Assembly: GCA_944392975.1 (NCBI GenBank)
Contig: CALXYN010000019.1
Span: 1 to 36,843 of the forward strand
Source: an uncultured Spirochaetaceae bacterium
GTDB lineage: Bacteria; Spirochaetota; Spirochaetia; Sphaerochaetales; Sphaerochaetaceae
Direction of reading: 5' to 3'
DNA length: 36,843 nucleotides
Both the position numbers and the translations under genes were made by a program. Positions 1 through 36,843 of this stretch are shown piece after piece. The notes under the pieces are model-generated. The model did not search any database. It saw only the letters and a program-made list of their open reading frames with translations, and was not told the origin of the DNA. Positions within the stretch are counted from its first letter, which is position 1; the number at the start of each line of letters is the position of its first letter.

Positions 1-101
1 CTGTCCTTGTTTATCTCTCCTGAAATAAGCACAGAACGTGTTTTCAGCAATCTGTCATTGAGAGCCGGATCCGGCCTGTATTCATTTTTCTCATTTTCCA
101 T
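1..101 (-). CDS. ATP-dependent Clp protease proteolytic subunit-like protein (N-terminal part only)
   Basis: This is the beginning of a gene that runs off the left edge of the window, so only about 33 residues are visible. They start MENEKNEYRPDP and include TRSVLISGEINKD, which resembles the ClpP N-terminal strand where the family reads R-x-[IV]-x-L-x-G-x-[IV]. ClpP forms the serine protease barrel that works with ClpX or ClpA. The catalytic Ser, His and Asp lie outside the window. There is no Shine-Dalgarno. A TATTAT box ends 7 nt before the ATG, as for many other genes here. The gene is divergent from era. The family call rests on a short stretch and is moderate. Confidence 0.6.
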   Translation of the reverse strand, partial: MENEKNEYRPDPALNDRLLKTRSVLISGEINKD

Positions 102-108
102 GACTTAA

Positions 109-157
109 ATAATAGCGGCAAGGAGTGGTTGGGTCTAGACAGCGGAATCATTATAAT
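109..157. promoter_or_regulatory. Overlapping divergent promoters of the ClpP-like gene and era
   Basis: For era (plus), TTGGGT at 129-134 and TATAAT at 152-157 are 17 bp apart. The -10 ends 6 nt before the ATG at 164, so transcription should start at or next to the start codon. For the ClpP-like gene (minus), TAGACC at 132-137 and TATTAT at 109-114 are 17 bp apart, with 7 nt to the ATG at 101. The two -35 boxes overlap, so the promoters may compete for polymerase. Confidence 0.65.
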
Positions 158-163
158 GAAGGC

Positions 164-1048
164 ATGAAAGTAGCTACAGTTTCCGTGATAGGACGCCCAT
201 CAGCAGGTAAATCAACGCTTGTGAACACAATAACAGGAATGAAGGTTTCGATAACGTCCCCCACTCCTCAGACCACAAGAAACAAAATACGTGGCATCTA
301 TACTGATAGCCGTGGACAGCTCATATTCACAGACACTCCGGGCTTTCACATCTCCGAGAAGGAGATAAACAGACGCATGCAGGATGTGACGGTTTCTTCT
401 CTGAAGGATTCAGATATGATTCTCTATCTTCTCGATGGAAAGAGAACGCCTGGAAAAGAAGAGGAGACGATTTCGAGGCTTGTGGCAGCAGCAGAAGTTC
501 CCGTTGTGGCTGTACTGAATAAAAGTGACATTCTCTCAGACGAAGAAAAGAAAACAGGCATAGATTTCCTTTCTTCATGTTTTCCCTCATCTCCTGTACT
601 CCTCGCCTCCGGAAAAAATGATGAAGGAGTTGATGAAATACTGATAGAACTTTTCCGCATTGCACCAGAGGGTGAGATGCTATATGACGAAAGCACTTAT
701 ACCGATCAGGATCTTGAGTTCAGAGTTTCCGAAATCATAAGGGAGAAAACAATCGAGAATCTTTCGGATGAGATGCCCCATGTCATTTTTGTCGAGATAG
801 AGGACATGGAATATGATGAAAAAGAAGCCCATGTCTGGATACGTGCTGCCATCAACACGGAAAGAGAAGGACAGAAAGGCATTATTGTAGGCCGTGGTGG
901 CGAGAACATAAAAAGAATCAGGAAAGAGTCTTTCAAGGAAATCAGGAGAATATTCCCCGGATCCAGGCTCACACTCGATCTGAGGGTCAAGTCCCAGCCT
1001 GGCTGGAGGAAAAACGGCAGGACGCTGGACAGAATCTTCAGAGACTGA
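164..1048 (+). CDS. era: GTPase Era
   Basis: Era is the essential GTPase that binds 16S rRNA near its 3' end and checks 30S subunit maturation. The 294-residue protein has the G1 loop GRPSAGKS at 10-17, G3 DTPG at 57-60, G4 NKSD at 119-122 and a C-terminal KH RNA-binding domain (about 205-290) with the GxxG loop in VGRGGENIK near 242-250. Length is normal for Era. I chose the ATG at 164. An upstream in-frame GTG at 125 would add 13 residues not expected before the first beta strand, and TATAAT lies just 6 nt before 164. The 3' end overlaps the convergent ABC exporter gene by 11 bp. Confidence 0.96.
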   Translation: MKVATVSVIGRPSAGKSTLVNTITGMKVSITSPTPQTTRNKIRGIYTDSRGQLIFTDTPGFHISEKEINRRMQDVTVSSLKDSDMILYLLDGKRTPGKEEETISRLVAAAEVPVVAVLNKSDILSDEEKKTGIDFLSSCFPSSPVLLASGKNDEGVDEILIELFRIAPEGEMLYDESTYTDQDLEFRVSEIIREKTIENLSDEMPHVIFVEIEDMEYDEKEAHVWIRAAINTEREGQKGIIVGRGGENIKRIRKESFKEIRRIFPGSRLTLDLRVKSQPGWRKNGRTLDRIFRD

Positions 1049-2768
1049 ACTGGCTTTTGTACATTGTCGCGTAGAAACCGCCTTTTTCCATCAATGCCTG
1101 ATGGGTTCCGGATTCAATCACATCGCCATCCTTGACGACAAGAATCAAATCGGCACTTCTTATCGTTGAAATGCGATGGGCAACAATAAATGATGTACGT
1201 CCCTTCATCAGGCGCATGAACGCTTCCTGTATCATCATCTCGGTTCTGGTATCTATGGATGACGTAGCTTCATCGAGAATGAGCATCTCAGGCTCTGCAA
1301 GCATTATGCGGGATATCGAGATAAGCTGCTTCTGCCCTGCAGATATTCCATCACTGCCATCGGACACAAGCGCATCATATCCATCAGGAAGGGATGCTAT
1401 GAAGGAATCGAGATGGGCAAGACGAGCTGCTTTTCTTATCTCCTCATCGCTGGCATCTTCCTTTCCAAGCGCAATATTCTCCCTGATGCTGCCATTCTTA
1501 AGCCATGTATCCTGCAACACCATTCCATAGCACTTTCTCAGAGATGTGCGTTTTACAGAGGAAATATCCACTCCATCGATGCTGATTGTGCCACGCTGCG
1601 GATCATAGAATCTCATCAGCAGATTTATGAGCGTAGTCTTTCCTGATCCAGTCGGACCGACAATCGCAATCTTCATTCCAGGTTCCACGGAAAGAGAGAA
1701 ATCCTTTATGAACTCACGCTCTGGCGTATATGAAAAACCTATATGATTCATTTCTACCCGCCCCTCTCTGACATACATCTCAGGGCATGAATCATCCTCG
1801 TCTTCCTCCTCGGCATCCAGGAATGCAAAAATGCGGGCAGCCGATGCCAGAGCATTCTGAAGCTCTGTGACAACACCGGAAATCTCATTGAATGGTTTCG
1901 TATACTGAGAGGCATAGCTGAGGATTGATGTAAGTGCTCCGATGCTCATTGCGCCCGTAAGGGCTGTAAGACCTCCTGAGAGAGCAACTCCTGTATAGAC
2001 AAGGCTGTTCACGAAGCGTGTAACAGGATTCGTGAGAGATGAATAGAACGTGGCAAGAAGCGAACACTCTGCCCAGTGCTTGTTGATTTTGTCAAACTCT
2101 TCCTGATTGCTCTCTTCCATACCATAGGCAGCAACGACAGATGAACCAGAGATCATTTCATCAATGAAGGCAGTCTGCACACCTCGTGCCTCGCTTTGCT
2201 TATAGAAAAGAGAGAATGTCTTTCTTGCAATAAATGAAGCAGCGAATAGAGACACAGGAGTGACAAAGAGAACAACAAGCGCAACAATCCAATTGACAAG
2301 GAACATCGAAATAAGTGTTCCCAGAATTGTGACGACACCGGTAAAGAGCTGTGTGAACCCAAGAAGAAGGCCATCGGATACCTGATCTGCATCGGTTATG
2401 ATTCTGGAAACGATATCCCCATGCGGATGGCTGTCGATATATGAAAGAGGAAGGCGATGGAGATGTGAGAAGGCATCGCTTCTTATGTCTTTGGATATAC
2501 CATAAGCCATGACATTGTTCACACGATTCATAAGATACTGCAGAAGCGCGGTAAGGAGCGCGGAGATGATCATAGCTCCTATCATCGTGAAAAACAGATT
2601 GAAATCACCGGAGGCAATGGCATCTATCGCACGTCCAGTAAGAAGAGGGAAAAGGATTGTGAAGAGCACGGAGAAGAATGCAAAGACAAGAGAGATGACA
2701 AGCTTTACCCTGTACCGTTTTATATATCTCAGCACTCTTCCAGCCACTGCTTTGCTTTCTTTCTTCAT
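1038..2768 (-). CDS. ABC exporter half-transporter, second subunit of a heterodimer
   Basis: A 576-residue half-transporter with an N-terminal six-helix membrane domain (about 1-310) and a C-terminal ATPase. Walker A GPTGSGKTT lies near residue 371, the signature near 478, and Walker B LILDEATSSID near 494 with the catalytic Glu present. The signature reads SAGQKQ instead of the usual SGGQ. The preceding gene encodes the partner; the pair overlaps by 4 nt (ATGA type), with GGAGG 6 nt before the ATG. The architecture matches the MdlAB/LmrCD/TmrAB-type heterodimeric exporters with one degenerate ATP site. The substrate (drug, lipid or peptide) cannot be read from the sequence. The 3' end overlaps era by 11 bp. 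Confidence 0.92.
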   Translation of the reverse strand: MKKESKAVAGRVLRYIKRYRVKLVISLVFAFFSVLFTILFPLLTGRAIDAIASGDFNLFFTMIGAMIISALLTALLQYLMNRVNNVMAYGISKDIRSDAFSHLHRLPLSYIDSHPHGDIVSRIITDADQVSDGLLLGFTQLFTGVVTILGTLISMFLVNWIVALVVLFVTPVSLFAASFIARKTFSLFYKQSEARGVQTAFIDEMISGSSVVAAYGMEESNQEEFDKINKHWAECSLLATFYSSLTNPVTRFVNSLVYTGVALSGGLTALTGAMSIGALTSILSYASQYTKPFNEISGVVTELQNALASAARIFAFLDAEEEDEDDSCPEMYVREGRVEMNHIGFSYTPEREFIKDFSLSVEPGMKIAIVGPTGSGKTTLINLLMRFYDPQRGTISIDGVDISSVKRTSLRKCYGMVLQDTWLKNGSIRENIALGKEDASDEEIRKAARLAHLDSFIASLPDGYDALVSDGSDGISAGQKQLISISRIMLAEPEMLILDEATSSIDTRTEMMIQEAFMRLMKGRTSFIVAHRISTIRSADLILVVKDGDVIESGTHQALMEKGGFYATMYKSQFSL

Positions 2769-4483
2769 TCAGTGCCTCCAAACTGGGAATCATAGATTTC
2801 CTTATAGACACTGCATCGTTTCAGCAGTTCCTCATGCTTTCCCATATCGAGGATGCGTCCATTATCCATGACAATGATTCTGTCCATTGTCATCAGAGAC
2901 CCCGCTCTCTGAGAGACTGTAATGACCGTCAGATCCTTCAACGCCGAGAGATTATGCCTTACTCTTGCCTCTGTGGCATAATCAAGAGCAGAGGAAGAAT
3001 CATCGAGGATGAGGATTTCCGGCTTCCTGACAAGGGCACGGGCAATTACAAGGCGTTGTCTCTGCCCTCCTGAAAGATTCTTTCCACCCTCTTCCACAGC
3101 TGTCATGATGCCGTCCTTCTTCTCCATCACAAAATCATATGCCTCGGCAGCCTTTAGAGCTTCGATGATTTCCTCATCTTTCGCATCCAATTTTCCCCAA
3201 GCAACATTTGAGCGGATGGTTCCTTTGAAAAGTACGGCCTTCTGCTGAACATATCCGATACGGTTTCGGAGAGCACTTCTTTTCCATTCCGTCGTCTTAT
3301 GCCCTAAAACGGTGACGGAACCTTCTGAAGCATCATAGAACCGCGGAATCAGTGAGACAAGCGTCGTCTTTCCCGATCCCGTACCGCCAATGATTCCGAT
3401 TCTCTCGCCCTTTCTTATCGCAAAAGAGGCAGAAGAGAGAGATGGCTCTCCGCCATTGCGGTAAACAAGTGAGACACCATCGAAAACAATGGCATTGTCT
3501 ACAGGCGCCGCCTCTGTGAAAGCATTCTCAGGATCCGTCATTGATGGCTTTCTCTCAAAAACAGAATCAATGCGTCTCCAGGAAGCGACCGCACGGGAAA
3601 TGGTAATAATCAGGTTCGCAAGCTTTATGAGCTCAGTAAGTATCTGACTCATGTAGTTAACAAGTGCGACGACTGCGCCAAGCTCAATGAGACCTAAATC
3701 AAAGCGGTCTCGTCCTCTGCTGATTAGCACAGCTACCGCCAGGTTGATAATCGCATATGTCAGGGGATTTAAAAGTGCAGATATCTTTCCAGATGAGAGC
3801 TGCAGGCTCAAAAGCGATGAAAGCCTTGTGGAAAACTCCTCTTTCTCGCTCTCTTCCTTTCCAAATGCTCTCAGCACCCTTACACCCGCAAGATTCTCCC
3901 TCACTTTTGCAAGGATTCTGTCCAATGCCCCCTGAACGCTTCTGTACATCGGGACAGTGCGGCGCATTATCAGATAGACAACAAGACCCAAAAGAGGAAT
4001 GACAATGGCGAAAATCATTGCCAGATTGCTGTCCACAGTAAATGCCATGATAGCCGCACCAAAAACTACAAACGGAGAGCGCATAAAAAGGCGGAGGAAC
4101 ATGTTTATTCCATTCTGCACAAGCGCAGAATCGCTAGTGAGGCGCGTAATCAATGTCGCATTTCCGATTTCATCCCTGTCACTTTCTGAAAGCTCAGTTA
4201 TGTGATGATAGAGAGCGCTCTTCATCTTCACAGCAAAACCTGTCGCGGCCTTGGCAGCAAAATACTGTGCAGTAACGGAAGAAATCAGCCCGATAACACC
4301 CAATGAGACCATCACCAGCGCCATTACAAGGACATGATGCATATCCCCTTTCGCGATTCCATTATCTATCAGGGAAGCAACGGCAAGGGGCACGCAAAGT
4401 TCGAACAAGGCCTCCAGGAGTTTGAAAACCGGAGCCAGTACTGTCTCTTTCTTATAGCCTTTGAGAAACGAAAAGAAACGCAA
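2765..4483 (-). CDS. ABC exporter half-transporter, first subunit of a heterodimer
   Basis: A 572-residue half-transporter with six predicted membrane helices followed by an ATPase. Walker A GGTGSGKTT lies near residue 366, a canonical signature LSGGQRQR near 472, and Walker B LILDDSSSALD near 488. The residue after the Walker B Asp is Asp instead of the catalytic Glu. That change, with the SAGQ signature of the partner, is typical of heterodimeric exporters having one consensus and one degenerate ATP site. The start is a TTG at 4483, with AAGG seven nt upstream; no ATG is available nearby. It begins four nt after the flavoprotein gene, so it is the third gene of the lysS operon. Confidence 0.92.
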   Translation of the reverse strand: MRFFSFLKGYKKETVLAPVFKLLEALFELCVPLAVASLIDNGIAKGDMHHVLVMALVMVSLGVIGLISSVTAQYFAAKAATGFAVKMKSALYHHITELSESDRDEIGNATLITRLTSDSALVQNGINMFLRLFMRSPFVVFGAAIMAFTVDSNLAMIFAIVIPLLGLVVYLIMRRTVPMYRSVQGALDRILAKVRENLAGVRVLRAFGKEESEKEEFSTRLSSLLSLQLSSGKISALLNPLTYAIINLAVAVLISRGRDRFDLGLIELGAVVALVNYMSQILTELIKLANLIITISRAVASWRRIDSVFERKPSMTDPENAFTEAAPVDNAIVFDGVSLVYRNGGEPSLSSASFAIRKGERIGIIGGTGSGKTTLVSLIPRFYDASEGSVTVLGHKTTEWKRSALRNRIGYVQQKAVLFKGTIRSNVAWGKLDAKDEEIIEALKAAEAYDFVMEKKDGIMTAVEEGGKNLSGGQRQRLVIARALVRKPEILILDDSSSALDYATEARVRHNLSALKDLTVITVSQRAGSLMTMDRIIVMDNGRILDMGKHEELLKRCSVYKEIYDSQFGGTE

Positions 4484-4487
4484 AATG

Positions 4488-5039
4488 CTACCTTATGAAA
4501 TTCGTCTTTACAGTCTTCTCCATCTCAGGAAGAGGAATCGAAGCCTTTTTCAGGGACTTGATGACATATGCCATATTGTTTCCCAGAATCCTCATGGTCT
4601 GCATTCCTTCCTCATCCTGCCTCACCTCGTCCGGAGTGTTGCCATGAACCATATTCCAGTAATTTGATGAAATGACAATCATCTGGGAAATCGTGAAATA
4701 CTTGTTCAGAACATCGAAAGAGGATGAAGCACCGCCACGGCGGCAGGAAACGACTGCCGCTCCGACTTTCAGCCTCATCGAACTGGAAACCCTATTGAAA
4801 ACAGCATCCAGAAAACTCAGGACAAGACCTGTGGGAGATGCATAATACACAGGAGAGCCGACGACAATGCCATCAGATGCCTCTATTTCCTTCACAGCCT
4901 CATCTATTGCCTCTTTTTCAAGGCTTGCCTGGATGATTTTTGTCTCAATGCCATTTCTCTCAAGCGCTGAAGCAACCTCCTTGAGAGCTGTGTATGTACA
5001 CATCTCCTTTCTGGGAGAGCCGTTCACAAGGACTACCAT
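4488..5039 (-). CDS. NADPH-dependent FMN reductase / flavodoxin-fold family protein
   Basis: A 183-residue flavodoxin-fold protein. The N-terminal LVNGSPRKE phosphate-binding loop and the GSPVYYASPTGLVLSFLD segment near residues 62-80 match the FMN-binding loops of the NADPH-dependent FMN reductase/iron-sulfur flavoprotein families. It probably reduces flavin or quinones in the cytoplasm; the true substrate is unknown. I start at the ATG at 5039, which overlaps the lysS stop as TGATG and follows GGGAGG by 5 nt; an in-frame TTG lies one codon upstream. It sits between lysS and the ABC exporter genes in one operon, but this suggests no obvious shared function. Confidence 0.85.
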   Translation of the reverse strand: MVVLVNGSPRKEMCTYTALKEVASALERNGIETKIIQASLEKEAIDEAVKEIEASDGIVVGSPVYYASPTGLVLSFLDAVFNRVSSSMRLKVGAAVVSCRRGGASSSFDVLNKYFTISQMIVISSNYWNMVHGNTPDEVRQDEEGMQTMRILGNNMAYVIKSLKKASIPLPEMEKTVKTNFIR

Positions 5040-6619
5040 CAATACCTCCCGAGAATACCCACAACACGTTCACGACCGCAGGCTTTGAGGAAGGATGCAA
5101 GCTTTGGACCCTTGTCCTTTCCAATAAGAGCCTGATAGATAAGGCGGAAGAAATCAGCATTCTCCATTCCGTTATCCTTTGCACTCTGGTAGATGTATTC
5201 AGAGAACTCCTTTTCCGAAAGCTCATCGAGATGCTTATCTGCGGCATCGCAAAGCTCCCTGATAGCCTTTTTCTCGCTCTCTGTCGCATCATAAAGCTCG
5301 TCACCACGGAGAGAGAAGCAGAATTCCTCCGGCGCATACTTCTGAAGCCATGCCCAGGCGCACTTCATACGTACCCTAAGTCTCTCTTTCTGGCTTTCAC
5401 TCGCATCTGCAAACCTTTCCAGAACCTTCTCCGCATCTCCTCCATAAATCTGCAGGTAGTTGCAGAGATGACGGAATGGTATCTGATAGCCAGGCTCTGT
5501 CGGGATTTTAGAACCATCAACCTGTGAAAGCTCGTAAATCCTTCTCTCCTTCTCTTTTCTCTTTTCATTCACCGGCATGAGGCCGAAATAGATGCGCTCT
5601 GTATTGTCGTAGTCCTCGTAGATTTTCAGGACATCAAGATCAAATGAGATTGCGAACTCAGCAGACGGACGTGTTCCGACAAATAGATAACGGACGATCT
5701 CCGGAGGATAGACTTCGAGAACATCATAGAGATCTACAACATCTCCGCTGGAAGAGGAAATCTTACCGCCATGGCCCTTGATCTGCACAAAATCATAACG
5801 CATTGTCACAGGAGCTTCCCCGCCAAATACCTTTACGACATTCTTTGAAGTATCGTACGAACCGCCTTCTGTCAGATGATCCTTTCCACCCGGCTCGAAA
5901 TCAACGCCTTCCTTAACCCATCTCATTGGCCAGTCTATACGCCATGGAAGTTTTGTATTCGGAGTGTTGCGAATATCGATGGTCTCTGTCTTGTCAAGCT
6001 CATCATCACGATAAGTCAGACCATATTCTCCATCCCAGCCGAGAACAGTCGTAGTATCCTTATTGGTAAAAGATGAGAATACAGCTACTGGCCACCATGA
6101 TTCAGGAAGCGGTTCCGTCCTGTATTCATTGAGAATCGATCTTATCTCGTCTCGATGCTCCAGTGCATGCTTTATATCCTCAGCATAATATCCTGCTCTG
6201 TAGCGAGCTGCCTGATAAAGATACTCAGGATGCACTCCAACAGCCGGAAGAATATCCTCAACAGCCTTCTCATTGCCCCGGGCATAGTTCTCAGCCCTGC
6301 CAGTTGTGTCCGGAACAAGAGTAATCGGGAAGCGGAGGAACTTCTCAAGTTTTTCAGGTTCAGGCATGTTCTTAGGAACTTTCCTGAATACATCGTAATC
6401 ATCCCAGCTGTAGATGAAACGTACATTCTTGCCCTTTTCCCTGAGAGCCCGTACAACCAGTTCAACCGTAATGATTTCCCTGAAATTACCGATGTGCACG
6501 GTTCCTGATGGAGTGATTCCGGATGCACATGTATAGAGCTCTTTGTCTCCCTTCTCGCGGATTATCTTATCAGCGGTGATATCCGCCCAATGAGTACTCT
6601 GATTCTGTATCTCGTTCAT
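5039..6619 (-). CDS. lysS: Lysyl-tRNA synthetase, class I (archaeal type)
   Basis: Charges tRNA-Lys with lysine. This is the class I enzyme, not the class II LysRS of most bacteria. The HIGH motif reads HIGN at 42-45 after TPSGT, and the KMSKS loop is KISSSSGD near residue 288. Length (526 residues) is normal. Class I LysRS is established in archaea, spirochaetes and some alphaproteobacteria, so the gene supports a spirochaete origin. It is first of a four-gene minus-strand operon. There is no Shine-Dalgarno; CATAAT ends 8 nt before the ATG. Confidence 0.96.
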   Translation of the reverse strand: MNEIQNQSTHWADITADKIIREKGDKELYTCASGITPSGTVHIGNFREIITVELVVRALREKGKNVRFIYSWDDYDVFRKVPKNMPEPEKLEKFLRFPITLVPDTTGRAENYARGNEKAVEDILPAVGVHPEYLYQAARYRAGYYAEDIKHALEHRDEIRSILNEYRTEPLPESWWPVAVFSSFTNKDTTTVLGWDGEYGLTYRDDELDKTETIDIRNTPNTKLPWRIDWPMRWVKEGVDFEPGGKDHLTEGGSYDTSKNVVKVFGGEAPVTMRYDFVQIKGHGGKISSSSGDVVDLYDVLEVYPPEIVRYLFVGTRPSAEFAISFDLDVLKIYEDYDNTERIYFGLMPVNEKRKEKERRIYELSQVDGSKIPTEPGYQIPFRHLCNYLQIYGGDAEKVLERFADASESQKERLRVRMKCAWAWLQKYAPEEFCFSLRGDELYDATESEKKAIRELCDAADKHLDELSEKEFSEYIYQSAKDNGMENADFFRLIYQALIGKDKGPKLASFLKACGRERVVGILGRY

Positions 6620-6627
6620 GATAAAGA

Positions 6628-6657
6628 ATTATGCACAGAAGAGTGAGGCCTTTGCAA
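6628..6657 (-). promoter_or_regulatory. Promoter of the lysS operon, predicted leaderless
   Basis: On the minus strand TTGCAA (6652-6657) and CATAAT (6628-6633) are separated by 18 bp. The -10 ends 8 nt before the lysS ATG at 6619, so the expected transcription start is within one or two nt of the start codon. Confidence 0.6.
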
Positions 6658-6669
6658 CACTGGATGCGA

Positions 6670-6698
6670 TGGACGCAAGACGTGTGGAGTTTTATAAT
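6670..6698 (+). promoter_or_regulatory. Promoter of the RlpA-like gene, predicted leaderless
   Basis: TGGACG (6670-6675) and a perfect TATAAT (6693-6698) are 17 bp apart. The -10 ends exactly 6 nt before the ATG at 6705. No Shine-Dalgarno is present. The promoter is divergent from lysS. Confidence 0.65.
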
Positions 6699-6704
6699 GC
6701 AGCC

Positions 6705-7310
6705 ATGATGAAATCTTTCCTGCTGCTATTGTCAGTTTTAGCTATATCAGCACCTCTTTCTGCCCAGACTGCATCCTGGTTCACATCAATGGAACCAGAA
6801 TATTTCACAGAAAGCGGAACGCTCTTCAATGATTTCCAGAGAGGAGTCGCCAGCAATACACTGCCAATGGGATCCGTTGTGGAGCTTTCAAATCCGGTAA
6901 CGGGAAGAAGCACTATCACCACTGTGATAGACACGCTTCCAGAACTTCCGGAAGGAAGAGAGGCTGCAGTGACGACAGCAACTGCAGACCTGCTTGGCAT
7001 GCTTGATACAGGGCTTGCAGATCTGAAGATGTCTGTAATCAGGGAAGGAACTATCAGAAAAGAAAGCGTTGAGAATACCGGATGGTATTTTTTCGACCTC
7101 GGTATCTATGATGATACGAATACAGTCGCCCTCATTTACTCAAGACTCATGGAAAATGGGCTAAGGCCATTTATTGAAATTGAAGATGAAGGCGTCCATC
7201 TTTATGTAAGACATGTGATGGCATACCAGCTGTCATGGGCGGAGGAGCGTATCGCTCTTTCCGGAATCGAACCTGTGGAGCCACAATCCGAACCTAATCC
7301 GTACTCATGA
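6705..7310 (+). CDS. Secreted RlpA-like protein (double-psi beta-barrel plus SPOR-like tail)
   Basis: A 201-residue exported protein. The first 20 or so residues (MMKSFLLLLSVLAISAPLSA) form a signal peptide. The next part resembles the RlpA barrel: ASWF at the start, then a segment aligning to the family A-H-[RK]-T-L-P-x-G followed by N-P-V-T-G-R-S. RlpA is a septal lytic transglycosylase acting on denuded glycan. Here the expected His is Asn (ASNTLPMGS) and the I-N-D-R-G-P segment reads VIDTLPEL, so the catalytic residues appear lost. The C-terminal 70 residues resemble a SPOR fold, which binds peptidoglycan. An upstream in-frame ATG at 6618 is rejected because the signal peptide and promoter fit 6705. 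It overlaps the next gene by 4 nt. Confidence 0.6.
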   Translation: MMKSFLLLLSVLAISAPLSAQTASWFTSMEPEYFTESGTLFNDFQRGVASNTLPMGSVVELSNPVTGRSTITTVIDTLPELPEGREAAVTTATADLLGMLDTGLADLKMSVIREGTIRKESVENTGWYFFDLGIYDDTNTVALIYSRLMENGLRPFIEIEDEGVHLYVRHVMAYQLSWAEERIALSGIEPVEPQSEPNPYS

Positions 7311-7843
7311 TAAAACTCATAAGAAGCTTCATCCCGCTTCAGGGGTGGAAAGCAGGACTAGTAATCATCATTTCCCAGATAGCCGCTTCTGTAATCGTCA
7401 ATCTTCTGAGTTACAGAACGCTGTCAAAAATACTGCCCGTGCTAAAACCATTTTCCTGGGAGAAGGACGGAGACATCTACGAAAAGCTTTTCCATATCAG
7501 GGCATGGAAGGATTATATTCCTTCCGTAAGCGCTTTTGACAAGAAGAACCTGTCAATGAATCCTGACAAGGCTTATCTTTCAAAGTTCATTCTGGAAAGC
7601 GTACGAGCCGAACTTTGCCATGTGACCGCAGTTCTCTTCGGCCTTCTCATCTGTCTCATCACACCGGATGATACAAGAAGAAAGATTATCATCTGGATAA
7701 TTGCAATGAATATCCCATGCATCATGATTCAGCGTTTTAACAGACCGCGGCTTGAGAAAATATTATTCCGCCTGCACGGTTATACAGGCGGAATAGTCAG
7801 ATTCTGGGAAGATGGGAAAATCAGAAATCAAGAAAGAACGTGA
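7307..7843 (+). CDS. CrtO-like membrane protein (glycosyl-diaponeurosporenoate acyltransferase family)
   Basis: A 178-residue membrane protein with a hydrophobic helix near residues 17-34 and two more at about 108-145. The pattern W-E-K-D-G-x-x-Y-E-K-x-F-x-I-x-x-W-K-D, then R-A-E-L-x-H, then N-x-P-C-I-x-x-Q-R-x-N-R-x-R resembles the small acyltransferases named after staphylococcal CrtO, which acylates a carotenoid glycoside. No carotenoid genes are present, so the real substrate is probably another lipid or glycolipid (inference). The start overlaps the previous stop as ATGA. The last 25 residues extend past the family core, contain a hairpin that can terminate the convergent gene, and overlap that gene by 23 bp. 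Confidence 0.65.
   Translation: MIKLIRSFIPLQGWKAGLVIIISQIAASVIVNLLSYRTLSKILPVLKPFSWEKDGDIYEKLFHIRAWKDYIPSVSAFDKKNLSMNPDKAYLSKFILESVRAELCHVTAVLFGLLICLITPDDTRRKIIIWIIAMNIPCIMIQRFNRPRLEKILFRLHGYTGGIVRFWEDGKIRNQERT
7764..7795 (-). terminator. Probable terminator of the outer membrane protein gene, inside a convergent coding region
   Basis: A perfect 11-bp inverted repeat (TATTCCGCCTG at 7764-7774, CAGGCGGAATA at 7785-7795) with a 10-nt loop. On the minus strand it lies 25 nt past the outer membrane protein stop and is followed by ATATTTTCTC, a modest U-tract. It sits entirely inside the 3' part of the CrtO-like gene. Confidence 0.55.
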
Positions 7844-9011
7844 AGGATCCGGAGAATCTCTGGTCTCCCTTGGCATAATTATATGTGTCTCCCGGAATGA
7901 GGTATGCGATCTGATAGCCAAGATCGATGATATCGAAGATGGAGAGTGTGAACTGCACACCTGTGGATGAGAGGAAGTTGGAACCTCTGTTTTCAGTATT
8001 GAAGTATCTTCCTGCACCGTATCCGATATCAAAGAAGAAGTTGATTCTCGGAGAAAGGCCATCGACACCCATATCCGGTCCAGTAAGACGAAGATCCAGG
8101 TTATTCACAACATAGAATTCCGTTCCATATGTATAGCTGCTGTATCCCCTCACCTGTCGGCCAAGTGAACCAAGTTTCTGAACATATGTAGGAACAAGTT
8201 CGCCGGAAAGCCAGTTAGCTCTCAGGCGGTCAATGATGACAACGGAGAACCAGCTCATCTTGTCAGTCTTATAGTGATAAAGCGTCTTTGCACCTATAGC
8301 CTCGAGCGTGAACTGGTAGAAATCCCCCTTTCCATCGAGAGCTGAGTTCAGCCCATATGGTGCCCAGTCCGCCTGGAATTCAAGTGTATAACCATCATTT
8401 GTAGTAAGAGTATCCTCCATTCCATCGAGGAAGAAGTTAAAGAAGAGCGTTGATGCCAGATACTGATGGCTACCCCGCAGATCAGGATAGATTCTTGTAT
8501 CTTCCAGGTTCACACCATTGAAGAATTCATTGATAGTCGGTACAGGTTGTTCAATACCCCATGCAGGCTTTGTCTTGCCTGCTACCATGGAGTCCATCGC
8601 ATCTTCATAGCGACCTTTGTATCCGATAGAGAGCGTAATGAGGTCCTTGTCTCCAACCGGCGACTCCAAAAAGCCCTGATTGAACCTCAGGCCCCATGTA
8701 ACCTGCAGTACGTCGAAGGAAAGAGGATTCATTTCCCTGTCTTCCTTTTCTGTTACAGGATCTATCCAGAAACGCCTCTCGACATAACCGGCACCTGCTG
8801 TAAGCTGGATTTCCGTCCTGTTACCATCCATAAGATTCAGACCTGTATATCCCGCGGTCACTTCCCCATAAGTGGGAATGAATCCGATAAGAATCTCCGG
8901 ATGCTGGTCTATGGTACCATTTATTGTCCAATTCTCTCCGATATCAAAAGCGCAAAGAGTGGAAACAGTCAGTAAAGATACGAAGAGAAATGCAATGAGC
9001 TTTTTTTTCAC
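7821..9011 (-). CDS. Predicted outer membrane beta-barrel protein
   Basis: A 396-residue exported protein. It starts with KKK, a 15-residue hydrophobic stretch and a likely cleavage near TLCA-FD, a signal peptide for signal peptidase I. The mature part has alternating short aromatic-rich strands (for example SFDVLQVTWGLRF and GSFTFFLDF) and ends in Phe, as many outer membrane barrels do. I do not recognise a named family; spirochaetes carry many such paralogues. The start is the GTG at 9011, chosen because GGGAGG lies 7 nt upstream and the signal peptide follows directly; an upstream in-frame ATG at 9053 would add 14 residues. The 3' end overlaps the CrtO-like gene by 23 bp. Confidence 0.7.
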   Translation of the reverse strand: MKKKLIAFLFVSLLTVSTLCAFDIGENWTINGTIDQHPEILIGFIPTYGEVTAGYTGLNLMDGNRTEIQLTAGAGYVERRFWIDPVTEKEDREMNPLSFDVLQVTWGLRFNQGFLESPVGDKDLITLSIGYKGRYEDAMDSMVAGKTKPAWGIEQPVPTINEFFNGVNLEDTRIYPDLRGSHQYLASTLFFNFFLDGMEDTLTTNDGYTLEFQADWAPYGLNSALDGKGDFYQFTLEAIGAKTLYHYKTDKMSWFSVVIIDRLRANWLSGELVPTYVQKLGSLGRQVRGYSSYTYGTEFYVVNNLDLRLTGPDMGVDGLSPRINFFFDIGYGAGRYFNTENRGSNFLSSTGVQFTLSIFDIIDLGYQIAYLIPGDTYNYAKGDQRFSGSFTFFLDF

Positions 9012-9045
9012 GTTTAATCCTCCCTCGATGAAATTGCCTAGCTGC

Positions 9046-9075
9046 ATTATCAAGTATTAGTACATGGGGTGACAA
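9046..9075 (-). promoter_or_regulatory. Promoter of the outer membrane protein gene, with a leader
   Basis: On the minus strand TTGTCA (9070-9075) and GATAAT (9046-9051) are 18 bp apart. The predicted start near 9039 leaves a leader of about 28 nt containing the GGGAGG site. This gene therefore uses a conventional leader, in contrast to most promoters in the window. Confidence 0.6.
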
Positions 9076-9118
9076 GAGAATGAAGATGAATTCCATGTTA
9101 CGTAAGGGTAATCGGATG

Positions 9119-9124
9119 TATAGT
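9119..9124 (+). promoter_or_regulatory. -10 box of the asparaginase-like gene, predicted leaderless
   Basis: TATAGT ends 7 nt before the ATG at 9132 and there is no Shine-Dalgarno. A weak -35 candidate, TGTTAC at 9096-9101, lies 17 bp upstream. Confidence 0.5.
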
Positions 9125-9131
9125 ATTCTAC

Positions 9132-9635
9132 ATGGAAGAAAGAACAATAAGGATTCTCACCACCGGAGGAACCTTCGACAAACAGTACGATGCAGTAAAG
9201 GGAGAGCTCACTTTCAGGGAAAGTCATCTGCCAAGGATACTCAATCAGGCAAGAGTCACGCTCCCCATCCATCTTGATTCGCTTTTCGCAGTAGACAGCC
9301 TGGTGATGACAGAAGAACAGAGAAATACGATTATTGAAAATGCAATTGCCTCAATTGAGGAACTTGTTGTCATCATCCATGGTACGGATACGATGGTGAA
9401 TACGGCAAGGCTGCTAGAATCAAAGCTTCCTGAAAAAGATAAACATGTTTTCATCCTTACAGGAGCAATGATTCCCTATGCCCTTGAAGACAGTGATGCT
9501 GTATTCAACCTGGGTTGTGCAATTGCATCGATACAGCTTCTTTCACCCGGCGTGTATATCACAATGGGAGGAAGAATCTATAAAGCGGATGCAGTACGGA
9601 AAAACAGGGAGAAAGGTATTTTCGAGGCAGTTTAA
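9132..9635 (+). CDS. Single-domain asparaginase-like protein
   Basis: A 167-residue protein that covers only the N-terminal domain of an L-asparaginase. The TTGGT catalytic Thr motif is at 10-14 and the second motif HGTDTM at 83-88. Both nucleophile-region motifs are intact. The roughly 150-residue C-terminal domain, which normally completes the active site across subunits, is absent, and the sequence after the stop is the convergent regulator gene, so it is not a recent frameshift. Short asparaginase-domain proteins are known, but their substrates are not. It could act on asparagine, glutamine or another amide, or it may only bind. It overlaps the convergent XRE gene by 4 bp. Confidence 0.8.
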   Translation: MEERTIRILTTGGTFDKQYDAVKGELTFRESHLPRILNQARVTLPIHLDSLFAVDSLVMTEEQRNTIIENAIASIEELVVIIHGTDTMVNTARLLESKLPEKDKHVFILTGAMIPYALEDSDAVFNLGCAIASIQLLSPGVYITMGGRIYKADAVRKNREKGIFEAV

Positions 9636-10030
9636 TCGTCTTCATCATTCATGAAAGAAGATATTGCAAGGCAGGCCAGTCCGAAACCGAGCATTATCAT
9701 GAATGGCCTGATCTCCAGTTTGTCCATGATTGCAGTCACGGCAGTTGCAGTACCCATTGCCAATGCCAGGGCACGAAGTACAAGGCGTATAAGTTCTGTT
9801 CTCTCCTTCTTCACCTTGTTTTCAGCAGGCTTTGACCGCATCAGCTCATCTACGGAAAGTCCGAAGATTTCTGCAATACGCGGAAGAAGCGCTATATCAG
9901 GACAGGAAAGATCCCTCTCCCATTTTGATACTGCCTTATCCGTTATACCGAGCTTTTCAGCAAGCTCTGCCTGTGTCATGCCATTCTTCTTTCTGAGTTC
10001 TGCTATATAATTGCCAAGTGTTTTTTCCAT
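9632..10030 (-). CDS. XRE-family transcriptional regulator with C-terminal membrane helices
   Basis: A 132-residue protein. Residues 4-60 form a Cro/C1-type helix-turn-helix (NYIAELRKKNGMTQAELAEK followed by the recognition helix ending AVSKWERD). The C-terminal part has two hydrophobic helices at about 86-100 and 110-126, so it is probably anchored in the membrane. Such membrane XRE proteins are common in anaerobes, and their signal is usually unknown. There is no Shine-Dalgarno. GCTAAT, preceded by an extended TG, ends 8 nt before the ATG. It faces the asparaginase gene tail to tail, which says little about its target. Confidence 0.85.
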   Translation of the reverse strand: MEKTLGNYIAELRKKNGMTQAELAEKLGITDKAVSKWERDLSCPDIALLPRIAEIFGLSVDELMRSKPAENKVKKERTELIRLVLRALALAMGTATAVTAIMDKLEIRPFMIMLGFGLACLAISSFMNDEDD

Positions 10031-10099
10031 AGCCCGAAATTAGCACAAATTCAGACAGAGCATAAACCTACTTACAGTTCACTTCACTAAACCATTGGT

Positions 10100-10717
10100 T
10101 TATTTCAGGTAAAAATTGCTTATAAAACTCCCCAAAAGCCTCACACCGTATACAATAATGACGCAACCACAGACGATATTCATGACTTTCATTGTCTTCT
10201 GACTGAAATGTCGGCTGAAAAGAGAAATCGCAATGGATACGATAAGAAACCACAGAGTGGAAGCTGAAGCCACTCCTGAAATGAATATGCTGGCCTCATC
10301 TTCACTCATCGAGGCACGGAAAGCTCCCAGAAACATCGTTCCGTCAATAATCGCCTGAGGATTAAACCATGTCACTACACAAGCTGATGAAACTGTTTTC
10401 CAGACGGATTGGGGAGTGTTTTCCTCTGAAATGGCATCTGGCTTTGAGAGAATAAGACGAAGACCTATGAAAAGAACAGTCAGACTGCCAATAAGAGAAA
10501 CGGCCATTCTGACCCCGGCATACCGCTCAATCAGCACCCCGATTCCGAAAAAGCAGGCCAGAGCAAGGGTAACGTCAAAGAATATCACGATGAAGGCTGT
10601 GAGGATTGCCCTTCTCAGTCCATTGTTGAGAGCTGAATTGATGACAAATATATTCTGCATGCCAATAGGTGCGACATAGATAAGCCCCATCATCAGCCCC
10701 TGGAGGAAAACCATCAT
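10100..10717 (-). CDS. LysE/RhtB-family amino acid exporter
   Basis: A 205-residue membrane protein with six predicted helices. The N-terminal G-L-x-M-G-x-x-x-x-x-P-I-G-M-Q-N segment and the later W-F-N-P-Q-A-I-I-D-G match the LysE branch, which exports lysine and arginine, more closely than the RhtB branch. I start at the ATG at 10717 (or the adjacent 10714). The reading frame stays open to 10858, but that extension runs into the divergent gene and is not hydrophobic. An extended -10 box ends 6 nt before 10717. Confidence 0.85.
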   Translation of the reverse strand: MMVFLQGLMMGLIYVAPIGMQNIFVINSALNNGLRRAILTAFIVIFFDVTLALACFFGIGVLIERYAGVRMAVSLIGSLTVLFIGLRLILSKPDAISEENTPQSVWKTVSSACVVTWFNPQAIIDGTMFLGAFRASMSEDEASIFISGVASASTLWFLIVSIAISLFSRHFSQKTMKVMNIVCGCVIIVYGVRLLGSFISNFYLK

Positions 10718-10723
10718 TTCATG

Positions 10724-10774
10724 ATGATAGCACAAAAGCCTTTTTTTATAATAAGCAGAAATCCATGATAGAGT
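10724..10774. promoter_or_regulatory. Divergent promoters of the LysE-type exporter and the aldo/keto reductase
   Basis: For the exporter (minus), TGC followed by TATCAT (10724-10729) ends 6 nt before the ATG at 10717. For the reductase (plus), TGA followed by TAGAGT (10769-10774) ends 6 nt before the ATG at 10781. A perfect TATAAT at 10747-10752 on the plus strand is an alternative for the reductase and would give a leader of about 22 nt, but without a Shine-Dalgarno. Confidence 0.5.
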
Positions 10775-10780
10775 AAGAAT

Positions 10781-11932
10781 ATGAATTACAGAGCACTTGG
10801 GAAAACTGGCCTTATGGTCAGCGAAGTAGGACTTGGCGGAGAATGGCTTGAAAGGCACTGCACAGAAGAAGTTGTGGCAATAATCGACTACTGTAAGGAG
10901 AAAGGCATAAACATCCTCGACTGCTGGATGTCAGAGCCGAATGTACGTTCGAATATCGGCAAGGCCATCAAAGGAAACAGAGCGCACTGGATAATCCAGG
11001 GCCATATCGGTTCTACATGGCAGAATGGCCAATATGTGAAAAGCAGGAATTTGAAGAAAGCTGAGGAAGCTTTCAATGATCTTCTCTCACGCTTTGAAAC
11101 GGATTACATAGATCTTGGAATGATCCATTTCGTAGATGAGGAGAAAGAGTTCCATGAAATCATGAACGGAGAGTTCTACGCTTACGTGTCTTCCCTGAAA
11201 AAGAAAGGAACAATCCGCCATATCGGTATGAGCACACATAATCCGAGAGTTGCAAGGCTTGCTGCAGAAAGTGGCAGAATCGAGATGATACTTTTCAGCG
11301 TCAACCCAGCTTTCGACATGCTTCCGGCCTCAGAAGACCTGAATGTCTATTTTGAGGCCGATACATATGGTGAAAATATCGGAGGAATCAATCCGGAGAG
11401 AGCCGAACTTTACAGAATCTGTGAGCAACATGGTGTGGGAATCACAGTGATGAAGGGTTATGCAGGCGGAAGGCTTTTCGATGCAAAGACGTCACCTTTC
11501 GGAGTGGCTCTGACACCTGTTCAGTGTCTGCACTATGCGCTTACCCGTCCAGCTGTCTCAAGTGTTCTCGTAGGGTTCGACTCAAAAGAGCACGTGGATG
11601 CAGCAATTGCATATGAGAATGCCTCTGAAAGTGAGAAGGATTATGCAACAACACTTGCCGGCGCACCATATCATGCCTACTCTGGCCAGTGCACATACTG
11701 TGGCCACTGCGCCCCCTGCCCTTCCGGTATCGATATTGCAATGGTGAACAAACTCTATGACCTTGCAACGATGCAGAAAAAAGTCCCAGACACCCTTCGC
11801 GCACACTACCAGAATCTTTCCGCAAACGGAAAAGACTGCATAGGATGCGGCGGCTGCGAGTCCCGTTGTCCGTTCGGTGTCCACGTCATAGAGAGAATGG
11901 CACAGGCAGAGTCGCTTTTCAGAAACAGTTAA
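10781..11932 (+). CDS. Aldo/keto reductase fused to a two-cluster ferredoxin domain
   Basis: A 383-residue protein. Residues 1 to about 290 are the TIM barrel of the aldo/keto reductase superfamily. The C-terminal part carries CTYCGHCAPCP and CIGCGGCESRCP, two [4Fe-4S] motifs of ferredoxin type. This is the predicted ferredoxin-linked AKR group found in anaerobes. In a normal AKR the tetrad is Asp, Tyr, Lys, His. Here Asp (ILDCW) and His (MIHF) are visible, but the expected Tyr position lies in WMSEPN and the Lys position in IIQGHIG. It may therefore use another chemistry, perhaps with electrons from its Fe-S clusters (inference). It overlaps the convergent ogt-type gene by 4 bp. Confidence 0.85.
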   Translation: MNYRALGKTGLMVSEVGLGGEWLERHCTEEVVAIIDYCKEKGINILDCWMSEPNVRSNIGKAIKGNRAHWIIQGHIGSTWQNGQYVKSRNLKKAEEAFNDLLSRFETDYIDLGMIHFVDEEKEFHEIMNGEFYAYVSSLKKKGTIRHIGMSTHNPRVARLAAESGRIEMILFSVNPAFDMLPASEDLNVYFEADTYGENIGGINPERAELYRICEQHGVGITVMKGYAGGRLFDAKTSPFGVALTPVQCLHYALTRPAVSSVLVGFDSKEHVDAAIAYENASESEKDYATTLAGAPYHAYSGQCTYCGHCAPCPSGIDIAMVNKLYDLATMQKKVPDTLRAHYQNLSANGKDCIGCGGCESRCPFGVHVIERMAQAESLFRNS

Positions 11933-12465
11933 AGCGCCGTCCCCTTTTTAGGAATATAGAAGGAAGAAAGGTCAGCTCTTTCGAGTTCAAGAAGGCTGAC
12001 CTTCCTTTTTATTCCGCCACCATACCCTGTAAGATTTCCACCTTTTCCAACCACACGATGGCAAGGAACGATGATTGATATCTTATTGTGCCCAACCGCG
12101 CCACCTACAGCTCTGGCAGACATTCTGGGAATTCCATGCTCTTCAGCAATAATTGCAGCAATCTCTCCATAGGTCATCGTCTTGCCATATGGGATGGTGC
12201 ACATGATACGAGATACTTCATTGTAGAAATCAGAACCTTTTATATGGAGAGGTACAGTAAATTCAGGTTCCCTGCCTGAGAAATAAATATCCAGCCAGCT
12301 CTTTGTCGTATCAAGGATAGGAACATCCTTTTCGATATGATTACTATCAAGACCAAGGGCAAAGTATCTGCTCTTTTCCTCGAACCAGAGCCCTGAAAGC
12401 CCCAAATCATCAGAAGCAAGAAGAATGCGGCCCAGTGGTGAGTCATAATGTGCAATATATTCCAT
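11929..12465 (-). CDS. ogt: Methylated-DNA--protein-cysteine methyltransferase
   Basis: A 178-residue suicide repair protein that transfers the methyl group from O6-methylguanine (and O4-methylthymine) to its own Cys. The active-site motif IIVPCHRVVG is present near the C-terminus, with the helix-turn-helix Arg region PRMSARAVGGAVGHN before it. It ends with a YGGGIKRK segment as in the family. I chose the ATG at 12465 because AGAGGAG lies 6 nt upstream; the ATG at 12486 would place that site inside the coding region. It overlaps or abuts the acetyltransferase stop and is the last gene of the MATE-GrpB/CDA-Vat-Ogt operon. Confidence 0.94.
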   Translation of the reverse strand: MEYIAHYDSPLGRILLASDDLGLSGLWFEEKSRYFALGLDSNHIEKDVPILDTTKSWLDIYFSGREPEFTVPLHIKGSDFYNEVSRIMCTIPYGKTMTYGEIAAIIAEEHGIPRMSARAVGGAVGHNKISIIVPCHRVVGKGGNLTGYGGGIKRKVSLLELERADLSSFYIPKKGTAL

Positions 12466-12466
12466 C

Positions 12467-13129
12467 TCAGGCTCCTCTTTTCTCAAGAATACTCTTTATT
12501 TCAGATTTTACAGAGTCAAGATCTGGGGAGATGAGGAACGGAAGGAATTCAGTGACTTCTTCTGGTGTCATATCCCACCATTTAAGGCGGAGAAGAAGAT
12601 CTATCATCTCATCATCAAACCGTTTCTTTATCAGGCTTGCAGGATTTCCCCCAATTACGCTATACGGAGGGAAGCTCTTTGTCACAACGGAGTATGCAGC
12701 AACAATCGAACCATCACCAATATTGACACCGGGCATTACAACACTCTTGTGTCCAAGCCACACATCATTCCCAACAACTATATCTCCCTTATGAGGCAAC
12801 TCATCAATATGCGGTGTACTTCTCTCCCTCCAAACTCCTCCCATCACATTAAATGGATACGTTGTAATACTGGAAAGCCTGTGATTTGCCGCCCCCATTA
12901 TAAAGAGAGAACCTTCAGCAAGGGAACAATACTTTCCTATTATCAGATGATCTCCAAAAAACGGATAATTGAAGAGCACGTTATTCTTTTCCCATCCCAG
13001 AGGATCCTTTGAATCATCGTAATAGGTATAATCGCCGACGAAGATGTTCTCCGCTTTCACAATGTTTTTCAGGAATACGGTTGTTCCATATTCATTCGGC
13101 ATCACCGTTGCAGCATCCGGTATCATCAT
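12467..13129 (-). CDS. Vat/CatB-type xenobiotic O-acetyltransferase (hexapeptide repeat)
   Basis: A 220-residue left-handed beta-helix acetyltransferase. Diagnostic features are the WEKNNVLFNYPFFGDHLIIG segment, GAANHRLSSITTYPF containing the catalytic His, and VVGNDVWLGHKSVVMPGVNIG hexapeptide repeats. The family acetylates streptogramin A or chloramphenicol with acetyl-CoA. The sequence places it in the xenobiotic acetyltransferase group but cannot show which antibiotic, if any, it accepts. The start is the ATG at 13129, overlapping the upstream stop (ATGA) with AAGGAG 11 nt away; an in-frame TTG at 13138 is too close to that site. Its operon partners (MATE pump, deaminase, Ogt) suggest a detoxification role. 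Confidence 0.88.
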   Translation of the reverse strand: MMIPDAATVMPNEYGTTVFLKNIVKAENIFVGDYTYYDDSKDPLGWEKNNVLFNYPFFGDHLIIGKYCSLAEGSLFIMGAANHRLSSITTYPFNVMGGVWRERSTPHIDELPHKGDIVVGNDVWLGHKSVVMPGVNIGDGSIVAAYSVVTKSFPPYSVIGGNPASLIKKRFDDEMIDLLLRLKWWDMTPEEVTEFLPFLISPDLDSVKSEIKSILEKRGA

Positions 13130-14037
13130 AACGCCCAACGCTCCTTACCCCACCACTTCTGCAGCTTTCCAAGACTGATTGTTCTATGCTTGTAGTAATC
13201 TACGAGGATCTCAATATCCGCAGCATTCTCATCAAGCTGCATCATCAACTCCCGGCAAGATCCACAAGGCCAGGAAAGTTCACCATTTTCCATTACAACC
13301 ACAAGTTTCCTGATATGATTCTCACCTGCTGTAAGCATATTGCCGATTGCATTGCGCTCTGCACACATTCCCAATGAACAGGCAGTATCAAAACAGATAC
13401 CGGAGAATATTTTACCGCTTTCCGTGAGTATTGCAGCGGCAACGGATCCAGATTCGACAAATGGAGAGACAATGCGGCTTTCAAGATGTTTTCCAGCCTC
13501 AATATACAGACGATCCCAGGAGCTGTCATATTCAGCAAGAGCAGCTTTTTCTACAGAACGTACAAAACTGTCTTTTCCATCACAGTATCCGTCTATGTCA
13601 TATGGAAAGTGGAGAGCAAGCTCTTTTTTGAGCGCAGCATACTCATCCAACACATCTCTGTGCTTCTCAAGGTATGACCGGAAAGCAAGATGGCGGATGA
13701 TATTGCCGCTGTCATCTGCTTGAAAGATATGAATCTGATGCGTTCTCTCATCACCACCCTTTCTAAGGTATCTCCGACCATCAATGCCATACTCTCCGAG
13801 CCACTCATAGCCGATTGCAGCAAAGGCCTTTTCCGTGCCGTCAGCTTCTGCAAGCGACCGCACAACAGCCATGATATCGATAATAGGCTTTGCAGCCAGA
13901 CCGGACACAGAAGTACTACCGATATGATAGATTGCAATCAGATTGTTTCCCAGAATCCTAGATACGAGGCTCCTTTCCTTCCGATACTTTTTCGGCCATG
14001 AACTATCGTAATCACTGACAAAAACGCGCTGAGGCAT
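13126..14037 (-). CDS. GrpB (UPF0157) domain fused to a cytidine deaminase-like domain
   Basis: A 303-residue two-domain protein. Residues 1 to about 170 are a GrpB/UPF0157 nucleotidyltransferase-like domain with HIGSTSVSGLAAKPIIDI. From about 175 a cytidine deaminase fold follows with CAERNAI (zinc Cys and catalytic Glu) and PCGSCRE (two zinc Cys). The C-A-E form resembles free cytidine deaminase and blasticidin-S deaminase. The linker repeats the phrase EYDSSW also seen at the N-terminus as DYDSSW. AAGGAG lies 5-6 nt before the ATG. It is second in an operon after the MATE pump and overlaps the Vat-type gene, so it may deaminate a nucleoside-type compound (inference). Confidence 0.85.
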   Translation of the reverse strand: MPQRVFVSDYDSSWPKKYRKERSLVSRILGNNLIAIYHIGSTSVSGLAAKPIIDIMAVVRSLAEADGTEKAFAAIGYEWLGEYGIDGRRYLRKGGDERTHQIHIFQADDSGNIIRHLAFRSYLEKHRDVLDEYAALKKELALHFPYDIDGYCDGKDSFVRSVEKAALAEYDSSWDRLYIEAGKHLESRIVSPFVESGSVAAAILTESGKIFSGICFDTACSLGMCAERNAIGNMLTAGENHIRKLVVVMENGELSWPCGSCRELMMQLDENAADIEILVDYYKHRTISLGKLQKWWGKERWAL

Positions 14038-14054
14038 TCTTTCTCCTTCTGTCT

Positions 14055-15395
14055 TCAGTACTGTAATTTCTTCTTCCAGATTCCTTTTTTATACCCTATT
14101 AATGATATCATCCAGTTCAGGAACCAGCCAACCGGAACGATATACCAGACGGCCGCGACACCGACAACCGGGGCAAGTGCAAAGGAGAAAATGACCCTTG
14201 TCGAAAGATTCACAAGATTTGCAGAGGTGAAGACCTTCACATCACCACCACCTCTGAGAACACCATCTGTAGCCATCTTAAAACCAATGATAGCAAAGAA
14301 CCATCCCATGAAACGGAGATAATCGACACCAGTCTGATAAGCTTTAGCAGTTCCTTCTGCTCCAATGAACATGTTGATTAATGGTACAGGGAAAAGCTCA
14401 AGAATCAGGCAGGTTATGATGGCAAAGAAGATGACCATAATATAAGACACATGATAGCCTTCCTTCACTCTCCCGCTCTTCTGTGCACCTAAATTCTGGG
14501 CAGTATAGGAACTCATCGTATTTCCGATTGACACCATCGGAACTGTTGCAATGTTCTCAATTCTCATGCCTGCAGAGTATCCTGCAAGTACCTGGCTGCC
14601 GAAGCTGTTAACGACACTCTGAACGAGCATCATACCAATGGAAACCGTGGATTGCTGCAATATTGAAGGGATGGCAAGACCAGTCATGTTTTTGAAAATT
14701 CTCTTATCGAAAACAGTTCTGGCTCTTCCTTCAAATTCTGCAAGATTGCGGATAAGCACAGCAAATGAAAGGCAAGCAGATACACCTTGCGCGATGAGCG
14801 TTGCCCATGCGGCTCCTGCAATTCCCATTTTCAGGACAGCGACCATGAAAAGATCCAGAGCAACATTCAGAAGTGATGAGAAAATAAGAAAATAAAGTGG
14901 TATCTTCGACCTTCCCAATGCATTAAACACAGAGGAAAGGATGTTATACATGAACAAAAATGGCAGCCCCAGAAAATATATTCTGAGATACATCACAGCC
15001 TCTTCATGTATGTTATCTGGGGTATTCAGGGCATTCATTATCGGGGTTGAAAAAATATAGCCGAAGAATGACAGAAGCAAGGACAGGACAAGGAATGATA
15101 CAAGAGATGTATTGACCGTCGTTTTCAGTTCATCATAGCGTCTTGCACCAAAAGCACGGCTCACAAGCACACTGCTGCCGACTCCACCTCCGATAGCAAC
15201 CGAAATGAATACACTTGTCAGCGAATAGGATGCACCGACAGCGGCCAATGCGTTCTCTCCCACGAAACGGCCTACAATTACGGAATCCGTCATCGTATAA
15301 AGCTGTTGAAAAAGGTTTCCCAGCATCATGGGAATGGAGAAAATAAGAAGCGCTTTCCATGGGCTCTGATGTATAAGATATTCCTTATCAGCCAT
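14055..15395 (-). CDS. MATE-family multidrug efflux transporter
   Basis: A 446-residue membrane protein with about 12 predicted helices in two homologous halves. The N-terminal SIPMMLGNLFQQLYTMTDSV and the later VGANALAAVGA-type loop (here GENALAAVGASYSL) are typical of MATE antiporters of the DinF/NorM superfamily, which expel cationic drugs or metabolites using Na+ or H+. I start at the ATG at 15395; an in-frame ATG at 15434 would add 13 residues before the usual start. TATTCT ends 9 nt before this ATG with TGGACT 17 bp upstream, and there is no Shine-Dalgarno. It is the first gene of a four-gene operon with the GrpB-deaminase fusion, Vat-type acetyltransferase and Ogt. Confidence 0.93.
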   Translation of the reverse strand: MADKEYLIHQSPWKALLIFSIPMMLGNLFQQLYTMTDSVIVGRFVGENALAAVGASYSLTSVFISVAIGGGVGSSVLVSRAFGARRYDELKTTVNTSLVSFLVLSLLLSFFGYIFSTPIMNALNTPDNIHEEAVMYLRIYFLGLPFLFMYNILSSVFNALGRSKIPLYFLIFSSLLNVALDLFMVAVLKMGIAGAAWATLIAQGVSACLSFAVLIRNLAEFEGRARTVFDKRIFKNMTGLAIPSILQQSTVSIGMMLVQSVVNSFGSQVLAGYSAGMRIENIATVPMVSIGNTMSSYTAQNLGAQKSGRVKEGYHVSYIMVIFFAIITCLILELFPVPLINMFIGAEGTAKAYQTGVDYLRFMGWFFAIIGFKMATDGVLRGGGDVKVFTSANLVNLSTRVIFSFALAPVVGVAAVWYIVPVGWFLNWMISLIGYKKGIWKKKLQY

Positions 15396-15637
15396 AGCTA
15401 ACCCAGAATACCCGTAATATCTATGATAGTCCACAAGAGCTGCTGCAATTATTTTTGTCTGCCTTCTTCCTGATAAATGCTATCAAAGAGCACTGCCTTC
15501 TTAATTGCTTGCGGGTTCACACCACTTTGTGGAAGTATTTTTCAACAGAGATGTGAGAAAACCAGCTATACTTTTCCGCTCTGTGCTAGTGTTTTGCATT
15601 TGTCATGGATATTGGATTTCAGATGGGACTTTCCTGG
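15396..15637. other. Intergenic stretch with a possible gene remnant
   Basis: This holds the MATE promoter (AGAATA on plus at 15405-15410, TATTCT on minus). No RelE/YafQ-type toxin follows the RelB-type gene. On the minus strand, the last 25 or so codons of an open frame read VNPQAIKKAVLFDSIYQEE before a stop near 15450. It has no start site and looks like a remnant, but I do not recognise it. Confidence 0.3.
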
Positions 15638-15919
15638 TCATTCTCCAATACCTTCTCTTGCCTGACGGATCTCCTCATCAATCTCTTCCATACTCATATC
15701 CTGTACTCTGTTTCTCTTTGCTGATTGACGAAGAGCATTGAAAGCAACCATTCCATTGTTCTCAGATCTGATTTCAAATGGTATTCGACGCTCCCTGACA
15801 ACGGCCTTTGCGAAGATATTTATTGCTGTTGTTGAGGACATTCCGAAATCCTCGCAAATGGAATCGAATTCCTTCTTAAGATCGCTGTCCATTCTGATAC
15901 TGTATGTAGACTGGGACAT
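15638..15919 (-). CDS. RelB/DinJ-type antitoxin without an adjacent toxin
   Basis: A 93-residue protein with the RelB/DinJ pattern. An N-terminal ribbon-helix-helix (YSIRMDSDLKKEFDSICEDF, then GMSSTTAINIFAKAVVRE) is followed by RRIPFEI and an acidic tail. Such proteins bind DNA as dimers, repress their own operon and neutralise a RelE or YafQ mRNA-cleaving toxin. AAGGAGG lies 6-7 nt before the ATG. The 200 nt downstream hold no intact toxin gene, so it may be an orphan antitoxin, act against a toxin elsewhere, or be a leftover of a decayed module. Confidence 0.85.
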   Translation of the reverse strand: MSQSTYSIRMDSDLKKEFDSICEDFGMSSTTAINIFAKAVVRERRIPFEIRSENNGMVAFNALRQSAKRNRVQDMSMEEIDEEIRQAREGIGE

Positions 15920-15938
15920 TTTATGCCTCCTTATAGAA

Positions 15939-15966
15939 AATATATTGCAAATTACATAAAAATCAA
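15939..15966 (-). promoter_or_regulatory. Promoter of the RelB-type antitoxin gene
   Basis: On the minus strand TTGATT (15961-15966) and TATATT (15939-15944) are 16 bp apart. The predicted start near 15932 gives a short leader carrying AAGGAGG. Confidence 0.5.
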
Positions 15967-16011
15967 TAAAAACGGGCTGAAGACCAGCTCAAGATATCAT
16001 GAGGGAATGAA

Positions 16012-16236
16012 TTATTCCGGCTCTTCGACCAAAATATCAATATCAAAGTATATACCCATACCCTGCTGAATGCCCCCAGTAATGGATTGCCATATGGGCC
16101 GCATCTTCAAAAAAGATACCTTCCCAAGCCATACTTTTTCCAAAAGCACATCATTATTGAGAGATGCAAAAATCCATCCACAGAGCCTGTGATAGCCTCG
16201 CAACCTGCTATCTGTTTGACCATATACAGCCTCCAA
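16012..16236 (-). CDS. Unrecognised short ORF, possibly a gene fragment
   Basis: A 74-codon frame on the minus strand in an otherwise gene-poor, AT-richer stretch (15967-16347). It ends FDIDILVEEPE, which reads like a true acidic C-terminus, and has coding-like content (VWLGKVSFLKMRPIWQ). The only start codon is a TTG without a ribosome site. Another frame overlaps its N-terminal half (16107-16292) and might represent the upstream part across a frameshift. I do not recognise a family. It may be the 3' end of a decayed gene, or chance. Confidence 0.25.
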   Translation of the reverse strand: MEAVYGQTDSRLRGYHRLCGWIFASLNNDVLLEKVWLGKVSFLKMRPIWQSITGGIQQGMGIYFDIDILVEEPE

Positions 16237-16362
16237 CCATGATCAAACTGCCTAATACTTATTTTCAATGATATTTCATGTCTGAAAGCCATCTTGATAA
16301 AACTGATTGCACAGTCTTATGACTGAAAACAAGGAGTATTTTTCTGCTATTATTTAAGCAAG

Positions 16363-17832
16363 ATGGAAAGAAGCTATATCGCCATAGACTTAAAATCTTT
16401 CTATGCCTCTGTGGAATGCAGAGAGATGGGACTCGACCCATTGGATGCACTTCTTGTAGTTGCTGATGAAAGCCGGACTGACAAGACCATTTGTCTTGCC
16501 GTCTCTCCTGCATTGAAAGCCTATGGCCTTCCTGGTCGCTGTCGCCTTTTTGAAGTAAAAGAGAAAATAAGAAGCGTGAATTTAATCAGGGAGAAAGCAG
16601 CTCCAGGAAGAAGATTAAAAGGTGCTTCAAAAAGCCGTAAGGAACTAGAGGCAAATCCATCTCTCAGCCTTGATTTCATCACTGCTAAACCAAGGATGTC
16701 TCATTACATCAAATGCAGTTCTGAAATCTACCGCATCTATCTCAAATATATAGCTCCGGAAGATATCCACGTATACTCAATCGATGAGGTTTTCATAGAT
16801 GCAACTGAATATATGAAACTTTATGGACTTTCCGCCAAAGAGCTTGCCATGAAACTCATTCTTGAGGTGCTTGAGAAGACAGGAATCACAGCCACTGCCG
16901 GAATCGGAGAGAATCTGTACCTTGCAAAGATTGCAATGGACATAATGGCCAAACATATAGCAGCAGATAAAAATGGAGTGAGGATTGCAGAGCTTGATGA
17001 AATGAGTTACAGGGAAAAACTCTGGGAACACCGTCCGTTAACTGATTTCTGGCGCGTCGGACACGGATATGCAGAAAAACTAGAAGCCCACAGGCTCTAT
17101 ACCATGGGAGATATCGCAAGATGCTCAGAACGGAATGAGGAACTTCTCTACCGGCTTTTCGGTGTGAATGCTGAATTGCTTATTGATCATGCCTGGGGAT
17201 GGGAACCATGTACCATGGAAGATATAAAATTGTATAAGCCGAGTTCCAACAGCATCGGATCAGGACAGGTATTACAATGTCCATACACATTTGACAAGGC
17301 ACGTACTATCGTGATTGAGATGGCGGATTCATTAGCGCTCGATCTCGTAGAGAGAAGACTTGCTACCACTCAGCTTGTACTTGCTGTCGGTTATGATAAA
17401 GAGAATATGGATAATGATTATCAAGGGGAAATAAAGACTGATCACTACGGCCGGAAAGTACCTAAAGGCGCACATGGCTCATATAATTTCTCAACTCTGA
17501 CATCATCCTCAAAGGATATAATCAAAGGAGCACTTTCCATATTCAAGGACAAGGTCAATCCAGCGCTTTTCATCAGGCGCATCTATATAACAGCATCAGA
17601 TGTAATCGATGAAAGAGCATGTGACTATCTGCAGATGGATTTGTTTGAAACCCCAGATGAAGAACAGCAGAAAAAACAGAAAGAGGAGAAGGAAAAGGAA
17701 AGAAGGCTGCAGGATGCGACAATAAGCATTAAGAAGAAGTATGGGAAGAATGCACTCCTGAAGGGCATAAGCTTCACAGAAGGAGCAACAGGAAAGGAAC
17801 GGAATCGGCAGATCGGAGGACATAACGCATGA
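16363..17832 (+). CDS. Y-family DNA polymerase (UmuC/UvrX-like)
   Basis: A 489-residue translesion polymerase. The palm carboxylates are visible in IAIDLKSFYASVE (residues 6-18) and YSIDEVFID (near 140). The thumb and little-finger regions follow. Near residues 422-427 the sequence QMDLF matches the sliding-clamp binding motif, followed by a Lys/Glu-rich segment and a C-terminal RNRQIGGHNA tail typical of the Gram-positive UvrX/UmuC-like branch. It should bypass damaged template bases with low fidelity. TGC-TATTAT (an extended -10 at 16348-16353) ends 9 nt before the ATG; AAGGAG is 27 nt away, too far for translation. I see no convincing LexA box. It overlaps the YolD-like gene by 4 nt. Confidence 0.93.
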   Translation: MERSYIAIDLKSFYASVECREMGLDPLDALLVVADESRTDKTICLAVSPALKAYGLPGRCRLFEVKEKIRSVNLIREKAAPGRRLKGASKSRKELEANPSLSLDFITAKPRMSHYIKCSSEIYRIYLKYIAPEDIHVYSIDEVFIDATEYMKLYGLSAKELAMKLILEVLEKTGITATAGIGENLYLAKIAMDIMAKHIAADKNGVRIAELDEMSYREKLWEHRPLTDFWRVGHGYAEKLEAHRLYTMGDIARCSERNEELLYRLFGVNAELLIDHAWGWEPCTMEDIKLYKPSSNSIGSGQVLQCPYTFDKARTIVIEMADSLALDLVERRLATTQLVLAVGYDKENMDNDYQGEIKTDHYGRKVPKGAHGSYNFSTLTSSSKDIIKGALSIFKDKVNPALFIRRIYITASDVIDERACDYLQMDLFETPDEEQQKKQKEEKEKERRLQDATISIKKKYGKNALLKGISFTEGATGKERNRQIGGHNA

Positions 17833-18233
17833 AATATGATGACATCATCAATCATAAGCATCACGAATCACTACGCCACCCGAGGATGCCTCGCATCAAC
17901 AGAGCCGCTCAGTTTGCTCCATTTGCAGCTCTTACAGGATATGAAAGTGCAATAGAAGAAGCTGGACGTCTTACTGAATCCAAGATAATCCTTGAAGAAG
18001 GCGCAAAAGTGGAACTGGATGAGGAACTCAGGAAACTTATTGAGTCTGATATGATGGCTGAAGCAGAAATAACCTACTTCATCCCTGATGATGTTAAGGA
18101 AGGGGGACATTTTGCTCTTTTCAAAGGAAAAATTAAAAACATTGATGAAATGAGCGGAGAACTCATTTCAAAGAATGGTATACGAATAAAGCTGGAAAGC
18201 ATAACCAAAATAAAAATAAATAATCCGAATTAG
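17829..18233 (+). CDS. YolD-like family protein
   Basis: A 134-residue protein with the YolD signature near the N-terminus: HPRMPRINRAAQFAPFAALT followed by GYESAIEEAGRLT. YolD-like proteins are usually encoded directly next to Y-family polymerases in Gram-positive bacteria and their mobile elements and are thought to be functional partners or analogues of UmuD. The start overlaps the polymerase stop (ATGA), so the two are co-translated. The C-terminal half has a beta-rich part (HFALFKGKIKNIDEMSGELI). The exact biochemical role is unknown. Confidence 0.9.
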   Translation: MKYDDIINHKHHESLRHPRMPRINRAAQFAPFAALTGYESAIEEAGRLTESKIILEEGAKVELDEELRKLIESDMMAEAEITYFIPDDVKEGGHFALFKGKIKNIDEMSGELISKNGIRIKLESITKIKINNPN

Positions 18234-18322
18234 GATTTATAAAATTTATTAAAATAGTACAAAACATAATCAAACGGATTACCAAAGCAATATATTTTAC
18301 ATAATCAGAATTTCTGTCATTA

Positions 18323-18351
18323 TTGACACTTATACGCATTGGTGTTAATAA
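18323..18351 (+). promoter_or_regulatory. Promoter of the alcohol dehydrogenase gene
   Basis: A perfect TTGACA (18323-18328) and TAATAA (18346-18351) are 17 bp apart. The predicted start near 18358 leaves a leader of about 13 nt with GAGG before the ATG at 18371. Confidence 0.55.
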
Positions 18352-18370
18352 AAAAATTGAGGATAGAAGC

Positions 18371-19591
18371 ATGAATCTGGCAAAGAGAATATATTGCAGG
18401 GTTTTTCAGAAAGCATTCAGAATCGCAATACCTTTCCTTCCATATAGGAAACCGGAGATTCTTAATGGCATCTCCGAGCTCCCATCGCTTTTCAAGAGTA
18501 AGGGCATTAAGAGAGTTCTTCTTGTTACAGACAAGGGAATCAGGGGGATGGGGCTTACAAAAAAACTTGAAGAGCTGATGGAAGAAAATGGCATTTCTCT
18601 CGCTATATACGATTCAACTGTCGCAAATCCTACAACCGATAATGTCGAGGAAGCCAGACGCCTTTTCCTCTCCTCCTCTTCAGAAGCCATTATTGGCTTT
18701 GGCGGTGGCTCCTCGATAGATGCGGCAAAAGCAGTTGGTGCACGTGTTGCATATCCCAAGAAACCTCTTGAGAAGATGGAAGGAATACTCAAAGTTTTGA
18801 GAAAAATCCCACTTTTAATTGCAATCCCGACAACAGCAGGAACAGGAAGCGAGACAACACTTGCGTCTGTCATCGTAGACAGCAAGACAAGACACAAATA
18901 TCCTATCAATTCCTTTCCACTAATACCCCGCTATGCAGTTCTTGACCCGGAGGTCACGAAATCATTGCCTCCATCGCTGACTGCTTCTACGGGTCTTGAT
19001 GCATTGACGCATGCTGTAGAGGCATACATTGGCGGATCAACAACAAAGGAAACAAGAGAGAACGCAAAGGAAGCAGTACGTCTTATCTTCTCATCACTTC
19101 AGACAGCATATCATGATGGCAGCAATATGGGAGCAAGGAAGAACATGCTCCATGCAGCATTCCTTGCAGGAGCGGCCTTTACTGTCTCCTACGTCGGCTA
19201 TGTGCATGCCGTGGCACATTCCCTGGGAGGCAAGTACAATGTCCCCCACGGGCTTGCTAATGCCATTTTGCTTCCCTACGTACTTGAAAAATATGGGAAA
19301 AGCGCAGAGAGGAAACTTGCAGAGCTTGCAGATGTCATAGGTCTTAAAGGAAAGGACAACGAAGAAAAAGCAAGCGCATTCATTGAAGCGATAAAGGCAA
19401 TGGAACGGGATATGAAAATACCAGAGAAAATTCAGGGAATACGAAAGGAAGATATTCCAGAGCTCTCAGCTTATGCTGCAAAAGAAGCCAATCCTCTCTA
19501 TCCAGTACCGATGCTGATGAATGCAAATGAACTTGGAGAATTCTACTACGATGTGCTCGATGAGAAGGCAAAAATAGCAACAACGGCTTAA
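18371..19591 (+). CDS. Iron-containing alcohol dehydrogenase (group III)
   Basis: A 406-residue NAD(P)-dependent dehydrogenase of the Fe-ADH/YqhD/butanol dehydrogenase group. It interconverts an aldehyde and an alcohol, probably in fermentation. The nucleotide-binding GFGGGSSIDAAKAVG lies near residues 112-127. The metal ligands are in DALTHAVEAY and HAVAHSLGGKYNVPHGLANA. I start at the ATG at 18371, which has GAGG 8 nt upstream; an in-frame TTG at 18323 falls inside the -35 box. The last 10 residues are hydrophilic. A strong intrinsic terminator follows the stop. The physiological substrate cannot be told from sequence. Confidence 0.93.
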   Translation: MNLAKRIYCRVFQKAFRIAIPFLPYRKPEILNGISELPSLFKSKGIKRVLLVTDKGIRGMGLTKKLEELMEENGISLAIYDSTVANPTTDNVEEARRLFLSSSSEAIIGFGGGSSIDAAKAVGARVAYPKKPLEKMEGILKVLRKIPLLIAIPTTAGTGSETTLASVIVDSKTRHKYPINSFPLIPRYAVLDPEVTKSLPPSLTASTGLDALTHAVEAYIGGSTTKETRENAKEAVRLIFSSLQTAYHDGSNMGARKNMLHAAFLAGAAFTVSYVGYVHAVAHSLGGKYNVPHGLANAILLPYVLEKYGKSAERKLAELADVIGLKGKDNEEKASAFIEAIKAMERDMKIPEKIQGIRKEDIPELSAYAAKEANPLYPVPMLMNANELGEFYYDVLDEKAKIATTA

Positions 19592-19613
19592 TCATCCCAG
19601 CTTACAAAATCTG

Positions 19614-19645
19614 AAACCGCAGTTTCTAGCTGCGGTTTTCTTTTT
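19614..19645 (+). terminator. Intrinsic terminator after the alcohol dehydrogenase gene
   Basis: Stem AAACCGCAG (19614-19622) pairs with CTGCGGTTT (19630-19638) over 9 bp, with a 7-nt loop and the tail TCTTTTT. This is the clearest intrinsic terminator in the window. Confidence 0.9.
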
Positions 19646-19754
19646 ATAATACAAGCAAATAGAAATAATCAGCATCCATTATTATATGTAAAAGCATTTT
19701 CCAATAGCAAACACTGCAACAATAATGCTAAAATCGGGGAACAGGAGAAAAATA

Positions 19755-20297
19755 GTGAAAAAGAAAGCAGTTCAGGGAATTGTAATTCTGATTGTGGTCA
19801 TTCTCATTGCAGCAGTATTCATAGCCAAAAGAACATCCTCTGGAGACATTGCCTCGCTTCAGGAAACAATCGATGCCAATGCAACGTCTCTCCAAAGTAA
19901 TCGGCCATCTCTTGAGATCACGAATTTCTCCGGAGAGGAAATCAAGACAAATGAAAAGCCTCTCATCATCGTCATGGGTGAAAGCTGGTGCCAGCCCTGC
20001 ATGAGGATGATACCAGACCTGACAGAACTCAACAGGACCGTGGAGGATGTTGAGATACGGTACATGGATCTTGAGAAGAATGAAGTAGCCTTCCAGTATT
20101 TCCCAATCAGGGTAACGCCTACAATCGCGGTATTCGAACCGGAAGGAAAGCCATTCACTCCACCAGAGGATTCAACGATAGACTATATTCTCTATACATA
20201 TCGCGACAACGGCGAGCACGCCATGACAATACACGAAGGTTATCTTACAAGGGAACAGCTTGAAACCATGATTGAGGATTTGCGAAATGCTGGATAA
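19755..20297 (+). CDS. Membrane-anchored thioredoxin-like protein
   Basis: A 180-residue protein with a basic N-terminus, one hydrophobic helix at about 8-24 (signal anchor), and an extracytoplasmic thioredoxin fold. The active site is ESWCQPCMRM with Cys79 and Cys82, and VTPTIAVF provides the cis-Pro. It should reduce disulfides outside the cytoplasmic membrane, fed by the CcdA-type protein encoded next. I start at the GTG at 19755 because AGGAGA lies 6 nt upstream. An ATG at 19725 has no ribosome site and would add charged residues. It overlaps the next gene by 11 nt. Confidence 0.88.
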   Translation: MKKKAVQGIVILIVVILIAAVFIAKRTSSGDIASLQETIDANATSLQSNRPSLEITNFSGEEIKTNEKPLIIVMGESWCQPCMRMIPDLTELNRTVEDVEIRYMDLEKNEVAFQYFPIRVTPTIAVFEPEGKPFTPPEDSTIDYILYTYRDNGEHAMTIHEGYLTREQLETMIEDLRNAG

Positions 20298-20973
20298 TCT
20301 CCTCGTATCATTATCTGAAAGCATCCAGATAGGCACCTGGCTTTCACCTGTCATCGCTCTTGTAGCAGGAATCATAACATCCCTAACTCCTTGCGCGCTT
20401 TCACAGATTCCGCTTGTCCTTGGCTACGTTGGAAAAGAAGCTTCGCCCAGAAAGGCCTTCAGGCTGTCACTTGTATATGCGCTTGGCAATGCTATCACTT
20501 TCACGGCATTCGGTGTTGCAGCAGCCATGCTGGGAACACTTATCGGCAACGCTGGAAGATGGTGGTATCTCGTACTCGGTATTCTGATGATCCTCATGGC
20601 CCTTCAGATGTGGGAAATTATCAACATTATTCCTTCAACATACCTTGCATCGATCAATCGTAGGAGAGGTTACATCGGGGCATTTGCGGCAGGCGTGCTT
20701 GGCGGAGTATTTTCCTCCCCATGCTCGACGCCGATGCTGGTCGCGCTTTTATCAATTGCGGCCTCAGAAGGAGGAGCTATAAGAGGAGGATTCCTGCTTC
20801 TTCTCTATTCAATCGGCTGCACGGCCCTCGCTGTAGTCTTCGGCTCATCCCCATCCCTGATAAGAAAACTCGGCGCAAAGCCGTCATTCAGGATGGTCGG
20901 AAGGATACTGAACATAATTCTTGGCGTGCTTGTCCTTGCCATAGGACTTTATATGCTTTATCTCGCTTTCTGA
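20287..20973 (+). CDS. CcdA/DsbD-type transmembrane thiol electron carrier
   Basis: A 228-residue membrane protein with six predicted helices. It has the two conserved redox Cys of the CcdA family in SLTPCALSQIP and SSPCSTPML. These carry reducing power from cytoplasmic thioredoxin across the membrane to an outer partner, here most likely the thioredoxin-like protein encoded directly upstream. The ATG at 20287 lies inside the last codons of that gene, with GAGG 9 nt before it, so translation is coupled. The 3' end overlaps the convergent unknown gene by 16 bp. Purpose could be cytochrome c maturation, methionine sulfoxide repair or general disulfide reduction; nothing nearby decides. Confidence 0.9.
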   Translation: MLDNLLVSLSESIQIGTWLSPVIALVAGIITSLTPCALSQIPLVLGYVGKEASPRKAFRLSLVYALGNAITFTAFGVAAAMLGTLIGNAGRWWYLVLGILMILMALQMWEIINIIPSTYLASINRRRGYIGAFAAGVLGGVFSSPCSTPMLVALLSIAASEGGAIRGGFLLLLYSIGCTALAVVFGSSPSLIRKLGAKPSFRMVGRILNIILGVLVLAIGLYMLYLAF

Positions 20974-21419
20974 ACCAGCACAGGCTCTGCAATCTCATCA
21001 ACTGTATCCAGTGCTACAGAAAGCAGGAAGCGGATAATCTCTTCCTCATCATTCACACCTTGATAGACTCCGAGGCTTTCCTTTTCACCTTCGCCATAAA
21101 GGGAAATCTTGGGTTCTCCATAAAAACCTTTGACACCATACTCCTCCTGCAACTCTCGTAGAGGAATGCCAATCATTGGAGACATTGTTCTCAAATCATC
21201 GCGTTCGATGGATACAGCGAAGATATACCGGCCATTGAAATGCACAGTAAGGGAGTACGGAGAGGCAATCACAACATCAGACCCCATAAGCTCTGCATTT
21301 CTGTGATAACGCATCTCTAGTCCACCTGCTGTATAAACCCTCACAACAGCACTGTCAGGATTGGGAATCGTAGGGAATGTCATTTCAATATCCATTGCTT
21401 CATTTCTATCAAGAATCAT
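20958..21419 (-). CDS. Protein of unknown function, third gene of the lipase-BrkB operon
   Basis: A 153-residue soluble protein that I do not recognise. It has no signal peptide or membrane segment. The first 80 residues alternate short beta-type stretches (AVVRVYTAGGLEMRYHRN, SLTVHFNGRYIFAVSIE), and the C-terminus has a helix-like segment (EEIIRFLLSVALDTVDEI). Its ATG overlaps the BrkB-type stop and follows GGAG by 5 nt, so it is translated with that gene. It overlaps ccdA tail to tail by 16 bp. Confidence 0.75.
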   Translation of the reverse strand: MILDRNEAMDIEMTFPTIPNPDSAVVRVYTAGGLEMRYHRNAELMGSDVVIASPYSLTVHFNGRYIFAVSIERDDLRTMSPMIGIPLRELQEEYGVKGFYGEPKISLYGEGEKESLGVYQGVNDEEEIIRFLLSVALDTVDEIAEPVLVQKAR

Positions 21420-22660
21420 ACTCGCTCCAAAAGGTTCTCCACAGTGATGGAACCGGTATCGGCAACACCACGATGGAGGAATTCTGCGGCGACTGCTTCG
21501 CCTATGGTCTCTATCGAATCGTTGTCTGTAGTCCCGAAAAGGGTACTTACGACATCACAGAGTTTTATCTGTTCAAGAGGTCGGGCTGGAACGAATAATG
21601 TTCTTTGCGTATTCACAGCCATCACCATTCCTGCATCCTCAAGATCTGACAAATACTTCGAAAGCCTGTTTCCAGGAATGGCAAGCTTTCGGATAAGCTC
21701 TCTCTGCCCCATTGCACCACCACCTTTCTGATATCTGTCAGCAATCAGCAAGAGAGCATTTACAGCTTCGGAAATCTGCCTGTAAGGAGACTCACTGTTC
21801 CCCATGATAAAGGTCTTATCAGGATTGAACTGATGCACAAAAACCAGTTCAGCAGAGAAGAAGATTGTGAACCATGTCAGATAAAGATAAAGAAGGGCTA
21901 CGAAAATGGAGGCCATCGAACCATAGATGACAGAATAGCTGACCATCATCGAGGCAATCTTACTGAAAACTGCCGTAATGATCATCAACGACAGGATACA
22001 GGTAGTGGCACCTACAGATGCTGACGAGAACTTTATCTTTGAGTTCGGGACTGCATAGAAAAGCAAGAAAATGAGAACCCAGCCAACTGCAAAAATCAGG
22101 AGTGAATAAAGTATGTTTTCAGTAGATTCGCCTCCTATAATAAGGTTTCGGAGCCTACCCCCGACCATTCCCTGAAGTGCAAATACAATTACAACCATGA
22201 AAGCACCGAGAATAAGGAATGTGAGGAACGCAGTGAACCTTCTCACCGTTCCAGAAAAAGAATGGGTCCTGAAAATACTGTTTATCACAATATAAATTTT
22301 GTTAACGAGAAGTATTCCAGTGAAGATGAAAGAGACAAGACCGATGACGCCAAGACTCATTGCATTTGATGAGAACTGCTCAATATAGCTCATCAGTTCA
22401 TGTCCAGTACTTGTACCGAACGTATCCTCAGCAATAAGCCTTATCATATCCATGAAAGGCTGAAGGACACCGAAAGCGGAAAGAAAAGCAAATAGGAACG
22501 TAAGGCATGGAATGATAGCAATAAGTGTGGAATAAACCATGCCAGAGGCCATCATTGAGATGTTGTCACGCATGATACTGCGGAAGGCAAGCGCAAGGGC
22601 CCTGCCATATCGCATTCCCCATTTTCCAAATCGGGAAAAGAAACTGTTTTCCTGCATCAT
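21416..22660 (-). CDS. YihY/BrkB-family inner membrane protein with a C-terminal winged helix-like domain
   Basis: A 414-residue protein. Residues 1 to about 290 hold six or so membrane helices with the family pattern (MMASGMVYSTLIAIIPCLTF, then FTGILLVNKIYIVINSIFR). The C-terminal 120 residues are soluble. The segment MGQRELIRKLAIPGNRLSKY followed by LSDLEDAGMVMAV resembles a winged helix, as in other long YihY proteins. The molecular function of the family is not settled; the old ribonuclease BN label is known to be wrong. Its start overlaps the lipase stop as ATGA. Confidence 0.88.
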   Translation of the reverse strand: MMQENSFFSRFGKWGMRYGRALALAFRSIMRDNISMMASGMVYSTLIAIIPCLTFLFAFLSAFGVLQPFMDMIRLIAEDTFGTSTGHELMSYIEQFSSNAMSLGVIGLVSFIFTGILLVNKIYIVINSIFRTHSFSGTVRRFTAFLTFLILGAFMVVIVFALQGMVGGRLRNLIIGGESTENILYSLLIFAVGWVLIFLLFYAVPNSKIKFSSASVGATTCILSLMIITAVFSKIASMMVSYSVIYGSMASIFVALLYLYLTWFTIFFSAELVFVHQFNPDKTFIMGNSESPYRQISEAVNALLLIADRYQKGGGAMGQRELIRKLAIPGNRLSKYLSDLEDAGMVMAVNTQRTLFVPARPLEQIKLCDVVSTLFGTTDNDSIETIGEAVAAEFLHRGVADTGSITVENLLERV

Positions 22661-23574
22661 TTACCCTCAAGTACTGAACGGATGAAAGCCACGATGCATT
22701 TCATGACGTCATCTCTATCCGTCTCATTGAGTATCTCATGCCTGTCCTTATCAAAGAGACGCAGCGTGATATTCTCAATACCGGCATTCTTATACATTCT
22801 GTATACTTTTCTGACACCTTTTCCATAATCTCCGACAGGATCATCGGTACCGGAGATTATCAGAAGAGGAATATCCTTCCTGATCTGAGCGGCCCTATCT
22901 GCATTATTTGCTGTAAAAGATCCTTCTATTAAATCCGCATAGAACTGCGATGAACAGACAAACCCGCATAGCGGATCCTCATTGTATTTCCTGACTTCTT
23001 CCTTATCCTTCGAAAGCCAGCCAGTTTCTCCTTCTCCGGGAAAATGTTTTGCAAAACTGCCAAATGCAAGACGCTGCATAAACTCATCGGGCATTTTCCC
23101 ACTGCCCTTTCTTGCTCTTCTGGAAGCTATGAAATGGCCGATTCTTCCTACAAGTCCTTGAGAACCTCCTGTTCCGCAGATTATTGCAGCTTTATACGAA
23201 TCCGAGTGATCTGCAAGGCATGTTCTCGCCACAAATGATCCCATTGAATGACCGAAGAGAATGAGAGGAAGGTGCGGATACTCCCGTATGATATATTCAT
23301 CAACAAACCAGGCATCACGGCAGATTCGCTTCCATCCATCAGACTCTGCAAACCAGCCCTTCTCATCCTCCTCTTTTGTAAAACCATGACCTCTGTGATC
23401 CTGAGCATATACTGTCAGACCATTTGAATTCAGGTATTTTGCAAAAGCATCGTATCTGAGACTATGCTCTGCCATACCATGATTGATATGCACCACAGCA
23501 ACTGGGTTTTCTGCTGTCCACACACGAAGAAATATCCTATGCCCATCATCAGTTGTAAGGTATCGTTCTTCCAT
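22657..23574 (-). CDS. Alpha/beta hydrolase, monoacylglycerol lipase-like
   Basis: A 305-residue hydrolase. The oxyanion region HINHGMAEHS, the nucleophile elbow GHSMGS (Ser near 115), the Asp in ISGTDDPVG and the His in DKDRHEILNE form a full catalytic set. The pattern H-G-x-x-E-H, then Y-x-x-D-H-R-G-H-G is that of monoacylglycerol lipase and lysophospholipase L2. It probably cleaves lysophospholipids or monoglycerides in the cytoplasm. I start at the ATG at 23574, with AGGTGG 4 nt upstream. The ATG at 23589 is possible and would have TAATCT 6 nt before it. It heads an operon with the BrkB-type and unknown genes. Confidence 0.88.
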   Translation of the reverse strand: MEERYLTTDDGHRIFLRVWTAENPVAVVHINHGMAEHSLRYDAFAKYLNSNGLTVYAQDHRGHGFTKEEDEKGWFAESDGWKRICRDAWFVDEYIIREYPHLPLILFGHSMGSFVARTCLADHSDSYKAAIICGTGGSQGLVGRIGHFIASRRARKGSGKMPDEFMQRLAFGSFAKHFPGEGETGWLSKDKEEVRKYNEDPLCGFVCSSQFYADLIEGSFTANNADRAAQIRKDIPLLIISGTDDPVGDYGKGVRKVYRMYKNAGIENITLRLFDKDRHEILNETDRDDVMKCIVAFIRSVLEGK

Positions 23575-23592
23575 AGTTCCACCTGCCATACA

Positions 23593-23608
23593 TTAAGATT
23601 AACCTTAA
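23593..23608. promoter_or_regulatory. Inverted repeat in a divergent promoter region
   Basis: TTAAG and CTTAA are separated by ATTAAC between the divergent lipase operon and phosphoesterase gene. It could be an operator, but the arms are short and AT-rich. Confidence 0.25.
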
Positions 23609-23650
23609 GTATGAGTAAAGGAAACCATCCTTGACAGATTTCTTGCCGCT

Positions 23651-23656
23651 TATAAT
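23651..23656 (+). promoter_or_regulatory. -10 box of the phosphoesterase gene, predicted leaderless or nearly so
   Basis: A perfect TATAAT ends 9 nt before the ATG at 23666 and no Shine-Dalgarno is present. TTGACA at 23631-23636 is only 14 bp away; with TAATAC (23653-23658) as the -10 the spacer is 16. Confidence 0.55.
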
Positions 23657-23665
23657 ACTCAGACC

Positions 23666-24157
23666 ATGCATCTCATAGTCTCTGATATCCATGGATCTGA
23701 AGAAGGAATGCTGCTGGTCAGGCAGGCAATTGAGCATTTTCATCCAGAAGGAATCATCAGTGCCGGTGACCAGTGTCCGGATCCTCTGTATTCTGCCTTC
23801 TATTCATCGCTTATCGCAGTACGCGGCAATTGTGACAGATTCTACGAATATTACGATATCCCGTTTCCTCCTCTTTCCAGAGAGATAAAACTCTATGGAA
23901 AAAGAATTGTGATTACGCACGGGCATGAGGCCGTTCCTGATGATTTCGACTTGCAGAAGGGGGATATTTTCATATCAGGGCACACGCATGTGCCATCTCT
24001 CTATGAAGAGGATGGCGTTGTATTCTGCAATCCCGGATCTCCATCAAGACCCCGCTCTTCATCAGGGCCAACTGCAGCAGCATTGTCCGACGAAGGCCTT
24101 TTTCTCTTCTCACTTCTGGATTTCAGCACTCTCAAGGCAATACGCTTCTCCTTCTGA
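23666..24157 (+). CDS. YfcE/MJ0936-family metallophosphoesterase
   Basis: A 163-residue calcineurin-type phosphoesterase. All metal-binding motifs are visible: SDIHG near 6-10, GDQCPD (the family GDxxxD), RGNCD, THGHE and SGHTHVP. The group hydrolyses phosphodiesters such as bis-pNPP in vitro, and in vivo substrates are mostly unknown. The C-terminal strand pair (ALSDEGLFLFSLLDF) fits the family, so the stop at 24157 is probably correct. The last 157 bp lie antisense to the tail of the AOR-like gene. It is divergent from the lipase operon. Confidence 0.92.
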   Translation: MHLIVSDIHGSEEGMLLVRQAIEHFHPEGIISAGDQCPDPLYSAFYSSLIAVRGNCDRFYEYYDIPFPPLSREIKLYGKRIVITHGHEAVPDDFDLQKGDIFISGHTHVPSLYEEDGVVFCNPGSPSRPRSSSGPTAAALSDEGLFLFSLLDFSTLKAIRFSF

Positions 24158-25722
24158 TAATACTCCATAAGCTTCACAGGAGACACTGTCGCATTGTCTC
24201 CATATGCTGTAACTGGTTCAAGCATGAATATATCTGGAACACGTCCTCCATCTATTGCAAATGACTCTGCAAGTGAGAGCCCATGACGGAATATATCTCG
24301 GCCCTTCAATCCAAATGAAGTGAACAACATCGCCACAATGCGGAGAATGAACGGGAAATTGTAGATGAATGACGGAAACCGTCCCCACCACTGAGGGATC
24401 ATACCCATAGGTGAATATCCTTCATCAATAAGTGCAAACCTGTATGCAGTCTCATACAATGCCATTACAGCCGCTGCACGGTCGCTCAGTGGCTTCTTTG
24501 GAAGCAACCATGAAACAGGAAGCGATGCTGGTATATTCAACAGACAGAGAAGCGCACCGGCCTTATCTCCACGTAAATCAGTAAGAATCGGGAGATGCAA
24601 AGCTGTCTCAATCGCATCTGGAAATGACTTCAAGCCGTGCACGAGCTTCTCCCCAAGGCCTCTATTTTCTCCAATCAAATGAATGATGCGGACATACTCA
24701 TCAATTCCTCGTCCATTAAGCACAGGAAGTGTGTAATCAGTACCAGGCAGTGTCGCCAGGTATGAAAGAAGCGCACCGGTATCTGCAATACCCAACCCTT
24801 CTTCCCTCACAGCATCCGAGAGTATTCTCACACTCTCGAGGGAGAAAAAACCAAGATTACTGCCAAGCATCGTGCACTCTTCCCAGGATGGGAGTATTTC
24901 ATTCTCCTTGGTACGGCGTGTGCATGAGAAATAACAATCCTGACAGGAATCCGGATACATTCCGTATTTATCAAGGACAGAACGTCCATCTAAAGCATAT
25001 GCCCGCGGATCGAATCTATCACTGTAGTTTCTTACAGGGAGCCATCCAAGCTGGAGTGCAGAATCTATGAATCGGCCACCACCTTCTTTTCTCAGTGTTT
25101 TTGAAATTCTGCTCCTCTCATGAGCTTTGATAACTTTTCGTTCCAGCTTGCCATTACATACACTGTCTTTTCTTGAAAAACCAGGAAGCGTTATGGCTTT
25201 CAGATTCTTCCATCCAAAAAGACAGCCAAGACCCTTAGAAGCAAGCTCACGGCCGGCACATTGCAGAGATGCATACAGCACACCATTCTCTCCAGCCCGA
25301 CCGATAGCCATTACAATATCTGTAATATTCTTTTTAACTGCACTCTCAGTTTCGATGGAACTCTTGCCGCGAAGCATTTCTGCATGATTGAATTCAGCCC
25401 CCTCTGCACTGATTGAAATAGACTGCAGTTTTCTTGCCCTGCCAACGATGACGATTGCTTCATAACCTAATCTGTATATTGAATATCCGGGAGCAAGAGC
25501 GGAAGAAGCTATCATCATACCGCCTGTCAGAGGAGATTTGAAAACGAGAGAGAAAAACGCAGAACCTTGAAAACGTACTGCTTCACCTTTCGGAGAGGTA
25601 ATTACAACAGGCTGTTCAGCCTCATATTCCTTGTATAACCTGATGGCAAGTTCAAGACCCCTCAGGTCTTCTTTTCTCTTCTCTGTTTCTTCTTTATCGA
25701 GATGTATAACAAGGACTGCCAT
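24001..25722 (-). CDS. Aldehyde:ferredoxin oxidoreductase-like protein, divergent
   Basis: A 573-residue frame related to tungsten AOR enzymes, which oxidise aldehydes with ferredoxin. Recognisable parts are KSPLTGGMM, the GYEAIVIVGRA segment and the Fe-S motif CQDCYFSC (C-x2-C-x3-C, near residue 265). Two features differ. The N-terminal Gly-rich pterin-binding segment expected near residue 30 is replaced by a Lys/Glu-rich stretch. The distal Cys expected in the C-terminal D-x-L-x-x-C region appears as Ser in LIDEGYSPMG. After about residue 525 the protein continues for 45 residues of Ser/Lys/Glu-rich sequence antisense to the phosphoesterase gene, which looks like stop loss. TATAAT ends 6 nt before the ATG. 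Confidence 0.75.
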   Translation of the reverse strand: MAVLVIHLDKEETEKRKEDLRGLELAIRLYKEYEAEQPVVITSPKGEAVRFQGSAFFSLVFKSPLTGGMMIASSALAPGYSIYRLGYEAIVIVGRARKLQSISISAEGAEFNHAEMLRGKSSIETESAVKKNITDIVMAIGRAGENGVLYASLQCAGRELASKGLGCLFGWKNLKAITLPGFSRKDSVCNGKLERKVIKAHERSRISKTLRKEGGGRFIDSALQLGWLPVRNYSDRFDPRAYALDGRSVLDKYGMYPDSCQDCYFSCTRRTKENEILPSWEECTMLGSNLGFFSLESVRILSDAVREEGLGIADTGALLSYLATLPGTDYTLPVLNGRGIDEYVRIIHLIGENRGLGEKLVHGLKSFPDAIETALHLPILTDLRGDKAGALLCLLNIPASLPVSWLLPKKPLSDRAAAVMALYETAYRFALIDEGYSPMGMIPQWWGRFPSFIYNFPFILRIVAMLFTSFGLKGRDIFRHGLSLAESFAIDGGRVPDIFMLEPVTAYGDNATVSPVKLMEYYQKEKRIALRVLKSRSEKRKRPSSDNAAAVGPDEERGLDGDPGLQNTTPSSS

Positions 25723-25728
25723 ATGCAG

Positions 25729-25761
25729 ATTATATTCCGTAAAGGAAAAAAGTAATACTAT
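25729..25761. promoter_or_regulatory. Divergent leaderless-type promoters of the AOR-like and DUF4186 genes
   Basis: On the minus strand a perfect TATAAT (25729-25734) ends 6 nt before the AOR-like ATG at 25722. On the plus strand TACTAT (25756-25761) ends 6 nt before the ATG at 25768. The start codons are only 45 nt apart and there is no Shine-Dalgarno on either side. Confidence 0.55.
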
Positions 25762-25767
25762 ATGGTT

Positions 25768-26134
25768 ATGACAGACTCAGAGTGGCAGGAATTCAAAAAA
25801 AAGAAGAAGCTTTTCTCCATTCAGAATGCGCTTTCATCTTTCTGAAAAGGACAAGGAATATGTAAAGATGAAAGGCTATGAGACAATTGAGAAACACGCA
25901 AGGGATTTCATTACGAAGCGGCTTGCTCCTGCTAATCCGGCAAATGATGGAAAGCAAACACCGATGAAGGGACATCCGGTATTCATTTCACAGCATGCAA
26001 CCGGAACATGTTGCAGAGGGTGTTTACAAAAATGGCATGGAATTGCTAAGGGCAAAGCACTGACCGATGAAGAGATTGACTACATAGTCTCTGTAATAAT
26101 GCATTTCATCAAAGAAGAAACACAGCTCCCTTAA
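25768..26134 (+). pseudogene. DUF4186 family protein, frame broken at an A8 run
   Basis: From 25826 onward the frame encodes a near-complete DUF4186 protein: RFHLSEKDKEYV, then HARDFITKRLAPANPANDGK, CCRGCLQKWHGIAKG and a C-terminal VSVIMHFIKEE. The family's N-terminal part is found one frame off. Reading from the ATG at 25768 gives TDSEWQEFKKK, and after the eight A's at 25795-25802 the second frame continues RRSFSPFRMRFHLSEKDK, which joins the family sequence smoothly. One A fewer would restore a single ORF. It may be a true pseudogene, a sequencing error, or a gene expressed through slippage on the A run. The function of DUF4186 is unknown; its C-C-R-G-C motif suggests metal binding. Confidence 0.8.
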
Positions 26135-26186
26135 TTGACATCATAAGAAGCAGATTACATCTTTGATGAGGTCCTTGGCATGTGAA

Positions 26187-26215
26187 TTGACAGAGTGACA
26201 GGCACTTTTTAGCAT
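26187..26215 (+). promoter_or_regulatory. Promoter of the esterase gene, predicted leaderless
   Basis: A perfect TTGACA (26187-26192) and TAGCAT (26210-26215) are 17 bp apart. The -10 ends 8 nt before the ATG at 26224, placing the expected start within about two nt of the codon. Confidence 0.6.
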
Positions 26216-26223
26216 AGGATGTT

Positions 26224-27171
26224 ATGGTATTCGCTATCATGGTTTCTGTCATAATCAGCATCGTAGTCTGGTGCATATACAGAATCCATAAGTATCCGCT
26301 TGCAAAAGGAATACGCCTTCTTGCGCCTGTCTTCCTCCCACTTTTCATGCTGAAGCGCCCGTTGCTTCATTTTGCCAATGCATTCCTTACAAAGATGACT
26401 CATCCTAGGCTTCTGCCTGGTCTTTCAAAAGAGAACGGTATGGTTGGTTCCGTTCCGTATATGCTTTTCAGGCCTAAGGGGATAGACTGCCCGCCCATTC
26501 TTATTTATCTCCATGGAGGAGGATTCTTCTTTGAAGCAGCCAGCGGACTGTACAGAGCCTGTATGGAATATGCTCTCGGAGGTAGCTGTGCGCTGATGGC
26601 CGTACAGTACAGGACAAGCGACAGGCATCCGTATCCCGCGCAGGATGAAGATGCCAGAACAGCCTTGAGGTATGTTCTGCAGAATGCGGATGCGATGAAT
26701 ATCGACAAAGAACGTATTGCCGTAGGAGGTGATAGCGCAGGAGGCTGTCTTGCTGCCTCTCTTGCCCAGTGGGCAAGGGATGAAGGAATCAACCTTCTTT
26801 TCCAGTTCCTTGTATACCCTGTCCTCGACAGAAGGATGTCTACAAAGTCCATGAGAATATTCCCGGACAGCCCTATCTGGAATGCAAGGCTTTCCAAGAA
26901 AATGTGGGAGATCCTCGGGGCAGAGACATCTCCTGCTGAATGCGAAAATCTCAGCTGCCTTCCTCCTGCTTATATCGAGGTTGAGGAATACGACAGCCTC
27001 AGAGATGAAGGAACAGAGTATTCAGAGAGGCTACAAAAGGCCGGAGTGGCTGTTGATTACCATTTCGTCCATGGAAGCTGCCATGGCTTTGATGAGTTCA
27101 TGCCGAATCCACTGTCCCGGAAGATGACGGAGGAACGCATATCATTTCTTAGAAAATCATTCTGGCATTAA
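26224..27171 (+). CDS. HSL-family alpha/beta hydrolase (carboxylesterase)
   Basis: A 315-residue esterase of the hormone-sensitive lipase family. The oxyanion motif YLHGGGFFFE is near 93-102 and the nucleophile elbow GGDSAGG near 167-173. The Asp (EEYDSLRDEG) and His (HGSCHGFDE) complete the triad. A hydrophobic helix at residues 3-20 should anchor it in the membrane. It is expected to hydrolyse short-chain esters or deacetylate a small compound. No partner gene is adjacent; downstream lies the small RNA region. Confidence 0.9.
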   Translation: MVFAIMVSVIISIVVWCIYRIHKYPLAKGIRLLAPVFLPLFMLKRPLLHFANAFLTKMTHPRLLPGLSKENGMVGSVPYMLFRPKGIDCPPILIYLHGGGFFFEAASGLYRACMEYALGGSCALMAVQYRTSDRHPYPAQDEDARTALRYVLQNADAMNIDKERIAVGGDSAGGCLAASLAQWARDEGINLLFQFLVYPVLDRRMSTKSMRIFPDSPIWNARLSKKMWEILGAETSPAECENLSCLPPAYIEVEEYDSLRDEGTEYSERLQKAGVAVDYHFVHGSCHGFDEFMPNPLSRKMTEERISFLRKSFWH

Positions 27172-27274
27172 TTGTTTCCTGCTTTTCTGAGAATCAGCTT
27201 CGCCAAGATGATTACAGATGAATGGATATAGAATGAGAATCATTGAGAAGCCGGGTATAAGTCCGGGATCAAGT
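27172..27274. other. Noncoding stretch before the tandem modules
   Basis: No ORF, clear terminator or repeat of note. CCGGG-TATAAGT-CCGGG near 27251-27267 is a weak hairpin only. Confidence 0.5.
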
Positions 27275-27303
27275 TTGACAGCACTGTCCCTATCAAATAT
27301 CAT
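27275..27303 (+). promoter_or_regulatory. Sense promoter of module 1
   Basis: A perfect TTGACA (27275-27280), a 17-bp spacer and TATCAT (27298-27303). The predicted start at 27310 is the first G of the conserved GGCACTGC repeat. Confidence 0.8.
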
Positions 27304-27308
27304 CTATC

Positions 27309-27338
27309 TGGCACTGCTATAAACGGTAGGCGGTTGGC
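27309..27338 (+). repeat. 30-bp direct repeat, copy 1 (5' end of module 1)
   Basis: Identical over 30 bp to 27613-27642. It begins TGGCACTGC and ends GGCGGTTGGC. Its bases 27310-27317 and 27324-27338 can pair with 27531-27553 (8 bp plus 15 bp including three G-U), across a 6-nt bulge. Confidence 0.95.
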
Positions 27339-27343
27339 TTCCT

Positions 27344-27383
27344 CGTCTGTGGGGAGGTCCATTCCTCCCAAGTCTTACAGACG
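27344..27383 (+). promoter_or_regulatory. Structured 5' UTR of module 1
   Basis: An outer stem CGTCTGT/ACAGACG (27344-27350 and 27377-27383) encloses an inner hairpin GGGAGG/CCTCCC (27352-27357 and 27364-27369). The CCTCC arm could alternatively pair with the Shine-Dalgarno at 27383-27391, so the site may be masked in one conformation. Confidence 0.65.
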
Positions 27384-27401
27384 GAAGGAGGTGAATCCGA
27401 T

Positions 27402-27506
27402 ATGAAGGAAATTCTGGAGATAATCCTGAAGCTCCTTGAGGTTGCGAAAGCTTCTCTTTCTCTTTTACGAGACATAAAAGAAACCCGCCATTCGGCCAAG
27501 AAGTGA
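27402..27506 (+). CDS. 34-residue helical hydrophobic peptide, possible type I toxin (module 1)
   Basis: A small ORF below usual annotation limits. It begins MKEILEIILKLLEV, continues with an A-K-A-S-L-S-L-L segment and ends in a basic tail (ETRHSAKK). GGAAGGAGG (27383-27391) lies 10 nt before the ATG. The peptide is predicted to be one amphipathic helix with hydrophobic residues spaced 3-4 apart. It has the same length, position and hydrophobic pattern as the module 2 peptide, although only about six residues are identical, which argues that both are translated. I do not recognise a family. By its setting (structured leader, antisense RNA, tandem copies) it could be a type I toxin acting on the membrane (inference); a signalling or lytic peptide is also possible. 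Confidence 0.6.
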   Translation: MKEILEIILKLLEVAKASLSLLRDIKETRHSAKK

Positions 27507-27517
27507 GCGGGTTTTTC
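27481..27517 (+). terminator. Bidirectional terminator hairpin of module 1
   Basis: AAACCCGC (27481-27488) pairs with GCGGGTTT (27507-27514) over 8 bp; the loop contains the end of the ORF. On the plus strand the tail is TTTTTCTTC. On the minus strand the hairpin is followed by CTTTT and can end the antisense RNA. Confidence 0.75.
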
Positions 27518-27532
27518 TTCTTACTTTAAAGC

Positions 27533-27556
27533 CAGCCGTCTATCGGCAGTGCCTCT
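27533..27556. repeat. 24-bp direct repeat, copy 1 (3' end of module 1)
   Basis: Identical over 24 bp to 27866-27889. Its reverse complement contains GGCACTGC and resembles the 30-bp repeat at the other end of the module, so each module is bounded by imperfect inverted repeats. Confidence 0.95.
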
Positions 27557-27566
27557 TTGTATTCTT

Positions 27567-27595
27567 ATTATCATAAACTTCTCTTCCAAAGTCAA
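27567..27595 (-). promoter_or_regulatory. Antisense promoter of module 1
   Basis: On the minus strand TTGACT (27590-27595), a 17-bp spacer and GATAAT (27567-27572). The hexamers and spacing are identical in module 2, although the spacer sequence differs. Confidence 0.75.
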
Positions 27596-27601
27596 ATAAT
27601 C

Positions 27602-27607
27602 TATACT
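27602..27607 (+). promoter_or_regulatory. -10 box of the module 2 sense promoter
   Basis: TATACT, 7 nt before the conserved GGCACTGC at 27614, the same start geometry as module 1. The -35 (TTCTCT at 27579-27584, 17 bp away) is weak, so module 2 may be transcribed less or read through from module 1. Confidence 0.6.
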
Positions 27608-27612
27608 GCTTG

Positions 27613-27642
27613 TGGCACTGCTATAAACGGTAGGCGGTTGGC
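27613..27642 (+). repeat. 30-bp direct repeat, copy 2 (5' end of module 2)
   Basis: Identical to 27309-27338, offset by 304 bp. It can pair with the 3' repeat at 27866-27886 in the same way as in module 1. Confidence 0.95.
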
Positions 27643-27647
27643 CTCTA

Positions 27648-27692
27648 GTCGTCCGACATGAGGCTGGTATTGGCCTCATGGATTCTAACGAT
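27648..27692 (+). promoter_or_regulatory. Structured 5' UTR of module 2
   Basis: A hairpin CATGAGGC/GCCTCATG (27657-27664 and 27673-27680, 8 bp) inside a short outer stem (27648-27652 with 27688-27692, one G-U). Its sequence differs from module 1 but the nested layout just before the Shine-Dalgarno is the same. Confidence 0.6.
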
Positions 27693-27711
27693 GAAGGAGG
27701 TCTACCAATAG

Positions 27712-27819
27712 TTGTTTGATTTGATTATCAAGGTGCTTGAGTTTCTGGTGAAAGCCATGAGCCTAGCTTCTGCAATCTGGTCTATAATAAACAACCGCCC
27801 TAAGAACTCTGGAAAGTAA
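27712..27819 (+). CDS. 35-residue hydrophobic peptide, possible type I toxin (module 2)
   Basis: A small ORF starting with TTG (the only usable start), 11 nt after AAGGAGG (27694-27700). The peptide begins MFDLIIKVLEFLVKAM, continues with a segment ending SAIWSII, and ends NNRPKNSGK. It is more hydrophobic than the module 1 peptide and could cross the membrane once. The two align without gaps up to residue 29 with shared Leu9, Leu12, Ala15, Ser20, Ile25 and Arg29, and both end in a polar basic tail. Nucleotide identity is low inside the ORFs but high in the flanks. I do not recognise a family; the toxin idea is inference from context. Confidence 0.55.
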   Translation: MFDLIIKVLEFLVKAMSLASAIWSIINNRPKNSGK

Positions 27820-27827
27820 CAGGGCGG
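27784..27827 (-). terminator. Hairpin of module 2, best oriented for the antisense RNA
   Basis: CCGCCCT (27795-27801) pairs with AGGGCGG (27821-27827) over 7 bp. On the minus strand it is followed by TTGTTTATT, a usable U-tract. On the plus strand it is followed by ATAGCTATATAG and should terminate poorly, so the sense RNA may extend into the 3' repeat. Confidence 0.55.
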
Positions 27828-27865
27828 ATAGCTATATAGTTGTTCGTATCTGCGAACTCTGAGGT

Positions 27866-27889
27866 CAGCCGTCTATCGGCAGTGCCTCT
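27866..27889. repeat. 24-bp direct repeat, copy 2 (3' end of module 2)
   Basis: Identical to 27533-27556, offset by 333 bp. The right-hand boundary of the conserved block continues into the antisense promoter (ATTATCAT on the plus strand in both copies). Confidence 0.95.
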
Positions 27890-27895
27890 GTCTTA

Positions 27896-27924
27896 ATTAT
27901 CATAATCCAGATAAAAAGAGTCAA
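27896..27924 (-). promoter_or_regulatory. Antisense promoter of module 2
   Basis: On the minus strand TTGACT (27919-27924), a 17-bp spacer and GATAAT (27896-27901), the same hexamers and spacing as in module 1. Confidence 0.75.
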
Positions 27925-27925
27925 G

Positions 27926-27944
27926 AAAAACCGCCTCGGTCTCT
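27926..27944 (-). terminator. Weak terminator after the acetyltransferase gene
   Basis: On the minus strand AGAGACCG, a 3-nt loop and CGGTTTTT form a short stem with two G-U pairs, the U-run partly inside the stem. It would separate the acetyltransferase transcript from the antisense promoter of module 2. Confidence 0.35.
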
Positions 27945-28013
27945 CAATACGAAAGGAGTGGAAAAGAGCTTATGTCATTCCTTGACTGTCCAGCCTCGAC
28001 CTGAAAGTCCTTA

Positions 28014-28478
28014 TCATTCTGTGGAAGAAGTCAGAACCTTTTTCAGATAGATCATATCAATAAGCTGATTGCCATCCTCAAAAATCGGATGATCATAATT
28101 CTCCAGGAAAAAGTCTTTAACGATATGGGAAAAACTGAATCCCGCATGCTTGTAAAAATTCAGAGTTCTCTGGTTGTTTCCAGTGCCAACATAAAGAACA
28201 TCCGCATGCGGATTGTAATATTCAGTTATATATGAAAGAAGCGCTGTTCCATATCCCTTACCTTGATACTGTGGCCAGGTTGCAATGTTCTTGATCTCAA
28301 AGGTTCTTGTCCCAATCTCGATAACTATCGAAGCTGAAACCGGTATATTCCCTTCATAAAGGACAAACATCTCCCCATCATCAAGATATCTCTCAACCAT
28401 CTCTATCTGCTCATCTCCTAACAGCAGGAGATCAATGAAATCCCGACGCTGTGGTTTCCCTATCTTCCTTATTTTCAT
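28014..28478 (-). CDS. GNAT-family N-acetyltransferase
   Basis: A 154-residue acetyltransferase of the Gcn5 fold. The acetyl-CoA binding motif A is IATWPQYQGKGYGTALLSYI (Q-x-x-G-x-G pattern) near residues 69-88, and the following VGTGNNQRTLNFYKHAGF matches motif B. The substrate cannot be predicted. It starts 37 nt past the NAD synthetase stop. GATAAT (28490-28495) ends 11 nt before the ATG with TTGAGC 18 bp upstream, so it probably has its own promoter inside that interval and a leader of only a few nt. No Shine-Dalgarno is seen. Confidence 0.9.
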   Translation of the reverse strand: MKIRKIGKPQRRDFIDLLLLGDEQIEMVERYLDDGEMFVLYEGNIPVSASIVIEIGTRTFEIKNIATWPQYQGKGYGTALLSYITEYYNPHADVLYVGTGNNQRTLNFYKHAGFSFSHIVKDFFLENYDHPIFEDGNQLIDMIYLKKVLTSSTE

Positions 28479-28514
28479 CGCGCAGTCCCATTATCCCCTA
28501 CTGCAGAAACCAGC

Positions 28515-30428
28515 TCAATCACACACTATGTCCTCGGCCTCTTTCATCCATACATCTGCTGAGGCATCGGAAGGCATTCTCCAGTCAGAACGAGGAGAAA
28601 GCGTAACTGTTCCGACCTTTGGCCCATCTGGAAGACAGCTCCTCTTGAACTGCTGCTGGAAGAAACGCCTGATAAATACGACAAGCCATTTCTTAATGAA
28701 AGATGGAGAGTAATCGCCATGGAACGAATCACAGGCAATCCGGAAAATCTTCCGTGGAGAGAAACCGTAACGCACCATGTAATAAAGGAAGAAATCGTGA
28801 AGTTCATATGGCCCTACGATATCCTCTGTAACCTGTGATATCTGTCCATCATTAGCCGGCAGGAGCTCCGGAGACACAGGTGTTGCAAGGATATCATAAA
28901 GCACAAGAGAAGCATCACTAGGCATTGTATCAGCGCTATGACGCACAAGATACCTTACAAGTGTTTTAGGTATCGAGGAATTGACGCCATACATGCTCAT
29001 ATGGTCACCATTGTATGTAGCCCATCCGAGTGCAAGTTCCGACAGATCACCGGTACCGATGACAATACCACCTGTTTTGTTTGCAATATCCATCAGCACC
29101 TGTGTTCTCTCTCTTGCCTGAGAGTTCTCATAGGTGACAGAAAGATCATCCACGCTCTGCCCGATATCCTCAAAATGCTGCAATACGCTTTTTGTTATAT
29201 TCACGCTCTTGAATGTCACACCCAAAGCCAATGCAAGTTTTTCAGCATTTGATCTCGTTCTTTCTGTAGTGCCAAAGCACGGCATCGTAATTGCAATGAT
29301 ATCCTTTCTGTCTCGTCGAAGAAGATCAAAAGAACGTACAGTGACAAGCAGTGCAAGCGTTGAATCAAGACCTCCGGAGAGTCCGACCACTGCCTTTGCC
29401 GCATGTGCAGCGACAAGTCTCTTTTTCAGTCCATATGCCTGAAGCGTGAGAATATCCTCACATCTTGAATCCCTCTCTGTTTCATTTGCAGGAACAAATG
29501 GATGCTGCGGGAATTCCCTTGTAAGTTTCGTCTCCTCTTCCCTGAAAGAAACTGTAATATGATCATAGCCGTCATCAGAATATGTGAAGGTATTCATCTT
29601 CTGTCTTTCATGAACAAGGCGATCTGTATCTATCTCAGATACCGTAAGCTCATCACAATTGAACATTGAAGAAGAAAGGATTGTACCATTCTCCGCAATG
29701 ATGTTGCTGCCTGTGAAGACCATATCAGTGGTACTTTCGCCGTCAGCGGCATCTGCATAGACATAACCTGCCGTAAGCCGGGCAGAGGCAGAAGATATGA
29801 GATTCTTCCTGTACTCTTTCTTCCCGATAATCTCATCAGAAGCCGAAAGATTTACTATCAGAGTGGCGCCATTCAAGGCAAGGCGTACCGATGGCGGTTC
29901 AGGAACCCAGAGATCCTCGCAGATCTCACACCCTACAGAGAGTGAAGACGGAAGAGTCGAATCAAAGATAATTTTGCTGCCAAATACAACATCCGTATCA
30001 AAAAGGGTTACATCCTCATTCTCATCCGGCGCAGGAGTGAACCATCTTGTCTCATAGAATTCACCATATGACGGCAGATTCTTCTTAGGAATAAGAGCAA
30101 GTACTTTACCCCCCTTGATGACAGCAGCCGTATTATAAAGCTTGCCTTTATGAAGATAAGGATAACCAACGAATATCAGGGCATCCGATGCAGCTGTATC
30201 CTTCACGATTGAGAGCAACGCTTCATCCGCATCCTTCTGCAAGCTCTTCTGGAAAAAGAGATCACCACAGGTATAACCTGTAATGGAAAGCTCCGGGAAA
30301 ACAAGAACCTTCACCCCAAGTCCTTCTGCTTTTCTGATAAGATTCACAATTTTCCCTGCATTATACCCAGGATCAGCAACTCTCAGATCAGGAGATGCTG
30401 CCGCTACTTTTACAAACCCATCTCTCAT
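28515..30428 (-). CDS. nadE: Glutamine-dependent NAD(+) synthetase
   Basis: A 637-residue two-domain enzyme for the last step of NAD synthesis. The N-terminal nitrilase-type glutaminase has Glu in FPELSITGYTCGD (near 49), Lys in IPKKNLPSYGEF and Cys in VGCEICEDLW. The C-terminal synthetase has the PP-loop VGLSGGLDSTLALLV near residue 350. It takes ammonia from glutamine through a tunnel to deamido-NAD. I start at the ATG at 30428: TTGACT and TATGAT (18 bp apart) end 6 nt before it. The frame is open to 30464, but that extension covers the -35 and -10. It is divergent from the nucleoside kinase gene. Confidence 0.95.
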   Translation of the reverse strand: MRDGFVKVAAASPDLRVADPGYNAGKIVNLIRKAEGLGVKVLVFPELSITGYTCGDLFFQKSLQKDADEALLSIVKDTAASDALIFVGYPYLHKGKLYNTAAVIKGGKVLALIPKKNLPSYGEFYETRWFTPAPDENEDVTLFDTDVVFGSKIIFDSTLPSSLSVGCEICEDLWVPEPPSVRLALNGATLIVNLSASDEIIGKKEYRKNLISSASARLTAGYVYADAADGESTTDMVFTGSNIIAENGTILSSSMFNCDELTVSEIDTDRLVHERQKMNTFTYSDDGYDHITVSFREEETKLTREFPQHPFVPANETERDSRCEDILTLQAYGLKKRLVAAHAAKAVVGLSGGLDSTLALLVTVRSFDLLRRDRKDIIAITMPCFGTTERTRSNAEKLALALGVTFKSVNITKSVLQHFEDIGQSVDDLSVTYENSQARERTQVLMDIANKTGGIVIGTGDLSELALGWATYNGDHMSMYGVNSSIPKTLVRYLVRHSADTMPSDASLVLYDILATPVSPELLPANDGQISQVTEDIVGPYELHDFFLYYMVRYGFSPRKIFRIACDSFHGDYSPSFIKKWLVVFIRRFFQQQFKRSCLPDGPKVGTVTLSPRSDWRMPSDASADVWMKEAEDIVCD

Positions 30429-30434
30429 ACCTGC

Positions 30435-30530
30435 ATCATAGCGACAAGTCATGTACTGAGTCAAAGAAGAGACTACAGGAAATCTACACAGAGATTACTT
30501 AACACGACACGCCTATGCATATGTTATCCT
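30435..30530. promoter_or_regulatory. Divergent leaderless-type promoters of nadE and the nucleoside kinase
   Basis: For nadE (minus), TTGACT (30459-30464) and TATGAT (30435-30440) are 18 bp apart and end 6 nt before the ATG at 30428. For the kinase (plus), TG at 30522-30523 and TATCCT (30525-30530) form an extended -10 ending 6 nt before the ATG at 30537. No Shine-Dalgarno on either side. Confidence 0.65.
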
Positions 30531-30536
30531 TTCTGT

Positions 30537-32192
30537 ATGGAAATGCTTGAACTCACAATTGATGGACAGTGCATCATGGCAGAGAAGAATACAAGACTTG
30601 ACAGCATCATTTCAGCTGCTTCAGACACGGAATACAGCCATAATCCCGTTGTTGCTGCAAAAGTGAACGGGCTGCTGACGTCCCTCTCTGAAACGATAGC
30701 TGGCAATGCTGTGATAGAAACAGTAAATCTGGTGTCGCCATTGGGAAAACGCGTGTACAGGAAAAGCCTCTGCTTCCTCCTCTCCTATGCCTCTGCCGCA
30801 ATTGCACCTGAACGGACTCTTATCATCGGGCACAGTCTTGGTGATGGTTACTATTTCAGATACCGGGATGGAGAAAAACCAGATACGGAAAAACTCCGAT
30901 CCGTCATGAATGAAGCAATCAGCAGCAATCTCCCTATAGAGCTCATAGAACTCACCCATGATGAAGGCATTGAATATGCAGAGCAGAAAGGGCTGAAGGA
31001 GACGGAAGAACTTCTGAAGACACTGAATCAGGCTTTCTACCGCTTTGCACGCATCGGTACATGTATGGAGATGTACTATGAACCGCTGCTTCCTTCCCTG
31101 AAGTATCTGAAACTGTGGGAGCTGAGGGAATATGAGGATGGTCTTCTTCTACGCTATCCACAGATGCGTAGTCCTTACTCGATAATGCCATTTACAGACA
31201 ATCCACTGCTCTTCTCCGTTTTCAATGAGAACAAGAGATACGCAAGAATACTTGGAATAGAATCCATCGGGGAATTGAACAGCAAGGTTGTGAGCGGAGA
31301 CATCAGCAAAACGATACTTCTTTCTGAAGCGCTTCAGCAAAGACGCATCTCGGATACTGCAAGAGAGATTGCAAAGAAAGGTACTGTCAGGGCAGTATTC
31401 ATTGCAGGTCCGTCATCTTCCGGGAAGACAACTTTCTCCATGAAGCTTTCAGATGAGCTGAGAGTCAGCGGCTATAATCCAATCAGAATATCTCTTGATG
31501 ACTACTATCTTCCGACAGAAATGATTCCTCTGGATGAATATGGCGAGAAAGATTATGAGGTTCTTGAATCACTTGATCTGAAGCTCCTCCGATCTCAGCT
31601 TTCAGCGCTCATCAGAAGAGAAGCTGTCTGCCTTGCTCGTTTCTCATTCAAGGACAGGAAAACTACATTCGAGAAGATACCGACAAGAATGGAAGATGAT
31701 TCAATTCTTGTCATTGAAGGCATTCACGGCCTCAATCCTGCACTTATTCCAGAACTGGAGAATGACAAGGGTTTCCGTATTTATATATCGGCGCTGACTC
31801 AGGTCAATCTAGACACGAGATCAAGAATAAGCACTACAGATAACCGGATACTACGACGTATGGTACGCGATAACCGTACCAGAGGATTCAACGCTGTGGA
31901 AACGCTATCAAGATGGCCATCTGTGGAGAGAGGCGAAAAGAATCATATTTTCCCGTTCCAAAACAACGCTGACATCATGATAAACAGCGCGCTGGAGTAT
32001 GAACTTGGAGTGCTCAAGCCATATGCATTACCGCTGCTGTCATCGGTCACAAAGGAAAATGGGGAAGCCTATGCAAATGCCAGGAGGCTCCTTGCTTTCC
32101 TTGAATTCATCTATCCGATTCCTTCAGAACTGGTGCCATCTGATTCAATCCTCCGCGAATTCATCGGAGGATCTGTTTACGGGGCTATCTAG
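30537..32192 (+). CDS. TGS-domain nucleoside kinase (uridine kinase-like)
   Basis: A 551-residue protein. Residues 1 to about 60 form a TGS domain like that of threonyl-tRNA synthetase. Next comes a region related to the ThrRS second additional domain (GHSLGDGYYFRYRDGE). From about 285 there is a uridine kinase-type P-loop domain with GPSSSGKTTFSMKL, ISLDDYYLP and the IEGIHGLNP segment. This fusion is found in spirochaetes, Thermotoga and clostridia and is annotated as nucleoside kinase; whether it phosphorylates uridine is not certain. It starts with an extended -10 6 nt before the ATG. Its 3' end overlaps the convergent HTH gene by 8 bp and contains a hairpin (32148-32172). Confidence 0.9.
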   Translation: MEMLELTIDGQCIMAEKNTRLDSIISAASDTEYSHNPVVAAKVNGLLTSLSETIAGNAVIETVNLVSPLGKRVYRKSLCFLLSYASAAIAPERTLIIGHSLGDGYYFRYRDGEKPDTEKLRSVMNEAISSNLPIELIELTHDEGIEYAEQKGLKETEELLKTLNQAFYRFARIGTCMEMYYEPLLPSLKYLKLWELREYEDGLLLRYPQMRSPYSIMPFTDNPLLFSVFNENKRYARILGIESIGELNSKVVSGDISKTILLSEALQQRRISDTAREIAKKGTVRAVFIAGPSSSGKTTFSMKLSDELRVSGYNPIRISLDDYYLPTEMIPLDEYGEKDYEVLESLDLKLLRSQLSALIRREAVCLARFSFKDRKTTFEKIPTRMEDDSILVIEGIHGLNPALIPELENDKGFRIYISALTQVNLDTRSRISTTDNRILRRMVRDNRTRGFNAVETLSRWPSVERGEKNHIFPFQNNADIMINSALEYELGVLKPYALPLLSSVTKENGEAYANARRLLAFLEFIYPIPSELVPSDSILREFIGGSVYGAI

Positions 32193-32499
32193 TTATATAG
32201 ACAGTATGCGTATCTGTAAGCACGTCAGGATAACGCTGAATCATATTCATCAGTCTCAGCGCCGGTCCTGACGGTTCATTGTGCCCGCTCTCCCAGGCTT
32301 CCACGGTCTTTTCTGAAACTCCAAGCAGCTCTGCAAAAAGCCCTACTGAGAGATGCAAACGCAGTCTCAGCGTCCTTATCTCATCATTCGTATATGGTCT
32401 GAGCGGCTCTATATGTATGTATTTGTTGCGTTTGGTGAGGACGCCGCTCTTCTTTGGATAGAGAGCGTCCCTCACCTCCTCAAGATATACACTGATCAT
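32185..32499 (-). CDS. Helix-turn-helix regulator in the nif operon
   Basis: A 104-residue protein. The C-terminal two thirds hold an XRE-type helix-turn-helix of the HigA/NadS kind: YTNDEIRTLRLRLHLSVGLF, then AELLGVSEKTVEAWESGHNE and PSGPALRLM. The N-terminal part (SVYLEEVRDALYPKKSGVLT) is charged. Proteins of this kind are often antitoxins paired with a HigB/RelE toxin, but no toxin gene is adjacent. The ATG overlaps the nifU stop as ATGA, so it is co-translated with nifS-nifU and may sense or regulate Fe-S supply (inference). Confidence 0.85.
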   Translation of the reverse strand: MISVYLEEVRDALYPKKSGVLTKRNKYIHIEPLRPYTNDEIRTLRLRLHLSVGLFAELLGVSEKTVEAWESGHNEPSGPALRLMNMIQRYPDVLTDTHTVYITR

Positions 32500-33107
32500 T
32501 TACCGTAGATATGCAAGGCTTCATTGAGCTCTTCAAGAATCCTGTCGCGGCATTTTCCACATGCAGTAGAACATCCAGTCTCGGCCTGCAGTTCCTCAAA
32601 GTTATTCACTTTACCATTCTTTACCAGTTCTTCAATCATCTGGTCCGTGACGCCCTTGCACTCACAGATGATTTTAGCTGTCGTCCCCTTATAAGGATTC
32701 GGCATGCCATTCTTTTCAAGGTAATCATCGATGGCAGCCCTGAGTGCCTTGTCACCAAGAACTGAGCAATGGAACTTGTGTTCAGGAAGGCCACCAAGGG
32801 CATCGGTAATCATTGCAGGTGTCAGATGATAAGCATCCTCGAGCGACATTCCAATTGCCATCTCGCTCATCATTGATGTGGAAGCAATCGCAGATGCACA
32901 GCCATATGTAAGCCATCTAAGGTCTGAAATCTTTCCATCCTTTACCTTGATACCAACTCTCATCTGGTCTCCACAGGCAAGGGATCCAACTTCCCCAACT
33001 CCATCAGGAGAAAACTCCTCTCCCTCCTTCCACAGATTGCGTGGATTGATGAAATGATCCTTTACTGTATCTGTATATACCCACTGGGCCATGAAACTGT
33101 CAGCCAT
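32496..33107 (-). CDS. nifU: Fe-S cluster assembly scaffold NifU with a C-terminal BFD-type [2Fe-2S] domain
   Basis: A 203-residue scaffold on which Fe-S clusters are built. The N-terminal IscU-like domain has its three cluster Cys at 45 (SLACGD), 70 (TYGCAS) and 114 (FHCSVLG). The C-terminal BFD-like domain has Cys148 and Cys150 (ICECKG) and Cys183 and Cys186 (ACGKC). The usual third NifU domain (Nfu) is absent, as in the shorter NifU of spirochaetes, clostridia and epsilonproteobacteria. GAGGAGG lies 5 nt before the ATG, which overlaps the nifS stop by one nt (TAATG). Confidence 0.95.
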   Translation of the reverse strand: MADSFMAQWVYTDTVKDHFINPRNLWKEGEEFSPDGVGEVGSLACGDQMRVGIKVKDGKISDLRWLTYGCASAIASTSMMSEMAIGMSLEDAYHLTPAMITDALGGLPEHKFHCSVLGDKALRAAIDDYLEKNGMPNPYKGTTAKIICECKGVTDQMIEELVKNGKVNNFEELQAETGCSTACGKCRDRILEELNEALHIYGK

Positions 33108-34279
33108 TAAATCCTCCTCGTGCTCATTGCCCTTACTTTCTCAATAATCGGGGGCAGACGATCGAGCACATAAGCAACATCATCCATTGTGTTGTATCTG
33201 CCAAAAGAGAACCGTATTGAGCCATGTGCAAGCTCCACATCCAGTCCAGCAGCAAGAAGCACATAGCTAGGCTCAAGAGAACCAGTTGCACAAGCTGAGC
33301 CTGTAGATACCTCAATACCTTCAAGATCAAGATAAAGCAGGATTGACTCACCCTCTGCAGATGGGAACGAGATGTTAAGCGTTCCCGGAAGACAAAGAGA
33401 TTCATCATTTGAACCGTTCACGATAACATCCGGAATACGCTCCTCAATGCCCTTGCGGAGAGCTTCCCTCATTGCCCACAGCCTGTCATGCTCATCCTTG
33501 AGATTAATCCTTGCAAGCTCAGCTGCCTTACCGATGCCGAAAATTGCCTGATTATTGTAAGTTCCGGCTCTCATGCCCTTCTCCTGATGCCCACCGTGAA
33601 CGAACGGGGAGAGAGGGACACCTTTTTTAGCATAAAGAACGCCAATGCCTTTAGGACCATAGAATTTATGTCCAGAAAGGGAAAGGTAATCTGCATCGAT
33701 GTCCTTCACCGATACCGGTATCTTACCAATTGCCTGTGTGGCATCAGTGTGGAAGAACGCTCCGGCTTTATGAGCGATTTCTGCCGCTTCCTTTACAGGC
33801 TGAATCGTTCCCGATTCATTGTTTCCTGTCATGATGGAAACAAGCGCGGTATTCTCACCCACCAGACGCTTAAGCTCATCAAGCTTTATGCGTCCTATAT
33901 GATCCACAGGACAGTAATCGATGATGTATCCTTTCTTTGTGAGATATTTTGCTGTCTCAATCGTCGCTGGATGTTCCACCGAAGATATCACGATCCTGTT
34001 TCTCTTGTCTCCGCTATCGATTCTGTCACGGAAGATGTTGAGAACTGAATTATTGCTTTCCGATGCACCGGATGTGAAGTAGATTTCATCTGCCGAAGCC
34101 TCAATGAGATCTGCAACTTCCTTACGGGCCCATTCTATTCCGGCAGCAGCCTGGCGTCCCAATGTATGCATACTGGATGCATTGCCATAGAGGGAATCGT
34201 TTTCATGCATGAATGCAATCACCTCATCCGCCATTCTGGTTGTGCCGTTGTTATCGAGATAGACATATCTTCTATCCAT
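33107..34279 (-). CDS. nifS: Cysteine desulfurase NifS/IscS type
   Basis: A 390-residue PLP enzyme that removes sulfur from cysteine and passes it to NifU. It has YLDNNGTTR at the N-terminus, FTSGASESNN and VEHPA for cofactor binding, the PLP Lys in LSLSGHKFYGPKG and the persulfide Cys in STGSACATGS on a long mobile loop (group I). I start at the ATG at 34279 because GGAG lies 6 nt upstream. An ATG at 34291 is in frame, and TACCTT with TTGACG 17 bp upstream ends 7 nt before it, so a leaderless start there is possible. It is separated from the upstream Cys-cluster gene by about 50 nt. Confidence 0.95.
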   Translation of the reverse strand: MDRRYVYLDNNGTTRMADEVIAFMHENDSLYGNASSMHTLGRQAAAGIEWARKEVADLIEASADEIYFTSGASESNNSVLNIFRDRIDSGDKRNRIVISSVEHPATIETAKYLTKKGYIIDYCPVDHIGRIKLDELKRLVGENTALVSIMTGNNESGTIQPVKEAAEIAHKAGAFFHTDATQAIGKIPVSVKDIDADYLSLSGHKFYGPKGIGVLYAKKGVPLSPFVHGGHQEKGMRAGTYNNQAIFGIGKAAELARINLKDEHDRLWAMREALRKGIEERIPDVIVNGSNDESLCLPGTLNISFPSAEGESILLYLDLEGIEVSTGSACATGSLEPSYVLLAAGLDVELAHGSIRFSFGRYNTMDDVAYVLDRLPPIIEKVRAMSTRRI

Positions 34280-34332
34280 ATAATTCTCCATCGGACTTAA
34301 GGTACTTGCCCCGGCTAAGCTCGTCAAGAAGC

Positions 34333-34629
34333 TTATCGGGATGAAGAGAGTACGAACTCCCTCTTACCCCTCATTCTGATATGGTGTTTCCTTGCCCACT
34401 CCACATATGCACAGGAATCTGGAAGAGACCTGCTGAACATGGCCTTAAATGGTGTGACTTTCTCGCAGCGATGACATTTTGCAAAGCGTTCTGAGTAGAC
34501 ACTGCAGAGATGTGTTTCCTCATCGTAGAACTCACAGGGTGATGACAAATCAATCTCAAGGACATCCGGATAAATCACTTTCTCATGACAGCAGAGACCG
34601 CAGTTTACGCAGATATCCTCCCACTTCAT
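34333..34629 (-). CDS. YkgJ/YcgN-type cysteine-cluster protein
   Basis: A 98-residue cytoplasmic protein with nine Cys arranged as in the CxxCGxCC zinc/iron-cluster family. It has ICVNCGLCCHEK near the N-terminus, then SPCEFYDEETHLCSVYSERF, KCHRCEKVTP and a final LPDSCAYVEW. The family function is unknown. The ATG at 34629 overlaps the surE stop as TGATG; a longer frame to 34704 is rejected because the extra 25 residues do not fit the family. It lies between surE and nifS. Confidence 0.88.
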   Translation of the reverse strand: MKWEDICVNCGLCCHEKVIYPDVLEIDLSSPCEFYDEETHLCSVYSERFAKCHRCEKVTPFKAMFSRSLPDSCAYVEWARKHHIRMRGKREFVLSSSR

Positions 34630-35360
34630 CAAAGCGTCTCCATTGCCTCTGAAAGTGATGGAAGAGTGTTGACGATCGAAACGGATGCAGCTCCTGATTG
34701 ACATATCTCATGATCTGCCCGGTAATGCGAAAGAGATGGCATGTATTCCATATCAGCATACTCTATTTCCAGTATACGCTTGTCCTTATGGCTCTCACGG
34801 ACTGCCACGGAATCATTATAAACAATCTCACCAATACCGCCTGCTTCATATTTTCCGTTGAATGCAGATGGCACATTGATGTTCATGAACGTTCCTCTTG
34901 GTATTTTTGAGATAAAGGAATCAAGATTGGCAGCAAGGAATTCTGCAGCTTTACAGAAAAGCTCGGCATCATCTCGCTTCTCAACTGACAATGCGATTGC
35001 CTTCATCCCATAGAAAGCTGCTTGTCTCGCTGCTGCACAAGTTCCAGAGAAAACAATATCCGTAGAAAGATTGTAACCATGGTTAATACCGGAAATCACG
35101 ACATCGAAAGCAACGGGGAACAAAGAACAGCGATGGCTGTAGACAATGCAATCTGCTGGTGTTCCTGAGACATGGAAGTGATGCGGGGCAAACTCCGTGA
35201 CGGTAACCTTCCCTCTTATTGTCATTGCATGGGACTTTCCACTCTGCTCGCTGTCAGGTGCAGAGACATAGATTTCGTGTCCATAAGATGCAAGAACCTC
35301 TTCAAGAATTCTTATACCGTCAGCCTTGTAACCATCATCGTTAGATAAAAGGATATTCAT
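34629..35360 (-). CDS. surE: 5'/3'-nucleotidase SurE
   Basis: A 243-residue metal-dependent phosphatase that hydrolyses nucleoside monophosphates and exopolyphosphate, linked to stationary-phase survival. It has the N-terminal LLSNDDGYKADGI with the metal-binding Asp pair, APDSEQSGKSHAMT, SGTPADC and VISGINHGYNLSTDIVFSGT. Length is slightly short for the family. The ATG at 35360 lies 20 nt inside the 3' end of the upstream GHMP-type gene, so the two are translationally coupled. Confidence 0.94.
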   Translation of the reverse strand: MNILLSNDDGYKADGIRILEEVLASYGHEIYVSAPDSEQSGKSHAMTIRGKVTVTEFAPHHFHVSGTPADCIVYSHRCSLFPVAFDVVISGINHGYNLSTDIVFSGTCAAARQAAFYGMKAIALSVEKRDDAELFCKAAEFLAANLDSFISKIPRGTFMNINVPSAFNGKYEAGGIGEIVYNDSVAVRESHKDKRILEIEYADMEYMPSLSHYRADHEICQSGAASVSIVNTLPSLSEAMETL

Positions 35361-36513
35361 CTTCTGGTATTATCCTTATTGAACCGGATGGGATGTACTC
35401 CCTCATTGTCGGCCTGAAGCCGAATATGCGTTCATACTCCTCAAGTTTTTCCTTGAATTCCTCTTCCTTGCCATTTTCTATAAGTGCAACAAGCGTTCCT
35501 GTGATTCCTACTGAAATTTCAGTGACACCACAGACACTGCTCATCTCGGAACCGCGCTTTACAAGCCAGTCAACCTCAGGAGAAGTAAGACCTGCCTGCT
35601 GTGAAATATTCCTCTGTTCAATTGAAAGGATTTTTCCAAGCTGGGCTGAATCCCCGGCAAGGAGTGCCTCATAACCTTTATCTGCAGCCATGGAATCTTC
35701 AATCACGAAGGATATGATTCTCTTCCAGTCCTCCTGCAGAGCATTGTTCTCGATAATCTCCTTCCGTGTCACAGTTCTTAGCTTTGCGCCTTTTGATGAT
35801 TCTCTCAAAGCGGAGAAGGCTTTATCTGCCTCAACACGGAAGATTGCGACCTCCTCTGCCAGTTCATAAGCCGGAAGAGCACAGTCAATGAACCAGGAAC
35901 CATATCCGCGTTCTGGTATGAATGGATAGTCAAAAGATGTGTATTCATATGTTTCCAGATCGAAACGGATCATCTTTCCCGGCTCAGATGAAAAGATTGT
36001 GATCAGATCGCGAAGCCTTGATTTGTAAACATCGGAAAATCTCTTTGAATTATATGCAAGACGCACAAGACGATTTATTTCGATGTCATAACCACAGAGC
36101 TTATTAAGTGCAAAAAGAAGACCGGAGGTGATAGCTGCTGTGATTGCAGGAGGATCTGCAACCGCGCTCTGGCCTTTGATTGTCAAATCAAAACCCGGTA
36201 CGTCTAATTCTGCGGCCTGCAATACCTGACACACAGATTTGACAGGAGTACACCATCTGTCCTCTTTACGCGATCTAAGACCTACCAGCTGGAATTTCTT
36301 TTTCTCTTTTTTTGTGGAATTAAGTACCCTTACCTGACTGTCATCACGTTTTGAGACAGCCACCCTCAGTCCCTGTGTGTTGGTACTCATAAGGGCATAA
36401 CCTGAACAGAAATCAGAAAAAGCTCCAAGGAGAGTGGTGACCTGAGGGACTTCCACAACAACATCTGGCGCTACACCATATTCAGCTTTATGTACGTCGA
36501 CGATACCCTTCAT
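35341..36513 (-). CDS. Galactokinase-like GHMP-family protein with degenerate active-site motifs
   Basis: A 390-residue protein with the overall length and layout of galactokinase. The three GHMP motifs are altered. The first, normally P-G-R-V-N-L-I-G-E-H, reads VPQVTTLLGAFSDF (residues 22-35). The second, normally P-x-G-x-G-L-S-S-S-A and binding ATP phosphates, reads QSAVADPPAITAAI (about 114-128). The third, normally G-G-G-F-G-G-x-x-x-A-L, reads SVGITGTLVALI near 340. ATP binding is therefore doubtful and it may be a pseudokinase or binding protein. GGAG lies 7 nt before the ATG and a strong promoter precedes it. It heads the surE-nif cluster. Confidence 0.7.
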   Translation of the reverse strand: MKGIVDVHKAEYGVAPDVVVEVPQVTTLLGAFSDFCSGYALMSTNTQGLRVAVSKRDDSQVRVLNSTKKEKKKFQLVGLRSRKEDRWCTPVKSVCQVLQAAELDVPGFDLTIKGQSAVADPPAITAAITSGLLFALNKLCGYDIEINRLVRLAYNSKRFSDVYKSRLRDLITIFSSEPGKMIRFDLETYEYTSFDYPFIPERGYGSWFIDCALPAYELAEEVAIFRVEADKAFSALRESSKGAKLRTVTRKEIIENNALQEDWKRIISFVIEDSMAADKGYEALLAGDSAQLGKILSIEQRNISQQAGLTSPEVDWLVKRGSEMSSVCGVTEISVGITGTLVALIENGKEEEFKEKLEEYERIFGFRPTMREYIPSGSIRIIPEDEYPFI

Positions 36514-36536
36514 CTTCCTGCTCCGATTATGCGGAT

Positions 36537-36565
36537 AATATAGACAAATAAAGTTTTTTTGTCAA
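36537..36565 (-). promoter_or_regulatory. Promoter of the GHMP-surE cluster, with a leader
   Basis: On the minus strand a perfect TTGACA (36560-36565), a 17-bp spacer and TATATT (36537-36542). The predicted start near 36530 leaves a 16-nt leader containing GGAG. Confidence 0.8.
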
Positions 36566-36595
36566 AAACAAAGGCCGAGGCAATAAACCCCGGCC
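36566..36595 (-). terminator. Intrinsic terminator of rpmE
   Basis: On the minus strand GGCCGGGG and CCTCGGCC pair over 8 bp with one G-U (36588-36595 and 36573-36580), a 7-nt loop and the tail TTTGTTTTT. The promoter of the next gene begins at once in the U-tract. Confidence 0.85.
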
Positions 36596-36614
36596 ATTTT
36601 TCCTGAAGATTGTC

Positions 36615-36821
36615 TTAGTTTGACTCTCTGTGGTATCTCTTGTTGAAGCGTTCAACACGTCCTGTTGTGTCAACGAGCTTCTGTGTTCCTGTAAAGAACG
36701 GATGGCATGCTGAGCAGATTTCAACATGAAGGTTCTTTGCAGTTGATTTTGTCTTAATCACATTGCCACAAGAGCAATGGATTTCCTGCAGTGTGTACTC
36801 AGGGTGGATATTCTTTTTCAT
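36615..36821 (-). CDS. rpmE: 50S ribosomal protein L31, zinc-binding type
   Basis: A 68-residue ribosomal protein. It begins MKKNIHPEY and has the zinc Cys pairs at 16/18 (CSC) and 36/39 (CSAC), so it is the C+ form rather than the zinc-independent YtiA type. The [20 protein letters not shown] core is typical. GGAGG lies 7 nt before the ATG. The promoter would lie beyond the window edge or within the last bases. Confidence 0.97.
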
Positions 36822-36843
36822 TTTTCGTCCTCCGGTTCTATGT

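Follow-up and report, generated by a model that had tools for sequence, protein, structure and literature searches.

The window analysed here, by which we mean the whole 36,843-nt stretch of DNA, makes up contig C19 in the 2.07-Mb assembly of a gut bacterium, an assembly that is 95% complete. Next to surE it encodes a 390-aa protein that resembles galactokinase (GalK) and yet lacks most of the residues by which galactokinases are recognized. What can such a protein still do, and is it still a kinase at all? A preliminary description of this DNA, made from the sequence, took the protein for a GHMP-family galactokinase-like protein in which all three motifs are degenerate, with no other galactose gene nearby and with translational coupling to surE, and considered a pseudokinase regulator or a partner of SurE conceivable. 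We examined these proposals by profile searches, structure prediction and comparison across the class Spirochaetia.

A galactokinase fold with overwritten motifs

NCBIfam galactokinase models match the protein with an E-value of 4.3e-24, and GalK sequences from the PDB match it with an E-value of 1.1e-13. The AlphaFold2 model (pLDDT 94.4, pTM 0.91) matches human galactokinase (6zfh) in Foldseek with an E-value of 1.9e-28, and VIA aligns it to L. lactis GalK (1pie) with a Z-score of 39.6 and an rmsd of 3.0 over 371 residues. Both comparisons place the model in the two-domain GHMP fold; the fold is shared over its whole length with canonical GalK (1pie, 6gr2 and 2dei; Z about 35–40), which is of similar length. 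We therefore rejected the possibility that the protein lies outside GHMP. The profile and fold results thus agree with the family assignment made earlier: an unrelated fold was not seen, the model being clearly that of a galactokinase. In contrast to canonical GalK, however, the protein misses the curated GalK family score in the Pfam and NCBIfam models that matched. The NCBIfam match scores 85 bits where the model requires 443, the score for TIGR00131 is 59.7 against a cut-off of 226.65, and three Pfam GHMP/GalK domains match below their gathering scores.

We scored 13 positions typical of canonical GalK, whose conservation was measured on 19 canonical control rows. The window protein keeps four (D34, D169, G336 and G339) and has lost the other nine. 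Motif 1 of GalK (PGRVNLIGEHTDYN) supplies an arginine and the sugar-binding Glu, His and Asp; in the window protein V25, T27, A31 and F32 are substitutions, and D34 is the only scored residue of the motif that is kept. The glycine/serine phosphate loop GLSSSA is absent, with PPAITA at its place, and the model predicts a helix at residues 115–118 and another from residue 121 where the phosphate loop belongs. The predicted structure of a near-intact relative (L064) has a strand, a nine-residue loop (134–142, with numbering matched to the window protein) and a helix. D169 aligns with the catalytic Asp of GalK and is invariant in the 25-row clade to which the window protein belongs. In motif 3, SVGITG replaces GAGFGG, such that two glycines remain (G336 and G339) and three residues are gone, Gly at positions 334 and 338 and Phe at position 337. 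The three strings quoted in the preliminary description are indeed present in the 390-aa ORF, starting at residues 22, 115 and 334. Its statement that all three motifs are degenerate holds for the nine lost positions, but the degeneration is incomplete, since four positions remain.

The genome also carries a second GalK-type gene (L191:3251–4501, on G000:C49) with GGNHTDHN in motif 1, an intact GSGLSSSA and 10 of the 13 positions kept. This gene falls in the canonical group of the tree on a very long branch (2.63) and scores below the TIGR00131 cut-off; we refer to it as a putative galactokinase. It adjoins ORFs that, named by eye, are acetate-kinase-like and MATE-transporter-like. GalT (PF01087) was not found in the genome's assembly, which is 95% complete.

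The locus and its link to surE

The minus strand of the window reads, in order, rpmE, a hairpin, a promoter-like site, the GalK-like ORF, surE, the gene for a cysteine-cluster protein, nifS and nifU (Table 1). The surE and GalK-like ORFs overlap by 20 nt, an arrangement that fits the coupling put forward in the preliminary description, and no other galactose gene was detected among the 19 window proteins run against Pfam, likewise as stated there. Our scan found 5 promoter-like sites where shuffled sequences gave 7.6; hence, the promoter call rests on the quality of the site (11/12), its place and its recurrence in relatives. When the upstream regions of 10 loci, those of the window and of close relatives, are aligned, eight contain TTGACA and seven contain TATATT.

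Table 1. Coordinates of features at the GalK-like locus (positions in the window)
Feature	Position	Strand	Basis
Galactokinase-like protein, 390 aa	35341-36513	-	ATG ORF; fold and family evidence
surE, 243 aa	34629-35360	-	Pfam, E 2.2e-47
rpmE (ribosomal protein L31, 68 aa), upstream neighbour	36615-36821	-	Pfam Ribosomal_L31, E 7.7e-32
Terminator-like hairpin, after rpmE	36573-36595	-	Sequence scan
Sigma70-like promoter TTGACA-17-TATATT, 11/12, ahead of GalK-like gene	36537-36565	-	Sequence scan
CxxCxxCC cysteine-cluster protein, downstream of surE	34333-34704	-	Pfam
NifS-type cysteine desulfurase	33107-34327	-	Pfam, NCBIfam
NifU-type scaffold protein	32496-33107	-	Pfam
Overwritten motif 1, residues 22-38 VPQVTTLLGAFSDFCSG	36400-36450	-	Alignment; canonical about PGRVNLIGEHTDYNxG
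Overwritten phosphate-loop motif 2, residues 113-128 KGQSAVADPPAITAAI	36130-36177	-	Alignment; canonical about GxLPxGSGLSSSASL
Catalytic-Asp segment, residues 160-174 SDVYKSRLRDLITIF	35992-36036	-	Alignment
Overwritten motif 3, residues 329-342 GVTEISVGITGTLV	35488-35529	-	Alignment; canonical about GARMTGAGFGGC

Two other genes of the window may be recorded here. A small HTH protein encoded after nifU (32185–32499) matches HTH_3 and has weak similarity to the MqsA antitoxin (Pfam), and its cluster is present in 8 of the GalK-like loci. At 24001–25722 lies a 573-aa aldehyde ferredoxin oxidoreductase homologue with AFOR_N and AFOR_C domains, the host being a spirochaete.

The conservation of the galK-like/surE pair in spirochaetes, a check proposed in the preliminary description, proved extensive. 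Among 82 loci with at least 700 bp downstream of the GalK-like gene, surE starts within 150 bp in 75 and at 156 bp in two more; the remaining five (L049, L053, L059, L073 and L175) are without it. Of the 47 loci with at least 3.5 kb upstream, 32 have rho there and 30 have rpmE; other neighbours encode CinA, Lnt, a TPR protein and an NHL-repeat protein.

Across 100 genomes, 85 have both genes, 2 have the GalK-like gene only, 6 have surE only and 7 have neither, a co-occurrence with a Fisher p of 3.4e-6 (3.6e-4 without the window's genus) when genomes are treated as independent of kinship. In this count an 88-aa SurE fragment in G068 was scored as present, and the weak matches in G078 (E-value 4.2e-5), G079 (1.1e-6) and G099 (0.0065) were scored as absent; of these three, the G079 match was the one included in a tree, where it falls with canonical GalK. 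SurE was not detected in G080 or in G082 (one contig, 99% complete), both of which have the GalK-like protein. G053, G067, G072, G078, G079 and G092 have SurE without it, and all seven genomes without both genes are of 1.8 Mb or less.

A spirochaete family in graded states of erosion

With a strong match defined as one with an E-value under 1e-15, 90 of 100 Spirochaetia genomes (the window's included; 48 of them of its genus) have a match to the protein, and 87 have a strong one. In a phylum-wide set of 247 genomes, 166 have a match, canonical GalK being among these, and no match was found in any of the 16 f19 genomes listed in that set. The best 80 of 539 relatives all bear spirochaete names, with Bullifex and Aphodenecus verified as such; Candidatus Ornithospirochaeta, Bullifex porci and Sphaerochaeta are the closest named ones within these 80. 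One genome, a single contig of 1,139,633 bp (G152), encodes a 397-aa family member that overlaps surE and is the only PF10509 match found there.

A phylogenetic tree of 91 rows separates 72 family rows from 19 canonical GalK rows, nine of them matches from outside the class Spirochaetia, with an SH-aLRT of 100. The split into one clade also holds against 20 canonical rows, when the window genome's own GalK-type gene is added; both trees omit 12 near-identical rows. By its position in this clade, by its residues K92, P312, W316, R320, I363, F364 and F366, and by its adjoining surE, the window protein belongs to what we term the spirochaete rho–surE GalK-like family, which differs from canonical GalK in clade, in locus and in its own invariant residues. 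One family genome, G093, is 8% contaminated and contains two copies, L077 (G093:C169) and L061 (G093:C29), possibly from two organisms. Outside the class, in the same phylum, some GalK matches lie within open frames of more than 700 codons (L184 on G112:C13, and others on G123:C1, G134:C72 and G142:C32), which suggests galactokinase fused to another domain, as judged from these frames.

We then counted the 13 key residues in 84 aligned family rows, a set that omits L001 as a duplicate and both L016 and L027, which are truncated at contig edges. None keeps all 13; 24 rows keep 10–12, 14 keep 7–9 and 46 keep six or fewer. Of the 19 canonical controls, which include the truncated ORF L078 and the divergent row L083, 12 keep all 13 and the rest keep 7–12, the lowest being a truncated ORF. 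The 46 eroded rows comprise 45 from the window's GTDB family (f1), in which the kinase residues go down to 3–6 of 13, and L075 of f11. The motif-1 arginine is present in only 8 of 84 family rows, while the position of the catalytic Asp is retained in 66. On an 88-row tree built without the motif columns, which omits the 12 near-identical rows together with L047, L078 and L083, the catalytic Asp requires 10 changes and the eroded label two. Thus, kinase residues have been lost repeatedly within the family. Two of the four family members run, L064 (5262–6476) and L055 (5281–6435), pass the TIGR00131 galactokinase cut-off, both without the motif-1 arginine. Since distant members keep up to 12 of the 13 residues and some pass this cut-off, active kinase may have been the family's ancestral state.

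Conserved residues and selective constraint

Against this background of erosion, seven residues (K92, P312, W316, R320, I363, F364 and F366) are identical in all 84 family rows, from near-intact to fully eroded; they occur in 6, 3, 1, 1, 2, 4 and 2, respectively, of the 19 canonical rows. H8 is present in 83 of 84 family rows versus none of the 19 canonical rows, E11 in 81 versus one, and E323 in 80 versus three. It is these family-specific residues that, at the level of sequence, hint most strongly at a conserved function distinct from phosphotransfer.

Of the 62 motif columns, 36 are invariant in the window's 25-row clade, as compared to 73 of 328 columns elsewhere (Fisher p 5e-8), and the invariant residues include K113, Q115, D120, R166, R168, D169, T331 and E332. 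The enrichment was non-significant in two other groups: p was 0.13 for six L029-type rows and 0.24 for a set of 10 rows drawn from other GTDB families. The proportion pN is lower in the motif columns than in the rest in 20 of 21 pairs, although these pairs share rows. The dN/dS ratio is 0.056 between the window and its nearest relative. Of 21 pairs, 14 gave a finite dS, and their ratios span 0.015–0.158, rough values with dS above 1 in most. Within the window's clade, divergence of the protein is similar to that of surE (GalK-like/surE identities of, for instance, 78/76, 63/64 and 54/55%; 67/73% for L012), whereas beyond that clade, the rest of the GTDB genus included, the protein diverges faster (39/48 and 33/39%). 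The best explanation for the old pocket in the window's clade, on these comparisons, would be rebuilding and no drift.

Discussion

What, then, does the protein do? We assign a probability of roughly 60% to the reading that it is a class-wide, galactokinase-derived pseudokinase of the Spirochaetia with a retained function that would not need phosphotransfer. An active site that is overwritten and yet tightly conserved among close relatives makes another job probable, and the protein is most likely a regulator or scaffold. This job could be carried by H8, E11, K92, P312, W316, R320, E323, I363, F364 and F366, and the family-invariant residues would most simply form a protein-protein contact face, while the former ATP/sugar pocket may have been rebuilt in the window's clade. 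SurE would be the first candidate partner, being encoded by an overlapping ORF that is probably co-transcribed, and other partners are possible. Of the two proposals in the preliminary description, the pseudokinase is well supported by sequence and family evolution, whereas the partnership with SurE remains circumstantial.

Decay of a galactokinase by pseudogene-like drift would account for the lost kinase motifs and for the single stop codon in the aligned stretch of four strong matches (G027, G084, G088 and G093:C169). We consider this exceedingly improbable, since both the window and the remaining strong matches have an open frame and divergence within the window's clade is close to that of surE; the low dN/dS and the conservation rule it out in practice. 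It is also quite improbable that the protein is a still-active kinase that acts on another substrate with an unorthodox mode of nucleotide binding. Distant members are nearly intact, and the catalytic Asp position is occupied in 66 of 84 members and in 25 of 25 of the window's clade, but the window protein has lost the glycine and both scored serines of the loop, the arginine, and the Glu and His that bind the sugar, and its predicted structure has a helix at the position of the loop.

The pocket might instead have been rebuilt with polar residues as a new ligand-binding or catalytic site, with which the protein would sense or convert some small molecule that is neither galactose nor ATP. The invariance of K113, D120, R166, R168, E332 and D169 could mean a different catalysis instead of none, and the excess of invariant motif columns in the 25-row clade, Q115 and T331 among them, and their low pN point the same way. 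We nevertheless regard a new site as unlikely, because the replacements differ in other subclades within this GTDB genus and family and the enrichment does not extend to the two other groups. In GHMP folds the motif columns line the inter-domain core, and packing of this core could explain part of their conservation; structural constraint alone could conserve these columns. A dedicated partner of SurE, one that binds it and controls its nucleotidase or polyphosphatase activity (both activities are ascribed to SurE proteins in PMC8475336), with overlapping ORFs from which the two would be produced jointly, is possible but rather doubtful. The adjoining genes and their joint presence and absence favour it. 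However, unrelated housekeeping genes in one operon would give the same picture, and joint loss from genomes of at most 1.8 Mb may be plain reduction. Moreover, the protein is present in G080 and G082, where SurE was not detected, which makes a sole function via SurE unlikely, and the six genomes with SurE alone further weaken a strict SurE-only partnership.

A broader view, which we offer tentatively and hold to be improbable as a whole, joins elements of these readings. The protein would be an ancient spirochaete-wide regulator with a galactokinase fold and a function that was never dependent on phosphotransfer, so that the active site could be rewritten repeatedly. The window's lineage would have turned the pocket into a new ligand site under strong selection (K113, Q115, D120, R166, R168, D169 and E332), through which a partner, for instance SurE, is tuned.

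A pseudokinase reading of the family has precedents. Yeast Gal3p is a galactokinase relative that acts as the transducer of the GAL switch, regulating by protein contact; it binds galactose and ATP with no transfer. VIA aligns the window model to Gal3p (3v2u and 3v5r) with a Z-score of 29.1. Gal3p was crystallised with Gal80p, galactose and a nucleotide, according to the PDB title, whereas the residues for both ligands are overwritten in the sequence of the window protein. Unlike Gal3p, the spirochaete protein spans a bacterial class, and it has no known Gal80-like partner. The division of galactokinase relatives into enzymes and co-inducers has been described (abstract of PMC3048525); a search of passages of that paper yielded nothing on Gal3p residues. 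XOL-1 of C. elegans has a GHMP-kinase fold, undetected ATP binding and a regulatory role, as summarized in part of PMC11349215; it is a eukaryotic developmental switch, likened to the spirochaete protein by description alone. By analogy, the spirochaete protein may join such regulatory GHMP-kinase relatives. At the level of titles and the starts of abstracts of the papers listed, we found no description of a spirochaete GalK-like/surE family, the main text of the T. pallidum interactome (PMC2386257) contains none of the terms searched, and a passage of PMC3265458 provided no function.

The family calls for caution in automatic naming: L064 and L055 pass the TIGR00131 cut-off despite the missing arginine, and automatic annotation may name them galactokinase. 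The graded series from near-intact to overwritten members makes the route from enzyme to pseudoenzyme testable with natural sequences. Finally, a bacterial class seems to carry a regulatory GHMP relative as a widely kept gene, even in a genome of 1,139,633 bp.
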